64,000 nucleotides of DNA from Gemmatimonadetes bacterium bin94 (GTDB taxonomy: Bacteria > Gemmatimonadota > Gemmatimonadetes > Longimicrobiales > Gaopeijiaceae). Shown piece after piece: positions 1-64,000 of the stretch. Location of the stretch: contig MPNE01000005.1 in NCBI GenBank assembly GCA_002238865.1, positions 1-64,000 on the forward strand, written 5' to 3'. The notes under the pieces are model-generated. The model did not search any database and was not told the DNA's origin. It saw only the letters and a list, made by a program, of their open reading frames with translations. Made by a program: the position numbers and the translations under genes. How positions within the stretch are numbered: position 1 is the first letter of the stretch; every line of letters begins with the position of its first letter.

Positions 1-2
1 AC

Positions 3-395
3 CGCGGCTGCCGCTATCCGGGGTGCGGGAGCCGGTTCACGGAGGCGCATCATGTCACGCACTGGGCCGACGGGGGCGAGACGAGCCTGGCGAACACGGT
101 GCTCTTGTGCAGACGGCATCACCGCGCGGTCCACGAGGGCCGCGCGCGGATGTCGCTGAACCGGGAAGGTCAGGCCGCGTTCTTCACGAGGAAGGGCAGG
201 ATGATCGCGAGCGCGCCGCCGATGAGGCGGTCGGAGCGGCCGGGGGCATCCCAGTCGGACTCGCTTCCGCCGCCCCCGTCGCTACCACCCGGCGAGCTGT
301 CCAACGGGGCGGCGCGGATGGTGGACGCGGCGCTCCCCTGGGAGCTCGAGGCGGCCGCGCGAGAGGCGGTCGAGATGGTGGGGGACTCGGCGTGA
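3..395 (+). CDS. HNH endonuclease domain protein, C-terminal part
   Basis: The gene enters from the left edge and only its last 130 codons are visible, in the frame starting at base 3. The fragment begins with a zinc-type CxxxPGC stretch, then [12 protein letters not shown], an asparagine in TSLANT, and [13 protein letters not shown]. This is the beta-beta-alpha-metal HNH nuclease core found at the C-terminus of many 13E12/DUF222-type proteins. About 75 low-complexity residues rich in Pro, Ala and Ser follow before the stop. Whether an N-terminal DUF222 region exists cannot be seen. Such proteins are often mobile or repeat-family genes. The tandem repeat begins inside the stop codon region. 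Confidence 0.75.
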
Positions 396-468
396 GCGGT
401 CGCTGGACTCAGCGGGAGCGGTCGCGGGACTCAGCGGGAGCGGTCGCTGGACTCGGCGTGAGCGGTGG
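390..468. repeat. 22-bp tandem repeat, about 3.5 copies
   Basis: Three full copies of a 22-base unit of the form GCGKGAGCGGTCGCKGGACT (plus CA or CG) run 390-411, 412-433 and 434-455, and a partial fourth follows. Copies differ at two or three positions. The array starts at the HNH gene's stop codon. The rest of 396-603 holds no gene that I can support; it lies downstream of the HNH gene and of the convergent dehydrogenase. Confidence 0.8.
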
Positions 469-603
469 CCCCGGTCTCACCGATCGGCCCGCCGTGTCGC
501 CCCCACGTTTCCGCGGCAAAACCAGGGACGCCGCCATGTCCGGATGGGACAGGACTCATGCCGCTGAGGGTCGGTGGACTCGGCCTGTTCAGCGACCGCG
601 GAG

Positions 604-3600
604 CTACTCGCTCCCGTTCATGGATTGGTGCAGCACCTCCACAAGGTGCCGCGCCCGGCGGCCCGTCCCCGCACGAATCTGTGCCCGGCAGCTGAAGCCG
701 TTGGCGATGACGGTGTCGTCGGGGGCAGCCGCGCGCAACGCGGGGAAGAGGCCGAGTTCGCCCATTGCGCGGGACGTGCGCTGGTGCTTTGCCGTGTACC
801 CGAACGACCCCGCCATCCCGCAGCAGCTCGACTCGATCAGCTCTCCGTGCAGGCCCGTGAGCGCGGCCAGGGCGTCGCTGGTGGCCGACGCGGCGCCGGC
901 GGCCTTCTGGTGGCAGTGGCCGTGGATGCGGGCAGCGGAAGGTGTGATAGCCGAATCCTGTTGTCCGGTGGCCGCACCGCCCCGGTCGGCCAGAAACTCG
1001 TCGATAAGAAACGCCCGATCCGCGACCACGCGCGCATCGTCGCCGGGACAGAGTGTGAGGGCCTCGTCCCGCAGCGTCAGCAGGCAGGACGGTTCGAGGC
1101 CCACGATGGGCAGCCCCTGCCGGGCGAGCGGCGCGAGGCGCTCGATTGTGCGGCGGATCTCCGCACGAGCTTGGTCGAGCCGGCCCGCGCTGATGTAAGT
1201 GCGACCGCAGCAGAGGGGACGTTCGCGCGACTCGGGTGGTGTGGGGGAGGTGGATTCGAAACCGAGCCGCTGCAGGACCGCCAAGGCCGCACGAGCGACC
1301 TGTGGGTCAAAATAACGAATGAATGTGTCCACAAACAGGATGACAGGCTGAGGGAGAACGTTGTTCTCGGCCCCGAGACCCGGTGGGACAGACAAATTAG
1401 TACAAGAATCTGTCTCGGCAGCCGGACGACCCTCGGGGGCCGGGGAGACGGGGTCGGCAAACGCGGCCGTGGGACGCGGCCCGGCAAACTCGGTCGAACG
1501 GCCCGGCCCAGCCGACCCTGCCAGCTCCTCGTCGCGGAACGGCTTCGAGGCCCACTCGGGCAGCTCCCGCGCGGCGGCGATGCCCAGCGTACGCTCACCC
1601 AGCCAGGCAAGCGCCCCGCTCCGGTTGCGAAGGTTGAGCAGCCGGCGAGCCCGGCTGGCCACGGGCGCGATCCTGGGCAGCGAGGCGAACAGCCGTTCTC
1701 GCAGGGGCGATCCACGCCGCCGATTCCTCAGATGCATGGCCTCGGCCTTCATCGCGGCCATGTCCACCCCAGCCGGGCACTCGCGCTTGCAGGCCTTGCA
1801 GGCGACGCAGAGTTCGAGGACCTCGGCGACCTCGTCCCCCGCCAACCCCTCTGCCCCCAGCTGTCCCGTCATGGCCAGGCGCAGCACGTTGGCCCGGCCT
1901 CGCGTCGTGTCCGCTTCCTCGCGGGTCACCCGGTACGAGGGGCACATCACGCCAGGGTCCATCTTGCGGCAGGCACCGTTGTTGTTGCACGCCTCGACCG
2001 CTCGCGCGAAGCCCCCGCTGGCGGACCAATCCATCGCGACGGGAAGAGGCTGCGCCCTGTAGCGCGGCCCGTACCGGAACAGCTCGCGGTCGTCCATGCG
2101 GGGCGGGTCCACGATCTTGCCCGGGTTCATCATCCCTTCGGGGTCGAACGCGCGCTTCACTTCGCCAAACGCCCGTGTCAGCCGCGCGCCCAGCATGGGC
2201 TCGATGAACTCCGAGCGCAGGATTCCGTCACCGTGCTCGCCCGAATACGATCCTCCCAGCCGCCCCGCCACCTGCTGCACCTCCTCGGCAATGGCGCGGA
2301 ACGCCACCACATCGGACGGATCCTTCACGTTCAGCGATGGCCGCACGTGAAGGCACCCTACCGACGCGTGCGCGTACCAGGTGCTGCCGGTCCCGTGCCG
2401 CGCGAAGATGTCCTCGACCTCGGCACCGAATTCGGCCAGCACGGGGAGCGGTATCGCGCAGTCCTCCACGATCGAGACCGGCTTCCTGTCGCCCTTCATC
2501 GACATCACGATGTTGAGGCCAGCCCGCCGCACGGCCCAGATCGCGGCCTGCTCGGCAGGGTCCTCGGCGCGGACCACGTCGCGGCCCGGGCCCGTTCTGC
2601 GCACGACATCCTCCAGCCGCGACAACCGCCGCGACAGCTTCCCGGCTTCGTCGCCCGCGAACTCGACCAGCAGCACCGTGTGGGCCGCGGCGGGAATCAG
2701 CGCCTCGACCGTCGACCGGAACGCCGCGTTTTCGCGGGCAAGCGCGGTCAGCGTGTCGTCCACCAGCTCAACCGCGTGCGGCTCGAGCTCGACGATGTGC
2801 TGCACCGCGTCGAGCGCGTCCAGCAGCGACGGGAAGCAGCACACGCCGAGAACGCGCCGGGCCGGCGTCGGGGACAGCTTCAGCGTGAGGGTGCGGAAGA
2901 ATGCCAGCGTCCCCTCCGAACCCACGAGCAATTCGGCCATTGACGCGCCCGGTCGCAGCAATCGGTGGAGGTTGTAGCCTGCCACATGGCGCAGGACCTT
3001 CGGCACCCGCCGCTCCAGCTCGTCGGCCTCGCGAGCGGCGATCCCGCGGATGGCCGCGACCAGTTCGCGTGCTTCGCCGGGGCGCGCCGCGCGCTTGTGC
3101 GGCGACCCGGCTCGCCCGGCGACCCGGTCGCCCGTCACGCCATTGCCTCGCCCGCCCCCGAACGTCACAACCTGTCCGTCCGCGAGCACCGCCTCGATAC
3201 CCGCCACGTTGTCCGCCATGATCCCGTAGCGGATGGACCGTGCGCCGCCGCTGTTGTTCCCCGCCATCCCGCCGATCGTCGCCCGGCTCGCCGTGGCCAC
3301 GTCCACCGGGAAGAAGAGTCCGGTGGGTGCGAGCCTGCGATTCAGCTGGTCGAGGATCAGCCCCGGTTCAACCCGGGCGGTGCGCGCGTCGCGATCGATT
3401 TCGAGCACCCGGTTCAGATGGCGCGACGTGTCGACCACCACCGCGCGGCCGATCGCCTGCCCGCACTGGGAGGTCCCCGCGCCGCGGGGCAGGACCGGCA
3501 CGCCTTCCTCGCGCGCGATGGCCATGACCGCGTCGATGTCGTCGAGCGTTCGCGGCAGCACCACGCACAGCGGCTCGATCTGATAAATGGAGGCGTCGGT

Positions 3601-3693
3601 CGAGTAGAGGGCCCGGGTTAGCGCGTCGCAGCGGACGGAGCCCTCAACGTTGGTGCGCAGGCGTCTGGCCAGGCTCGATTCAGGGCTTGACAC
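604..3693 (-). CDS. YdiJ-like FAD-linked oxidase with Fe-S and CCG domains (D-2-hydroxyacid dehydrogenase)
   Basis: A 1029-residue protein close in size and layout to E. coli YdiJ, a D-2-hydroxyglutarate dehydrogenase. In order: FAD_binding_4 (PRGAGTSQCGQA near residue 70, GNNSGGARSIRYG near 145); FAD-oxidase C-terminal domain (GCLHVRPSLN, GEHGDGI, MNPGKIVD); a cysteine cluster with CxxxxxCRKMDPGVMCPSYR; a 4Fe-4S motif CVACKACKRECPAG; and a CCG/heterodisulfide-reductase-like tail with LCCGRTY, HGHCHQKA and CCGMAGSFGY. It should oxidise a 2-hydroxy acid and pass electrons through Fe-S centres to the respiratory chain. The frame stays open to 4038, but homology begins near 3660; GTG at 3693 (or TTG at 3699) avoids overlap with the divergent TRAP gene. 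The neighbouring TRAP operon suggests that it acts on an imported acid; the exact substrate is not known. Confidence 0.85.
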   Translation of the reverse strand: MSSPESSLARRLRTNVEGSVRCDALTRALYSTDASIYQIEPLCVVLPRTLDDIDAVMAIAREEGVPVLPRGAGTSQCGQAIGRAVVVDTSRHLNRVLEIDRDARTARVEPGLILDQLNRRLAPTGLFFPVDVATASRATIGGMAGNNSGGARSIRYGIMADNVAGIEAVLADGQVVTFGGGRGNGVTGDRVAGRAGSPHKRAARPGEARELVAAIRGIAAREADELERRVPKVLRHVAGYNLHRLLRPGASMAELLVGSEGTLAFFRTLTLKLSPTPARRVLGVCCFPSLLDALDAVQHIVELEPHAVELVDDTLTALARENAAFRSTVEALIPAAAHTVLLVEFAGDEAGKLSRRLSRLEDVVRRTGPGRDVVRAEDPAEQAAIWAVRRAGLNIVMSMKGDRKPVSIVEDCAIPLPVLAEFGAEVEDIFARHGTGSTWYAHASVGCLHVRPSLNVKDPSDVVAFRAIAEEVQQVAGRLGGSYSGEHGDGILRSEFIEPMLGARLTRAFGEVKRAFDPEGMMNPGKIVDPPRMDDRELFRYGPRYRAQPLPVAMDWSASGGFARAVEACNNNGACRKMDPGVMCPSYRVTREEADTTRGRANVLRLAMTGQLGAEGLAGDEVAEVLELCVACKACKRECPAGVDMAAMKAEAMHLRNRRRGSPLRERLFASLPRIAPVASRARRLLNLRNRSGALAWLGERTLGIAAARELPEWASKPFRDEELAGSAGPGRSTEFAGPRPTAAFADPVSPAPEGRPAAETDSCTNLSVPPGLGAENNVLPQPVILFVDTFIRYFDPQVARAALAVLQRLGFESTSPTPPESRERPLCCGRTYISAGRLDQARAEIRRTIERLAPLARQGLPIVGLEPSCLLTLRDEALTLCPGDDARVVADRAFLIDEFLADRGGAATGQQDSAITPSAARIHGHCHQKAAGAASATSDALAALTGLHGELIESSCCGMAGSFGYTAKHQRTSRAMGELGLFPALRAAAPDDTVIANGFSCRAQIRAGTGRRARHLVEVLHQSMNGSE

Positions 3694-3761
3694 GGCCAAT
3701 CCGGGCGGACATTGACGCGATCCTGGCGCGAGAGGTGGCGAACATACGGCAAGGTGTCGAG

Positions 3762-3780
3762 ATTGTTTGGTGGCGACAAT
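3762..3780. promoter_or_regulatory. possible operator between divergent genes
   Basis: ATTGT and ACAAT form an inverted repeat separated by nine bases in the 124-base gap between the dehydrogenase and the TRAP operon. A TTGACA hexamer follows at 3793-3798 and a strong GGGGAGG ribosome site lies just before the ATG at 3818. The arms are short, so a regulator site is only a suggestion. Confidence 0.25.
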
Positions 3781-3817
3781 GGTCGATGTCGCTTGACAGC
3801 AATCGAGGGGAGGATGA

Positions 3818-4837
3818 ATGCAGGTCAAGCCGGAGGCGGTCCAGGGGTTCGGGCGCTCGATTCTCATGGCGGTGTGGGCGGCGGTTGCGGTGCTCCTCGC
3901 CGGTTGCGACGGAGCGTCCACGGGCCCCGTCGAACTCAGCTTCGGGCACGTTGGAGCGCCCGGGTCGCTCTTCGCACAGTCGGCCGAGGAATTCGCCGCG
4001 CGGGTAAACGCCCGCCTCGAAGGAGAAGCCGAAGTCATCGTCTACGGATCCAGCCAGCTTGGGGGTGACGACATCCTCCTCCAGAAGCTGAAGCTCGGAA
4101 CCGTCGACCTGGCGTTGCCCTCATCCATCATGTCGTCGCGGATCGATGAGTTCGGGCTCTTCGAGATGCCGTACCTCGTCCAGAACCGGGACCACATGGC
4201 CCTGATCGAGGAAGAGATCGTCTGGCCGGAGCTGGCGCCCCTCGCCGAAGAAGAGGGCTACCGGATCATCGCCGTGTGGGAAAACGGGTTCCGCCACGTC
4301 ACCAACAACGTCCGCCCGGTCCGTGTGCCGGGCGACCTCGACGGGATCAAGCTGAGAACGCCGCGCGGTGCCTGGCGCGTCAGGCTCTTCCAGCAGTTCG
4401 GGGCGAATCCGGTACCCATGGCGCTGTCCGAGGTCCTGCTCGCGTTGCGCACCGGCGTCGTGGACGGACAGGAGAACCCCCTCGCGCAGATCCGCTCCTC
4501 CAAACTCGACGAAGTGCAGGAGTACCTGTCGCTGACCGAGCACGTGTACACCCCCGCGTACGTAACCGTCTCTCCTGAACACTGGGCGGAGATCCCCGAG
4601 ACCGTGCGCACGGTGGTGGAAGAGGAGGCGCGTGCGCTCCGCGGGTTCGTGTATGACACGGCCAAGAGGTTGGACCGGGAGCTGCTCGTGCAGCTCGCCG
4701 ATACCGAGATCAACGTCAACTGGGCGAACCGGTCCGCCTTCGAGACCGCGAGCCAGGAAGTCTACCAACAGTTCGCTGCGGACGTGCCCGCGGGGCAGGG
4801 CCTGATCGAACGAGCACTGCTGTTGGCCAGACAATAG
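3818..4837 (+). CDS. TRAP transporter substrate-binding lipoprotein DctP (system 1)
   Basis: A 339-residue DctP-family periplasmic receptor. It has a lipoprotein signal ending in LLAGC near residue 30, then the family core: FGHVGAPGS, YGSSQLGGDD, LPYLV-type strands, and KLRTPRGAWRVRLFQQFGA, where the conserved Arg normally salt-bridges the ligand carboxylate. VVDGQENPLAQI follows. The ATG has a GGGGAGG five bases upstream. It is the first gene of an operon with DctQ, DctM, a crotonase-like enzyme and a class III CoA-transferase, so the ligand is probably an organic acid that is then activated to a CoA ester. The ligand itself cannot be read from the sequence. Confidence 0.92.
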   Translation: MQVKPEAVQGFGRSILMAVWAAVAVLLAGCDGASTGPVELSFGHVGAPGSLFAQSAEEFAARVNARLEGEAEVIVYGSSQLGGDDILLQKLKLGTVDLALPSSIMSSRIDEFGLFEMPYLVQNRDHMALIEEEIVWPELAPLAEEEGYRIIAVWENGFRHVTNNVRPVRVPGDLDGIKLRTPRGAWRVRLFQQFGANPVPMALSEVLLALRTGVVDGQENPLAQIRSSKLDEVQEYLSLTEHVYTPAYVTVSPEHWAEIPETVRTVVEEEARALRGFVYDTAKRLDRELLVQLADTEINVNWANRSAFETASQEVYQQFAADVPAGQGLIERALLLARQ

Positions 4838-4839
4838 CC

Positions 4840-5358
4840 TTGGCTTCCGGCGAAGGGAGCCAATCGGGGGGAGTGCTGCGCGTCTTCCGGAGGGTACTCG
4901 AGGCCGTAGTGATCGTGCTCGTCGTCGCCATGGCCGTGTTGGTGGTGCTCGGGGTGGTCTTCCGCAAGGCGGGGGCGGCTCTGGTGTGGTACGACGAAGC
5001 CGCCTCGATCCTGCTGGCGTGGCTGACCTACTACGGAGCCTCGCTGGCCACGCTGTCACGAGGCCACATCGGCGTGTCGGCGTTGGTCGACCGGCTGCAG
5101 GGGCGTGCCCGCACCTGCGTGGTGCTGGTGGGGGAAGGTGCGGTCATCGCGTTCTTCGTCGTGCTGGCGTGGGCCGGGATGCAGGTCCAGGCAGCGCTCG
5201 GGACCACCTCCCTGGTCAGCCTGCCGGGCGTTCCCGCGGCCCTTGCGCAGTCGGTGATCCCCATCGGGGCGGTTCTGTGCATCATTGCCCAGCTGCTGAG
5301 CATGCCCGCGGTCCTCAGGGGTGAGTTCGTTCAAGGCGACGCCGGAGGAGATCTGTGA
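4840..5358 (+). CDS. TRAP transporter small permease DctQ (system 1)
   Basis: A 172-residue integral membrane protein with four predicted hydrophobic helices, the usual DctQ topology. The WYDEAASILLAWLTYYGAS segment, followed by RGHIGVSALVDRL, matches the conserved E-x(8,10)-W/G and RxHI/V region of small TRAP permeases. The TTG start lies two bases after the DctP stop, so translation is probably coupled. It forms the membrane complex with DctM and uses an ion gradient (Na+ in characterised systems). Confidence 0.9.
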   Translation: MASGEGSQSGGVLRVFRRVLEAVVIVLVVAMAVLVVLGVVFRKAGAALVWYDEAASILLAWLTYYGASLATLSRGHIGVSALVDRLQGRARTCVVLVGEGAVIAFFVVLAWAGMQVQAALGTTSLVSLPGVPAALAQSVIPIGAVLCIIAQLLSMPAVLRGEFVQGDAGGDL

Positions 5359-6635
5359 CGCTCGCCCTGATCCTGCTTCTTCTCGTTCTCATCCTTGTCA
5401 ACGTCCCCATCGCGGTCGCCCTCGGGCTCATGGCTGTCGTGGCGATGGTCATTGCGGGGGGCGTGGGAGCGCTTCCGAATGTGGGCCTTGTCATGTTCTC
5501 GGGCGCCACCGGCTTTCCCCTGATCGCAATCCCGCTCTTCATCCTCGCGGGCGCGATCATGAACGCGTCCGGGATTTCGACGCGGCTGGTCGCCTTCGCC
5601 TCCGCCGTCTTCGGCTTCATCCGCGGCGGCCTTTCCATGGTGAGCATCTCGGCCTCCATGTTCTTCGCCGAGATCTCGGGTTCGGCCGTCGCCGATGTCG
5701 CGGCCCTCGGCTCGATCCTCATCCCGGCGATGAAGAAGCGGGGCTATTCGTCGAACTTCGCCGCGGCGGTAACCTCCTCGTCGGCCACGCTGGCGGTCAT
5801 CATCCCCCCGTCGATCCCGATGATCCTCTACGGCGTGATGTCGGGGTCCTCGGTCGTGGAGCTGTTCGTTGCGGGGATCATCCCCGGGGTCGTCGGCGGG
5901 CTCCTCATGATGCTCGTTGCGTACATCTGGGCGCGGCGCAACAACCTCCCCATGGAGCAGTCCTTCCAGCTCAAACGGGTTTACACGACGTTCAAGGAGG
6001 CGGGCCTGTCCCTCCTGCTCCCGGTCATCATTCTGGGCGGAATCTTCAGCGGCTGGGTCACCGCGACCGAAGGCGCCGGGCTGGCGGTGGTTGCCGCGCT
6101 GCTGATCGGCGGGGTCGTCTACCGGGGACTGGACCTGGCCGGAGTCAGGCGTGCGATTCTGGAGTGCGGGCATCAGACCGCGGTCGTGATGCTTCTGGTG
6201 GCGGCGTCGGCGCTTCTGGGCGACTTCCTCACGGAGGCACGGCTCCCGCAGGCCATCGCGGGGTCGATCATGGAGCTGACCGGCTCCAAACTGGCGATCC
6301 TGGCGCTTCTGAACCTGTTCCTGCTCGTGATCGGCCTTTTCCTGCACTCGGCTGCGGCGATCATCCTCGTGGTTCCGATCGTGATGCCCCTGATCCATGC
6401 GATCGGGGTGGACCCGGTCCACTTCGGGCTCATCGTCACCCTGAACCTGGGGATCGGGCAGCAGACGCCGCCGGTCGCTTCCGTGCTGGTCACGGCGTGC
6501 TCGGTGGCGAAGGCGGACATCTGGAAGGTGACCAGGGCGAACCTCGGATTCATCGGGGTGCTGCTGGCGATTCTCCTCGTGGTGACCTACGTGCCCGCCT
6601 TCTCGCTGGCGCTGGTCGATTTCTTCTACCGATGA
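5355..6635 (+). CDS. TRAP transporter large permease DctM (system 1)
   Basis: A 426-residue DctM with about 12 hydrophobic segments. Family marks are FPLIAIPLFILAGAIMNASGI near the N-terminus, AEISGSAVADVAALGSI, SATLAVIIPPSIPMILYG, and TATEGAGLAVVAALLIG in the second half, followed by NLGIGQQTPPVASVLVTA. The GTG start overlaps the DctQ stop by four bases (GTGA), and the next gene overlaps it in turn. It is the ion-coupled transport subunit of the system. Confidence 0.93.
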   Translation: MTLALILLLLVLILVNVPIAVALGLMAVVAMVIAGGVGALPNVGLVMFSGATGFPLIAIPLFILAGAIMNASGISTRLVAFASAVFGFIRGGLSMVSISASMFFAEISGSAVADVAALGSILIPAMKKRGYSSNFAAAVTSSSATLAVIIPPSIPMILYGVMSGSSVVELFVAGIIPGVVGGLLMMLVAYIWARRNNLPMEQSFQLKRVYTTFKEAGLSLLLPVIILGGIFSGWVTATEGAGLAVVAALLIGGVVYRGLDLAGVRRAILECGHQTAVVMLLVAASALLGDFLTEARLPQAIAGSIMELTGSKLAILALLNLFLLVIGLFLHSAAAIILVVPIVMPLIHAIGVDPVHFGLIVTLNLGIGQQTPPVASVLVTACSVAKADIWKVTRANLGFIGVLLAILLVVTYVPAFSLALVDFFYR

Positions 6636-7462
6636 GCGGGCGGGCCGGCGGCAGGGGGAGCGGTGCGCGTGACGCGGGCGGGTCGCCCCGGCGAGTCACC
6701 GTCAGCCGGGAAGGCGGCGTCGTGACCGTGACCCTCGATCACCCGTCCCGGTTGAACGTGCTCGACATGGCCGGCTGGGACGCCCTGGGCACGCGCTTCG
6801 AGGAGCTTTCCGGCGACGACTCGGTGCGTTGCGTGGTGATCACCGGGGCCGCAACGCGGGCGTTCTCGGCGGGGTCCGACATCGGGGCCTTCGGCGCGCA
6901 GCGGAGCACGCCGGAGCAGGTAACCCGGTACGCGGACGCCGTGCGGAGAGGCGTGGAGGGGGTATACCGCTGTCCGCACCCGACGGTCGCGGTGGTGCGG
7001 GGGGTGTGCGTGGGGGGCGGGTTGATCATCGCCGCGTGCTGCGACGTGACGGTGTGCGGTGAGTCGAGCCGCTTCGGCGCCCCGGTCAACCGGCTCGGCG
7101 CCACCATGGCGTACGAGGAGATGGCGCCGCTCCTCGCCGCGGCCGGGGCGCGGGCCGTCCTGGAGATCCTCCTGACGGGTGATCTGGTGGATGCACACCG
7201 GGCTCGCCAAATGGGTCTGGTCAACAGGATCGTGCCGGACGAGGGGGTGGAGGAGGCGGGGGCCGGGATCGCGCACACGATTGCGAAGGGTGCGCCGCTG
7301 GTGAATCGGTGGCACAAGAAGTTCGTGCGGCGCATGGCCGACCCGCGCCCGCTGGCCGACGAGGAGCGGGCGGAAGCGTACGAGGCCTTCCAGACCCGGG
7401 ACTACAGCGAGGGGACCGCGGCGTTCATGGAGAAGCGCGAGCCCCGCTTCTCGGGGGAGTAG
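6632..7462 (+). CDS. crotonase-superfamily enzyme, not a canonical hydratase
   Basis: A 276-residue enoyl-CoA hydratase/isomerase fold protein starting at an ATGA overlap with DctM. The oxyanion-hole segments are present: AFSAGSDIGAF near residue 85 and GVCVGGGLIIAACCDV near 123. By alignment with rat crotonase both acid/base glutamates are missing: the GGGCEL position is GGGLII, and QPEI is APVN. A simple hydratase reaction is therefore unlikely. Crotonase-fold decarboxylases, lyases or isomerases are better candidates. Its place between a TRAP transporter and a CoA-transferase suggests that it works on the CoA ester of the imported acid. The N-terminal 20 residues are Gly/Arg-rich and unlike the family, so a later start is possible. 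Confidence 0.85.
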   Translation: MSGRAGGRGSGARDAGGSPRRVTVSREGGVVTVTLDHPSRLNVLDMAGWDALGTRFEELSGDDSVRCVVITGAATRAFSAGSDIGAFGAQRSTPEQVTRYADAVRRGVEGVYRCPHPTVAVVRGVCVGGGLIIAACCDVTVCGESSRFGAPVNRLGATMAYEEMAPLLAAAGARAVLEILLTGDLVDAHRARQMGLVNRIVPDEGVEEAGAGIAHTIAKGAPLVNRWHKKFVRRMADPRPLADEERAEAYEAFQTRDYSEGTAAFMEKREPRFSGE

Positions 7463-7463
7463 G

Positions 7464-8660
7464 GTGGGGAGGGGGGCGCTCGCAGGGATCCGTGTCGTGG
7501 AGCTGGCGCACGTCATGGCCGGGCCGATCTGCGGGCGCATGCTGGCCGACCTCGGGGCCGACGTGGTCAAGGTGGAGCCGCCGGGGCCGGGCGATCCGAC
7601 CCGCGCCTTCGCACCGCCCGAGATGGCCGGAACCGCAGCCGCGTTCGTGATGGCGAACCGGAACAAGCGCGGCATCGTGATCGATCTGAAGACGGAGCCG
7701 GGCCGCGAGGTGGCGAAGCGGATGCTCGCGCGCTGCGACGTGGTCATCGAGAACTTCCGTGCGGGTGTGATGGAGAGACTCGGCCTGGGCTACGAGACCC
7801 TCAGGGTCGCGAACCCCGGGCTTGTCTACTGTCAGATCACCGGCTTCGGGCGGACGGGCCCGTTGGCGGAGCACCGGGGCTTCGACCTGATCGCGCAGGG
7901 AATGACCGGGCTGTTGAGCATCACCGGCGAAGGGCCGGGCCGGCCTCCGGTCAAGTGCGGCCCGCCGCTGACGGACATCACGGCCGGGATCCTCGGAGCG
8001 ATGGGCGTTGTGACTGCTCTGTACGCGCGGGAGAGAACCGGCGTGGGGCAGCGCGTCGACACCTCGCTGTACGAGGCGGGGCTCACCCAGACCTTCTGGC
8101 AGGCCGCGGTGGCGCTTGCGACCGATGAGTCTCCCGGGCCGCTGGGTTCCGCCCATCCCCTGGCTGCTCCCTACGAGGCGCTGCCCACCGCCGACGGCTG
8201 GATCACCGTGGGCGGCTGGAACCAGGTGAACTGGCTCCGGCTGGTGGAAGCGATGGGGCTGGGTGAACTCGCCGCAGATTCCCGCTTCGAGACGAACGCG
8301 GACCGCATGGAGAATCTCGGGGAGCTGCGAAGGATCCTGTCCGAGCGACTCTCGGAGGCGTCCACCGAGGAATGGCTCGGTCGTCTTGAGGCGGCGGCGG
8401 TTCCGGCCGGACCCGTGTCCAGCATGCTGGAGGCGCTGCGGCATCCCCAAACGGTAGCGCGGGACATGGTGGTCTCGGTGTCGCAGGGTGACCGGCACGC
8501 CGAAACCCTGGGCATGCCGGTCAAGATGTCGGAGGCGCCGGCTTCGGTGGAGCGCGGCGCGCCGGGCATGGGCGAGCACACCGAAGCGGTACTTCGTGAA
8601 TGCGGCTACCGCGCGGAGGAGATCGCCGAACTGCGGCGGGTGGGGGCGGTGGGCGGTTGA
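7464..8660 (+). CDS. class III (CaiB/BaiF) acyl-CoA transferase
   Basis: A 398-residue family III CoA-transferase of typical length. Characteristic segments are VELAHVMAGPICGRMLADLG at the N-terminus, VVKVEPPGPGDPTR, NRNKRGIVIDL, VVIENFRAGVMERLG, and the catalytic aspartate near residue 171 in GPPLTDITAG. The GTG start is one base after the preceding stop. The enzyme transfers CoA between carboxylic acids through an aspartyl-CoA thioester. Coupled to the TRAP genes and the crotonase-like enzyme, it probably activates the imported acid. Related pairs in itaconate, mesaconate and malate pathways offer candidate substrates, but none is proven here. Confidence 0.92.
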   Translation: MGRGALAGIRVVELAHVMAGPICGRMLADLGADVVKVEPPGPGDPTRAFAPPEMAGTAAAFVMANRNKRGIVIDLKTEPGREVAKRMLARCDVVIENFRAGVMERLGLGYETLRVANPGLVYCQITGFGRTGPLAEHRGFDLIAQGMTGLLSITGEGPGRPPVKCGPPLTDITAGILGAMGVVTALYARERTGVGQRVDTSLYEAGLTQTFWQAAVALATDESPGPLGSAHPLAAPYEALPTADGWITVGGWNQVNWLRLVEAMGLGELAADSRFETNADRMENLGELRRILSERLSEASTEEWLGRLEAAAVPAGPVSSMLEALRHPQTVARDMVVSVSQGDRHAETLGMPVKMSEAPASVERGAPGMGEHTEAVLRECGYRAEEIAELRRVGAVGG

Positions 8661-8688
8661 CAGCCCGGGAGCCTGGCGGTTGACAGCC
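8652..8688. repeat. 14-base direct repeat at 23-base spacing
   Basis: GGCGGTTGACAGCC occurs at 8652-8665 and again at 8675-8688; the first copy includes the CoA-transferase stop codon. Each copy carries a TTGACA hexamer. It looks like a local slippage duplication. It could also place a -35 element ahead of the hydrolase at 8715, but no convincing -10 follows. Confidence 0.5.
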
Positions 8689-8714
8689 GGGGCGCCGGGC
8701 GGGAGCATGATCGC

Positions 8715-10636
8715 ATGAGAACACGGTTCTTGGCGGCGGCGATCGCCACGGGCGCGAGAGGGGCCGCCGTCGCGGGCGCGATGTGGGTCGGCGCTGCGGG
8801 CGCATACTGGAACGCCGGAGCGGCCGCCCAGGCCCCGGATCCGGGCAGCTACTCCCCCGCGGTACACGATGTCGTCGAGGAGAGGGGGCACCTGGTTGCC
8901 ATGCGGGATGGGGTCCGTCTCTCGGTGGACGTGTACCGCCCGGCTGACTCGGGCCGCTTCCCGGGCGTGCTCACGATCACCCCGTACGACAACACGGGTC
9001 CGCGTGAACGTGCCCGCTGGTTCGCGCGGCGGGGGTATGTTGCCGTGCTGGCCGATTCGCGGGGACGCTACGACTCCGAGGGCGAGTGGGACCCCTTCAT
9101 CGTCGACCACAAGACCGATGGCTACGACCTGGTCGAGTGGGTCGCTGCGCAGCCGTGGTGCAACGGCAGCGTCGGCATGGTCGGGGGTTCGTATCTGGGC
9201 TGGACGCAGTGGTGGACCGCGAGCCAGGCTCCTCCGTCGCTGAAGGCCATCGCCCCCGCGGTCGCGCCCCCCGATCCCTTCCACAACATCCCCTACCAGC
9301 AGGGGATCATGCTGGGGCCGTTCGTGGACTGGGCCGCCTGGATGTCGGGACGGACCGCGCAGATCCGGGACGAGGGCCCCTACGGCGGCTTCACCAACAC
9401 CCGCTGGGACGACCTCCTCCACGCTCCATACATCACCCTGGACGAGGCGCGCGGGATGAAGGACGGGGGTTGGTGGAAGTCCTGGATCGACGGCTACGTG
9501 GCGAGCGATCCGTACTGGGACGGGATGGAGTACCAGTCGCCGGAGAGCTTCGCCCGCATGACCGTGCCGGCCCTCAACCTGACGGGCTGGTTCGACGCCG
9601 ACTTCCCGGGCTCACCGATCAACTACCTGGGGATGAAGGCCCACGGCGCCACGCCCGAGTCACGGCGCCCGAGCCTGATCATCGGCCCCTGGTTTCACGG
9701 CCTGAACGATCGTGTCGTCGGCGGGATCGACTACGGCCCCGAGGCCCGGATCGACCTCGATGGCTACATCACGCGCTGGTTCGACCACTTCCTGAAGGGC
9801 ATCGACAACGGCGTCGAGAACGATTCGCCCGTCTACGTCTTCGTCATGGGGCCGAACCGGTGGTACACCGCGGACGACTGGCCGCTGCCGGGGACCGAGT
9901 GGACCGACCTGTACCTCGCGTCGGGCGGCAGCGCCAACTCCAGCCGGGGTGACGGGCGCCTGGAGTGGGCCGTGCCCGCGGCGGACGGGTCCGACACATA
10001 CGTCTATGACCCGAGCGACCCCACCCCGTCCCCCTACGGCGACCATGGCCACATCCCGGGAGCCGTCGAGGCCGGGGGCCCCGCGCTGCGCGACGACGTC
10101 CTCGTGTTCGAGACACCCGTCTTCCGGGAGGCGATGGAGATCACGGGTCCGATCGAGGCGGTTCTCTACGCGTCGACCTCCGCCCGCGACACCGACTGGA
10201 TGGTGCGGCTCGTGGATGTCGAGCCCGACGGCTCGGCGATGCTCCTTGCCGAGGCCGTCCTGCGGGCGCGGCAACGCGACCCCGACAACGAAAGCCGCGT
10301 CCACCCCAAACGCCCGCACGAGAACAGACCCGCCCCCGCGCCCCCGACAACGAAGCCCGCTTCACCCCGAACCGCCTGAGCGAGATCGAGCCGGGTCGCG
10401 TCTACCGTTACCACATGGACTTCTGGCGCGTGACCGGCAACGTCTTCGGTCCCGGGCACCGGATCCGCATCGAGGTCTCGAGCAGCTATTATCCTTTCTA
10501 CCTGCGCAACCTCAACTCGGGACGCGACAACGCGGGGTTGGCGGGGGCCGACGAGATGGTCGTCGCCACGCAAACGATTCATCACGGACCCACGTACCCG
10601 TCCAGAGTGGTACTGCCCATCATCCGGAGGCGCTGA
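8715..10636 (+). pseudogene. CocE/NonD-type alpha/beta hydrolase, frameshifted by an internal 62-bp duplication
   Basis: Secreted serine hydrolase of the CocE/NonD (X-Pro dipeptidyl-peptidase-like) family. A signal peptide covers about 40 residues. RDGVRLSVDVYRPA and ITPYDNTGPR follow, then the nucleophile elbow GGSYLGWTQ (Ser near 159), Asp in GWFDADF, and His in GPWFHG. The first open frame ends at 10379 after an aberrant Pro-rich tail. The genuine C-terminal jelly-roll end (EPGRVYRYHMDFW, GHRIRIEVSSS, THHGPT-like region) continues in another frame to 10636. The switch is explained by a degenerate 62-base duplication at 10281-10342. Removing 62 bases gives exactly 620 codons in one frame. 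Either the gene is recently inactivated or the assembly holds an error there. Confidence 0.85.
10281..10404 (+). repeat. degenerate tandem duplication, 62-base period
   Basis: CCCGACAACGAA occurs at 10281 and again at 10343. The bases after each copy remain alignable (for example CGC, CACCCC/CACCCCG, CGCC, GAG) but with many substitutions. The second copy encodes the sequence expected for the family (PDNEARFTPNRLSEIE); the first reads as a corrupted version. Because 62 is not a multiple of three, it shifts the frame. Confidence 0.75.
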
Positions 10637-10639
10637 ATC

Positions 10640-11827
10640 TTGGACATGCTGGGAATCGATTTCAGCTGGGCCGATGTGGTAGCCTTGTGGAACACCGCGG
10701 TCGTCTATGTGGCGGCCCGCTGGCTACCCACCCTGGGCGCCATTCTGCTCGCTGCGTTCGCGTACTTCGTGGGCGGGTGGATCCTGCGCCGCGTGCAGAA
10801 AAGGTTCGCCGAAAAGACTGAAACCGATCTTGATGACGAGCTGGTGCGGGCCATCCGTCATGCATTCCGGCTCACGGTGGTAGCGTGGGCGCTGTGGCGG
10901 ATCCTGGGCTTGTGGATGCCGATCCTCGGCGCAGAGACGCCGGAGGGGGACTGGATCGCATGGGACTCCCAGCCCCGTGACTGGGTGTGGGGGATCTGGA
11001 TCGGGGTCGTCTTCTTCCCCCTGAGCCGTTTCGTTGGCCACCTGATGCGCAGCTTCGAGACGAGCATCATTTCCCGTACCTCGGAGACGGCCCTGGACGA
11101 GACGGCGCTGCCGATGATCAACCGGTTCGTGCGCTTCATTGTCATCGCGATCGGTTTGCTGCTGGCGATGACCCACCTGGGGTTCCAGATCGCTCCCCTC
11201 CTCGCGGGCGCCGGCGTCGCCGGGCTGGCGCTGTCGCTCGCCGCCAAGGACACCCTCTCGAACCTCATCGCCGGTGTGTTGCTCATCATGGACCGGCCCT
11301 TTCAGGTTGGCGACAGGATCGAGTTGTGGAACGCACCCCGGGAGACCGGCACCTGGGGTGACGTGATCGAGATCGGCTTGCGGGCGACGAAGATCCGCAA
11401 TCCCGACAACCTGGTGGTGGTGGTGCCGAACAACGAGATCATGCGGCGCGACATCATCAACTACACGATGTCGGGCGACGACATCCGGCTCCGGATTCCG
11501 TTCGCATGCGCGTACGAAGCGGACATCGAGCGGGCCAAGCTGCTGCTGAAGGAGGCCGCCGCCGAAGTCGAGGGGGTGAAGCTGGATCCCGCACCGATCG
11601 TGATTGTGCGCGGCTTCGGTCCGTCGGAGGTCAACCTGCAATTGCGCGTCTGGATCCAGGAAGCCCGCAATCGGCGGCGCATCGCGGACGAAATCACCGA
11701 GAAGGCGATGGTGAAGTTCGCCGACGCCGGGGTGGAGATCCCGTATCCGAAGCGGGAGCTGTATATCAGGCAGGGCGCAGCGGCACCGCTGTTGCCTTCC
11801 GGGGGGCCGGCTCAGCCCCTCAAGTAG
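10640..11827 (+). CDS. MscS-family mechanosensitive ion channel
   Basis: A 395-residue inner-membrane protein. The first 170 residues hold several hydrophobic helices. The pore helix and beta-domain entry are typical of MscS: GAGVAGLALSLAAKDTLSNL, then IAGVLLIMDRPFQVGDRIEL, then GDVIEIGLRATKIRNPDNLV and VVVPNNEIMRRDIINY. The C-terminal alpha/beta domain ends in GVEIPYPKRELYI, the usual family end. It opens under membrane tension and releases solutes. TTG at 10640 sits nine bases after GGAGG; the ATG six bases later is an alternative. Its 3' end overlaps the convergent barrel gene by 16 bases. Confidence 0.93.
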   Translation: MDMLGIDFSWADVVALWNTAVVYVAARWLPTLGAILLAAFAYFVGGWILRRVQKRFAEKTETDLDDELVRAIRHAFRLTVVAWALWRILGLWMPILGAETPEGDWIAWDSQPRDWVWGIWIGVVFFPLSRFVGHLMRSFETSIISRTSETALDETALPMINRFVRFIVIAIGLLLAMTHLGFQIAPLLAGAGVAGLALSLAAKDTLSNLIAGVLLIMDRPFQVGDRIELWNAPRETGTWGDVIEIGLRATKIRNPDNLVVVVPNNEIMRRDIINYTMSGDDIRLRIPFACAYEADIERAKLLLKEAAAEVEGVKLDPAPIVIVRGFGPSEVNLQLRVWIQEARNRRRIADEITEKAMVKFADAGVEIPYPKRELYIRQGAAAPLLPSGGPAQPLK

Positions 11828-12480
11828 ACGAAGCCACCACGAAGCGCCAGGGTCCGACGTCTCAGGGAATCGTTCGACGTGTCGATATCCTGGAGCCCGT
11901 GGGTGTACAGGGCACCGAGCGAAATGCCCAGCCTGTCGGCAAGCCAGAGCTCGAGGCCGCCACCGGCGGCCACGCCAGGGTCGAAGGGTGCCCTGCTCAG
12001 GTTGGGGCTCTCGTGGCAGTCGTCATCGCGGTCGACCAACGCTCCGCCCACATTGGCCTTGGCGTAGAGTTCGCAGGACAGCTCAAAGGCGACGGCGGGG
12101 CCGGCTAGCAGATGGCCCCGGACGCGGTCGCTTCCAAGGGGGAATTGAACCCTCGCCAGTCCGGTGATTTCGAAGTGGCTGGTCTCAATCGTGCTCTGGC
12201 CGATCACTTCGGTCGACGCGAAGATCAGGCTACCGCCCTTTTGCGAGTAGCTGCCGCCCACCTGAAAGCCCAGGGTTTCCGACCTCGGGAAAGTGAACGC
12301 GATGCCGATGGAGGAAAGCCTCACCGATTCGACTCCGGGGACCGGTCCTGCGGTGCTGGCGATGCTCAGCGTTGCAATGTTCACGCCGCCGGTCAGGGCG
12401 ACGGTGGTCTGGCCGTTTGCGGGCGATGCGGGCAGCAGGAGAAGGGCCGTCGCAAGGAGGGGGGTGGCGTGGTGTTTCAT
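11812..12480 (-). CDS. small outer-membrane beta-barrel protein (PorT-like), copy 1
   Basis: A 222-residue exported protein: a signal peptide of about 23 residues ending ANGQ, then alternating amphipathic strands and an aromatic C-terminal strand (GGFVYLRG). It begins TVALTGGVNIATL and contains GFQVGGSYSQKGG and GHLLAGPAVAFELSC, features of PorT/outer-membrane-protein beta-barrel domains of about eight strands. Two cysteines (in ELSCELYAKA and DDDCHESP) may form a loop disulfide. A paralogue at 32920-33594 shares the same pattern, including the cysteine pair. Function is unknown; these small barrels are structural or assembly factors in other bacteria. Confidence 0.8.
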   Translation of the reverse strand: MKHHATPLLATALLLLPASPANGQTTVALTGGVNIATLSIASTAGPVPGVESVRLSSIGIAFTFPRSETLGFQVGGSYSQKGGSLIFASTEVIGQSTIETSHFEITGLARVQFPLGSDRVRGHLLAGPAVAFELSCELYAKANVGGALVDRDDDCHESPNLSRAPFDPGVAAGGGLELWLADRLGISLGALYTHGLQDIDTSNDSLRRRTLALRGGFVYLRG

Positions 12481-12594
12481 GCAGGGTCCCTTTTCGAAGC
12501 AGAGTTCCGGGGGTGGGGGGAACGGACGCCCGCCCCGGCACCGAGTAGGCGAATAATCCTACCGGAATCTAACAGGCATGGGAGCCCACTCAGG

Positions 12595-13779
12595 ATGAAG
12601 ATCAAGCCGATCGGGACAGAGACGGACGACTACGGAGCACTGGCCCGGCTATCCGGGGTTGCCAATGTCCTCGCGTTCACCGCTCTTCTCGCGCAGCCGG
12701 TTGCCGCGAGTTGGCTGGCGGGGCAGGAGGGGCGGACGTTCCGGCCACTCAGGTCATTGGGCGCGGGCAGCGAAGTGACGGCTTCGGTGAGTCTCGGCGA
12801 CGTGAACGGCGACGGGGCCCTTGACGTCGTCGTCGCCAACGGCCGCCACTGGCCAGGGCAGAACCGGATCTACCTGAACGACGGCCGGGCCGCTTTCACC
12901 CTCGCGCGGAGGCTCGGCGAGGAAGAGGCCGGCACCTATGCGGTCCCACTCGCCGACTTCGATCACGACGGTGACCTGGACATCGCGGTGGGGAACGACC
13001 GTACGCGAAACCTCGTCTTCCTCAACGACGGCGGAGGTCGCTTCGAGGCCGGAGCCACCTTCGGCACCCCCAGTTCGACACGAAGTCTGACGTTGGCGGA
13101 TCTGGACGGCGACGGAAACACCGACATCCTGGTGGTCAACCGGGGACGCCGGAACTTCGTCTTCCACGGGGACGGGTCGGGGGGCTTCAGCACCGGGACG
13201 CCGTTCGGGGCGGGGGACGACTCCACGATCGACGTCGCCGCCGCGGACCTCGACGGTGACGGGGATCTCGACCTGGTGCTTGCCAACCGCGACGGTGGGG
13301 CGAACGCAGTCCACTGGAACGACGGGGGTGCCTTCGCGCGTGTGACCGGGTACGGAACCGGCAGCGACGAGACGCGCGGTGTGGCGGTGGGCGACGTGGA
13401 CGGCGATGGACGACCGGACATCGTAACGGCGAACATCGGCGAGGCGAACGCGGTGTACTTCGGCGATGCCGGGGGAGGGTTCGAGCGGAGCCTGCCCTTC
13501 GGAGCCGACGACGACCAGAGTTACGCGGTCCGCGTCGCGGACGTCGATCTCGACGGGGATCCGGACGTCGTCGTGGCGAACGTGGGCGCGCAGAACGCGG
13601 TGTACTTCAACCGGGGCGGAGAGGTCCCCGGCTTCGACGAATTCCGCTTCGGGTGTGAGGACTGCGCCACCTACGGCGTGGCGGTGGGTGATCTGAACGG
13701 AGACGGGTTTCCGGAGATCGTTACCGCGAATTCGGGTGCGCCGAACGGGGTGTTCGCGAATGTGGGGGTGGGGCGGTAG
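12595..13779 (+). CDS. secreted FG-GAP/VCBS repeat protein (seven repeats)
   Basis: A 394-residue exported protein. After an N-terminal hydrophobic segment (near residues 20-40) come seven repeats of about 48 residues, each with a calcium-loop core: DVNGDGALDVVVAN, DFDHDGDLDIAVGN, DLDGDGNTDILVVN, DLDGDGDLDLVLAN, DVDGDGRPDIVTAN, DVDLDGDPDVVVAN and DLNGDGFPEIVTAN. Seven FG-GAP blades fit one closed beta-propeller as in integrin-alpha-like folds. No catalytic domain is attached. It probably binds calcium and a cell-surface or extracellular partner. The ATG at 12595 was chosen because homology and the hydrophobic segment start just after it, although the frame is open further upstream. Confidence 0.85.
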   Translation: MKIKPIGTETDDYGALARLSGVANVLAFTALLAQPVAASWLAGQEGRTFRPLRSLGAGSEVTASVSLGDVNGDGALDVVVANGRHWPGQNRIYLNDGRAAFTLARRLGEEEAGTYAVPLADFDHDGDLDIAVGNDRTRNLVFLNDGGGRFEAGATFGTPSSTRSLTLADLDGDGNTDILVVNRGRRNFVFHGDGSGGFSTGTPFGAGDDSTIDVAAADLDGDGDLDLVLANRDGGANAVHWNDGGAFARVTGYGTGSDETRGVAVGDVDGDGRPDIVTANIGEANAVYFGDAGGGFERSLPFGADDDQSYAVRVADVDLDGDPDVVVANVGAQNAVYFNRGGEVPGFDEFRFGCEDCATYGVAVGDLNGDGFPEIVTANSGAPNGVFANVGVGR

Positions 13780-14164
13780 GGGGGATCCGGCGGACTGCTC
13801 AGGGCCCAACACCCAGGGCGGGGCCGAAGAGATTCGGTACACTCGAATCTTGCGGGGCGTTCTGGACGTACCGTACTATCCCAACGAGGAGATGCGCCTG
13901 AACGGGGATGGGGTGATGGGCCGGGAGAACAGGCTTGTGCGCAGTGATGGGTGGCGGTTGACGCCGTGGTGAGGAGCTAAGGTGACCTCCAGGCGAGTCG
14001 GAATCCGGACATGCCGACGCAGTCGAGTGGTCGGCACTGCGGAGGGAGTTGCGCGCATCGGCGGTGCCACTCAGTTGACGCCACACCAACCTCAACCGTC
14101 CCAATCGATGGCGAACCTCATGCTATCCAGAGCTATTGGCACGTCCATTCGCGAAGGAGGAACC
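13780..14164. other. 385-base gap before susC, no supported gene
   Basis: Short open frames exist but none shows a recognisable protein or a good ribosome site. A TTGACG hexamer at about 14077 and AAGGAGGAACC directly before the ATG at 14165 show that this is mainly the leader of the SusC operon. No clear -10 box, riboswitch or operator could be identified by eye. Confidence 0.5.
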
Positions 14165-17100
14165 ATGCCAGTCCATTCATTCGCCCAACGAACGATGACG
14201 GTCCCGAGAAGACGCAGTAGAGCCACAAATGGCGGATTGGGGGTGGCGGCGCTGGCCGTCGCCCTCCTCGCCAGCCCCCTGTCGGCACAAACCGGGACGG
14301 TCTCCGGCACCCTGATCCACGGTGAGTCGGGAGAACCTCTCGGCAACGTTCAGATATCCCTCGAGGGTACCGATCTCGGATCCCTTTCCAACAACCAGGG
14401 CCGGTTCCTCATCCTGAACGTGCCGGCCGGCGAGCTCGAGTTGGTGGTGCAGCTCATCGGGTTCAGGGAGGAGCGCCGGACGGTGTCAGTAGGCGCTGGA
14501 GAGTCGTCGCTCGTCGATATTTCCATGTATCCCCAAGCGGTGGCGGTGGAGGGGGTGGTGGTGACGGGGACGGCAATTGCCGCCCAGAAGCGGGAGGTGG
14601 GCAACAGCATCTCCCTGGTCACCTCGGATGAGCTCCTCTACGCCGGCGCCATCAACCTGGAGGACGCACTCCGGGGCCGCGCACTGGGCGTGAGCATCAC
14701 GGGAGCGTCCGGGACGGCCGGCGCGGGATCCGACATCCTGCTCCGTGGCACCAACTCCGTGAACGGGCGCAACCGGCCCCTCATCTACGTCGACGGCGTG
14801 CGCATGCCCACGGGCACCCTCGAGGACGCCTCCGGCGAAGCTCAGGAGCACGCGACCTTCCTCGGCAGCATCCGTGAGGAGGACATCGACAGGATCGAGG
14901 TCATCAAGGGGCCTGCGGCGTCGAGTCTGTACGGCACCGACGCCAGCGCCGGAGTGATCCAGATCTTCACCAAGAAGGGGGTGCCCGGCGCACCTCGGTG
15001 GACCATGAACGTGCGACAAGGCCTCCAGCGGATCGGCCACGTGGGGCCGAGCGTCGACCCCACCGGCCTCCGCGTGAACGACTGCACGCGCCAGTTCAAC
15101 CACTCCATGGAAGATGGGTACCACTTCAATCGGGACGAACAGGGAGCGCTCATCGCGGACCCCGGCTGCCCGGCCAGCGGCACCTGGCTCCGGGACGCCC
15201 GCGTCCAGGACTATTCCCTTTCCGTCAGGGGCGGGAGCGACGATGTCACCTACTTCGCCTCCGGGGGCTACGGCATCACCGAGGGCGTCGTCGATCCGAA
15301 CGCGTCCGAGGACCTGAACGTCCGGGCGAACTTCACCTTCAACGGCTTCGAGAACTTCCAGATCAATCTCAACAACTTCTACACGCGCCGGGACATCACA
15401 TGGATCCCCAACGGAGACCAGGTCGAAGGGCTGCTGTACAATGTGGCCCGCGGCGACGAGGGGGAGACACCGGACAACGACGACTCCACGGTGCTGGACC
15501 TTACGCAGGACCAGGTGGTCAATCACTTCAACTCCAGCGCGAACGTCGACTGGACACCGATGGACAACATGCGGCATCGGTTGACGTTCGGCCTGGACTA
15601 CTCGAACTCCCACTACATCACTCAGCGGCCCTGGCTCTTCTGGAACAACCCCCTCGGCACGCGGACCGTGGACATCGAGAACCGCCGGGTGATCACCCTG
15701 GACTATGCGGCCACCTACCTGTTCGAACTCCCGGGGGACATTACCTCTACCACCTCCGTCGGTGCCCAGTACAACCAATTCGAGCACCTGGGGAACCGGA
15801 CCGACGTGGAAGGCTTCATCGGGCCCGGGGCGAAGGTTCTGGAGAACGCCGAGGAGGTCACGAACTTCAACGAGGATCGGGACGCTACGGAGGGCGGAGG
15901 GTTCTTTTTCCAGGAGCAGTTCGGTTGGAAGAACCGTCTCTTCGTCAACGGGGGCCTTCGCGCCGACACCCACAGCTCGTTCGGGGAGGAATACACCCGC
16001 GACGTCCGGTTTACGATCTACCCGAAGGCCCAGGCCACCTATACCATCTCGGACCACGACTTCTGGCCGTCCTGGTGGGAGACCTTCCGTCTGCGCGGCG
16101 CGTACGGCGAGTCAGGCGATGCGCCGCCAGCCGATGGCTCGGTGACGGTCTTCCAGGCTTCCTCCCTCGCCGACGAGAACAACCTGGGCTTCATCATCCA
16201 GAACCTGGCGAACCTCAGATTGGGTCCCGAGCGGGCCAAGGAGTGGGAGACCGGCTTCGACGCGTCTCTCTTCGAGGGGATCCTGGCTCTCAACGGCACC
16301 GTCTACAAGCGAACGACCTACGACGGGCTGATCAACGTGGCCCCGCCGCCCTCCAGCGGCATTGCCGAGAACATCCCGCAGAACGTCGGCGTCTGGGACA
16401 GCCGGGGCGTCGAGGTCGGCGTCGACTTCCTGGTCTTCGAGGGCTTCAGCAGCCGCGTGAGCATCAACGGGAACTACCAGTACAACCAGACCCGGATGGT
16501 CGAGCTGGGAGACCCCCAGTTCGAGGAGTTCTCGTTCAACTACCTGAACCGGTACCGGCCGGATCGGCCGATTCCGTCCCTGTACGGGAAGAAGATGTGC
16601 AATCCCAACGAGATGGGCGCGCTCCCGATCTACACGGACGACGACAACTGCGTCCTGGACGGCGTCGAGATTCAGAACCATCCCGACACGTTCTTCTACG
16701 CGCCCAGCCGGCCGCCCCACGAGGCGTCGGTGGGTGTCAGGGCCACCCTCTTCGACGACTTCGTTCTCGATGCGTTCGGCGTCGCGCAGATGGGGCACTG
16801 GCTCTACGACGACATGGCCCAGGAGCTGGCGGCCGACGGCCTGTGGCCGGCGTGCTGGCCCGTCAACGACGCGGTCAACGCCGGTGTCGCGGCCGAAGAT
16901 CCGAGCCTGTACTCCCAGTACACGGCGCAGGAGATCGGGCGCTGTTGGGAGAACGAATCCGACAACGAAGACTGGATGCAGCCGGCCGACTACTTCCGGC
17001 TGCAGGCCGTGAGTCTGTCCTACCGGGTGCCGCGGGAATGGCTGCTCGGAGGCGTCACGGGGGCCACGATCCAACTCCGCGCCACGAACCTGATCACGTT

Positions 17101-17224
17101 CACGAACTTCTCGGGTCTCTATCCCGACGCGTTGATCAGGCCCGCCCAGCAGACGGCGCGGGGCAACGGCTACATCCTGCCCCCAGCCAAGCAGTTCTCG
17201 TTGAACCTGCGGGTCAACTTCTAA
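14165..17224 (+). CDS. SusC/RagA-family TonB-linked outer-membrane receptor
   Basis: A 1019-residue TonB-dependent receptor. Signal peptide ends at SPLSAQ near residue 40; a CarboxypepD_reg-like domain follows (GTVSGTLIHGESGEPLGNVQ, then GRFLILNVPAGELELVVQ). The plug has VVVTGTAIAAQKREVGNS, DALRGRALGVSI, and LIYVDGVRM with the RIEVIKGPAASSLYGTDASA motif. The rest is a 22-strand barrel ending PPAKQFSLNLRVNF, with a C-terminal Phe as usual for Bam recognition. It pairs with the SusD gene 22 bases downstream to take up an oligomeric nutrient. The ATG follows an excellent AAGGAGG site; the longer frame upstream is not needed. Confidence 0.95.
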   Translation: MPVHSFAQRTMTVPRRRSRATNGGLGVAALAVALLASPLSAQTGTVSGTLIHGESGEPLGNVQISLEGTDLGSLSNNQGRFLILNVPAGELELVVQLIGFREERRTVSVGAGESSLVDISMYPQAVAVEGVVVTGTAIAAQKREVGNSISLVTSDELLYAGAINLEDALRGRALGVSITGASGTAGAGSDILLRGTNSVNGRNRPLIYVDGVRMPTGTLEDASGEAQEHATFLGSIREEDIDRIEVIKGPAASSLYGTDASAGVIQIFTKKGVPGAPRWTMNVRQGLQRIGHVGPSVDPTGLRVNDCTRQFNHSMEDGYHFNRDEQGALIADPGCPASGTWLRDARVQDYSLSVRGGSDDVTYFASGGYGITEGVVDPNASEDLNVRANFTFNGFENFQINLNNFYTRRDITWIPNGDQVEGLLYNVARGDEGETPDNDDSTVLDLTQDQVVNHFNSSANVDWTPMDNMRHRLTFGLDYSNSHYITQRPWLFWNNPLGTRTVDIENRRVITLDYAATYLFELPGDITSTTSVGAQYNQFEHLGNRTDVEGFIGPGAKVLENAEEVTNFNEDRDATEGGGFFFQEQFGWKNRLFVNGGLRADTHSSFGEEYTRDVRFTIYPKAQATYTISDHDFWPSWWETFRLRGAYGESGDAPPADGSVTVFQASSLADENNLGFIIQNLANLRLGPERAKEWETGFDASLFEGILALNGTVYKRTTYDGLINVAPPPSSGIAENIPQNVGVWDSRGVEVGVDFLVFEGFSSRVSINGNYQYNQTRMVELGDPQFEEFSFNYLNRYRPDRPIPSLYGKKMCNPNEMGALPIYTDDDNCVLDGVEIQNHPDTFFYAPSRPPHEASVGVRATLFDDFVLDAFGVAQMGHWLYDDMAQELAADGLWPACWPVNDAVNAGVAAEDPSLYSQYTAQEIGRCWENESDNEDWMQPADYFRLQAVSLSYRVPREWLLGGVTGATIQLRATNLITFTNFSGLYPDALIRPAQQTARGNGYILPPAKQFSLNLRVNF

Positions 17225-17246
17225 CCGGGCCCAAGGAGAACTTCCA

Positions 17247-18761
17247 ATGAAAGACACAAGGAAAAACACAAGATCGATCTTCGGACTGCTGGGCATCACC
17301 GCCGTGTTCGCGACGGCCGGGTGCGTCGACACCGAGATCCAGGGCGTGATTATCGAGGACGACATCGAAGATCCCAACCTGATGGTGGCGTTCGTTCGGG
17401 GCATCAACTCCGAACTCCATGACAACATGCGTGACTTCAGCGGGGTCTGGTGGTTCGCCGGCTCCGCCACCGACGACTTCAACAACGACGGAACCAGCTC
17501 CAGCGGCGAAGAGATCCTGGAGTACCGCAACTACCGGGACCGGCCCGGGGACTTCCCCTGGGAGCAGCTCCACGAGGCCGCCTGGTCGGGCTACTACGGT
17601 GTGCACATCACCACCCGGGTCTTCGAGGCAGAGGGGATCGCCGCCCATCCCCTCACCGCCCGCGCATGGCTGGTCTCCGGGTGGGCCGAGCGCATGCTCG
17701 GCGAGCTGTTCTGCGAGTCCGTCTACAACTATGGGCCGGGTGCCGGGGCCCTCATCGGGCCGACCGACCAGTACGACCCCTCCCGCACGGTTGATACCGA
17801 CTCGATCATGAGGAGGTCGCTGAATGCCATGCAGAACGCTCTCGCCGTGGCCGAAGCGACCGTGGCGGCCGGCGCCCCCACCCCCGACGGTGACGCGCGC
17901 ATCTTCGATCCCGTGAAGCTCATGTACGCGGCCCACGGCGGCATCGCTCAGGCGGCGATGTTGATGGGCGACTGGGATCTGGCGGTGCAGCACGCCGCCC
18001 AGGTGCCCGACGACTTCATCCTGTACAGCCACTCCGATCCCGAGGTGGAGGACAACGGCTGGTTCGACGTGTCCTTCCAGAACGATGACTTCACGCTCTG
18101 GAACACGCCGGTGCATCGGGTCTTCCATGACGACCCCCGCGTCCCCTGGGTCAAGTGCGGCGACTGGAGTTCCGATACGTTGCGGACGACTCACGGACCC
18201 CGCGGGCAAATCCGCGACACCGGCCGGTGCGACTTCGCCGCGGGCTACGGCGGCGAGTTCCGGGCCGAGAGCAACAGTATGCCGCTCTACTCCTCCCTGA
18301 AATCCGAAACCGAGGGCCTGCTGGTGCGGCCGGGCGGTGAGACCGGTGAGGATGCCGACTTCCCCATGGTGCGGGGCACCGAGATGCTCCTCATCCGCGC
18401 GGAGAAGGCGCTGCTGGACGGCAACCTGGCGCAGTTCGCGAACCTGGTGAACCAGGAGCGCGCCGTGTACGGCATGGATCCCATCGAGACGCCCACGACC
18501 GCGGGAGCTCTGGAGTATCCCAACGCCGAGGACGACGCCTGGTCGATCCTGGATCGCGAGCGCTACACGATCATGCATCTGGAGGGCCGGCGCCTCGCGG
18601 ACATGAGGCGTTGGCAGCACCCGTACATCGCCGAGAGCCACGCGATCAACCCTCGCGTGGAATCCGAGAACGGGGCGTCCAGGGTGGTGTATTGCATGCC
18701 GATCGCGGATATCGAGTGCGACGCGAATGGTGATTTCACCTGCCCCGGCGTGGGCGGTTGA
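17247..18761 (+). CDS. SusD/RagB-family nutrient-binding outer-membrane lipoprotein
   Basis: A 504-residue lipoprotein with lipobox cysteine in FATAGCVDTE near residue 27. The tetratricopeptide-rich SusD fold is suggested by segments such as TARAWLVSGWAERMLGELFC near the middle, FPMVRGTEMLLIRAEKALLDG, NLVNQERAVYGM, and the C-terminal LDRERYTIMHLEGRRLADMR, the RagB signature. An AAGGAG site precedes the ATG. It lies over the SusC barrel as a lid and captures substrate. No glycoside hydrolase is nearby, so the substrate may be a peptide, a glycan or another polymer. Confidence 0.93.
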   Translation: MKDTRKNTRSIFGLLGITAVFATAGCVDTEIQGVIIEDDIEDPNLMVAFVRGINSELHDNMRDFSGVWWFAGSATDDFNNDGTSSSGEEILEYRNYRDRPGDFPWEQLHEAAWSGYYGVHITTRVFEAEGIAAHPLTARAWLVSGWAERMLGELFCESVYNYGPGAGALIGPTDQYDPSRTVDTDSIMRRSLNAMQNALAVAEATVAAGAPTPDGDARIFDPVKLMYAAHGGIAQAAMLMGDWDLAVQHAAQVPDDFILYSHSDPEVEDNGWFDVSFQNDDFTLWNTPVHRVFHDDPRVPWVKCGDWSSDTLRTTHGPRGQIRDTGRCDFAAGYGGEFRAESNSMPLYSSLKSETEGLLVRPGGETGEDADFPMVRGTEMLLIRAEKALLDGNLAQFANLVNQERAVYGMDPIETPTTAGALEYPNAEDDAWSILDRERYTIMHLEGRRLADMRRWQHPYIAESHAINPRVESENGASRVVYCMPIADIECDANGDFTCPGVGG

Positions 18762-18828
18762 CCCGCATCGGCCGTCTGGGCCGGCCGGGTGGGCGCTGCA
18801 GGATTCCGGCCCTGAGAAGAAGGAGGAC

Positions 18829-19227
18829 ATGATGCGACGTCAACGGACTGGCGTGATCTTGCTCTATTTCGTCTTGTTCCTCGGCGCGTGCTATCCCGGC
18901 AGGGCGAGCTCAGGCTCCGGCACGAGTCCCGACCTGATCGGGAACTGGGAGCTCCAGGAGTTGGTCGATTACAATGCCCTCGATGCGATTCGCCGCCTTC
19001 GCCCCGCCTGGCTGCGGACCGGGTCCAGGCCAGCCGTCGCGGTGGGGCAAGGCGCGTCCTTCCCCAGGGTCCACTTGAACGGCGTGCCTCTCTCGAGCCT
19101 GGATCAGTTGGAAGAGATCGACGCGACCGACGTTCGGGAGATGCGTTTCCTCAATGGTCCCAACGCGTCCACGCGCTTCGGCACGGGCTATGTCAACGGG
19201 GCGATACTCATCACCCTTGAGCGCTGA
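18829..19227 (+). CDS. small lipoprotein with a TonB-receptor plug-like C-terminus
   Basis: A 132-residue protein with a lipobox (LFLGAC near residue 19) and an AAGGAGG site before ATGATG. The C-terminal 60 residues (PRVHLNGVPLSSLDQLEEID, then ATDVREMRFLNGPNASTRFG, then YVNGAILITLER) copy the plug-domain pattern seen in SusC (YVDGV, IEVIKGPAASSLYG, G-I-TI). No barrel is attached. It directly follows SusC-SusD and is probably in the same transcript. Role unknown; it may interact with SusC or TonB. It ends 39 bases before the convergent peptidase gene, and a GGGAGCTCCC palindrome at 19236-19245 could be part of a terminator. Confidence 0.75.
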   Translation: MMRRQRTGVILLYFVLFLGACYPGRASSGSGTSPDLIGNWELQELVDYNALDAIRRLRPAWLRTGSRPAVAVGQGASFPRVHLNGVPLSSLDQLEEIDATDVREMRFLNGPNASTRFGTGYVNGAILITLER

Positions 19228-19266
19228 GCCGGAGGGGGAGCTCCCGTCGAGTCGCGGGAAGCTTCC

Positions 19267-23133
<3,867 letters not shown>

Positions 23134-23135
23134 TC

Positions 23136-23948
23136 ATGCGTCTCAAGGACAAGCGCGCCCTGGTCACCGGCGGGGCCCGGGGGCGCCGCCGCGCCCTCGC
23201 GCTCGGGCTGGGCGGGGAGGGGGCGGGCGGGTCCGGGGCCATCGGCCGAGCCATCGCCCTGGGTCTGGCCGGCGAGGGCGCGGACGTGGCGGTCAACTAC
23301 CGGCGGAGCCGCGGGGATGCCGAGAGCGCCGTCCGCGAGATCGAGGAGATGGGGCGCCGGGCGGTTTCGGTGCAGGGGTCCACGGCTTCCCGCGCGGATG
23401 TCGACCGCTTCGTCGCCGAGGCGCATGGCTTCCTGGGTGGCCTCGACATCCTGGTCAACAACGCCGGGATCCTGAAGCGCACACCCCTCCTCGAGATCAG
23501 CGAGGAGGAGTGGGACGCCATTCTGGACGTCAACCTGAAGGGCTACTTCCTGGTCGGGCAGGCGGTGGGGCTACGCATGGTCGAGGACCGTACGCCGGGC
23601 GCGATCGTCAATGTGTCGTCCGCGGGGCAGGCGGCGGCCGGTCCGAACCTCACCCACTACTGCGTGTCGAAGGCGGGGGTGGGGATGCTCACGAAGCAGA
23701 TGGCGCTCGAACTCGCGCCCCACAGGATCCGGGTGAACGCCATTGCGCCGGGCCTGATCGAGACCGACATGAACCGGGCCGACATCGCGCAGGACGACTT
23801 CCGTGAGGGCCGTCTCGCCCGCATCCCGCTCAGGCGGATCGGCACCCCTGACGACGTGGTGGGGGCCGTGGTGTACCTCGCGTCGAACGACGAGGCGCGC
23901 CTCGTGACCGGCGCCAGCCTGTTCGTCGACGCGGGGCAGATGGTCTGA
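23136..23948 (+). CDS. short-chain dehydrogenase/reductase with duplicated N-terminal loop
   Basis: A 270-residue classical SDR. The NAG motif (DILVNNAGI), catalytic Ser in VNVSSAGQAA, and Tyr-Lys in YCVSKAGVGML are present, followed by the PG motif in NAIAPGLIETDM. It resembles glucose/gluconate-type or FabG-like dehydrogenases. The nucleotide-binding segment is unusual: TGGARGRRRALALGLGGEGA is followed by a second, better copy, GSGAIGRAIALGLAGEGADV, an in-frame 19-residue duplication. With both copies the Gly-rich turn is displaced, and cofactor binding may suffer. The gene starts two bases after the katG stop and is followed by a TRAP operon, so it may oxidise the transported acid or sugar acid. 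Confidence 0.85.
   Translation: MRLKDKRALVTGGARGRRRALALGLGGEGAGGSGAIGRAIALGLAGEGADVAVNYRRSRGDAESAVREIEEMGRRAVSVQGSTASRADVDRFVAEAHGFLGGLDILVNNAGILKRTPLLEISEEEWDAILDVNLKGYFLVGQAVGLRMVEDRTPGAIVNVSSAGQAAAGPNLTHYCVSKAGVGMLTKQMALELAPHRIRVNAIAPGLIETDMNRADIAQDDFREGRLARIPLRRIGTPDDVVGAVVYLASNDEARLVTGASLFVDAGQMV
23181..23294 (+). repeat. degenerate 57-base in-frame tandem duplication
   Basis: Two 57-base blocks, 23181-23237 and 23238-23294, encode related peptides with a shared ALGLxGEGA core. The second matches the SDR family consensus; the first is diverged and richer in G and C. The arrangement (corrupted copy first, intact copy second, period about 60) mirrors the duplication at 10281. Confidence 0.65.
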
Positions 23949-24004
23949 GGCGACTGGCAACCCGCAGTGATTGGCGGGCCATACTGTAAGGAGAACATTA
24001 CATC

Positions 24005-25066
24005 ATGTCATGTTGGCTTTACAGAGCGCGGCTCATTGCGCTGGCGGCGACGCTTCTGTCGGTGAGTTTGACGCCGTCCTGCCGTGGCCCCGGCAGTCCC
24101 GGCAGCCGGGCCCAGGGAGACCCCCCCATTTGGGAGGTCCGCTTCTCGCACGTCCTCTCGAGCAGCTCGGAGCTCCACCTCATGGCGGAGCGCTTCCGGA
24201 ATCTCATGGACGAGCGCACGGACGGGCGCTTCCGGGTCGTCATCTATCCGTCGGGACAGCTCGGGGGCGAGCGGGTAGCCTTCGAACAGATCCAGGTCGG
24301 CGCGGTCCACATGGCCATCACGGGCACGCCGGTGCTATCGGGCTGGGTGCCCGAAACACAGATCTTCGATCTCCCGTTCCTCTTCGAGACCCGGGATCAT
24401 GGGCTCTCGGTGATGAACGGCCCCGTCGGGGACTGGTGGCGCGATCTTCTTCTGGAGCGCACGGGCGTCCGCTCGCTGGGATTCCTCGATTACGGGTTCC
24501 GCCACGTCTACAACAAGCGCCGCCCCGTCGAGGCGCCCGGGGATCTTGCCGGCCTCAAGCTTCGCGTCCTTCAGAACGCGACGTACCTGGCGGCCTATTC
24601 AGCGCTGGGCGTCCAGGCGACCCCGATGAACTACGGCGAGGTCTACTCCGCGCTCCAGCAGGGTGTGATCGACGGTGGCGAGGCGAACGCGATCGGATTC
24701 GTGAGCAGCCGGCTGCACGAGGTGGCCGGGTTCTACAGCTTCACGTCGATCACCTACAACCCGATCACGCTGCTCGTGAACGAGCCGTTCTACCAGCGGC
24801 TGCCGCCGGACGTCCGGGAGACGGTCGACCGGTCCGCGGCTGACGCGCTCTCGTACCAGAGCGAGGTCGCGCGCCAGATGGAGGCGGATGCCATCGAGCA
24901 GATGCGCGCGGCCGGTATCGAGATCTCCCGGCCGGACCTGGCGCCGTTCGCTCCGGCCGTCCGGCCGCGCATCTGGGACGAGTTGGCGGATCGGCTACCG
25001 GAGGGGGAGGCGTTGATTGCGAGGCTGGTGGCGGAGACGGAGCGCCGGGCAGGCGGGTACCGGTAG
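24005..25066 (+). CDS. TRAP transporter substrate-binding protein DctP (system 2)
   Basis: A 353-residue DctP receptor. The N-terminal hydrophobic segment ends in SLTPSCRG, a possible lipobox. Core segments are VRFSHVLSSSSELHLMAERF, YPSGQLGGERVAFEQIQVGA, LPFLFETRDH, GFLDYGFRHVYNKRRPV, LKLRVLQN with the carboxylate-binding Arg, and GVIDGGEANAIGF. TAAGGAG lies ten bases before the ATG. The receptor heads a three-gene overlapping operon. The upstream SDR suggests that the ligand is a sugar acid or hydroxy acid. Confidence 0.92.
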   Translation: MSCWLYRARLIALAATLLSVSLTPSCRGPGSPGSRAQGDPPIWEVRFSHVLSSSSELHLMAERFRNLMDERTDGRFRVVIYPSGQLGGERVAFEQIQVGAVHMAITGTPVLSGWVPETQIFDLPFLFETRDHGLSVMNGPVGDWWRDLLLERTGVRSLGFLDYGFRHVYNKRRPVEAPGDLAGLKLRVLQNATYLAAYSALGVQATPMNYGEVYSALQQGVIDGGEANAIGFVSSRLHEVAGFYSFTSITYNPITLLVNEPFYQRLPPDVRETVDRSAADALSYQSEVARQMEADAIEQMRAAGIEISRPDLAPFAPAVRPRIWDELADRLPEGEALIARLVAETERRAGGYR

Positions 25067-25555
25067 ATGAACTCCGTCCGGGGCTCGTCGGGGATCCAGG
25101 CGATCAACCGGGTTCTCGTCGCGATCGAGACCTGTGCCGCGGGCGGCCTCGTGATCACGGTTGCCATCGTGGTGCTCCTCCAGGTTCTGATGCGCTACCT
25201 CTTCGCCTATCCGAATCCCTGGAGCGAGGAAGTCTCGCGCTTCTGCTTCATCTGGGCGTCGCTGCTCGGGGCGTCGCTGGCGGTCGAGCACCGGGCGCAC
25301 TTCGGGTTCGATCAGGTCACGAAGAAGCTGGCGCCGGGGGTGAAGAGGGCGGTGGAGACGTTCGCCGGCGCGGTCGTGCTGCTGTTCGCGCTCATCCTCA
25401 TCGGCACGGGCATCGCGCTAATGGACCTCACCATGGGAGAACGCTCCGCGGCGCTGGGCCTGCCGGTCGCGCTGGTCTACGCCGCGGCGCCGGTGTCAGG
25501 GGTGCTGATGGTGGTGCACATGGTGGCGGGATGGGTCGCGGAGGATGCCGGCTGA
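25067..25555 (+). CDS. TRAP transporter small permease DctQ (system 2)
   Basis: A 162-residue four-helix DctQ subunit. RYLFAYPNPWSEEVSRFCF contains the conserved PxxWSEE segment, and RAHFGFDQV matches the RxHI-like region after the second helix. The ATG directly follows the DctP stop codon, and the stop overlaps the DctM start, so the three genes are translationally coupled. Confidence 0.92.
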   Translation: MNSVRGSSGIQAINRVLVAIETCAAGGLVITVAIVVLLQVLMRYLFAYPNPWSEEVSRFCFIWASLLGASLAVEHRAHFGFDQVTKKLAPGVKRAVETFAGAVVLLFALILIGTGIALMDLTMGERSAALGLPVALVYAAAPVSGVLMVVHMVAGWVAEDAG

Positions 25556-26829
25556 TGGGCGCCTTCCTCCTCGGAATCTTCGGCGTCCTGGTGCTGGCCG
25601 CCGTGCCCATCGGGTTCGCTCTCGCAATCGCCGCCGTTGTTGCCATCCTGGTGGCCGACCTGCCGCTCGTCGTCATCCCGCAGCAGATCGTCGCCGGGAT
25701 GGACTCGTTCCCCATGCTCGCGGTGCCGCTCTTCATTCTGGCGGGCTTCCTCATGGACGTGGGGGGAATCAGCCGCCGCCTGGTGACGCTGGCGCGGACG
25801 CTCGTGGGACACCTTCCCGGGGGGCTCGGGCAGGTGGTCATCATGGCCGAGATGTTCTTTTCGGGCGTGTCGGGCTCCACATCCGCGGACGCGGCCGCCA
25901 TCGGGGGCATCATGGTGCCCCAGCTGACTGCGAACGGGTATGGCCGGGCGCGCGCCACCGCGATCGTCTCGGCCGCGTGCGGGATGGGGATTCTCATTCC
26001 GCCCGCAATCGTGATGGTCGTCTACGGCGTGATCGGGAATGTCTCGATCGGGGCGCTGTTCGTCGCCTCGATCGTGCCCGCGCTCCTTATCGCCGTGGGG
26101 CTGATGACGCAGATCGGGTTGCAGGCACGGAGGCAGGGATGGCCGGCCCAGGAGCGTGCAACGCTCGCGGAAGTTCGGCACGCCGCGCTCGACGCCCTGC
26201 TCCCCCTCTTCATGATCGTCGTCATTCTGGGCGGCATCCGTTTCGGTCTCTTCACGCCCACCGAGGCCGCCGCCGTCGCCGTTGCCTACGCGCTGCTGCT
26301 GGCCGGGCCGGTGTACCGGTCACTCACTGCCCGGGACCTGTGGGAGAAGGTCGTCCAGACCGCCATGGTGTCGGGGATGGTGCTGTTCGTGGTGGGCGCC
26401 GCGCGCCTCCTGGGGTGGGTGCTGGCCGTCATGCAGGCGCCGCAGTCGCTGGCATCGTCGGTGGTGGCGATGGGTGGCGGCCAGACCGGCTTCATGGTCC
26501 TCACCATCCTCGTCTTTCTTCTGCTCGGCGCCATCCTCGAGGGCGTCCCCGCGGTCGTTCTGCTGACGCCGATCCTGCTGCCGCTGGCGAGGGAGCTCGG
26601 GATCGATCCCATCCACTACGGCGCCGTCATCGTGGCGACCCAGGGGATCTCCGTCTTCCTGCCGCCCGTGGGCGTGAGCCTCCTGGTGGCCTGCTCCGTG
26701 GGAGGGGTCGAGCCGGCGGAGGTCGCGCGGCCGCTCTGGCCCTACCTGGCCCTGATGCTGGGGCTTACGGTGGTGATCGCGTTCCTGCCGGGGGTGGTGT
26801 TGTGGCTGCCGGGTCTGCTCGGGTACTGA
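25555..26829 (+). CDS. TRAP transporter large permease DctM (system 2)
   Basis: A 424-residue DctM with about 12 hydrophobic segments. Marks are MDSFPMLAVPLFILAGFLMD, AEMFFSGVSGSTSADAAAIG, GMGILIPPAIVMVVYGV, FTPTEAAAVAVAYALL, and GISVFLPPVGVSLLVACSV. Start and preceding stop share a base (TGATG at 25553). It is the transport subunit of the second TRAP system and resembles system 1 in order of genes but not closely in sequence. Confidence 0.94.
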   Translation: MGAFLLGIFGVLVLAAVPIGFALAIAAVVAILVADLPLVVIPQQIVAGMDSFPMLAVPLFILAGFLMDVGGISRRLVTLARTLVGHLPGGLGQVVIMAEMFFSGVSGSTSADAAAIGGIMVPQLTANGYGRARATAIVSAACGMGILIPPAIVMVVYGVIGNVSIGALFVASIVPALLIAVGLMTQIGLQARRQGWPAQERATLAEVRHAALDALLPLFMIVVILGGIRFGLFTPTEAAAVAVAYALLLAGPVYRSLTARDLWEKVVQTAMVSGMVLFVVGAARLLGWVLAVMQAPQSLASSVVAMGGGQTGFMVLTILVFLLLGAILEGVPAVVLLTPILLPLARELGIDPIHYGAVIVATQGISVFLPPVGVSLLVACSVGGVEPAEVARPLWPYLALMLGLTVVIAFLPGVVLWLPGLLGY

Positions 26830-26859
26830 GGTGTGCGGTTGGCGAATCGCGCGGCGCCG

Positions 26860-26964
26860 TCAGTACCTGATGTCGCTGCGCCCGACCGTCATCCCGATGT
26901 TGCCGGCCCGGCGAGCCATCGTGTAGTGCTCGCCACTCCCCGCGGTCATCCCGGTTCTCGCCAT
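26860..26964 (-). CDS. possible 34-residue small protein
   Basis: A short frame with an ATG at 26964 and a TGA at 26860. Its sequence has an internal echo (MARTGMTAGSGEHYT then MARRAGNIGMTVGRSDIRY). It starts directly beside the inverted-repeat cluster that also precedes the divergent beta-lactamase-fold gene, so it could be transcribed from there. No family was recognised, and it may equally be the remnant of a larger gene's C-terminus or chance. Confidence 0.2.
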   Translation of the reverse strand: MARTGMTAGSGEHYTMARRAGNIGMTVGRSDIRY

Positions 26965-26966
26965 CC

Positions 26967-27005
26967 TGTCAACCGTGGTTTACATATTGACAACTGTAGT
27001 TGACA
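26967..27005. promoter_or_regulatory. cluster of inverted repeats, candidate operator/promoter
   Basis: An imperfect 18-base palindrome TGTCAACCGTGGTTTACA (26967-26984) is followed by CAACTGTAGTTG (26991-27002, 5-base arms, 2-base centre). Three TTGACA-type hexamers overlap them: TGTCAA at 26967, TTGACA at 26987 and at 27000. The stretch is AT-rich against a GC-rich background and lies 45-83 bases before the ATG of a beta-lactamase-fold lipoprotein. The TGTAGT half site recalls BlaI/MecI-type operators, but the spacing does not match the known consensus. A regulator-binding site is an inference. Confidence 0.4.
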
Positions 27006-27049
27006 TTGTGGTGGTTCTCAGCCAACCAGCCGCTGCGGGAGGATCACCA

Positions 27050-28516
27050 ATGAGGCGCATCACAACGGCCGGCCCGGTCCTGCTGTTCGCCCTTTGCATG
27101 GTCGCGTGCGAGGCATCCGACAGCGCGCCCCCCGTGTACTTCAGCCTCAACGGTTCCGCCAAGCGGTATTGCTCCGCGATCTGGGTGTCGGAGCGGGACC
27201 GCGACGAAGCCCTGTACAGCAGCGTACTCCTCACCGGCGAGGATGTCAGCGACTACGAGAGCGGGAAGCTGGCGTTCGGAGTCGACGAAGAGCGCCGCAT
27301 CGTCACGGCTTCGACGGACGGCGTCGAAGGGCGGGCGCGGCACTTCGGTGACCAGGGTTGCGTCATTCTGCCGCCTCACACCGACAACGTCTTCTTCACG
27401 CCACGTGAGGTGGTCAGCGCGTTGCCCGACGCGGCCACGACACCCTGGCCCATGGGGGATCTTCTCCCCGACGAGCCGCTCCCCGACGACGTGAACGGAG
27501 AACTGCTCGCCGAGGCGGTCGAGGTGATGTTGGGCAACGCGGACGACAACCGGGCCGCGTTCGTGGTGGTCCACCGCGGGCGAATCGTCGTCGAGGCGTA
27601 CGCCTCCGAAGCACACCGGGACATGCAGCTCGAGAGCTGGTCGATGGGGAAGAGCATGACGGCCACGCTGATCGGCCGCCTCATCCAGATGGGCCACCTC
27701 GAGCTGTGGCAGCCCGCGCCCGTGCCGGAGTGGCGGAACTCGCCGGGCGATCCTCGCGCAGCGATTCGCATCGCCGACCTTCTCCGAATGTCCAGCGGCC
27801 TCCGCTTCACCAACTCGGGAGCGACCCCGGAGCAGATGGCGCTGTCGTTCGTGCCCGCACAGTGGGACCATTGGCTCGGGTACGAAGCCCCGATCGACGT
27901 GTTCAAGTTCTCGATGAGTCGCGAGGCCGAGTTTCCGCCCAACACCGTGGGCCGCTACCGCAACTCGGATCCGTGGACGCTGGGTTACATCGTCAAGCGC
28001 ACGGTCGAGAACGTGCTCGGCGAGGGGTACCTGTCGTGGCCTCAGCGGGCGCTGTTCGACAAGATCGGCATCCGCCGCTTCGTCATGGAAACCGACGCCT
28101 ACGGAAACTTCCTGCTGACCGGGTACAACTACGGGACCGCTCGCAACTGGGCCCGGCTGGGACTGCTCTACCTGGAGCGCGGGATGTGGAACGGCGAGCG
28201 GCTCCTCCCCGAAAAGTTCGTGGATTTCGTGCAATCGCCGGCCCCGGCGTGGGACCCGCCGGTGTACGGAGGGCTCTTCTGGCTCAATCCCCCGGACGAC
28301 TCGGGGCGGGGAAGCCGGATCCCCACGCTGCCGGCCGATGCCTACAATGCGGCCGGAGCCGGGGACCAGCGCACGTACATCATCCCGTCGCGGGAACTCG
28401 TGATCGTGGTGCAGAGCCACCGCTCGCCCGCGGCCCACGCGCCGGACCGCAGAGACCGCGAATTCGAAGCTCTGGGGTTGGCGGTAAGGGCTGTGGACCC
28501 GGATTGGAGCTGGTAG
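27050..28516 (+). CDS. serine hydrolase lipoprotein of the beta-lactamase (class C/NylB-like) fold
   Basis: A 488-residue lipoprotein (ALCMVAC near residue 20). The C-terminal 320 residues are a beta-lactamase-related serine hydrolase: SxxK in SWSMGKSMTATLIG (Ser near 199), a YxN motif in GRYRNSDPWTLGY near 302, and a late GAGDQRTYIIPSRELVIVV strand where KTG normally lies. The arrangement resembles 6-aminohexanoate-dimer hydrolases and esterases more than true AmpC. The first 130 residues are an extra domain with no recognised family. GGAGG lies eight bases before the ATG. Substrate unknown; likely periplasmic amide or ester. Confidence 0.88.
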   Translation: MRRITTAGPVLLFALCMVACEASDSAPPVYFSLNGSAKRYCSAIWVSERDRDEALYSSVLLTGEDVSDYESGKLAFGVDEERRIVTASTDGVEGRARHFGDQGCVILPPHTDNVFFTPREVVSALPDAATTPWPMGDLLPDEPLPDDVNGELLAEAVEVMLGNADDNRAAFVVVHRGRIVVEAYASEAHRDMQLESWSMGKSMTATLIGRLIQMGHLELWQPAPVPEWRNSPGDPRAAIRIADLLRMSSGLRFTNSGATPEQMALSFVPAQWDHWLGYEAPIDVFKFSMSREAEFPPNTVGRYRNSDPWTLGYIVKRTVENVLGEGYLSWPQRALFDKIGIRRFVMETDAYGNFLLTGYNYGTARNWARLGLLYLERGMWNGERLLPEKFVDFVQSPAPAWDPPVYGGLFWLNPPDDSGRGSRIPTLPADAYNAAGAGDQRTYIIPSRELVIVVQSHRSPAAHAPDRRDREFEALGLAVRAVDPDWSW

Positions 28517-28638
28517 GGGAGACGTACGCCCCGGGTTCGGACAACCTCTTCGGCACCAACAGAGTCACATCACCGAGAGCGTGAGGAATTCCGGTCGGTG
28601 ACGCGCCTCGTCGTCGCACCGTTCCGAGGGGGAGAGAC

Positions 28639-29274
28639 ATGCATTGTTTCGGGTAACATCCGATTGTCCGGACGTTGAAACCCGGCGTAAGCAAGGCCGC
28701 CGGGTTCTCGTGGCTTCCCTGGCCGCGTCAATCGCGATCCATGCGTTCGTCTTGTCCCTGGGCATCGATCCCCCCGCCGGGACGAGCGGGCGTGTAGAGG
28801 CGGCCCCCACGTCGCCGGACTTCCCCGGCCGTCGCTGCTGATTCGGCGCTCCCGGGTGTCGCGCCCCTGAGCCGCCGTGCCGACCGTGGAGGCTCGGGAA
28901 AAACGCCGGCCGACCCCTGGGCGTTCAGCACATGGACGACGCGAGACGCGGAGGGACGGCTCTGGGGCGCCGCTCCGGGTACGATCTACCTGGCCGGGTT
29001 CGCCATATCGATGTGCAGCGGGGATTTCGATGCCTCAGACTGCGGATTCGGCCTGCATCCTTCACGGCGAGTAGACTACCAGCGTTTCCTTCGTGCCTGG
29101 AAGGAGATCGAGCAACAGAAGATTCTGGGGTGCATCACGGAACGTGCTCAGGCGATGCGTGAACGGCGGGAGGGGGAAGGGGACACGATCCCCCCAAAGG
29201 TGTGTGCCGGTTTCAAGGGCGATCAGCTACATCCAGGGCCGGTCGGCGGGCAGGCTGCCGGGACTCCTGACTGA
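28639..29274 (+). pseudogene. decayed TonB-like / Gemmatimonadota-type hypothetical gene with frameshifts
   Basis: A good ribosome site (GAGGGGGAGAG) precedes ATG at 28639, but that frame stops after five codons. The frame from TTG at 28644 encodes a basic N-terminus and a membrane segment (RRVLVASLAASIAIHAFVLS), the look of a TonB N-terminal anchor, and stops at 28841. A third stretch, open from 28798 to 29274, encodes a compact domain: DPWAFSTWTTRDAEGRLWGA, then YLAGFAISMCSGDFDASDCG, then DYQRFLRAWKEIEQQ. The pieces fit one protein if a base is corrected after the ATG and another near 28800-28840. The identity is uncertain; TonB-like anchor plus an unknown C-terminal domain is my reading. 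A GGCGGT/ACCGCC hairpin follows at 29288-29315. Confidence 0.5.
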
Positions 29275-29399
29275 CAGGCCCGGCGTCGGCGGTGATCCAT
29301 AAATGACTGACCGCCAACACGTTAGAGCTGCTTCCGAACGCTTCTCCCGCCGTCATGCCATGCCTTGATGTCGGCTCTCATCACCCGTATCATGTGGGC

Positions 29400-29969
29400 A
29401 TGACACTGGACATCCTTGGCAACCTCGGCGAGTTCATCGGCGCCATCGGCGTCGTGCTGTCGCTGCTTCTGGTCGCGCGCCAGTTGAGGCTCGGCCACGA
29501 GCAGACCCGGCGCAACACGAGGACCGTGCGCGCCGCCGCGTTCAACTCGATGGTCGAGAACAGTATCCGCCTGCTCGAACATGTCTTCCGCGACCGCGAA
29601 CTCGCCGACTTCCTCGCGCGGGCGTCCGAGGCGCCGGATCAGCTTGCGGACGGGGAGCGGTTGCGCTGGGACTCCTACATGACCGCCATCTTCCGCCACG
29701 CCGGCAACCTGATCTACCAGTGGGAGACCGGGGCGATGGAAGACAAGATGTGGGAGTCCTACCGTCGCGCCTTCAAGGACCATCTGCTCGATGCAGCCTG
29801 GGTGGCCTGGTATCTCGACCACCCGCATCTCTTCGACCAGCGCCTCGCCGACGAGATGCGCTCCATGCTGAAAGAGCTGGCGAACGAAGGGGTGCCGCAC
29901 GCGGTGAAGTGGCAGGAGGGTGGCGGCCGGATCGGCTTCCAGGCCTCGCTCTCTGCCGGGGCTCAATAG
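29400..29969 (+). CDS. single-helix membrane protein of unknown function
   Basis: A 189-residue protein with one N-terminal membrane helix (LGEFIGAIGVVLSLLLVARQ) followed by a soluble helical domain. The EFIGAIGVVLSLLLVARQLR pattern is seen in a broad family of uncharacterised bacterial proteins whose C-terminal part has conserved Trp and Arg residues (here NLIYQWETGAMEDKMWESYR). No enzyme motif is visible. ATG at 29400 places the helix at the start; a longer frame begins at 29355. Its 3' end overlaps the convergent reductase gene by seven bases. Confidence 0.7.
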   Translation: MTLDILGNLGEFIGAIGVVLSLLLVARQLRLGHEQTRRNTRTVRAAAFNSMVENSIRLLEHVFRDRELADFLARASEAPDQLADGERLRWDSYMTAIFRHAGNLIYQWETGAMEDKMWESYRRAFKDHLLDAAWVAWYLDHPHLFDQRLADEMRSMLKELANEGVPHAVKWQEGGGRIGFQASLSAGAQ

Positions 29970-31102
29970 ACCCCGGGAATAATCCGGTACTTCACCCGTG
30001 CCTGATACTCTGCCCACTTGTCGGCGCCGTATTTCTCGGCACAGAGCCTGTCGTCATCACGTTGGCGGACGATGAACAGAGCGACAATCACGGCGAGGTA
30101 GGTCCAGGCCCAGGGAACGGCGAAGTGACCGAAGACAAGGCCGATTGACAGCGCAAAGAACCCCTCGCCCAGGTAGTTGAAGTGGCGGGCGACGCCCCAC
30201 AGACCGCTGCACAGGATCTTGCGGTCGCCGGCCTCGATGTACTCCGGCTCGATGAGTCCGAGAAACTTGCGGTCGGGCCACCGCTTGAACGTGTATTTCT
30301 GCATGTTGGCGCCGCGGGCGATGGCCCACCCGAACAGGAACATCGCGGCCGATCCGATGAGCCGGACATTCGTCCAGGCCGGCGAGAAGCCCGGGTCCGG
30401 GTACACGGCCATGCCCCACAACGGCAGGATGTACAGCCATCCGTAGACGATGAGGCCACCCCAGATCAACTTGAAGCCGAGCTTCTCGTGGATCACGTCG
30501 TAGGTGTACAGCTGGACCCGCTCAAAGACGAAATAGTCCAGGACGTAGAACGTGAGGAATCCCGCGTAGAGGAAAACGCCCGGGTTGGACCCTTCGCCAA
30601 AGAGTCCGTAGTGGTATACGGCCCCGGACATGGCGTTCAGCGACAACATCGTCCCACCGACGACGTACAGGTACATCTTGACGTCGAAGCGCTCGTTGAA
30701 GAACGACAGCTCCAGGGCGCGCCCTTGCCACAGCGCGGCGAACGGTCTCTCCGTCCTGTCCTGCGACCGTCCGAACACCGCCAGGACGGTAAGGATCACA
30801 CACAGGACCGTACCCCCGGCCACGGCATAAACCGAGGAACGGTAGAACCAGTCGTGCGGCATCCCGGTGAGTTCGAGAGCCCACACTGTGACCGCGATCC
30901 CGAACACCAGGATGCCGTTCAGCCGGTAGTTGCGGGGCTCACCGGTCTCCGGATCGATGACATAACCGGGAACCCGCCTGCCGGGCAGCAGGAGCTGCGC
31001 CAGGAAGAACAGGGCGAAGATCGCCAGCGGGGTGAAAAAACCCGCAATCGCCTCCGTCCGGGAAAGCTCGAAGAGGTGGGCAATACCCAGCCGGTCAATC
31101 AT
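29963..31102 (-). CDS. ERG4/ERG24-family sterol reductase-like membrane protein
   Basis: A 379-residue polytopic protein with about nine hydrophobic segments. Family signs: LLPGRRVPGYVIDPETGEPR then YRLNGI at the N-terminus, as in delta-14 sterol reductases; a middle segment LYTYDVIHEKLGFKLIWGGL with the conserved D-x(3)-EK-G pattern; and the C-terminal NADPH-binding half with GANMQKYTFKRWPD, LCSGLWGVARHFNYLGEGFF, and DDDRLCAEKYGADKWAEYQA. ATG at 31102 overlaps the stop of the M28 peptidase upstream (ATGA), so the two are coupled. It would reduce a double bond in a sterol or other isoprenoid lipid. No sterol cyclase or epoxidase lies in the window, so the true substrate is open. Confidence 0.85.
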   Translation of the reverse strand: MIDRLGIAHLFELSRTEAIAGFFTPLAIFALFFLAQLLLPGRRVPGYVIDPETGEPRNYRLNGILVFGIAVTVWALELTGMPHDWFYRSSVYAVAGGTVLCVILTVLAVFGRSQDRTERPFAALWQGRALELSFFNERFDVKMYLYVVGGTMLSLNAMSGAVYHYGLFGEGSNPGVFLYAGFLTFYVLDYFVFERVQLYTYDVIHEKLGFKLIWGGLIVYGWLYILPLWGMAVYPDPGFSPAWTNVRLIGSAAMFLFGWAIARGANMQKYTFKRWPDRKFLGLIEPEYIEAGDRKILCSGLWGVARHFNYLGEGFFALSIGLVFGHFAVPWAWTYLAVIVALFIVRQRDDDRLCAEKYGADKWAEYQARVKYRIIPGVY

Positions 31103-32820
31103 GGTCGACTGTCCCCATCCCGGATCGCCCGGAACTCGTTCCCCTCCCGCCAGTTCGGCCAGGCATCCGAGGTCACCAGCCGATACCCCACCCGAAACAG
31201 CAGCCCGAGGTCGTCCAGCGCCCCGGTCAGGTCCCACGAAGGATCGAACTCGTCGGACGGCTTGTGATACCGGTTGCTCGTGTAGTCCGCGCGCCGCGCC
31301 AGCGTCCATTCGGTGCCGTGTTCGACGTGGTCGATCCCCGAATCGGTGTAGATCGAGGGGACGCCTACCTTCGCGAAGCTGAAGTGGTCCGAGCGGTAGT
31401 AGAACCCCTTCTCGGGCTCCGGATCCGGCCGCAGCGTGCGACCCGCCCGCGCCGCGGCCTCCTCCAGATAGTCGTCCAGCTCGGACGCCCCCATCCCCAC
31501 GACCGTGATGTCGTTCATCGGACCGTCGACGTTCATTCCGTCGATGTTGATCGTGGCCACCGTGCTCGCCGTCGGGTAGACGGGGTTGGCGGCGTAGTAG
31601 GCGGACCCCAGCAGCCCCTGCTCCTCGGCGGTGACGGCCAGGAACAACACGGACCGGGCCGGACGCTCCGGCAGCGCCCCGAACGCGCGCGCCAGCTCGA
31701 TCAGGCCTGCGGTGCCGGTGGCGTTGTCGAAGGCGCCGTTGAAGATCGGATCCTCCATGGAGTCGTCGTCGCTGCGCCCGAAGTGGTCCCAGTGGGCCGT
31801 GTAGATGACGTACTCGTCCGGCCGCTCACTACCCCGCAGCAGGGCGAGCACGTTCTTCGACTCGGAGCGCTGGACGTCGTTGGTGACGGTCACCGACGCC
31901 GACGCACCGAGGGGCACCGCACGGAAGCCGGACTGGGCGGCCCGCCCCGCCAGGACGTCGTAGCTGTGCCCGGTCGCGTCGAAGATCTCCCGCGCCACAT
32001 CGCGCTGAACCCAACCCTCGACCGCAACCCGCTCCATGTTCCCGTCCGCCGCGGCTTGACCGAACTGCGGGCCCGTCCAGCTTCCGCTCACGACCTCCCA
32101 CGGGTAGCCCGCCGCCGCTTCCTCGTGGACGACGAACGCGCCCGCCGCGCCCTGCCGCGCCGCCTCCTCGAACTTGTAGGTCCAGCGGCCGTAGTAGGTC
32201 ATCGAATTGCCGCGGAAGAGCGCGTCGTTCTGGGTCGCGAAGCCCGGGTCGTTGACCAGGATGACCACGGTCTTGCCGGTGGCGTCGACGCCCTCGTAGT
32301 CGTTCCAGCCGTACTCCGGAGCGACGATGCCGTAGCCGACAAAGACCATCTCGGAATCGACGATCGACTCGCTTTCGACGACCCGCTTGGTCCAGGCTAC
32401 ATGGTCGGTGCTCCAGGCGTACCCCAGTTCGGTGTCTCCGGCCGTCACCGTGAGCCGGGGCTGTCCCTGCTCGGTGAGCGCAACGAGCGGCACGTCCTGG
32501 AAGTACGAATCGCCGTTGCCGGGCTCGAGCCCCGCCGCCTGGAACTGTTCGACCAGGTAGGCGACCGTGGTCTCCTCGCCGGGCGTGGAGGGGCCGCGGC
32601 CCTCGAATTCGTCGCTCGAGAGCGTCTGAATGGCGGCCGCGAAGGTCTCGGCGGACATGGCCGAAGCGCCGGCGTCGGCAGCGTCCGAGGCGTCGTTCGT
32701 GGAGGAGGGAGAGGGCGACGGGTCCCCGCAGGCGAGCAGGGTGGCGCAGAAGAGCAGGGTGGCCGGCCCGGTGAGCCTGCGGGAGGGGGAAAGGGTGGGG
32801 TGCGGGGTGTACGTGTTCAT
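31099..32820 (-). CDS. M28-family peptidase lipoprotein with PA domain
   Basis: A 573-residue exported metallopeptidase. The signal ends in a lipobox (ATLLACGDPS near residue 31). A protease-associated region spans roughly residues 130-290. The M28 zinc site is complete: His and Asp in YTAHWDHFG near 340, Asp in NGAFDNATGTAG, Glu-Glu in VTAEEQGLLGS, Asp in NIDGMNVDG, and His in RSDHFSFAKVG. The ATG at 32820 puts a proper signal peptide first; TTG at 32865 is a weaker alternative. It differs from the M28 enzyme at 19267 in its extra domain and acylation. Confidence 0.9.
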   Translation of the reverse strand: MNTYTPHPTLSPSRRLTGPATLLFCATLLACGDPSPSPSSTNDASDAADAGASAMSAETFAAAIQTLSSDEFEGRGPSTPGEETTVAYLVEQFQAAGLEPGNGDSYFQDVPLVALTEQGQPRLTVTAGDTELGYAWSTDHVAWTKRVVESESIVDSEMVFVGYGIVAPEYGWNDYEGVDATGKTVVILVNDPGFATQNDALFRGNSMTYYGRWTYKFEEAARQGAAGAFVVHEEAAAGYPWEVVSGSWTGPQFGQAAADGNMERVAVEGWVQRDVAREIFDATGHSYDVLAGRAAQSGFRAVPLGASASVTVTNDVQRSESKNVLALLRGSERPDEYVIYTAHWDHFGRSDDDSMEDPIFNGAFDNATGTAGLIELARAFGALPERPARSVLFLAVTAEEQGLLGSAYYAANPVYPTASTVATINIDGMNVDGPMNDITVVGMGASELDDYLEEAAARAGRTLRPDPEPEKGFYYRSDHFSFAKVGVPSIYTDSGIDHVEHGTEWTLARRADYTSNRYHKPSDEFDPSWDLTGALDDLGLLFRVGYRLVTSDAWPNWREGNEFRAIRDGDSRP

Positions 32821-32919
32821 GGCAGGATGGTCTCGCGGGAGGTGGAGGCTCTTCGGAGTTCCCAATGTAGATCATCGGGGGGTGTAGCGCTCCGGGGGTC
32901 GCGCGAGACCTTCCCCCCT

Positions 32920-33594
32920 TCAGCCGATCGAGTAGACCAGCCCGGCCCGAAGGCTCAGGGCCCGTTGCTTCATGGAAACACTGTCGGACGTGTCGAAATC
33001 GAGCAGCCCGTATGTGTACAGGACGCCGAACGACATTCCCAGGGTGTCGAGAAGCTTGACCTCAAGCCCGCCACCTCCGGCCAGTCCGAGGTCGTAGGTT
33101 GACCTGTGAAGGCCGGTGGCGTCGTCACAGCCCTCGTTGATCTCGAACGTGTTGCCATCAGGGCCGGTGGCTTTGCCGGTCAACTGGCAAGAGGATTCCA
33201 GGGCCAGGGCAGGGCCCGCCAGCAGGTGTGCCGATACGCGGTCGCCCGACAGGGGGAATTGCGCCCTCGCGAGGACCGTGAACTCGACATAGTCGGTCTC
33301 AATTCGGGCCTCGGCGCTCGCGTCCTGCTGTGCAAAGTCATAGCGCCCCCCCTTTTGCGAGTAGCTGCCGCCCAGCTGAATGCCCCAGCTTTCCGACGCT
33401 GGAATATTGGCCGCCAGCCCGATCGAGAGTCTGGTGACCGATTGGAAGTCCGGGACAAAGTCGTCGTCTGTGCTGAAGTCCATCGACGCGATGTTCACGC
33501 CACCCGTTACCGCGAGGGACACCTGGCCGAAAGCGGATGTCCCGGTCAGCAGAAGCAGGGTGGTCGCAAGAAGGGGGGTCAAGAGGCGTTTCAT
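32920..33594 (-). CDS. small outer-membrane beta-barrel protein (PorT-like), copy 2
   Basis: A 224-residue exported barrel, paralogous to the gene at 11812-12480. Both share the signal-peptide core (TPLLAT), VALTGG/AVTGGVNIA, GGSYSQKGG, ARxQFPL, HLLAGPAxAxExSC, GGGLE, GxLYTxGL and an IDTS/FDTS turn near the end. The Cys pair (ESSCQLTGKA and EGCDDATG) is conserved too. It differs mainly in loop length. A recurrent inverted repeat lies about 125 bases upstream of its start. Likely eight strands; ligand and partner unknown. Confidence 0.82.
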   Translation of the reverse strand: MKRLLTPLLATTLLLLTGTSAFGQVSLAVTGGVNIASMDFSTDDDFVPDFQSVTRLSIGLAANIPASESWGIQLGGSYSQKGGRYDFAQQDASAEARIETDYVEFTVLARAQFPLSGDRVSAHLLAGPALALESSCQLTGKATGPDGNTFEINEGCDDATGLHRSTYDLGLAGGGGLEVKLLDTLGMSFGVLYTYGLLDFDTSDSVSMKQRALSLRAGLVYSIG

Positions 33595-33717
33595 GAGGAG
33601 TCCTTTGTCCAGGGATGGGTCTGTGGGCGGATGGAACGAACCGCCGGAGGCAGTACTGGGTAAGCGCACACCTCCGGGATGGCTACTATCCCCCCCGGTT
33701 GACTGGCTGGAGCGTGT

Positions 33718-33751
33718 TTGTCCGCCATTTCCGCCCTGAAATGGCCGACAA
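33718..33751. terminator. recurrent 34-bp inverted repeat, copy A
   Basis: TTGTCCGCCA and TGGCCGACAA (one mismatch from a perfect arm) flank a 14-base spacer; the arms extend by TTT/AAA inward. It lies 26 bases after the stop of the minus-strand propeller gene. Two near-identical elements with the same spacer length occur at 42871 and 62007. On the minus strand the spacer contains TTCAGGGCGGAA, a 12-mer also found beside copy C. It may be a terminator, a repeat of REP type, or a protein site. Confidence 0.65.
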
Positions 33752-33777
33752 CGTGGGGTCTACGCTCGGATCCAGAG

Positions 33778-34974
33778 CTAGTTGCGAATCAACCGATACA
33801 TCCGCACGGTCGGCACGCCGAGCGGGTCGGAGTGGACTCCGAGGACGAATTCCGGACCGATGTCGGTGATCCGCAGTTCGTTCGGAACCGTCAGATGGCC
33901 GGTGAGTGTGCCTTCGGCGTCGAAGATGTCCCACTCCCCCGGACCGGGATTCTCGGCGAAGTCATTTCGGTGCCGCTCGACCCACAGGCTCCCGGTCCCG
34001 CCTGACATGAGCATGCCGTGGACCGGGTGCGCGCTCGCGAACTCGGTCTCGAGGATCCGCTCCACGGCCGGACCGGACATTCCCACGAGGCTCTGCTCGG
34101 CCCGAGCCCGGGCCTCGGCGATCTCCTCCTGCGTCACCGCTTTCGGAGTCCGATCCAGGCGCACGATCCTGCGCACGGATCCCGTTCGGTCGTGTCCCAC
34201 CAGCTCGAACCCGCTCGAGTGTCCGACCCAGGCCAGGTCGCCGCCCGCCGCGAAACGGGCGCGCGCGCCGAAGCCGAATGCAAGACCGTTTCGGCCCAGC
34301 CGGCTGCCCGGGAACTCGCCGAGCGTGTCGATGATCTCGCCGTGACGGTCGACGGCGTAGAGGAAGTGCGTGGCTTGATCGCGTGTGTCGCGGGAGACCG
34401 GCCGGGAACGGGTCTGAAGGAGCAGGGTTCCGTCCTCGAGCCAGCCGACCACGTTGGGAGCGGACGCCCCTGGAATGCGGGGAATGGGAAACGATCGGAC
34501 GAACGCTCCAGCGGATGTGAAGAGGGAAGCCCGACCGTTGAGGTTGTCGATGGCGGAGATCGTGTCGGCCGGCAGCTCAGCGATCGACGCCAGGTTGACG
34601 AACTCTCCGGGTCCTTCGCCCGGGCGGCCGAAGGTGACGAGGTGGCTTCCGGCCGGGTCGAAGATGCGGATCTCCCGGGCCAGCCCGTCGGCTACGGCGA
34701 TGTTGCCGCCGGATAGTCGGATTGCCTGGGAGATGGAGCCGAAAAGGTCGGGGGCGTTTTCCGCTCCGTCGGTTTGTCCGATTTCGATGACGGGAGGTTG
34801 CTGAAGCTGCCACTCCTGCCCGGAGGCTTCGGGAGGGGTTTCCGCGATGAGCACGCCGGCGCTGTCGCGCAGGACGGTTGTGGGGGACGGGTTGTCAGCG
34901 GCGGTGCAGCTGGCGAGGAGGAGGAGTGCGGCCGCGGCCGGCAGAGGGGGGCGGGTCATTGGTGACTGTGTCAT
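33778..34974 (-). CDS. six-bladed beta-propeller lipoprotein, copy 1
   Basis: A 398-residue lipoprotein (LLLLASC near residue 23) whose body is a 6-bladed NHL/TolB-like propeller. Blade signatures are SISQAIRLSGGNIAVADGLA, REIRIFDPAGSHLVTFGRPG, the GEGPGEF motif, DNLNGRASLFTSAGAFVRSF and DRHGEIIDTLG. It ends in the FVLGVHSDPLGVPTVRMYRL pattern shared by its paralogues at 36842 and 41733. GAGG sits six bases before the ATG. Such proteins are abundant in Gemmatimonadota and Bacteroidota; they probably bind a ligand in the periplasm or on the surface. No catalytic residues are evident. Confidence 0.82.
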   Translation of the reverse strand: MTQSPMTRPPLPAAAALLLLASCTAADNPSPTTVLRDSAGVLIAETPPEASGQEWQLQQPPVIEIGQTDGAENAPDLFGSISQAIRLSGGNIAVADGLAREIRIFDPAGSHLVTFGRPGEGPGEFVNLASIAELPADTISAIDNLNGRASLFTSAGAFVRSFPIPRIPGASAPNVVGWLEDGTLLLQTRSRPVSRDTRDQATHFLYAVDRHGEIIDTLGEFPGSRLGRNGLAFGFGARARFAAGGDLAWVGHSSGFELVGHDRTGSVRRIVRLDRTPKAVTQEEIAEARARAEQSLVGMSGPAVERILETEFASAHPVHGMLMSGGTGSLWVERHRNDFAENPGPGEWDIFDAEGTLTGHLTVPNELRITDIGPEFVLGVHSDPLGVPTVRMYRLIRN

Positions 34975-34998
34975 CGCTGCCTCGGGGTCGTGATCTGG

Positions 34999-35685
34999 TC
35001 ACGAGTCTGCTACAGTTGAGACACCTCTTGCGGGGCCAATGGTTGGGGAGACGGCCGAGCTTCGAACATAGACCAGTTCCACCGGACGCGAGCCCTCCAC
35101 CTCTGCGCCCCTGACGTTCCTCACACTGGCCCTTCGCGTGATGACGAGTCCGCCGTCCGCCGTCACTTCGTAGCGGTCGGATACCCACCCGATACCCGGG
35201 AGCGTTTGCCTGACCACGGGCATGCCCTCGCTCCACGACAGCGTCATGGACGATGCGCCATCACCATCCTCTGCCTGGACCTCTACCGGGGTACCGTCCA
35301 TGGGCAGCGACAAGGAGAAAGCGGGTTCGTCACCGGATAATCGAAAGACAGTGTCGTTCACTTCCAGCGCCAGTTGCTCTGCCCGCATCATCAGGATCCC
35401 TCCTATCTTCTCCATGGTTTCGCTGGAGATGCCATGGCCGTCCGTCGACGCGAACTGGAGCCCTGCGGTCGAACGGTTGGCAGCATCGAGTACCCATTCG
35501 CCGTTATATGGCTCGAGGGTTGCGAGGGGTGGGGCTGGCTGCGGGCCGGAGCGGCCGGCGCACGCGGCCGTGGCCAAGACGCCAACGCCGGCGATTCCCG
35601 TGAGCAGTTTGTGGAGCAATGGCGGCACTACGACCTCCTGCAGTGGGCTTGACGACATTTCCAGGGGGGATTCTTGTTGCACCAT
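34999..35685 (-). CDS. lipoprotein of unknown function
   Basis: A predicted 228-residue protein with a hydrophobic signal and lipobox (GVLATAACAG). After it comes an all-beta region with EPYNGEWVLDAANRSTAGLQ, EVNDTVFRLSGDEPAFSL, TLSWSEGMPVVRQTLPG and GLVITRRASVRNVRGAEVEG. No known domain is recognised. The pattern of a normalised mass balance with an inhibitory strand suggests a beta-sandwich. The start is uncertain: ATG at 35685 gives a long pre-signal stretch, and ATG at 35658 is also possible. It is 24 bases upstream of the propeller lipoprotein and probably co-transcribed with it. Confidence 0.6.
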   Translation of the reverse strand: MVQQESPLEMSSSPLQEVVVPPLLHKLLTGIAGVGVLATAACAGRSGPQPAPPLATLEPYNGEWVLDAANRSTAGLQFASTDGHGISSETMEKIGGILMMRAEQLALEVNDTVFRLSGDEPAFSLSLPMDGTPVEVQAEDGDGASSMTLSWSEGMPVVRQTLPGIGWVSDRYEVTADGGLVITRRASVRNVRGAEVEGSRPVELVYVRSSAVSPTIGPARGVSTVADS

Positions 35686-35758
35686 ATGAGGTACTATGAT
35701 CCATGGAGACAACTTGCGACGACATCCTGAGACCTGAGTCAGGAAGGATGCGGACACG

Positions 35759-36826
35759 ATGCACACTGCTCCCGGTCATCTGAGGGCGCGGCTCTCGCTC
35801 GCTGCTGCCGCCGTGTTCCTTCTCCCACTGTCGGTGGGGGCGCAGGCACCCGGGCGGACGAACACGCTGACCGACGTGGCGGGAATCAGGGTCGGCCACT
35901 ACCAGCGCGTGGGAGACGGCTACCGGACCGGGACCACCGTGGTGCTGACCGAGCAGGGTGCTACGGCGAGCATCGATGTGCAGGGGGGTGCGCCGGGGAC
36001 GCGGGAATCGGACCTGCTTGTGCCGGGCGGTCTCGTGACCCAGGCGCACGCCATTGTGCTGAGCGGCGGCAGCGCCTACGGGCTGGACAGCGCCACCGGC
36101 GTCATGCGGTGGCTGGAAGAGCGCGGCCACGGATTCGCCATCGCCGGGGGGGTCGTGCCCATCGTCCCCGCTTCGATCCTCTTCGACCTGGGTCGCGGCG
36201 GGGATTTTTCGAAGCGTCCGGATGCGGAGTTCGGCTACCTGGCGGCGGAGGCCGCGAGTGAGGGCGCCGTTCCCATGGGACGGGCGGGCGCGGGCACCGG
36301 CGCTCGCTACGGACTGGGATCGGCCAGTGTCGTGCTCGCGAACGGCTATACGGTCGCGGCGATCGTGGGACTCAACTCCGCGGGGTCGCCGGTCAATCCG
36401 GAAACCTGTGTGCCGTACGGGGCCTTCCTGGAGATCGACGGCGAATTCAGCCTGCTCCCCCCCGATCCGGCAGAGTGCGAAGCGGCCCGCAACGCCGCTC
36501 CGCGAAGGGGCGACCCCTTCAACACGACCATCGCGCTGGTCGCCACCGATGCACCCATGGACCAGACCCAGGTCCACCGGATGGCCATGGTCGCCAACAG
36601 CGGGCTGGCCCGCTCCATTCGGCCTGTCCACAACCTCGGCGACGGAGACGCGGTCTTCGGTGTGGCTACCTCCGACCATGCGGCGGGGGCGGGTGTCTCG
36701 CGGCAGGAGCTGCAGGCCATCTACAATGCCGCGTCGGACGCCCTCGGGCGGGCGGTGGTTCACGCGCTGCTCGAGGGGGGCACCTACTGCGCCCAGTTCC
36801 CGAGTGCTTGCGGGGATCGGCGGTAG
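35759..36826 (+). CDS. P1 (DmpA/S58-type) aminopeptidase family protein, secreted
   Basis: A 355-residue enzyme with a signal peptide ending VGAQAP near residue 31. The family pattern is clear: NTLTDVAGIRVGHYQ, TTVVLTEQGATASIDVQGGA, GTRESDLL, IVLSGGSAYGLDSATGVMRW, ILFDLGRGGD, and the self-cleavage/nucleophile region FNTTIALVATDAPM near residue 255, then VHRMAMVANSGLARSIRPVH. P1 peptidases such as DmpA and BapA split into two chains before the Thr/Ser nucleophile; here Thr takes that position. It likely removes N-terminal D- or beta-amino acids. It is divergent from the lipoprotein gene at 34999. Confidence 0.88.
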   Translation: MHTAPGHLRARLSLAAAAVFLLPLSVGAQAPGRTNTLTDVAGIRVGHYQRVGDGYRTGTTVVLTEQGATASIDVQGGAPGTRESDLLVPGGLVTQAHAIVLSGGSAYGLDSATGVMRWLEERGHGFAIAGGVVPIVPASILFDLGRGGDFSKRPDAEFGYLAAEAASEGAVPMGRAGAGTGARYGLGSASVVLANGYTVAAIVGLNSAGSPVNPETCVPYGAFLEIDGEFSLLPPDPAECEAARNAAPRRGDPFNTTIALVATDAPMDQTQVHRMAMVANSGLARSIRPVHNLGDGDAVFGVATSDHAAGAGVSRQELQAIYNAASDALGRAVVHALLEGGTYCAQFPSACGDRR

Positions 36827-36841
36827 GGGGGTCGCAGCGCC

Positions 36842-38083
36842 TCAACTGTCCCCCGGCATCGTCAGCCGGTACACCACGACCGTCTCCACCCCCAGTTCGT
36901 CGGTGTGCACGCCCAGCCAGTAGTCGGCCCCGAACTCATAGGTGGCGGTGAGTTCCGGGTTGTCGTGCTGCAGGTGGCAGAGGAACCGGCCGTCGGCTGC
37001 GAAACCCATCCAGCGCGGCGCTTCCGTCTGCGGCCTCGCGTAGGGCAGCACCCACACCCGCCCGTCGCGACCGATCTCCACGGCGGAAAACGCCGGGAAT
37101 ACATCGGCGGCGGGTGTCTCGTCACTCACAACGACATCGTCCAGGGGACCCCAGTTGGGCGAATTACGGCCTCCGCGGCTCTCGATGTAGTCGTTGCGCC
37201 ACGCCTGTACGTCGGCGCCGGTGACACTGCGGTCCGTATCGGGCCACCGCAGTATGCGGCGCAGCCGCAGCTCGTCGTCCAGCAGGCGTACCTCGGGTTC
37301 GCTCGTGCGCGCCAGCGCGATCGTGGTTCCGCCCGCCTGGACCACGGCGGAAGCGGTGAAGATCCGGTACATGCCCTCCGGGCCGTACGTCGTGTGGAGG
37401 ATGGGGGCCAGAGTCTCGAGCCGCTCGCCATCCGTCCCATGAACCTCGACCACGATGGTGTCGGGCGTCTTGAAATCCCACGGCGAAGCCCGCTTCCACA
37501 CAGTGTTGATGGAAACCGCGTTGTCCAGCACCCCACCCATGCGCGACGGGTTTCCATAGATCGGCTCCATCTCCACGGCCCGCACCCATTCGCCGCCAGA
37601 GGTGAACACGTTGTAGCGCCAGGGGCGGTAGTCCCCGGCCCACAGGGTGTCGCCCGGCAGCACCCAGAGCTTCCACGCGTTGCGGAACTCGCCCGGACCC
37701 TCTCCGTAGCGTCCCATGGAGCGCACGTGCCGCCCGGCCGAATCGAAGATCCGGATCTCGGCGCTCGCGCGGTCGATCACGGCCACCGAGCCGTCCGAGA
37801 GGCGGCCCGCACCCCTGATGCTGCTGAACCACTGCGCTTCCTCGCTCTCGTTGTTGCCGACGCGGAAGATGGGTTCGTCACTGAGGGTGCACGTGGCGTC
37901 CGAGCGCGAGGGGTCGCTGGTCACGATCTCGACCCCGACGCTGTCGCTCCTCATGGTGACGTCATGGGACTCGGCCGGACGGCACGCGCTGGCGAGGGCC
38001 AGGGCGAGGCCAGCCGCCATGGCTGTGGTCGGAGGCGTGCGAGGGGGTGCGGTTCGGCAACTGTGGCGGAGAGGGGCGGACAT
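36842..38083 (-). CDS. six-bladed beta-propeller lipoprotein, copy 2
   Basis: A 413-residue paralogue of the propeller at 33778. Lipobox ALASAC near residue 34. Shared segments are GSVAVIDRASAEIRIFDSAG, RHVRSMGRYGEGPGEF, TLWAGDYRPWRYNVF, and the closing YWLGVHTDELGVETVVVYRL. The N-terminus is Pro/Thr-rich. GGGAG lies six bases before the ATG at 38083; a longer frame to 38149 is not needed. It ends 15 bases after the convergent P1 peptidase, and the following minus gene lies only 72 bases upstream. Confidence 0.82.
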   Translation of the reverse strand: MSAPLRHSCRTAPPRTPPTTAMAAGLALALASACRPAESHDVTMRSDSVGVEIVTSDPSRSDATCTLSDEPIFRVGNNESEEAQWFSSIRGAGRLSDGSVAVIDRASAEIRIFDSAGRHVRSMGRYGEGPGEFRNAWKLWVLPGDTLWAGDYRPWRYNVFTSGGEWVRAVEMEPIYGNPSRMGGVLDNAVSINTVWKRASPWDFKTPDTIVVEVHGTDGERLETLAPILHTTYGPEGMYRIFTASAVVQAGGTTIALARTSEPEVRLLDDELRLRRILRWPDTDRSVTGADVQAWRNDYIESRGGRNSPNWGPLDDVVVSDETPAADVFPAFSAVEIGRDGRVWVLPYARPQTEAPRWMGFAADGRFLCHLQHDNPELTATYEFGADYWLGVHTDELGVETVVVYRLTMPGDS

Positions 38084-38155
38084 GTGGTCTCCCGGCGGAC
38101 TGGCTTCAGGGGTCGTAGCGGTGACTCGCTCGAATCGAAGCCAGCGCATCCGGCC

Positions 38156-38932
38156 TCAAACCCGGATCGCTTGTGGCCGCCTCACGGTAACAGGCGAGCC
38201 CTCGACGAGAAAGGCCGAGCGGGGCGACTTCAGGTACGACGCAAACCCATCACCCCAAAGCCTGCGCACCGTCGCCGCCCTGCGATCCAACCTGGCCTCC
38301 GACGCATTCCAGTACCGCCACGTCGGGTGTTCGACGACGTATTCGATGGTCTGGCCGCGCCGGGTACCGTATCCGTAGGTGTGGTCGGTCAGGAACTCTT
38401 CTTCGCCACCCGGTTCCGGGAGCCGGGGTTCCTGCGTGGTGTCGACCGTTGCTTCCACGCGGTTCCAGGTCTTGTCATGATCCCAGGAATAGCGAACGGT
38501 GGTTGCACTTGCGGGCGCTGTTGTGCCCGGAGATCCAGGCGGCATGGGATGGTGCCGGAAAAGCCGGTCCATCGGCAGGGCCAGGTAGGGCTCGCCGTAG
38601 AACAGGCGGGCCAGGAGAGCGACGGTAGGCAGTGGAACCAGTTCCCTGACGAACACGACGCCTCTGCGCCAGCCATCGGCGGTCCTGCGACGGACGTAGA
38701 AGCGCAGGTTCATCTCTTCGAAGTCCCGGTGAAAGGGGACGGGTCTATTCAGGACCCGGACATCGGCAAATTCGAAGGCCACGATGCTGGCCAGCATCGT
38801 GCCTTTCCAGCTGTCGAGTTCGATCCCCGGCGGGACGAACGGGGCGAGAATCTCCGCATCGACCTCGTAGTTGAGCATGACCAGGTTTCGCCACCAGGCG
38901 GTGAGGAAGACCGGCGGCAGTTTCTTGTCCAA
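38156..38932 (-). CDS. DUF2071 (YqjF-like) protein
   Basis: A 258-residue cytosolic protein of the DUF2071 family. Typical segments are FLTAWWRNLVMLNYEVDAEI, LAPFVPPGIELDSWKGTMLA, SIVAFEFADVRVLNRPVPFH, FEEMNLRFYVRR, GVVFVRELVPLPTVALLARL and EFLTDHTYGYGTRRGQTIEY. Function is not established for this family; structures show an acetoacetate-decarboxylase-like barrel. TTG at 38932 lies eight bases after the stop of the large propeller gene, so the two are probably in one transcript. Confidence 0.88.
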   Translation of the reverse strand: MDKKLPPVFLTAWWRNLVMLNYEVDAEILAPFVPPGIELDSWKGTMLASIVAFEFADVRVLNRPVPFHRDFEEMNLRFYVRRRTADGWRRGVVFVRELVPLPTVALLARLFYGEPYLALPMDRLFRHHPMPPGSPGTTAPASATTVRYSWDHDKTWNRVEATVDTTQEPRLPEPGGEEEFLTDHTYGYGTRRGQTIEYVVEHPTWRYWNASEARLDRRAATVRRLWGDGFASYLKSPRSAFLVEGSPVTVRRPQAIRV

Positions 38933-38940
38933 GGCGCCCC

Positions 38941-41418
38941 CTACGACACCGGCCTCCCCCGCACCCGCACCACAAACAGCCCCTCACTCCAGCTCGACAC
39001 CACCACCACCCCGCTCTCGAAGAACGGGTAGTTGCTCCACGCCCCCCCGAACGCCGGCAGCCCCGGATCGTCCGGCACCGTGTCGAAGAACCCGATCTCC
39101 ACCGGATTCTCCACATCGCTGATGTCCAGCACCCTGAGCCCGCTCATCAGGTTTGCCTGGTAGAGCCGATTCCCCCGCACATACTGGTTGTGGTCGATCG
39201 TCTCCGTCTCGGCGAAGTGCTCCTTGAGCAATAGCGGGTCATCCAGATCCGCCACATCCCAGATCAGCGTCCGTGTTCGGTCGACGCTGCCCTGAGACTC
39301 GTCGCCCTCATCACCCATGAAGAAATGGGTCTGGTCCTCGGTCAGCCAGCCCTGGTGCGCGTAGCCGACGTTGGGGTAGTCGCCGCGGGCGATGGCGACC
39401 GGATTCTCGCGGTCGGTCACGTCGGCAATGCTCAGTGCGGTCTCGTTGGCGCCGAAGCAGATCTCGCGGCCCTGGTAGTCCTCGTCCGGCCCCCGGTAGA
39501 TGACGCACTGGGCATCGTGGGAATAGCCGGTGCGCTGGCGTCCGGTGGTGCCGTCGGCGAAGCAGCCCAGGAAAAGGGGCTCGGCGGGGGTCCGCACGTC
39601 GATCATGTGCAGGCCGCCACCGCACGTCTGGCCGCCCATGCTGCTTCCCACCACGTACGCGGTCCCGGTCTCCTCGTTGATGACGATGTTGTGGGCGCTG
39701 GCGATGCCGTCGTAGTGGGCGGTCTCGGCGAAGGTCACGGGCGGGCCCGTGGCGTCCCTGAGCCGGGTGAGGTCGAAGATCTGCACCCCGTGCGCCCCGG
39801 CGCCGTCGGCTACGATGAAGGCGTGGTCGCGGTACACCTTGATGTCGCGCCAGAGGTTCTCGGTGGCGCCCTCGGTCAGGGGCAACTGGCCGGCGTAGCG
39901 GGGCCCGTTGGGGTTGCTGATGTCGACGAAGGCCGTCGCGTCCGAACGCCCAACCAGCGCCCAGTCCCTGCCGGTCACCGGGTCGGTCCAGCCCCAGATG
40001 TCGTTGAGGATGGTGCCCGGATCGGCTCCCAGTGACGTCAGCGGCACGAAGGCGACCAGGTCGATCTGCGAGCAGTCAAAGGGCCCGGTCACGCCGTCGG
40101 TGCAGGGGGGCTGCTCGCCGGAGAGCGCATCGAGGGTGCGGGACGCGTGGGTCGACTCGCGCAGGGTCGTGCCCTGGACCCAGGCCTCGTTCTCGCGCTC
40201 GTAGACGACTGCAGCGCCGAGCCGCATGTCCGCGTTCGAGGCCGCGACCACCGCCACATCCCCGTGCAGCGCGGCGAAGGACCCGAAGAGGGCGCCCCGG
40301 GAGAAACCGGGGGCTGGGATCGTGTTCTCGCTTTCGAGGGTCACGGTGCCGTTGGCAGGGCGGGCGTCGGCCACGCCGGTCGCCGAGACGCGGAAGACCT
40401 GCGCGCCGCCCGCGCCCTGGCTGAGCGCGCTCGCGCCGACCCACGCGCTATTCCCGTCGAAAGCCACCGCCGTGCCGTACCCGGCCGGGCCCTCCTCCGG
40501 GAACGAGAGACGGGCCGACTCGTTCCACGCGCGGTCGTCGATGCCGCGGGTGAAGAAGACCGCCGCGCCTGCCCCCGCGTCCGCGCCGGGCGCCCCGACG
40601 AGCACGGCGGCGCCCGCGCCGGCGAGGCTCGTGCCGAAGGCGTCGCCGCCGCGGCCTTCCGCGAGCGCCAGGGTGGCCGCGGGAACGGCGCCGCTCGCCG
40701 GGAAGTTGGCGTCGAAGGCGTAGGCCGCGCCGCGATCGCCGTCGGTTCCGGGCGCCCCGACGAAGAGGAGCGCGCCGTCGAGCGCGAGAGACGCGCCGAA
40801 ACGGTCAGGGGCGTAGGGGTCGGGGGAGGGGAGCAGCGTGGCCGGGCCGCCGGACGCGGGGAAGCGCAGGACCGCGCCGGGGCCTGCGTCCGAGGGCGCG
40901 CCGAGGTAGACCGCGTCGCCGGACAGCGCGACGGAGGTAGCCGTGAGGCGGACATCCGCGCCTGTCGGCGGCACGAGTTCGGTTGTCTGTGCCCATGCTC
41001 CATCAGCGCCGCGCTCAAAGAGGTAGGCGCCACCCCTGCCATCATCCCGCCCGGGCGAGCCGACCAGCAGCCGGTCGCCGTCGACCGCCAGCGCGGCCCC
41101 GAAACCGTCGCCGATCCGGACGTCGTCGCCGGTGATGATGTAGGCGAACTCCCAGCCGTCGTCAGCGCGCTCGAAGACGTAGATGCTTCCGGGCGAGGGA
41201 TAGATTGCGCCCGCCACGCCGCCGCCGGTGCGGCCGACGAAGATCTCGCCGTCGCCGATCGCGATGGCGGCTCCGAAGCCGGCTGCTCGCCAGATCGATT
41301 CCTGGGCGGGCGAGTAGGACTGGGCGGTGAGGGGGGTCGCGAGAACCAGGGGGCCCAGACCACTGAACGGCAAGGAAAAAAGAGCGCTCGCGACGATTGC
41401 CTTGGCAGTGAGTCTCAT
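38941..41418 (-). CDS. choice-of-anchor B family protein: FG-GAP-like propeller plus LVIVD repeats
   Basis: An 825-residue exported protein. Signal peptide ends LTAQSY near residue 34. Residues 40-430 form about seven blades with GFGAAIAIGDGEIFVGR, GFGAALAVDGDRLLVGSPGR, RFGASLALDGALLFVGAPGT, and AFGTSLAGAGAAVLVGAPGA. From about 460 the choice-of-anchor B/LVIVD region follows: IWGWTDPVTGRDWALVGRSD, ATAFVDISNPNGPRY, SMGGQTCGGGLHMIDVRTPA, YSHDAQCVIYRGPDEDYQGR and RVLDISDVENPVEIGFFDT. It probably acts at the surface; no enzymatic motif is visible. ATG at 41418 has GAGG seven bases upstream; the frame is open to 41646 but without a signal. Confidence 0.87.
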   Translation of the reverse strand: MRLTAKAIVASALFSLPFSGLGPLVLATPLTAQSYSPAQESIWRAAGFGAAIAIGDGEIFVGRTGGGVAGAIYPSPGSIYVFERADDGWEFAYIITGDDVRIGDGFGAALAVDGDRLLVGSPGRDDGRGGAYLFERGADGAWAQTTELVPPTGADVRLTATSVALSGDAVYLGAPSDAGPGAVLRFPASGGPATLLPSPDPYAPDRFGASLALDGALLFVGAPGTDGDRGAAYAFDANFPASGAVPAATLALAEGRGGDAFGTSLAGAGAAVLVGAPGADAGAGAAVFFTRGIDDRAWNESARLSFPEEGPAGYGTAVAFDGNSAWVGASALSQGAGGAQVFRVSATGVADARPANGTVTLESENTIPAPGFSRGALFGSFAALHGDVAVVAASNADMRLGAAVVYERENEAWVQGTTLRESTHASRTLDALSGEQPPCTDGVTGPFDCSQIDLVAFVPLTSLGADPGTILNDIWGWTDPVTGRDWALVGRSDATAFVDISNPNGPRYAGQLPLTEGATENLWRDIKVYRDHAFIVADGAGAHGVQIFDLTRLRDATGPPVTFAETAHYDGIASAHNIVINEETGTAYVVGSSMGGQTCGGGLHMIDVRTPAEPLFLGCFADGTTGRQRTGYSHDAQCVIYRGPDEDYQGREICFGANETALSIADVTDRENPVAIARGDYPNVGYAHQGWLTEDQTHFFMGDEGDESQGSVDRTRTLIWDVADLDDPLLLKEHFAETETIDHNQYVRGNRLYQANLMSGLRVLDISDVENPVEIGFFDTVPDDPGLPAFGGAWSNYPFFESGVVVVSSWSEGLFVVRVRGRPVS

Positions 41419-41646
41419 GGGTGGCCTCGCTTGCTGCTGGGTTGGCGCTCCGTCCGCGCACCACGGACCATCCGGGATTTCCACGCCGCGGATCGAGCCA
41501 GATCCATACCAGCATAGTTGGGCAGGGTGGTGCGCGCACCCGAAGGCGAGTCCGTCGATCGCGCTGGTCGGGGAGGTGTGAGGGACCTGTGGCGATTTGG
41601 GCCGCCCTCGTCGTGCCCAGAGCAAGCGCGTGAACTTCGCAATCAC
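41419..41646. other. divergent intergenic stretch, no gene
   Basis: This is the first part of a 314-base gap between the choice-of-anchor B gene and the propeller on the plus strand. No protein or RNA gene is recognisable in it. The regulatory signals that I can see lie at its right end. Confidence 0.4.
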
Positions 41647-41693
41647 TTGACTGCTCGCGTGTCAGACTCCAGTATCTCCTAAGATATTAGGAG
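41647..41693 (+). promoter_or_regulatory. promoter-like hexamers with a perfect inverted repeat
   Basis: TTGACT (41647-41652) and CAGTAT (41670-41675) are spaced 17 bases. Directly after them CTCCTAA (41676-41682) and TTAGGAG (41687-41693) form a perfect 7-base inverted repeat around GATA. A repressor bound there would cover the likely start site. The arrangement is seen directly; the role is inferred. Confidence 0.4.
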
Positions 41694-41732
41694 TTGGAAC
41701 CCGGATCACCCTTGAGGAGAAGTCGAAGGACA

Positions 41733-42838
41733 TTGCGTACCTCGCACCGCAGTGGCAGGCGTTGGCCTCCGGCGAGACGTTCGGCTGGCGCCGGGACCGC
41801 ACTGCTCATCACGGCGGCAACGGCACTGGCAACGGGGTCCTGCGGCCCTTTGGGAGCCGGCAACACCACCGTAGCCGATTCGGCCGGCGTCGCCATCGTC
41901 ACCAATCTGGGCCAGCCTCGGCTACTCGAGTGGACTCTCGACACCACCCGCATCTTCGGCGGAGACGAATCGGGCCCCGCCACCTTCCACCTCGCCAAGG
42001 CATCCCTTGTGGATGTCGATACCCAAGGCCGAATCTACGTACTGGAGCCCTTCGAGTATCGGATCACCGTCTTCGACAGCTCGTGCAGCTGCGGTTGGGC
42101 GACCGGGCCGGCATCGAATCGGCGCTCAACTACGGGGTGATCTACGTACATCTCCGCCATGTGGAAGCGACTCCCCATGGACTGCTGATCTGGGCGCGGG
42201 CGCCGTTTGCAGGGACTGAGTCGATCGAGGAACTCGACAACCGCGTCGTGCGGCTGCTTTCCGTGACGGGGCAGGATACGGTCGAGCTGATCACCGGCAA
42301 ACCGGGCCACATGACTACCGCATACTACCCGCGCTGCAGCATGACCTTCTCGATGCGCCAGCCTCTGGCCCCCCGAACCTTGTGGTCCCAATGGGGGAAC
42401 CGAGTCGCCATAAGTGCGTGGGGTGGGTTCCGAATCGACATCATGGACAACCACCGGCTGGTCAGGAGCGTGCGCTGGGCTGGTGTCGGGGAGCAGGAGC
42501 TGACTCGCTCCGAGGCGGAAGCATTGCTGGTGGCCAGGGGATACCTCGGGGCTTGCGATGACGACGTGGGCGAGTCGATCGAGAAACACGGCTTCCATCC
42601 GAGCCCTCAGGTCGTACGCAGCCTGGCGGTGGCTCCGGATGGCTACGTGTGGGCGCAGGTGCCTACCGCCAGTGGCGAAGACCGCATCCTCGTGCTGGGC
42701 CCCGAGGGCCGCATCGAAGGCGTCCTGCCCGAGGGGTTTCCGATGCCTCTGACCTTCCTGCCCGACGGTCGCCCGCTCATTCAGGTCAAGGATCCGCTGG
42801 ACGTCGAGCGAATCGGTGTAACCAGCCTTGTGAGGTAG
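41733..42838 (+). pseudogene. six-bladed beta-propeller lipoprotein, copy 3, frameshifted
   Basis: The first frame (TTG at 41733, up to 42140) has a basic signal with a lipobox (ALATGSC), DSAGVAIVTN and DTQGRIYVLEPFEYRITVFD, matching blades 1-2 of its paralogues. It then runs into unrelated sequence. A second frame carries on to 42838 with QLRLGDRAGIESALNYGVIY, GDRILVLGPEGRIEGVLPEG-like blades and a VERIGVTSLVR end. The switch lies near 42080-42095. The diagnostic GEGPGEF motif present at that point in both paralogues is missing, so more than a single base seems lost. Either a decayed gene or a local sequence error. Confidence 0.7.
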
Positions 42839-42870
42839 TGGGGAGGCACAATTCAGGGTCGGCCGGGCCG

Positions 42871-42904
42871 TTGTCCGCCAAAATGGGCCCAAGGTGGCGG
42901 ACAA
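42871..42904. terminator. recurrent 34-bp inverted repeat, copy B
   Basis: Perfect 10-base arms TTGTCCGCCA / TGGCGGACAA with a 14-base spacer centred on GGGCCC. It sits between two convergent genes, 33 bases after one stop and 11 before the other. TTCAGGG lies exactly 19 bases upstream of the left arm, as at copy C. A bidirectional terminator is plausible from position; there is no T run. Confidence 0.7.
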
Positions 42905-42914
42905 ATCCCGGCCC

Positions 42915-43712
42915 CTACTGTTCCCATTCGATGTGCCCGTCCACCGCGATAACCTGCCCCGTGACCCGTCGCGCACCCTCCGACGACAGGAACACGGCCA
43001 TGTCGGCGATGTCCTCGGGCTCCACCTTGCAGCGCATCGAGATGAACTGCAGAAACTCCGCTTCCACCTCGGCGGCGGTGCGCCCTTCCTGGTCGGCGAT
43101 CCGCTCCACGATCCCGCGCATGCGTTCGTTGTTGACCATCCCGGGCTGGATCGCGTTCACGCGCACGTTCCACGGCCCGAGTTCGCGCGCCACTGTCTTC
43201 GTGAGCCCCTCGACCCCCCACTTCGACACAGTGTAGACGGAGCGGTTGACGGGCAGGGTGCGCACGCTTCCCGTCGAGATGTTGACGATCGACCCCTCGC
43301 GCCTGGCCTTCATCCCGGGCACGACCTGCCTGATCCAGAGGAAGGGTCCGTAAAGGTTGACCTTCATCGTGCGGTCCCACTCGTCGGCGGGCATCTCTTC
43401 CACCGGCAGCCGGGGCCCCGCAATACCCGCGTCGTTGACCAGCACGTCGACGCGTTCCATGCCATCGATCGCGTCACGCATCCCCCGGGCGACGTCGCCG
43501 GCCAGCGAAACATCGCCGACCGTGGCCCCGAACGCGGGGTTTTCGGCGAGCGCCACGTCCACGGCCACCTCGTCGATGTCGAAGATGTGGACGCGGTAGC
43601 CGTGCTCGGCGAACCGCCGGGCGATGACGCGGCCGATGCCGCTGGCGCCTCCGGTGACCACAACGCCCCGGGCCGCAGGGTCGGCAGCCCGCTCTCCCTT
43701 GGAAACCGTCAT
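42915..43712 (-). CDS. short-chain dehydrogenase/reductase
   Basis: A 265-residue classical SDR. The cofactor loop TGGASGIGRVIARRFAEHG lies near residue 20, with IFDID at the end of beta-2. Then come LVNDAGIAGP (an Asp in the usual NAG Asn position), catalytic Ser in VNISTGSVR, Tyr-Lys in YTVSKWGVEGL, and VNAIQPGMVNNERM. The C-terminal insertion GRTAAEVEAEFLQFISMRCK resembles SDRs acting on hydroxy acids or alcohols. ATG at 43712 gives a normal N-terminus. It is divergent from the TakP-type receptor and may use the same metabolite. A CCAAC/GTTGG inverted repeat at 43798-43812 lies between them. Confidence 0.88.
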   Translation of the reverse strand: MTVSKGERAADPAARGVVVTGGASGIGRVIARRFAEHGYRVHIFDIDEVAVDVALAENPAFGATVGDVSLAGDVARGMRDAIDGMERVDVLVNDAGIAGPRLPVEEMPADEWDRTMKVNLYGPFLWIRQVVPGMKARREGSIVNISTGSVRTLPVNRSVYTVSKWGVEGLTKTVARELGPWNVRVNAIQPGMVNNERMRGIVERIADQEGRTAAEVEAEFLQFISMRCKVEPEDIADMAVFLSSEGARRVTGQVIAVDGHIEWEQ

Positions 43713-43893
43713 GGGGCGTACAGTAGCGCGGCGCGTGTGCCGTTGCCAGCGGAGCCGCGCCCCTCGGGATCGTCCCCAGCTCCGGGTTCCGATTGGCCCA
43801 ACACCCCGTTGGAGTGCTAGTCTTGACGGTTGCCACGTCCGGCCCGGCGAGCGGGCCGGGCAAGGATCCAGCTTGAACCCGGGAAGCAACCTG

Positions 43894-45081
43894 ATGAGCA
43901 AGAAGATCTTGGACTCCGCGTCGCCGGTCGCCGCCACCCCCGAACGCGACGAATCCCTGGACCGTCGCGGCTTCCTCGGCAAGGCCGCCGGAGGCGTGGC
44001 CGGTGCCGGCCTGATCACGGCGTGCGGGGGCGATGGCGGTGCGACGCTGGAAGGCGCCCCGGCCGTGCAGACCCGTCCCAGCGTGAGGTGGAGGCTGGCC
44101 TCCAGCTTCCCGCGTGGCCTGGACGCGATCTACGGGTCGGCCGAGATGCTCGGTGAGATCACCGCCTCGCTGACCGGGGGCCGTTTCGAGATCCGCGCCT
44201 ACCCCGCGGGCGAACTCGTGCCGGGGTTGCAGGTCATGGACGCCGTGCAGCAGGGCACCGTGCAGGTCGGGCAGAGCACCAGCTACTACTACACGGGCAA
44301 GAACCAGGCCCTGGCCTTCGACGCCGGGGTGCCCTTCGGCATGACCGCGCGCCAACAGGACGCATGGCTGAACGAGGGGGGCGGGCTCGAAGTGGTCCGC
44401 AGCGTCTTCGCGGACTTCGGCATCATCTCATTCCCCGGCGGGAACACCGGCGGGCAGATGGGTGGGTGGTTCCGCCGCGAGGTGAACTCCGCGGAAGACC
44501 TTCGCGGCCTCAAGATGCGGATTCCCGGTCTGGGCGGCGACGTCATGGACAGGATGGGCGTGACCGTTCAGGTTCTGGCCGGAGGCGACATCTACCCCGC
44601 GCTGGAACGGGGTGCGATCGACGCCACCGAATGGGTGGGCCCCTACGACGACGAGAAGCTCGGCCTCCATCAGGCCGCGCCGTACTACTACTATCCGGGG
44701 TGGTGGGAGCCGTCGGCGTCGGTGTCGTACGAGGTCAACCAGCAGGCGTGGGACCAGCTCCCGTCGGAGTATCAGGCCGTTTTCGAGGTCGCCGCACAGG
44801 CTTCGGCGCGCCGAATGCTCTACTACTACGACGCCAAGAACCCTGGCGCGCTGGAGCGTCTCATCGCGGGCGGGACCCAGATGCGGTCTTTCTCGGACGA
44901 CATCATGTCGGTCGCGCGCACGACGATCGGTGAAATCCTCGAGGACTACTCCGCCGCCGACCAGCAGTACCGGGAAGTCTACGACCACTGGCGCAACTTC
45001 AAGGAAGCGTCCTACCGCTGGTTCGGGACTGCGGAACTGAGGTTCGCGAGCTTCGCTTTCGGGGGTGATCAGCTCGGCTGA
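43894..45081 (+). CDS. TakP-type TRAP substrate-binding protein (system 3), Tat-exported lipoprotein
   Basis: A 395-residue DctP-family receptor with a twin-arginine signal (LDRRGFLGKAAGGVAG) ending in a lipobox-like LITACGG. The mature part carries YPAGELVPGLQVMDAVQQGT, SYYYTGK, DLRGLKMRIPGLGGDVMDRM with the ligand Arg, AIDATEWVGPYDDEKLGLHQ and YYYYPGWWEPSASVSYEV. The last two are hallmarks of the TakP group, which bind 2-oxo acids (pyruvate, branched-chain oxo acids) with a Na+ ion. GGAAG is eight bases before the ATG. Its permease genes lie on the other strand, converging on it, which is unusual for TRAP loci. Confidence 0.92.
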   Translation: MSKKILDSASPVAATPERDESLDRRGFLGKAAGGVAGAGLITACGGDGGATLEGAPAVQTRPSVRWRLASSFPRGLDAIYGSAEMLGEITASLTGGRFEIRAYPAGELVPGLQVMDAVQQGTVQVGQSTSYYYTGKNQALAFDAGVPFGMTARQQDAWLNEGGGLEVVRSVFADFGIISFPGGNTGGQMGGWFRREVNSAEDLRGLKMRIPGLGGDVMDRMGVTVQVLAGGDIYPALERGAIDATEWVGPYDDEKLGLHQAAPYYYYPGWWEPSASVSYEVNQQAWDQLPSEYQAVFEVAAQASARRMLYYYDAKNPGALERLIAGGTQMRSFSDDIMSVARTTIGEILEDYSAADQQYREVYDHWRNFKEASYRWFGTAELRFASFAFGGDQLG

Positions 45082-45127
45082 CTCGGCGGCGGCATAAAAC
45101 TGCCAGTGGGCGTCAAACTGACGGTAC

Positions 45128-45158
45128 AGTCGTCATTTTGCCTGTCATTGTGACGACT
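45128..45158. terminator. hairpin between convergent TRAP genes
   Basis: AGTCGTCA (45128-45135) and TGACGACT (45151-45158) are perfect 8-base arms around a 15-base loop. The hairpin directly abuts the DctM stop at 45160 and lies 46 bases after the TakP-type receptor stop. It has the position of a bidirectional terminator. A T-run is visible only inside the loop (ATTTTG). Confidence 0.55.
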
Positions 45159-45159
45159 C

Positions 45160-46482
45160 TCAGTTGACCAGCCCCGTCACCAGCCCGGGCCACTGGATGA
45201 TCAGCAGCAGCCCGATGATCTGGATGATGATGAACGGGATCACCGCACGGTAGAGGTCGGTGGTCTTCACCTCCGGTGGAGCCACACCGCGCAGATAGAA
45301 GAGCGCGAAGCCGAAGGGCGGCGTCAGGAACGAGGTCTGCAGGTTCATCCCGATCATCACGCCGAACCACACCAGGTCGATGCCCAGCAGGGACGCCGCG
45401 GGGGCCAGCAGCGGGATGATGATGAAGGCGATCTCGAAGAAGTCCAGGAAGAACCCGAGGACGAAGATCACCAGGTTTGCGACCAGGAGCAGACCGATAC
45501 GGCCGCCCGGCAGGGTCGTCAGCAGGTCCTCGATCCAGATGTCGCCGTACAGCCCCCGGAAGACCAGAGCGAACGCCGTCGACCCGATCAGCAGGAACAT
45601 GACCATCGTGGTGAGCTTGGTCGCCCCGAGGCACGAGTCGCGCAGCACCTTCATGGACATGCGGCCGCGCGCGAAGGCGAGCAGGATCGCGCCGACGGAG
45701 CCGATCGCGCCCGCTTCAGTGGGGGTCGCGACGCCGAGGAAGATCGATCCGAGCACGATCAGGATCAGGATCAGCGGCGGCATCATCACCAGAGCTACCT
45801 GGCGCATCAGCACCCCGAACGCGATGTCCGTCATCTCTCTGGGGAGCGCGGGCGCCGCTTCCGGCTTCACCACCGCCACGCCGCTCACGTACAGGGCGTA
45901 CATCGCCGCGAGCATCAGCCCCGGGATCAGTCCCCCTATGAACAGGTCGCCCACGGAGATCCCGAGCTGGTCCGCGAGCACGACCAGAACGATGCTCGGC
46001 GGGATGATCTGCCCAAGCGTTCCCGACGCCAGGATCACCCCCGACGACAGTCTCTTGGAGTAGTTGTAGCGGAGCATGACCGGCAGCGAGATGCTGCCCA
46101 TCGCCACGACGGAGGCACCCACGACGCCGGTCGCCGCGGCGAGCATCGCACCGACCACGACCACCCCCAGCGCCAGACCCCCGCGGTGCCGCCCGAAAAG
46201 GGTACCGATGGTCGTCAGCAGGTCCTCCGCCAGCCTGGCCTTCTCGAGTACCAGGCCCATGAAGATGAAGAACGGAACGGCCAGGAGGACGTAGTTCGAC
46301 ATCACCCCGAAAATGCGTTCGGGCATCGCATAGAGGAGGTTCCAGTCGAAGATGCCGAGTTCGACGCCGATGAAGGCGAAGAGCAGGGACGCGCCGCCGA
46401 GGGCGAATGCGACCGGATACCCGCAGAAGATGATCAGGAACACCACCAGGAACATCAGTGGTGCCAGGATGTTCGCTTCCAT
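45160..46482 (-). CDS. TRAP transporter large permease DctM (system 3)
   Basis: A 440-residue DctM with about 12 hydrophobic segments: NYVLLAVPFFIFMGLVLEKA, GASVVAMGSISLPVMLRYNY, ASGTLGQIIPPSIVLVVLAD, GVATPTEAGAIGSVGAILL, and MNLQTSFLTPPFGFALFYL. The last segment is typical of the larger DctM class that pairs with TakP-like receptors. Its ATG overlaps the DctQ stop (TAATG), and DctQ overlaps gpmI, so the three form one operon on the minus strand. Confidence 0.93.
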   Translation of the reverse strand: MEANILAPLMFLVVFLIIFCGYPVAFALGGASLLFAFIGVELGIFDWNLLYAMPERIFGVMSNYVLLAVPFFIFMGLVLEKARLAEDLLTTIGTLFGRHRGGLALGVVVVGAMLAAATGVVGASVVAMGSISLPVMLRYNYSKRLSSGVILASGTLGQIIPPSIVLVVLADQLGISVGDLFIGGLIPGLMLAAMYALYVSGVAVVKPEAAPALPREMTDIAFGVLMRQVALVMMPPLILILIVLGSIFLGVATPTEAGAIGSVGAILLAFARGRMSMKVLRDSCLGATKLTTMVMFLLIGSTAFALVFRGLYGDIWIEDLLTTLPGGRIGLLLVANLVIFVLGFFLDFFEIAFIIIPLLAPAASLLGIDLVWFGVMIGMNLQTSFLTPPFGFALFYLRGVAPPEVKTTDLYRAVIPFIIIQIIGLLLIIQWPGLVTGLVN

Positions 46483-47051
46483 TACAGCAGGGCCCCGAGG
46501 TCGGGTTCGGCCGGTCTGGTGTCCGCCTCCGGATCATCCTTCCCCCGGAGGATCCCGATGTCCTTGATCAACTCGGAGATCCCCTGGGCGACAAGGAGAA
46601 CGAAGGCGACGATGATCACCGCCTTCAGCGGGTAGCGCGGGAGGCCTCCCGGATCCGGCGAGGATTCAAGCACGGCCCACGAGTTGCGGATCGATGGCCA
46701 GGAGACCCACAGCACGAAGATGCAGAACGGGATCAGCATGAGCACCGAGCCGATCACGTTGATGCGGGCGCGCGCTCTGGTCTTCAGCCGGCCGTAGATC
46801 ACATCGACGCGGACGTGGGCGTTCTCCTTGAGGGCGAACCCCGCTCCCAGCAGGAAGATCAGGGAGAAGAGGTACCACTGGAGTTCCAGGTACAGGTTGG
46901 AACTCAGGTTGACGCCGATAAAGCGTCCCAGGTAGCGGGCGATGGCGTTGTACGCGCCGATCAGCACCATTGCGAATGCCAGCCAGGAGATGATGCGGCC
47001 GAGCCCGCCGGTGATTCGGTCGACGATGCGCACGTAGGGATTGTCGTTCAT
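46482..47051 (-). CDS. TRAP transporter small permease DctQ (system 3)
   Basis: A 189-residue DctQ subunit with four hydrophobic helices. RYLGRFIGVNLSSNLYLELQ and WYLFSLIFLLGAGFALKENA, then HVRVDVIYGRL, match the longer TakQ-like small permeases (E and KxxxHVRVD). Its ATG overlaps the gpmI stop by four bases. The C-terminus extends as an acidic tail. Confidence 0.9.
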   Translation of the reverse strand: MNDNPYVRIVDRITGGLGRIISWLAFAMVLIGAYNAIARYLGRFIGVNLSSNLYLELQWYLFSLIFLLGAGFALKENAHVRVDVIYGRLKTRARARINVIGSVLMLIPFCIFVLWVSWPSIRNSWAVLESSPDPGGLPRYPLKAVIIVAFVLLVAQGISELIKDIGILRGKDDPEADTRPAEPDLGALL

Positions 47052-48682
47052 GACCCGCCCAGACTATCCCGCGGAGGGCCGCCGAGCAAGGAGCGCCCCG
47101 TCATCTTGGCTGGTTGCGGGAGTCGCATGATGTCCAGGATCGTCGGGGCCACGTCGGCGAGGATGCCGTCGTGGAGGGTGGTGGGGGGCGGGGGCGCGGC
47201 GGTGGACTTCCGCGTGGCGGCGGGACCCGGGGCGGCGGTGGGTGCAGTCGGATCACCGGGCTCGGGCGCGACCAGGATCAGCCGGACCGGAAAGGTGGTG
47301 TGCGCCGTGAAGGGGTTGCCGCCCTCGTCCAGCATCTTCTCCGCGTTGCCGTGGTCGGCGGTCACCAGGGCCGTGCCCCCGAGTTCCCCGATGCGGTTGA
47401 GCAGCCGGCCGACGCACGCGTCGACGGTCTCGACCGCCTTGATCGCGGCCGGGATGCTTCCCGTGTGACCGACCATGTCCGCGTTGGCGTAGTTGACGAG
47501 GACGAAGTCGTGGCGCGCTTCGCCGAGGTGGTCGAGGAGCGCGTCGGTGAGCTCCAGCGCACTCATGTCGGGCTTTAGGTCGTAGGTCGCAACATGTGGT
47601 GACGGAACAAGATGGCGATCCTCGCCCGGGAAGGGCTCCTCCACGCCGCCGTTGAAGAAATAGGTGACGTGCGGGTACTTCTCCGTCTCGGCCATGCGGA
47701 GCTGGGTGAGGCCGGCCCGGGCCAGAACGTCGCCGAGGACGTCGGTGATCGTGCGCGGGGGGAAGAGGACGGGGTGGGGGAAGTCGTCTTCGTATCGGGT
47801 CATCGCCGCGAAGTTGGCGAATGTGCCCCGCGGGCGGTCGAAATGGGCGAAGCGGTCGTCCGTCAGGGCCGCGGTGAGCTGGCGGGCCCGGTCGGCCCGG
47901 AAGTTGAAGAAGAGGATGGCGTCGTTGACCGTGATTCCGCCTACCCCGATGACGGCTGGCGGCAGGAACTCGTCCGTCGTGCCCTCCGCGTAGCGACGGG
48001 CGACGTACTGCGACGCATTCTTCACCCGTGGGCCGACTCCCTCGACGATCGCCCGGTAGGCAACCTCGGTTCGCGGCCAACGCCTGTCCCGGTCCATGGT
48101 GAAATAGCGCCCTGAGACCGTCTCGATTCGTGCGTCCCGGGCCTCCGCCGTGCGCGCCTCCAGCTCCCGGATCCAGCCGATTCCCGAGGTGGGGGATGTG
48201 TCGCGGCCGTCCGTGACGCAGTGCAGTCGGACGGGGATGCGGACACGGTCGGCCCAGTCCAGCAGGGCATGGAGGTGGCCGATTTCGCTGTGGACGCCGC
48301 CGTCGGAACAGAGACCGACCATGTGTAACGCGCCGCCCGAGTGACGGACCGCGCGGGCGAGGGAAGCGAGCTCGGACAGCTCGAAGAAGGAACCATCCCG
48401 GATCGACATCGAGATGCGGGTTACGTCCTGGTGGACGATGCGGCCCGCTCCCAGGTTGAGATGGCCTACCTCGGAGTTCCCCATCTGGCCGGCGGGCAGG
48501 CCGACGGCCTCCCCGGCTGTGGTCAGCAAGGACCACGGGCACCCGGCGAGGAGCAGGTCCCGAATCGGTGTCCGGGCCATCGCGACCGCGTTCCCCCAGC
48601 GCTCGATTTCGTCCGGTTCGGACACTCCGACGCCCCAGCCGTCACAGATGATCAGGACGGTTGGTTTCCTGCTATCGTTCAT
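47048..48682 (-). CDS. gpmI: 2,3-bisphosphoglycerate-independent phosphoglycerate mutase
   Basis: A 544-residue GpmI of the alkaline-phosphatase superfamily, interconverting 2- and 3-phosphoglycerate. ICDGWG holds the metal Asp14; the phospho-serine is Ser70 in GQMGNSEVGHLNLGAGR. HCVTDGRDTSPTSG, FFNFRADRARQL, NYANADMVGHTG and TADHGNAEKM complete the two Mn2+ sites and the lid domain. A Pro/Ala/Thr-rich insert of about 25 residues (PTAPTAAPGPAATRKSTAAP) lies after PEPGD near the C-terminus and looks like a linker. ATG at 48682 fits the family; the frame stays open upstream without similarity. It heads the operon with the TRAP permease genes. Confidence 0.96.
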   Translation of the reverse strand: MNDSRKPTVLIICDGWGVGVSEPDEIERWGNAVAMARTPIRDLLLAGCPWSLLTTAGEAVGLPAGQMGNSEVGHLNLGAGRIVHQDVTRISMSIRDGSFFELSELASLARAVRHSGGALHMVGLCSDGGVHSEIGHLHALLDWADRVRIPVRLHCVTDGRDTSPTSGIGWIRELEARTAEARDARIETVSGRYFTMDRDRRWPRTEVAYRAIVEGVGPRVKNASQYVARRYAEGTTDEFLPPAVIGVGGITVNDAILFFNFRADRARQLTAALTDDRFAHFDRPRGTFANFAAMTRYEDDFPHPVLFPPRTITDVLGDVLARAGLTQLRMAETEKYPHVTYFFNGGVEEPFPGEDRHLVPSPHVATYDLKPDMSALELTDALLDHLGEARHDFVLVNYANADMVGHTGSIPAAIKAVETVDACVGRLLNRIGELGGTALVTADHGNAEKMLDEGGNPFTAHTTFPVRLILVAPEPGDPTAPTAAPGPAATRKSTAAPPPPTTLHDGILADVAPTILDIMRLPQPAKMTGRSLLGGPPRDSLGGS

Positions 48683-48745
48683 GGAGGCCGCACGGGGGAT
48701 GGGGGAACGTGGTGACGAGAATCTAACGCAGGGACGGACCGGCAC

Positions 48746-49714
48746 TTGAACGACGTGTGGAGCACGTGCATCGACCTCGACGGCTACCCCGCGCCGACGG
48801 TGCCGTGGACACCAGCGGCACACGCGGAAGACCGGTCGGCCCTGCGGCCCTGGCGGGCCGCGGTGGGACCCGTGAGGGTGGCCAACGCGCCGGGGGTCGC
48901 CTGGCGTTGGCCGCTCACGGTCGCTGTCTGGAACGCGCGGGTCGGTGGGGGAGCGATTCGGTCGCTGTGGGCTCACCTGGCGCGGGATCGCAGCCCGGTC
49001 ATTCTTCTCCTACAGGAAGTGTTCGCCACCGGACCCGACCTGCCCGAGGCCGGTCCCGGCGCCGCCTGGGCTCCCCGGATCGCCGACGAGCCGCAGTCCG
49101 AACGCCGCACCGACATCGTGTCGCTTGCCCGGGACACCGGCCTCTCCCTGCTGTACGTCCCCTCGATGAGAAACGGGGGCCCGGGTGGGGGTTTCCCCGA
49201 GGATCGGGGCAACGCGATTCTCGCCAACGTGCCGCTCTCGTCTCCGCGCGCGATCGAGCTTTCATTCGAGCGGCAACGGCGCGTCGCCGCGGCGGCCACC
49301 GTCACGACTGCAGAGGGCGACATCGCCTTCTGCTCCTGTCATCTTGACAATCGTGCACCGTGGCGATATATGTGGCGCACGCTGGGTAGCGCGAGGGAGC
49401 GACAGATGGCTGGGCTTCTGGACGCCTTTCCGGGATCGGTCGCGGAAGGAGCATGCGTTCTCGGCGGGGACTTCAACACCTGGGTCGGCGGCCGGCGAGA
49501 ACCGGCCTACAGACTCGCCCGCGACCACTTCCCGCTTCCCCGGAAGCCCGACCCCAACCCCACCCACCACTTCGAGCTCGGAGGCTGGCTGCGCCACTCC
49601 GACCACCTCATGTTCCGTCTTCCGCCCGGTTGGCACGGCGAGTACCGGCGCCTTGACGACACGTTCGGGTCGGATCACTACCCGCTGGTGGGAACGGTGG
49701 GCCCGCTGGCGTAG
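48746..49714 (+). CDS. endonuclease/exonuclease/phosphatase-fold protein
   Basis: A 322-residue EEP-superfamily hydrolase with the usual residues in order: Asn in VAVWNARVG near residue 64, Glu in ILLLQEVFATG, RGNAILANVPLSSPRAIEL, His in FCSCHLDNRAPW, Asp-Asn in LGGDFNTWVGG, and the closing GSDHYPLVGTV with the catalytic Asp-His. It lacks a signal peptide and so probably cleaves phosphodiesters in the cytosol (DNA, RNA or a phospholipid headgroup; specificity not visible). TTG at 48746 is the likely start, divergent from gpmI by 63 bases. A GTCGCC/GGCGAC hairpin at 49720-49732 follows its stop. Confidence 0.82.
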   Translation: MNDVWSTCIDLDGYPAPTVPWTPAAHAEDRSALRPWRAAVGPVRVANAPGVAWRWPLTVAVWNARVGGGAIRSLWAHLARDRSPVILLLQEVFATGPDLPEAGPGAAWAPRIADEPQSERRTDIVSLARDTGLSLLYVPSMRNGGPGGGFPEDRGNAILANVPLSSPRAIELSFERQRRVAAAATVTTAEGDIAFCSCHLDNRAPWRYMWRTLGSARERQMAGLLDAFPGSVAEGACVLGGDFNTWVGGRREPAYRLARDHFPLPRKPDPNPTHHFELGGWLRHSDHLMFRLPPGWHGEYRRLDDTFGSDHYPLVGTVGPLA

Positions 49715-49719
49715 CAACA

Positions 49720-49732
49720 GTCGCCGGGCGAC
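49720..49732. terminator. short hairpin after the EEP gene
   Basis: GTCGCC and GGCGAC face each other around one G, five bases after the stop. It is compact, GC-rich and without a T run; termination is possible but unproven. Confidence 0.3.
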
Positions 49733-49781
49733 CAGGAGATGGTATTTGATTCAGTACCACAAGAGACGATAGCTTTCAGCC

Positions 49782-50036
49782 GTGAGAAACAGGCACCGTC
49801 GGGTATTGGAGCGCGTCTTTGCGAAACCCACACCGTCGGACATTCGGTGGCGGGAGATCGAAGCCATGCTGCGCGCCTGCGGGGTCGATATCGTGGAGCG
49901 CTCGGGATCGCGTATCGGATTGCGAATCGGGCGCGAGAGGATTGTGGTGCACCGCCCCCATCCGCGACCGTACGCCGGCCGGGCGACGGTGCGAGACATC
50001 GCGTTGTTCCTGAGAGCTGCGGGAGTGGAGCCATGA
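49782..50036 (+). CDS. HicA-family toxin-like protein (catalytic His replaced)
   Basis: An 84-residue protein of the HicA mRNA-interferase fold: an N-terminal helix with SDIRWREIEAMLRACGVDIV, then RSGSRIGLRIGRERIVVHRP, then HPRPYAGRATVRDIALFLRA. In classical HicA the GSH motif supplies the catalytic His; here the position is GSR, while the later HRPHP motif is retained. That variant is common in a large HicA subgroup. The GTG start has weak upstream signals. Its stop overlaps the HicB start, the normal operon order for this toxin-antitoxin type. Confidence 0.8.
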   Translation: MRNRHRRVLERVFAKPTPSDIRWREIEAMLRACGVDIVERSGSRIGLRIGRERIVVHRPHPRPYAGRATVRDIALFLRAAGVEP

Positions 50037-50383
50037 TGGAGTACAGGGGATATGTCGCCGCAGTGGAGTTCGACGACTCCATCGACGTCTTGCACGGACG
50101 GATCGTGAACAGCGGGTCCTATCCGATTGCCACGTTCGAGGCCACGGATGCCAGGCAGTTGCGGAAGGAATTCGAGCGGTCGGTCGACGAGTACCTCGCG
50201 TGGTGCGAAGAGGACGGCGTCGAACCCAGGCGGCCGTTTTCGGGAAGGCTCAATGTCCGGCTTGGCTCGGAGCTCCATTCACTCGTCGCCGCGGCGGCGG
50301 GTGCCAGCCAAATGAGCATCAACTCATGGATTGTGCGGGCTCTCCACAGAACGGTGGGCCCGCCCTCCGGCTCACAACCCTGA
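50033..50383 (+). CDS. HicB-family antitoxin
   Basis: A 116-residue HicB: the N-terminal partial RNase H-like fold (YRGYVAAVEFDDSIDVLHGR, then ATDARQLRKEFERSVDEYLA, WCEEDGVEP) and a C-terminal DNA-binding ribbon-helix-helix (FSGRLNVRLGSELHSLVAAA, then SQMSINSWIVRALH). It would neutralise HicA and repress the operon. ATG at 50033 overlaps the HicA stop; a second ATG follows at 50036. A 9-base perfect hairpin covers its stop codon. Confidence 0.85.
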   Translation: MMEYRGYVAAVEFDDSIDVLHGRIVNSGSYPIATFEATDARQLRKEFERSVDEYLAWCEEDGVEPRRPFSGRLNVRLGSELHSLVAAAAGASQMSINSWIVRALHRTVGPPSGSQP

Positions 50384-50397
50384 CGTAACGTCAGGGT
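50377..50397. terminator. perfect hairpin between hicB and pyrC
   Basis: ACCCTGACG and CGTCAGGGT are perfect 9-base arms around TAA, overlapping the hicB stop and lying five bases before the end of the convergent dihydroorotase gene. It has no T tract. A bidirectional terminator is the simplest reading. Confidence 0.65.
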
Positions 50398-50401
50398 AGG
50401 C

Positions 50402-51739
50402 CTACCCCCGCGTCGCCCAGTACCCGCCCCGCGCGTGATCGAAGACGATCTCCCGTCCCACGGGCTCACGGGTCACCCGCCCACCCGCGAACACCGTCCG
50501 CCCCCCCACCCACGTGCGCACCGGCCACCCCTTGAGCACGGTTCCGTGCCAGGGACTCCATCCGGACTTCGTCAGCTGCTCCTCGTTCCTCACGGCCCGC
50601 TCCCTCTCCATGTCCACCAGCACGAGATCGGCGTCGTAGCCTTCCTCGATCCGCCCCTTGCCCACGATGTCCCAGATCCGGGCCGGACCGTCGCTCATCC
50701 ACGCGGCAAGATCCTGCAGGGTGCACCGCCCCCGGTTGACCTCGTTGAGCATCAGCGGCAGCATCACCTCGACCGCCGGCACCCCCGAGGGGGACGCCGG
50801 GTAGGGGACGTCCTTCTCTTCGAGGGTGTGCGGTGCGTGATCGGTGGCGATGATCTGGATCGCGCCCTCCTTTAGCCCGCGCCAGAGCGCGGCGCGGTCC
50901 TCGGGCGTCTTCAGCGACGGGTTCATCTGCGCCAGGGTGCCGAGGCGGCCGTAGTCCGACACGTCGAGGAAGAGGTGGTGCGGGCAGACCTCTGCCGTGA
51001 TCAGGTCGTGCCGCTCCGCCAGGATGCCGGCTTCCTCCGCCGTGGAGACGTGCAGCACGTGGAAACGGTGGCCGTGCCGCCTGGCCAGATCGATGCCCCG
51101 CAACGTGGCCGTGATCGCGGCGCGGTGGTCCCGGATGCGCGAGTGGTCGTGGATGGTGAGCGGCGCCTCCAGCCCGGCCGCGTTGGCATGCACGGTGGAC
51201 TCGTCCTCGCAGTGGGCCGTGATCGGGAGGCTGGTCTCGGCAAAGATCGCCTCGAGGCACTCCTGATCGTCGACGAGCATGTTCCCCGTGCTCGATCCCA
51301 TGAAGATCTTGATCCCGGGGGTGCGCGTCGCTTGCCGCAACTCGGTCAGGTTGTCGGTCGTGGCGCCGATGTAGAAGCCGTAGTTCACCACGCAGCGCCG
51401 CCGGGCGTGCTCCAGCTTCCGGGCGAGTGCGTCCACCGTGATCGTCTGGGGCACCGTGTTGGGCATCTCCAGGAACGACGTCACGCCCCCGGCCGCGCAA
51501 GCCCGGCTCCCCGTGTGCAGATCTTCCTTGTGCGTGAGCCCGGGGTCGCGGAAGTGGACCTGGTCGTCGATCACCCCGGGCAGCAGGAAAAGGCCCGTCG
51601 CGTCCACCACCTCGTCCGCGCGGCTGTGCGGGGCGGGATCGACCGCCGCGACTCGCCCGCCCTCGATCAGGACCGACGTGCGCGCGACCTCCCGCGGCAG
51701 GACGACGGTCGCGTCCCGGATCAGCGTGCGCTGCGGCAC
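50402..51739 (-). CDS. pyrC: dihydroorotase
   Basis: A 445-residue cyclic amidohydrolase closing or opening the dihydroorotate ring in pyrimidine synthesis. It shows [20 protein letters not shown] near 56-75, [20 protein letters not shown], the carboxylated-lysine candidate Lys144 in [14 protein letters not shown], His in [30 protein letters not shown], and the final Asp in [13 protein letters not shown]. The first His of the usual HxH is Gln (DDQVHF). This occurs in a dihydroorotase group found in Bacteroidota and relatives, so activity is not ruled out; allantoinase is the main alternative. The start is GTG. nfuA lies 19 bases upstream on the same strand. Confidence 0.87.
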
Positions 51740-51758
51740 TCCTCGCGCTTCCGCCGGC

Positions 51759-52349
51759 TCAGGTGAAGTAAGGATTGTCTCCGCTGTCGTGATCCGTCAC
51801 GTCGTGGATCGCGGTCACTTCCGGGACCGCCTGCGACACCATGCGCTCAACACCCTGACGCAACGTCATACGGGACATGGCGCACCCCTGGCAGCCCCCC
51901 GCCATCTCGATGAAGATCTCCGTGTCCTGTACGTCCACCAGGTTGATCACGCCCCCGTGCGACGCGATCGCCGGGTTGATCTCGGTTTCGAGGACGTGGC
52001 TGACCCGCTGCGCCAGGGCACCCTGCGGGCCCGCGCTCTCAATGGCGGTCTTGGCGGTTTCGGGGTCCGGGGTGATCTGGAATCCGCTCTCCTGGATGGT
52101 CTCGATGAAGTCCACCTTCGCCCCGTTCAGGCGGTCGACGCTCGCTTCGTCGACCAGCACGCTGAACTGGCCCGCATCGACTTCAATATCCGATTCCGAG
52201 CGGTTCTCGGCTTCCACGAGGGTGAGTTCGTAGTTGGGAGCGAAGGGACTTCCCTCGACCGCTATCCGCAGTGATTGAAGCCCGTCTTCTTCCAGGTCCA
52301 TGAAGGAGAGCACCATGTCCCGGGCTCTATCGGTAAACGTCAGTTTCAT
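51759..52349 (-). CDS. nfuA: NfuA-like Fe-S cluster carrier
   Basis: A 196-residue protein. The N-terminal 100 residues form an A-type-like fold ([18 protein letters not shown], then [31 protein letters not shown], and [12 protein letters not shown]). The C-terminal Nfu domain has the cluster-binding CxxC in [15 protein letters not shown] and the preceding [20 protein letters not shown]. The two-domain order equals that of E. coli NfuA. It delivers 4Fe-4S clusters to apo-proteins, for example the YdiJ-like enzyme of this window. ATG at 52349 has GAGGA five bases upstream; a longer start lacks one. The A-type half lacks the usual cysteines, as in NfuA. Confidence 0.92.
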
Positions 52350-52433
52350 TTTGTTCCTCTGGGTCGGATGAAGCAATCGACTGTTGAATATGCCTAGATG
52401 ACGGGGGCGGTGTCCACATGGGGAACCGAAGTC

Positions 52434-55400
52434 CTAGTCCAGTAATCCCTCAAGCGCGCCTGCGGCTTCCCAGCCCGCGTCGGAACGAGACAACCGGCGC
52501 CGCTGTGCGCTGGATAGCCAGGCCACCCGGCTGCCGGCAGCGCCTCGGGTAACCGCCAGCACGTCATCGATCTGCTCGGCGACGGCCCGCACATGCGAAA
52601 TCACGCCGACCATGCGGCCGCGCGCGGCCACGCTGGCCAGAGCCTCGAGCGCGGCGTCCAGGTTGTGCCGGTCGAGTGATCCGAACCCTTCATCGAGGAA
52701 CAGTGACTCCAGGCGTCCGCCGCTGCGGGCCATCATCTCAACCATGCCGAGCGCCAGCGCCAGGGAGCCGATGAACTGTTCTCCGCCCGACAAGCTTGCC
52801 GGAGAGCGCGGCTGTCCGGAGTCCTGGTCCAGGACACGCCACTGATCCTCGGCTTCTCCCGGGTCGACGAAGGCGTACTTGCCGCCGGTCATCTCGCCCA
52901 GCATGCGGGAAGCGTGAACGAGAAGCTCCCTGGACCGCCGAAGGGTGAGCCACTTCAGAAACGCACCGGGTTTGAGGGCGGCGTCGAGGTCGCCCAGCAC
53001 TCGCTCCATGGCGACCACTTCTTCCGTCTGGGTGCGGAGACGAATGACTTCGTCGACGATCTCGGCGAACGCGTCCCGCAGTTCCGTGGCTCTCCGTGCC
53101 CGGTAGCGGGCATTGTTGGCAGCGTTTTCGGCCGTACGAACGAGGGAGTCGGGGTCATCGGGATCCATGTCGAAGCGGTGCGCGATTTCGAGCAGGGCCG
53201 TGCGGGCCGCGTCCGCGTCCCTGGACGCATCGGTGCACTGCTGGTCGGCAGCTCGCAGCACGTCGGTCATGGCCGTGCGCAAACCATCGATCCAGCGCCG
53301 GAGGGGTCCAGGTTCGGACGCGGGCACGGGGGCGGGAACCGCGACGCCGCATTCGAGTTCGCGGATCGCACCGCCGAGTTGGTAGCGCTGCTCCGACAGC
53401 TCGCGCACGACGGACCCGAGCGGGCCATCGACTTCGTCGGTCCGGCGTTGCACCAGGTCGGCGCGGGACTTGAGCACATGGTCGATCTGCCCGCGCAGCA
53501 TGGCGCGCAGACTGTCCCGTTCGGTGAGCTGGTGGTGGCGCGCCTTGGCGACGCCAAGTGCGGCGTCCACGGGCGAGGTGTCCACCGTTTGCAGATCGAG
53601 GGGGTCGGCGGGGAGGGGGAGCCGGGGCCGAAACGGGACCGGAATCGAACCGATCTTCCGAGTGAGGTCCCCCAGCACCGACGTGGCCGCTTGCCTGGTA
53701 TCGTGGGCACGTTTGGAGTCGCCCCGCCCCGCTTCCCGGGCAGTAGCCGCTGCCCTGCCCGCGTACCTGGCCCGATCAGCGAGGTCATCACGGACGCGGT
53801 CGTGGGCGTCTACCCGGGCGATCGCTTCCCGCAGGGCGGCCTCCAGCGAGCCTAGCAGCGAGGCTGGCTCGGGGAGGGGAGCGTCGAGGTCATCCGTCCC
53901 CGGGCCCCCCTGACCGAGTGCTTCCAGACCCTCCCGAAGAGCGTCCCGCGCGGCCGAGAGAGCGTCCCCCAATTCCCGGAGCCGCTTCTCGCCGCCTTGC
54001 TGTTCGGCCGTCAGCCCGGCGACGCGCATGCCCGCTTCCCGGGCCAGAGCGCCCGCCTCCCCGGCCGCTTGCTTCGCATCGTCGAGGCCACCGTCGCCGG
54101 GAGCTGTCCACGCAGCGGGGAGATCGCGGCGACAAATGGGGCAGTCGTCGCCCGGGTGGAGGCCGTGGGCAGCCGCGGCCGCGGAGTTGGCGCGTCTCGC
54201 CTCGGCGTGCACGGCATCCGCCGCATCCGCCGCTGCTCTGGCTCCTCCTTCCTGCTTCATGGCGATGTCGAGCCGCGTAGCCAGCTCGGCCTGCTCCCGG
54301 CGCGCCGCATCGAGCTTCTCCCGCGCGGCTGCCACGCCGCGCTTGTGATCCGCACACGCGTCATACTGGCGTTCTATTCGCTCCAGGTTCCGGCGGGCCG
54401 TGTCGGCCGCTTCGGTGAGCAGTGGCCTGCCAGCGTCGTGGTCCACCAGCACCTTCTCGGCCCGGGCCGACTCCGCTTCCGCCGTCTCCGAGCGCGTCCG
54501 GCTCTCCGACGCTGCCCCGATCGCTTCACGCAACACTCCGGCCATTGCTACGGCGCGCTCCGCCAGCCCGGCCACGTCGTTCAAGCCGGCCCGCGCCGCG
54601 GCGACGTCCTCGTGGGCCGGCCCGTCGTCGGTCGGAATGCCCGCCAACGCTGCTCTGAAGCCTTCCTCGCTCTGCGCCAGCCGTCCGTCCTCCTCTTCGA
54701 TCCGCTGCATGACGTCCTCGACCGGCGTCAGCTGGCCGGCCAGGCGATCGATTTCACCCGGGCGAATCCGCTCCGCGACCGCCTTGGCCGACCTCAGCGC
54801 CCTCTCGGATGCGAGGAGCGTATCGCGCGCAGCCTTTGCCGCATTCGCCGTCGCCGCTTCGGTGTCGGATTCCTTGCTTGCGGCGGCGGCCGCGCCCTCA
54901 AGCGCTTCAAGGTGTCCTGCCGGGTCCGGCGGGTGCTCATCGCCAGCCTGCTCCAGCCGTGCCCTCAGCTGTCGGATGTCACCCATCTTTTCGCCAGCCA
55001 GCCGTCCCATCTGTTCCAGCTCGTCCGTGCGCCACACCTGCCTGAGGATGCGGCTGCGCTCTGCCGGCTTGTCCTCGACCAGCAGCTGCGCGAAGCGTCC
55101 CTGGGGCAGCACGACCGTGCGCAGGAACGCATCGCTGTCGAGCCCGATGAGTCCGGTGACCCGATCGTTGACGACCCTGACCTGCTCGACCTTCTCCAGC
55201 GGCTCGCCATCGGCACCAAGATGCACGAGCTGCGCCCGTGCGGCACCGACATCGCCCCGGCTGCTCCGCCGCACCACGCGGGCGACCTCCCATTCTTCCC
55301 CCGATACTCGGAATCGCAGCACCACTCGAAGCTGCGTCGAGGTGTCGTTCATGAGCTCCTGGTTCGACCCGCCGAAGGTCGCCTTCCCGTACAGCGCGTA

Positions 55401-55538
55401 CATCATCGCCTCCAGGATCGACGACTTGCCGGCCCCGGTGTCACCGACCACAGCGATGTGGCTGCGACCTTCGAAGTCGATGGAGACGGGGGCCCGGAAG
55501 GAACGCAGTCCCTCGATCAGAAGATGTACCGGACGCAT
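52434..55538 (-). CDS. sbcC: SbcC/Rad50-like ATPase, exonuclease subunit
   Basis: A 1034-residue SMC-like ATPase. Walker A GDTGAGKSS at residues 32-40; Q-loop region PQGRFAQLLVEDKPAERSRI; long Glu/Ala/Arg-rich coiled-coil arms; zinc hook CPIC in DDCPICRRDL near 466; second coil; ABC signature SLSGGEQFIGSLALALG near 914; Walker B LESLFLDEGFGSLD and ISHV. It forms a complex with SbcD that opens and cleaves DNA ends and hairpins. The ATG lies three bases after the SbcD stop. A C-terminal tail of about 50 residues (GSRVAWLSSAQRRRL) extends beyond the usual end. It is the last gene of a nurA-herA-sbcD-sbcC operon. Confidence 0.95.
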   Translation of the reverse strand: MRPVHLLIEGLRSFRAPVSIDFEGRSHIAVVGDTGAGKSSILEAMMYALYGKATFGGSNQELMNDTSTQLRVVLRFRVSGEEWEVARVVRRSSRGDVGAARAQLVHLGADGEPLEKVEQVRVVNDRVTGLIGLDSDAFLRTVVLPQGRFAQLLVEDKPAERSRILRQVWRTDELEQMGRLAGEKMGDIRQLRARLEQAGDEHPPDPAGHLEALEGAAAAASKESDTEAATANAAKAARDTLLASERALRSAKAVAERIRPGEIDRLAGQLTPVEDVMQRIEEEDGRLAQSEEGFRAALAGIPTDDGPAHEDVAAARAGLNDVAGLAERAVAMAGVLREAIGAASESRTRSETAEAESARAEKVLVDHDAGRPLLTEAADTARRNLERIERQYDACADHKRGVAAAREKLDAARREQAELATRLDIAMKQEGGARAAADAADAVHAEARRANSAAAAAHGLHPGDDCPICRRDLPAAWTAPGDGGLDDAKQAAGEAGALAREAGMRVAGLTAEQQGGEKRLRELGDALSAARDALREGLEALGQGGPGTDDLDAPLPEPASLLGSLEAALREAIARVDAHDRVRDDLADRARYAGRAAATAREAGRGDSKRAHDTRQAATSVLGDLTRKIGSIPVPFRPRLPLPADPLDLQTVDTSPVDAALGVAKARHHQLTERDSLRAMLRGQIDHVLKSRADLVQRRTDEVDGPLGSVVRELSEQRYQLGGAIRELECGVAVPAPVPASEPGPLRRWIDGLRTAMTDVLRAADQQCTDASRDADAARTALLEIAHRFDMDPDDPDSLVRTAENAANNARYRARRATELRDAFAEIVDEVIRLRTQTEEVVAMERVLGDLDAALKPGAFLKWLTLRRSRELLVHASRMLGEMTGGKYAFVDPGEAEDQWRVLDQDSGQPRSPASLSGGEQFIGSLALALGMVEMMARSGGRLESLFLDEGFGSLDRHNLDAALEALASVAARGRMVGVISHVRAVAEQIDDVLAVTRGAAGSRVAWLSSAQRRRLSRSDAGWEAAGALEGLLD

Positions 55539-55541
55539 CGG

Positions 55542-56807
55542 TCAGCCATGCGCTCCCTGCCGCTTGCGCGCCTGTGCCAGCGCGTCGAGCGTCTCGCGGG
55601 CACGCACGGTCAGCGCGGTTACGCCGAAGTCGGGGCCGGCGTCGTGTCCCACGCTCCCCAGCGTCTTGCCGAAGAGCTCCAGCACGGCCGTGTGCGGCGC
55701 CTTTACCCCGCGCGCGGCAGTCTCTCTCCACTCGGCGAAGAGGTCAGCGATATCCGGATCCGGCGCCGAATCGCCCGCCGCCGGCGAGATCGCCCTGGCC
55801 CGGCGGTTCGCGACCTCGTTTGCGATGTTGAAGACCGCGCACGCGGGCGACCACTCCGCCAGCCGGTCGGCGAGGTCGGGAATCGGGTCTTCGGAGGTGA
55901 TGCATGCCTTCAGGATGCAGTTGTCCAGGCCCCCGTCAGCGGCACGCCCTTCCAACTCGGCCAGCGTACCCGCGAAGGTGACCAGGGGCCGCCCCGGGGG
56001 CATTTCCACAGTGTCTACCTGGACATCGTCCGCGATCGCGACCAGCACCGTCTGCTTGGCCTGACCTCCCTCGCCAAAATCCAGCGGGATGAGAGACCCT
56101 GCATAACGCCCCGTAGCCGTCCCGCCCGGCAGCAGCTGCGGGTCGTGGATGTGCCCGAAAGCGCTGTACAGGGCCCGGTGCAGGCCGTCGGCGTGGGTGG
56201 CGTGGTCCTCGCCCACCGTGAATCGGCGCTCGGACGTGCCCGGTCTGGCTCCGTGCACATGCAGGTGCGCGCCGTACAGGACGATGCCTCCCGTACCGGC
56301 CACCCGTTCAGCCTCCGTGAGCAACCTTCCGTTCAGAGTCCGGATGCCGTCCGCGTAGGTGCCCTCGAAGCGCGCGGGGTCGTCGGTGGCGTAGTCTGCG
56401 ACCGCGCCGGGAGGAATGAAGGGCACGCACGCGACCGCCACGGGCTTGCTGGCGATGTCGTGGAATTCGACCACGCGGGGTTCGGTCACGAACCGAAGCC
56501 GGCGGGGCGATGTCGTGCCAGCCATCTCGTCAAGCACTCCGAACAGGGCCGACGAGTCGTGATTGCCGCAAATCACCACGGTCGGCGCAACGCTGGCGAG
56601 CCGCTGCAGGGCGCGCACACCGGTCCGCAACGCCGGGTACGGAGGCCGCGTCGCATCGAACAGGTCCCCGGTGTGCAGGATCAGGTCGGGCCGGGACTCC
56701 TCGGCGAGTTCGATGAGGGCACGAATTGCCGCCAGATGGTCCGGAGTGCGATCGTGCCTGCCCAGTCTGGCTCCGAGATGCCAGTCCGAAGTGTGGAGGA
56801 GCTTCAA
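55542..56807 (-). CDS. sbcD: SbcD/Mre11-like nuclease subunit
   Basis: A 421-residue calcineurin-like phosphoesterase: LLHTSDWHLGARLG with Asp8 and His10, LHTGDLFDATRP, ICGNHDSSALFG, GAHLHVHGA and YSAFGHIHDPQLL provide the two-metal site. The C-terminal part (from about residue 300) is a capping region with RARAISPAAG and a helix ending KRQGAHG. It is the nuclease partner of SbcC. ATG at 56807 overlaps the herA stop by four bases. Confidence 0.94.
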   Translation of the reverse strand: MKLLHTSDWHLGARLGRHDRTPDHLAAIRALIELAEESRPDLILHTGDLFDATRPPYPALRTGVRALQRLASVAPTVVICGNHDSSALFGVLDEMAGTTSPRRLRFVTEPRVVEFHDIASKPVAVACVPFIPPGAVADYATDDPARFEGTYADGIRTLNGRLLTEAERVAGTGGIVLYGAHLHVHGARPGTSERRFTVGEDHATHADGLHRALYSAFGHIHDPQLLPGGTATGRYAGSLIPLDFGEGGQAKQTVLVAIADDVQVDTVEMPPGRPLVTFAGTLAELEGRAADGGLDNCILKACITSEDPIPDLADRLAEWSPACAVFNIANEVANRRARAISPAAGDSAPDPDIADLFAEWRETAARGVKAPHTAVLELFGKTLGSVGHDAGPDFGVTALTVRARETLDALAQARKRQGAHG

Positions 56808-58621
56808 AGATCCACCTTCGGGCCGGACATGGCCCTCAGCGTGCCCGCTATCCGATCCGCGCGTTCACGCTCGGCTGCTTCGTCCACCTGGGCTTCATCC
56901 GGATTGGTGGCAAATGGGGGGAAGGGGAAGCGCAGCGGGATGGGCTCGGGCACGATCGGCTGAGACAGCACCATCGTTCCCGGCATGAACCGCGAGGCGC
57001 GTTCCCTCAGGGCCGAGGTCAGGAACCGGTAGGCGTCGGCTTCGCTGGCGTCGAGCCGGCCGGCCACCTTGAGCGACGCGTTGCGGGGCAGAGCCGGCGC
57101 GACCGCCGTGGCCGCCTGCTGCGCTCCGACCAGCAGTACGCCCAGCGAGCGGCCGCGCTCGGCGATGTCGACGAGCAACTCCCTGAGGGGCGAAAACCCA
57201 CGCGCCGGAGCGTACTTGTTGAGTTCGTCCAGCACGACGAAGCGGAGCGGCGTGCGCCCCGTGCCCTGCTTCTCCCGCCACACCCGGTCCAGAAGTGCGC
57301 CGACGACAAAGCGCTGGGCGTCGTCGTGCAGGGTGGAGATGTCGACGACGTGCATCCGCGCGTTCTCGGCGGACACCGGCTCCAGCCCGCAACCCACGAG
57401 GGGACCGATGTGGCGCCGCAGTCGCAGGAGCCTCCGCAGGTAGGCCTGACGGGTGCCGGATTGTGTGCGGCCGAACCACCGATGCGCCCTTTCGTCGTCA
57501 CTGTCCGCCAGCTTGTCCGTGAAGTCGACAAAGTCGGCGAAGTCCCGGACGACGTGACCCTGGCCGGCTGATGCCGATTCCGGCACCCGCTCGGCGAGGC
57601 GGTCCGGGTTGAAGCCGGTGCTCGCGGGAATTTCGTCCAGAATCACGATGGCGCCCGATGTGTCGCCGGCCAGCCGCCTAAGGTGCCGCAACAGCTGAAT
57701 GCGGAACTGCTGTTCGACGAAGCCGACCTGAGTGGAGCGGTCGTCTTCGGAGGTGAAGCAGAACTGGAGCAGCTGTTCGCGCACGAATTGCTCCGGCGTC
57801 CAGCCGTAGGCGTGCACATCGGCAGTGTTTCGCGATCTCACCCCGGGAACCGCGCCCGTCGTGCCGGGCTGGCGGGGGGCGTAGAGGCGGACCGAGCGGA
57901 ATGGGCCGGGGTCCTCGACGCCTAGCGCCCGCCATTGCCTGGCAGCCAGCGGCTTTTCGTCAAACTCGGAGTTGGGCCGGTCGATGTGGAGAAGATCCTC
58001 GCCCTTGGTGTTGAACACGAGCGCACGGACGCTTTCCCGGCGACTGCGTCCGCCCAGCAGCTCCATGCCGTAGTCGGTTTCGAGGAGCTGATAGAGGAGG
58101 AAGAGCGCGTAGGACGTCTTCGTCGCGACTCCGGAGATCCCGGAAATGGACACATGGCCGCCGGAGCGACCGTCCACGAAGCGCATGTCGGCGTACACCG
58201 GCTTGCCGCCCATGTCGAGTCCGACCGGGAGCTTGCCACGCTTCATCTCGTCCTCGAAAAGCGCTACCTGGCGGTGCTCCCCGGTCGCGCGCGAGACGAC
58301 CGCACCGGCGTGCGGAGCCACGAAGAGCTCCGGCACGACACGCAGTACGCGCACCTCGGCCAGGCGCACATGCTCGGCCGGCATGGTGCGGTCGACCACG
58401 CGGGCCGTGTCGGAGGGCAGGTCCGCGCCCTCGAAACGGCTGCGCAGCTCGGTGATGATCCCGTAGTGGGTAACCGTGTCGCCCCCCGGCAGGTCTCTGG
58501 TGACGGCCACAAGTTCGTCGAGCTGGACGAAGACATCGCCGTCGAGCACGGCGTGAAACGTGCGGGAATTGCTCCCGGCCGACCCATCGACCAGCCCGAT
58601 GCGGTTGTCGTGATCGCTCAT
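56804..58621 (-). CDS. herA: HerA-like DNA translocase/ATPase
   Basis: A 605-residue HerA/FtsK-superfamily ATPase. A HAS-barrel-like N-terminus (DGDVFVQLDELVAVTRDLPG, VRLAEVRVLRVVPELFV, RVSxATGE-type strand) is followed by a P-loop GISGVATKTSYALFLL near 160; the Gly before Lys-Thr is replaced by Thr. Walker B is FVVLDELNKYAP near 462, then an arginine-finger region LLVDIAERGRSLGVLLVGAQ QA and RNASLKVAGRLDASEADAYR. HerA forms hexamers that pump DNA and activate NurA nuclease. Start and stop both overlap neighbours by four bases, so stoichiometry is probably fixed by coupling. Confidence 0.88.
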   Translation of the reverse strand: MSDHDNRIGLVDGSAGSNSRTFHAVLDGDVFVQLDELVAVTRDLPGGDTVTHYGIITELRSRFEGADLPSDTARVVDRTMPAEHVRLAEVRVLRVVPELFVAPHAGAVVSRATGEHRQVALFEDEMKRGKLPVGLDMGGKPVYADMRFVDGRSGGHVSISGISGVATKTSYALFLLYQLLETDYGMELLGGRSRRESVRALVFNTKGEDLLHIDRPNSEFDEKPLAARQWRALGVEDPGPFRSVRLYAPRQPGTTGAVPGVRSRNTADVHAYGWTPEQFVREQLLQFCFTSEDDRSTQVGFVEQQFRIQLLRHLRRLAGDTSGAIVILDEIPASTGFNPDRLAERVPESASAGQGHVVRDFADFVDFTDKLADSDDERAHRWFGRTQSGTRQAYLRRLLRLRRHIGPLVGCGLEPVSAENARMHVVDISTLHDDAQRFVVGALLDRVWREKQGTGRTPLRFVVLDELNKYAPARGFSPLRELLVDIAERGRSLGVLLVGAQQAATAVAPALPRNASLKVAGRLDASEADAYRFLTSALRERASRFMPGTMVLSQPIVPEPIPLRFPFPPFATNPDEAQVDEAAERERADRIAGTLRAMSGPKVDL

Positions 58622-59583
58622 GCGGCTGCGTCCCGGTTCAGATGCATCACGGCTTCGCGAACCGCGCGGAGAGCGAGGCGCGCGTCGCCAAGAAGGTGGT
58701 GCAGCCTGCGTTCCAGGCCCGCGACGGGGGTGAGGTTGACCGGCGCGCGGGGGTCCCGGTGCGGTGCCGACGCGAACTCCGGGAGCCACCGGGCCGCCCG
58801 ATCCACCGTGTCGATCGCGGCCTCCCTGCCGGCGGCGGCGGGAACCTCGATGCGCGCGATCCCCGACCACGGCCCCGCCCAGGGACCCGGATCGCCCACG
58901 CGGATATAACACGCGTAGAGGTCGTCTCGAAGCGCGAAAAGGCTCGACCGATCACCGACTCCGATGCGCGGCAGGGCGTTCCAGTGTTCGGGCGCGAGGG
59001 TGCGGCGGTGGTGGGTTTTGACGTATCCCACGACAGGGACGGACCGACTGCGCCGGATGTTGTGGAGCGGGCCGTCGAAGACCGTCAGCCACCCCTCGGC
59101 ACAGAGCCTGTCGGCGATCCGGGCCTCCGTGTCGCGCATGAGGCGCTGGAGGTTCTGCATGGCCGCGTCGGTGTCGTCCCCATCGACCGAGTACGCGTCC
59201 CACCGCCACCCCTCGCGGTGGGGGCGCAGCTGCACCTGGTGTCCACCCGTGAAAATGACCGCCCGCCCGGTTTCGATGTGGTCGATCGTGGCGAGCCGTT
59301 CGCCGCCGATCAGCACGGCGCCTGCTCCCCACGCTCCCGCGAGTCCAGTCGTGGTCTCGCCCACGGGACTCGTCCGCGTCAGGTGGGCCTCCGTCCTCCT
59401 CACGCCATCCACGAAACAGAGACGGGATGGGCGGTCGGCACGTGCGGGGCTGTGAATGCGCAAGTCCCCTCCATCCTCGACGATGCTACATTCGATTGCC
59501 TGCGCCTCATCGTCCTGTGCCTGAAAACCCGTGCCGTAGGAAACATCGAACGGTTCGACACCGATGAAGGTCTTTGAGTCCAT
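58618..59583 (-). CDS. nurA: NurA-like nuclease
   Basis: A 321-residue protein with the NurA-domain acidic motifs: Asp in SRLCFVDGVRRTEAHL near residue 54 and Asp in TVFDGPLHNIRRSR near 171, then VVGYVKTHHRRTLAPEH, LFALRDDLYACYIRV and GIARIEVPAAAGREAAID. NurA is a metal-dependent 5'-3' nuclease with RNase H-like fold that works with HerA. The gene is first in an operon and overlaps herA (ATGA). ATG at 59583 fits the family; the frame is open to 59688. The assignment rests on motif spacing and on the herA neighbour; the family is weakly conserved. Confidence 0.8.
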   Translation of the reverse strand: MDSKTFIGVEPFDVSYGTGFQAQDDEAQAIECSIVEDGGDLRIHSPARADRPSRLCFVDGVRRTEAHLTRTSPVGETTTGLAGAWGAGAVLIGGERLATIDHIETGRAVIFTGGHQVQLRPHREGWRWDAYSVDGDDTDAAMQNLQRLMRDTEARIADRLCAEGWLTVFDGPLHNIRRSRSVPVVGYVKTHHRRTLAPEHWNALPRIGVGDRSSLFALRDDLYACYIRVGDPGPWAGPWSGIARIEVPAAAGREAAIDTVDRAARWLPEFASAPHRDPRAPVNLTPVAGLERRLHHLLGDARLALRAVREAVMHLNRDAAA

Positions 59584-59659
59584 GGCGGCCACGAATACTT
59601 GGACGGGCACACTGCGAAGGGCCGAGCGCTCCAGGCGCCCGCTGGAAGGAAAACCTAAC

Positions 59660-60502
59660 ATGAAGACCATCGCAATCACCGGCGCCAACCGCGGCGTCGG
59701 CCACGCTGCCGCCTGCCACCTCGCGAGCCAGGGTCATCGCATCGTCCTGGTATGCAGGGACGAGGGACGCGGCAGGGAGGCCCTCGACGCCCTGGCCGAC
59801 CTTCCCGGGGACGCTCGCCACCACCTCGTCACCGCCGACCTCGCGTCGCTCGACTCGGTGCGGGCCGGCGCACGCGCGATCCTGGAGCTGGACACGCCCG
59901 TTGACGCGCTGATCAACAATGCGGCCACCGTGCCGGGCGAGCGGATGCTCAGCCAGGACGGTTTCGAGATGCAGCTTGCGGTCACGCACCTCGCGCACTT
60001 CGTGCTGACCAACCTGTTGCTGCCCGCCTTGCAGCGCGCGCCGGTGCCCAGCCGCGTCGTCACGGTGTCGTCGGGGGCGCACGGGGGACCCGCCTTCGAC
60101 TTCGACGATCCGAACTTCGAGCGGCGTCCCTACCGGACCACCGTCGCGTATCAGCAAAGCAAGCTGGCCAACGTCCTCTTCACCGGCGCCCTCGCCCGCC
60201 GGACCGCGGGATCCGGCGTGCAGCCACTGGCGTTGCATCCGGGCGTGTACGACACCGGGCTGCTCCGCGACTACGTGAGCAAGTTGCCGGGCGGCCGGTT
60301 CCTCGCACGGGTCGTCGGCGGCCGGACGGAGAGGGCCGGGCCCATACTGGCCGACCTTGCGGTGGGCAGGCGGGACGAGGACCTTGGCGGCGCATATTTC
60401 AACAAGGGGTCGCGGCAATCGCCCTCGGCCGCCGCGAGGGACGAGGCCGCGCAGGAGCGGCTTTGGGCCTGGAGTGCGGAGGCGACGGGGCTGGACGTCT
60501 AG
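59660..60502 (+). CDS. short-chain dehydrogenase/reductase (retinol-dehydrogenase-like)
   Basis: A 280-residue SDR with IAITGANRGVGHAAACHLAS at the N-terminus, VCRDEGRG (an Arg typical of NADP use), the NAA motif in ALINNAATVPGE, catalytic Ser in VVTVSSGAHGG, and Tyr-Lys in YQQSKLANVLF. The last two segments are typical of the retinol/WW-domain oxidoreductase SDR group. AAGGA lies eight bases before the ATG at 59660. It is divergent from nurA; no clear functional link. Confidence 0.87.
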   Translation: MKTIAITGANRGVGHAAACHLASQGHRIVLVCRDEGRGREALDALADLPGDARHHLVTADLASLDSVRAGARAILELDTPVDALINNAATVPGERMLSQDGFEMQLAVTHLAHFVLTNLLLPALQRAPVPSRVVTVSSGAHGGPAFDFDDPNFERRPYRTTVAYQQSKLANVLFTGALARRTAGSGVQPLALHPGVYDTGLLRDYVSKLPGGRFLARVVGGRTERAGPILADLAVGRRDEDLGGAYFNKGSRQSPSAAARDEAAQERLWAWSAEATGLDV

Positions 60503-60650
60503 CGGCACTGGCTACTCGCGACCCGCGATCCGCCGGGAGGTAGCGGCACCGGCCGTCTGCGGTAACTTTCGGGCGCGTTTTGCACAACTCTGCGAGGTCT
60601 GCCCCCAAGGGGGCCGGCCCATTACTCGAACTCACGGAACCGGGGACGTC

Positions 60651-61976
60651 GTGGCGGACCGCATGGAAAAGATCGTCTCGCTGTGCAAGCGGCGGGGGTA
60701 TGTGTTTCAGTCGTCGGAGATCTACGGCGGGGCCGCGTCGGTGTGGGACTACGGACCGCTGGGCGTCGAACTGCGCAAGAACGTCGCCGACGCGTGGTGG
60801 TCCACCATGGTGCACGAGCGCGGCGACATCGAGGGGCTCGACGCCGGGATCCTCATGCACCCGCGCGTGTGGGAAGCCTCCGGGCACGTCACGGGATTCA
60901 CGGACCCGCTCCTGGAGTGCAAGACGTGCAAGAAGCGCTGGCGTGCGGATCACCTCGAGGACGGCGCCTGCCCGCGGAAACCATCGGTTGCCCCTGGCGC
61001 CCATGGCGACTGCGAGCTCGGCGAGCCTCGCCTCTTCAACCTCATGTTCAAGACCTTCATGGGCCCCGTGGAGGAGGACGCGTCGGTCGTTTACCTGCGG
61101 CCCGAAACCGCGCAGGGCTCCTACGTCAACTTCCTGAACGTGCAGCAGACGTCCCGGCAACGCGTCCCCTTCGGGATCGCACAGGTCGGCAAGGCGTTCC
61201 GCAACGAGATCACCCCGGGGAACTTCATCTTCCGCACCCGCGAATTCGAGCAGGCCGAGATGCAGTTCTTCGTCAAGCCCGGATCCGACGACGACTGGTT
61301 CGACTACTGGCGCGAGCAGCGGCTGGCGTGGCACCACGAGATCGGTATCCGTCCCGACAAGCTGAGGTTCCACGAACACGGCCCCGGTGAACTCGCGCAC
61401 TACGCCAAGACCGCCATCGACATCGAGTACGAGTTCCCCTTCGGCTGGCAGGAGCTGGAGGGTGTCCACAACCGGACCGACTTCGACCTCTCCCGCCACC
61501 AGGAGTACTCGGGGAAGCGGCTGCTCTACATCGACCCGGGTTCGGGCGAGCGGTTCATCCCGTATGTGGTGGAGACGGCGATGGGGGTGGGTCGCGCGGC
61601 ACTGGTCGCGCTGGTGGACGCCTACCGCGAAGAGGAGGTCGCGGGTCAGGCGCGTGTGGTGCTGAGCCTCGATCCCCGCCTGGCGCCGATCAAGGCCGCC
61701 GTCTTCCCGCTCATGAAGAAGTTCGGCCAGCCCGAGACCGCCAAGGAGCTGCTGACCGCGCTCCGCCGGGCCAGGATCCCGGCTTCCTACGACCAGGCCG
61801 GGTCGATCGGCCGCCGTTACCGAAGGCAGGACGAGGCGGGGACGCCATGGTGCGTCACGGTCGACCGGCAGACCGGGGAGGACCAGAGCGTGACCATCCG
61901 GGACCGGGACACGCTCGCGCAGGAACGGGTTGGAATCGACCATGTGGAGAGGTGGATTCGGGAGCGGCTGCGGTAG
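60651..61976 (+). CDS. glyS: glycyl-tRNA synthetase (alpha2 class II type)
   Basis: A 441-residue single-chain glycyl-tRNA synthetase. The N-terminus EKIVSLCKRRGYVFQSSEIY GG and YGPLGVELRKNV are diagnostic. Then come a zinc-like CKTCKKRW segment, LRPETAQGSYVNFLNV, motif 2 GKAFRNEITPGNFIFRTREF, EQAEMQFFVKPG, and motif 3 ETAMGVGRAALVAL. A C-terminal anticodon-binding domain follows. GTG at 60651 or ATG at 60663 are the possible starts. In the 148 bases upstream I see a CCCCC/GGGGG hairpin at 60602-60613 but no T-box-like structure. The recurrent inverted repeat follows its stop by 30 bases. Confidence 0.96.
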   Translation: MADRMEKIVSLCKRRGYVFQSSEIYGGAASVWDYGPLGVELRKNVADAWWSTMVHERGDIEGLDAGILMHPRVWEASGHVTGFTDPLLECKTCKKRWRADHLEDGACPRKPSVAPGAHGDCELGEPRLFNLMFKTFMGPVEEDASVVYLRPETAQGSYVNFLNVQQTSRQRVPFGIAQVGKAFRNEITPGNFIFRTREFEQAEMQFFVKPGSDDDWFDYWREQRLAWHHEIGIRPDKLRFHEHGPGELAHYAKTAIDIEYEFPFGWQELEGVHNRTDFDLSRHQEYSGKRLLYIDPGSGERFIPYVVETAMGVGRAALVALVDAYREEEVAGQARVVLSLDPRLAPIKAAVFPLMKKFGQPETAKELLTALRRARIPASYDQAGSIGRRYRRQDEAGTPWCVTVDRQTGEDQSVTIRDRDTLAQERVGIDHVERWIRERLR

Positions 61977-62006
61977 GCTTGCATCGGTTCAGGGCGGAAC
62001 CCTCGT

Positions 62007-62040
62007 TTGTCCGCCACTTCGTCCCCGCTTTGGCGGACAA
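62007..62040. terminator. recurrent 34-bp inverted repeat, copy C
   Basis: Perfect 10-base arms TTGTCCGCCA / TGGCGGACAA with a 14-base spacer, 30 bases after the glyS stop and 86 before the next start. TTCAGGGCGGAA at 61988-61999 lies upstream; its first seven bases are at the same distance (19) from the left arm as at copy B, and the whole 12-mer is in copy A's spacer. A second palindrome GATAGgCTATC follows at 62070-62080. Confidence 0.7.
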
Positions 62041-62125
62041 GCTCGCTATGGCCCCGATGTCCACAAGGCGATAGGCTATCAGCCGTCGGCCCGCCACCCA
62101 CCCATCAACCAAGGAGCCGTGTCCC

Positions 62126-63619
62126 TTGTCGACCAGATCCGAGGTATTCACGTCCCGCTGGGGAATGCTGCTGGCCATGCTCGGCATGGCTATCGGAACC
62201 GGGAACATCTGGCGCTTTCCACGCATCGCGGCTTCGAACGGGGGCGGCGAGTTCCTGGTTGCGTGGGCCGTCTTCCTGCTCATGTGGTCTGTCCCGCTGC
62301 TCATCCTCGAGTTCGGCATGGGGAAGGGGAACCGCCGGGGCACCATCGGGTCGTTCATCAAGACGATCGGGCCGAAGTTCGCGTGGATGGGCGCCTGGAT
62401 CGCCTGGGTGGCGACCGCGATCATGTTCTACTATTCGGTGGTGATGGGGTGGACCATCCGGTTCTTCGTCGCAACGTTCACGGGAGATATTCCGGACGCG
62501 GTTCCGGGCAGTTTCTGGGAAGCGTTCAACTCGACGCCGCAGGCGATTCTCTTCCACGCCATCGCGGTCGGCCTGGGCGTCTTCGTCGTCTCGAAGGGGG
62601 TGCGCGGAATCGAAACCGCTGCCCGTTTCCTGATTCCCTCGCTCGTCATTCTGGTCGTGGTGCTGGCGATCAAGGCCGTCACGCTGCCGGGTGCCTCCGA
62701 AGGCCTCGCCTTCCTCTTCACCCCCGATTTCAGTGCCCTCGGGGACGTCAGGATCTGGCTCGAAGCGCTCACCCAGAACGCGTGGGACACCGGCGCCGGT
62801 TGGGGACTGGTCCTCTCCTACGCCGTCTACATGCGGTCGCGGGAGGACACCGCGCTCAACGCCTTCGTCATCGGCTTCGGGAACAACTCCATGTCGCTGC
62901 TGGCGGGGATCATGGTGCTCTGCACGATCTTCTCGGTCATGCCGGAGGCGGCCGGCGAGATCGTGGGTCAGAGCAACGAAGGGCTGACCTTCATCTGGGT
63001 CCCGCAGCTCTTTGCCCAGATCCCGGGCGGACAGTTCTTCATGGGCCTGTTCTTCCTCGCGCTGGTCTTCGCCGCGTGGTCGAGCCTGGTGGCAATGATC
63101 GAACTCGCGTCGCGCATCCTGATCGATCTGGGGCTGACCCGGCGCCACGCGATCATCGCGGTCGGTTCCGCGGGCTTCCTCTTCGGCATCCCGTCGGCAA
63201 TGCGGATCGGGGTCTTCCAGAACCAGGACTGGGTCTGGGGCGTCGGTCTCATGCTGTCCGGGTTCTTCTTCGCCTTCGCGGTACTGAAGTACGGAGTCAC
63301 GAAGTGGCGCCGGACATTCATCAACACGCCCGATTCGGATGTGCGAATCGGAAGATGGTGGGACTGGGCCATGCGGCTCGTGGCGGTCGAGGCCGTCGTG
63401 CTGATGGTGTGGTGGCTGGTCCAGGCCGGTGGCGATGACTTCACCTCGGCCGCAACCTGGACGCTCTTCTCGCCCTACAACGTGGGGTCGGTGGTGATCC
63501 AGTTCGCGGTGGTGATTCTGATTCTCCGCGCGCTGAACCCGTGGCTCGTGGCCAGGATCACCGCTGCGGGGGGTGGCGGGGACGGCGCAGGACCCGCCAC
63601 GGATGGCGGAAGCGGGTAG
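62126..63619 (+). CDS. sodium:neurotransmitter symporter (SNF/NSS) family transporter
   Basis: A 497-residue integral membrane protein with about 12 hydrophobic segments in LeuT style. TM1 carries GMAIGTGNIWRFPRIAASNG, and TM6 the NAWDTGAGWGLVLSYAVYM unwound region; SFGNN-like GFGNNSMSLLAGIM in TM7 and ALVFAAWSSLVAMIELASR in TM8 complete the sodium sites. It probably imports an amino acid with Na+. TTG at 62126 follows AAGGAG by nine bases. The C-terminal tail is Gly-rich. Confidence 0.93.
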   Translation: MSTRSEVFTSRWGMLLAMLGMAIGTGNIWRFPRIAASNGGGEFLVAWAVFLLMWSVPLLILEFGMGKGNRRGTIGSFIKTIGPKFAWMGAWIAWVATAIMFYYSVVMGWTIRFFVATFTGDIPDAVPGSFWEAFNSTPQAILFHAIAVGLGVFVVSKGVRGIETAARFLIPSLVILVVVLAIKAVTLPGASEGLAFLFTPDFSALGDVRIWLEALTQNAWDTGAGWGLVLSYAVYMRSREDTALNAFVIGFGNNSMSLLAGIMVLCTIFSVMPEAAGEIVGQSNEGLTFIWVPQLFAQIPGGQFFMGLFFLALVFAAWSSLVAMIELASRILIDLGLTRRHAIIAVGSAGFLFGIPSAMRIGVFQNQDWVWGVGLMLSGFFFAFAVLKYGVTKWRRTFINTPDSDVRIGRWWDWAMRLVAVEAVVLMVWWLVQAGGDDFTSAATWTLFSPYNVGSVVIQFAVVILILRALNPWLVARITAAGGGGDGAGPATDGGSG

Positions 63620-63637
63620 GCCCGGCAAGCCAGCAGC

Positions 63638-64000
63638 GTGGCCATCCACGACGCCTACGCCCGGCTCACCCCGTACGAGTTGCTGATGCCGGATCCGGAG
63701 TTTCCGGACCGGTGCTTCCCCGCGGTCGGGGAGGAAGCGGGGGAGCGGGGAGTCGACCCGGGCAACCCCGCGGCGTTCGTGATGCTGGGGGCGGTGCAGG
63801 GGGCGCTGACCGAGTTCAAGACCGACGACGTGGAGCCCGAGGCTGCGCACGACCATGGAAGCGTGCTCTACTTCGCGTATCACATGTGGCGAACGGGCGG
63901 GGACGTCGCTCTGGTGCGGACCGCAACCCTGCGTGAGTTGCTGGCCACGGCGTCCCCGGACCCATCCCCCGCGGTCGACGACGACTGGACGGCTGCGTTG
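63638..64000 (+). CDS. hypothetical protein, N-terminal part
   Basis: An open frame from GTG at 63638 runs off the window end (121 codons). It begins VAIHDAYARLTPYELLMPDP and contains FPDRCFPAVGEEAGERG, AAFVMLGAVQGALTEFK and SVLYFAYHMWRTGGDVALVR. The codon pattern is typical of the surrounding genes (GC-rich third bases). No family was recognised. It follows the symporter stop by 18 bases and may be in the same transcript. A competing frame on the same strand at 63541-63936 has no protein-like composition. Confidence 0.6.
   Translation, partial: MAIHDAYARLTPYELLMPDPEFPDRCFPAVGEEAGERGVDPGNPAAFVMLGAVQGALTEFKTDDVEPEAAHDHGSVLYFAYHMWRTGGDVALVRTATLRELLATASPDPSPAVDDDWTAAL

Follow-up and report, generated by a model that had tools for sequence, protein, structure and literature searches.

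The nurA-herA-sbcD-sbcC operon of a Gemmatimonadota bacterium and the varying occupancy of its chromosomal address

Do HerA-NurA and SbcCD form one DNA-end-processing unit in bacteria, and is their joint encoding exceptional there? Archaeal operons, such as those of Sulfolobus and Pyrococcus, bring together herA, nurA, mre11 and rad50, and joint end resection has been proposed for their products. The same four families occur side by side in Gemmatimonadetes bacterium bin94, within the window analysed here, a stretch of 64,000 nucleotides at the start of contig MPNE01000005.1. A sequence-only reading of this window had described a four-gene operon unusual in bacteria, encoding one machine with fixed stoichiometry that serves either repair or defence against phage DNA. 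Is the operon genuine, how common is it, and what do its products do?

Layout of the operon and identity of its products

Four adjoining minus-strand genes were found at the positions given by that reading, and the open reading frames match. The genes and their surroundings are as follows:

51759..52349, minus strand: nfuA (NifU/Fe-S scaffold), conserved downstream flank (PF01106, 2.5e-22; synteny)
52387..52416, minus strand: promoter-like site of nfuA, TGGACA-18-CATATT, downstream edge of the block (motif)
52434..55538, minus strand: sbcC, 1034 aa, Rad50-type ABC ATPase with zinc hook CPIC
55542..56807, minus strand: sbcD, 421 aa, Mre11-type phosphodiesterase, TTG start
56804..58621, minus strand: herA, 605 aa, predicted DNA translocase of the D. 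radiodurans HerA type
58618..59583, minus strand: nurA, 321 aa, RNase H-like exo/endonuclease NurA (predicted activity)
59660..60502, plus strand: short-chain dehydrogenase (SDR) gene, conserved upstream flank, divergent from nurA (PF00106, 9.3e-24; synteny)

As claimed earlier, nurA and herA share an ATGA overlap (58621-58618) and 3 nt separate sbcD from sbcC (55539-55541); the second ATGA, placed between herA and sbcD, is really TTGA. The start of sbcD is assigned to a TTG because the N-terminus MKLLHT(S/A)DWHLG is conserved among relatives. Since nurA, herA, sbcD and sbcC are collinear in many relatives, the arrangement is not due to chance, and the four genes are a genuine, tightly packed chromosomal operon of a bacterium, presumably transcribed as a single mRNA. 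A pattern search 3' of sbcC found no terminator. The block sits between the SDR gene and nfuA-pyrC, and the flanking genes scanned are housekeeping genes. A motif similar to the promoter-like site of nfuA is present in several congeners whose SDR-nfuA site is empty; the retention of this site in the window and in several empty sites bounds the block by the SDR start on one side and the promoter-like site on the other. Beyond pyrC, an endonuclease/exonuclease/phosphatase-like gene (window 48746-49714, plus strand; family judged by eye) is conserved in several relatives.

The identity of NurA, on which the earlier reading had hinged, is borne out by profile, sequence and fold. The protein matches PF09376 with 28.4 bits (cut-off 21) and D. 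radiodurans NurA (DrNurA, 7f6d) with 2.3e-14, and the model of its structure, with a mean pLDDT of 74, resembles 1zup (TM1739, Z 19.0), 7f6d_G (DrNurA, Z 17.9) and 2ygk (Sulfolobus NurA, Z 12.1); residues D59, E153, D170, K189 and H275 are invariant. HerA has no Pfam match at E 0.1, and hence none to DUF87 (PF01935). In phmmer, it aligns over its full length (residues 6-596) with D. radiodurans HerA (DrHerA, 7f6d_B) at 3.9e-103, and the two have the same unusual Walker A ISGISGVATKTS. Its Walker A GISGVATKTS (K168/T169), D209 and Walker B D465/E466 align with K175/T176, D220 and D487/E488, catalytic residues named for DrHerA in PMC9960219. SbcD exceeds the TIGR00619 cut-off (118.7 bits against 77.65) and keeps the phosphodiesterase residues D8, H10, D48, N82, H83, H181, H219 and H221 invariant. 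SbcC scores 190 bits with TIGR00618, under the model cut-off, and exceeds the Pfam cut-offs for AAA_23 and SbcC_Walker_B; it is full length, with both ATPase halves and a zinc hook whose cysteines, C466 and C469, are invariant. In contrast to the archaeal operons, SbcC and SbcD are of bacterial type and HerA is of DrHerA type, and phmmer found no archaeal HerA chain.

Distribution of the linkage among bacteria

The view that this operon is unusual in bacteria is rejected by a genome survey. A single draw of 160 Gemmatimonadota genomes contained 109 with HerA and 121 with SbcC; 108 genomes have both, 1 has HerA only, 13 have SbcC only and 38 have neither, a co-occurrence with a Fisher p of about 2e-24 when shared ancestry is ignored. 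Among the genomes with both genes, positions are listed for 96, and in 80 of these herA and sbcC are no more than 8 kb apart. A HerA search retrieved the same block from Gemmatimonadota, Vicinamibacteria and Gammaproteobacteria, and from one Spirochaetaceae and one Euzebyaceae genome. HerA also occurs in 62 of 198 Actinomycetota genomes, and all four genes lie nearby at 18 of the 20 HerA loci inspected in this phylum, which are mostly top matches and not a random sample. Strong HerA matches were obtained in 2 of 199 Acidobacteriota genomes, and in the gammaproteobacterial class searched 1 of 185 genomes has HerA. Each of these counts includes the genome around which the search was built, so the set is rare in both groups.

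In Oceanithermus profundus, as reported by Blesa et al. 2017 (PMC5448004), herA (hepA) is followed downstream by sbcD and sbcC, a bacterial herA-sbcD-sbcC architecture from another phylum that is likened to the present one by gene order alone. No paper describing herA-nurA/sbcDC linkage in Gemmatimonadota or Actinobacteria turned up in our literature searches, and the linkage in bacteria may have been noted before. Linked herA-sbcDC, usually with nurA, is thus routine in Gemmatimonadota, common among the inspected HerA loci of Actinomycetota and already on record for Oceanithermus. The four-gene operon is ordinary for its phylum, which lowers its novelty and leaves its reality unaffected. Many members of the family have neither HerA nor SbcC, which makes the function dispensable at the family level.

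Diverged sets at one address

Three groups of HerA can be distinguished. Type A is that of the window; identity to it is about 45% for type B and about 34% for type C, and DrHerA is the best solved relative of all three alike. Type B proteins are about 32-47% identical to type A. In the window's genus, HerA was typed in 12 members: it is type A in 8 and type B in 4, and no genome has both types or neither. The SDR-nfuA junction was scored in 22 congeners with nfuA, as type A where a type A sbcC adjoins nfuA and as type B where a type B herA adjoins nfuA on the other strand. It is empty in 11 (for example L157 and L160), holds type A in 8, as at window positions 52350-59659, holds type B in 2 (genomes G064 and G151; example loci L088 and L091) and something else in 1. 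At the type B loci of this junction, the gene order is herA-sbcD-sbcC-nurA, on the strand opposite to type A. In genomes G017, G058, G061, G097 and G152, a set is located elsewhere despite an empty SDR-nfuA site.

A hybrid operon, which rests on one metagenome-scale assembly, is present in G035, a genome of a sister genus (L090:9154-11933, minus strand). Here, a type A nurA lies directly upstream of type B herA-sbcD-sbcC; the nurA is 71% identical to that of the window, and the herA, sbcD and sbcC are 75, 68 and 56% identical to those of L091. What is new here is the junction that is empty, type A or type B within one genus, together with this hybrid in a sister genus. We consider it likely that the four-gene set is a core yet exchangeable repair cassette in the genus, each tested genome carrying one of two diverged versions. 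For the mechanism of a swap between sets, homologous recombination in the flanks would be the simplest guess.

Functional unit, probable end resection and alternative readings

How closely are the four products bound to each other? Their pairwise distances correlate with r of 0.92-0.97 across 16 type A loci, a comparison made without an outside control gene, so that shared host descent contributes to it. The genes themselves are less strictly joined in relatives: herA and sbcD are parted by insertions ranging from 1.2 to about 9 kb (L008, L006, L005/L083), L032 has an extra gene between sbcD and sbcC, and the two halves of the operon are split or on separate contigs in some relatives, e.g. G053, G127 and G059, some of which are perhaps contig breaks. 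Inserts at L006:7838-15190, L005:10810-19806 and L032:4147-5106 hold restriction-like genes (Mrr_cat_2, GmrSD_N, DUF4268), DUF3800 and AAA genes. At L005, the 3' end of herA (model positions 532-604) is present a second time, at L005:12500-12760 (equal to G138:C73:17728-17946), some 1.8 kb away from the complete gene, possibly as the trace of an insertion event. Inserts and split halves indicate that tight linkage is not essential. Of the proposed machine with fixed stoichiometry, the functional unit is upheld by co-occurrence, co-divergence and whole-block swaps, whereas the inserts and split halves speak against taking the fixed stoichiometry as proven.

The split loci could also mean that HerA-NurA and SbcCD are two separate modules, neighbours by operon convenience without a common machine, and in Thermus nurA-herA indeed has no adjoining DNA-repair genes (PMC5448004). 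Against this, HerA and SbcC co-occur across the phylum, the four proteins co-diverge and all four genes are exchanged together at one address, which makes two independent modules quite unlikely. A defence unit, the alternative that the sequence-only reading had left standing, would use HerA-NurA and SbcCD to degrade the ends of incoming phage or plasmid DNA, like TdpAB or other HerA-based systems. TdpAB is a HerA-NurA-like complex linked to phosphorothioate DNA, and its nuclease shares the NurA fold of the window protein (8wfd_G, Z 10.1), more distantly than DrNurA does. HerA has weak PADLOC similarity to mad8 and HerA models (best mad8, 49.9 bits), NurA has no PADLOC match, and membership in MADS was set aside for the mad8/mad3 matches because the similarity is at the level of the ATPase and the flanks are housekeeping. 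The block does change place between genomes, and its junctions in relatives gather the restriction-like genes named above. But no defence partner directly adjoins it in the window, where the scanned neighbours are housekeeping genes; it holds the only SbcC gene found in its own genome; and all 12 congeners examined have one set, whereas defence systems occur sporadically. The defence reading therefore finds little support and appears improbable.

End resection by a functional unit accommodates these observations better, and the four products probably work one after another at DNA double-strand breaks. SbcCD, of the Mre11-Rad50 type, would bind and open blocked or hairpin ends; the HerA hexamer would then pump duplex DNA into the NurA dimer, which would degrade it to give recombinogenic single strands for RecA. 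The proposed order of SbcCD, then HerA, then NurA draws on archaeal work and on DrHerA-NurA, for which resection of DNA ends in vitro is documented (PMC9960219), and HerA-NurA and SbcCD may form a joint complex. The operon was also considered as a stand-in for AddAB/RecBCD, and this was ruled out: the bacterium's own genome has AddB-like (1062 aa) and AddA-like (1156 aa) genes side by side (L078). With AddAB present, the operon is not the sole resection route and would be additional or specialised.

HerA-NurA and SbcCD are encoded together in bacteria as well as in archaea, and this touches on the question of whether bacterial HerA-NurA works with SbcCD, which has been left open for Deinococcus (PMC4663267). 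Most worth following are the natural hybrid and the replacement of one complete, diverged set by another at a single address; both offer ready combinations with which to ask which of the four proteins need to be matched. On balance, the chances are about even that DNA-end resection in bacteria is the work of exchangeable four-gene cassettes, with diverged versions of different internal order replaced as a unit at a shared address within a genus, and with parts that, as the G035 hybrid suggests, can be mixed.
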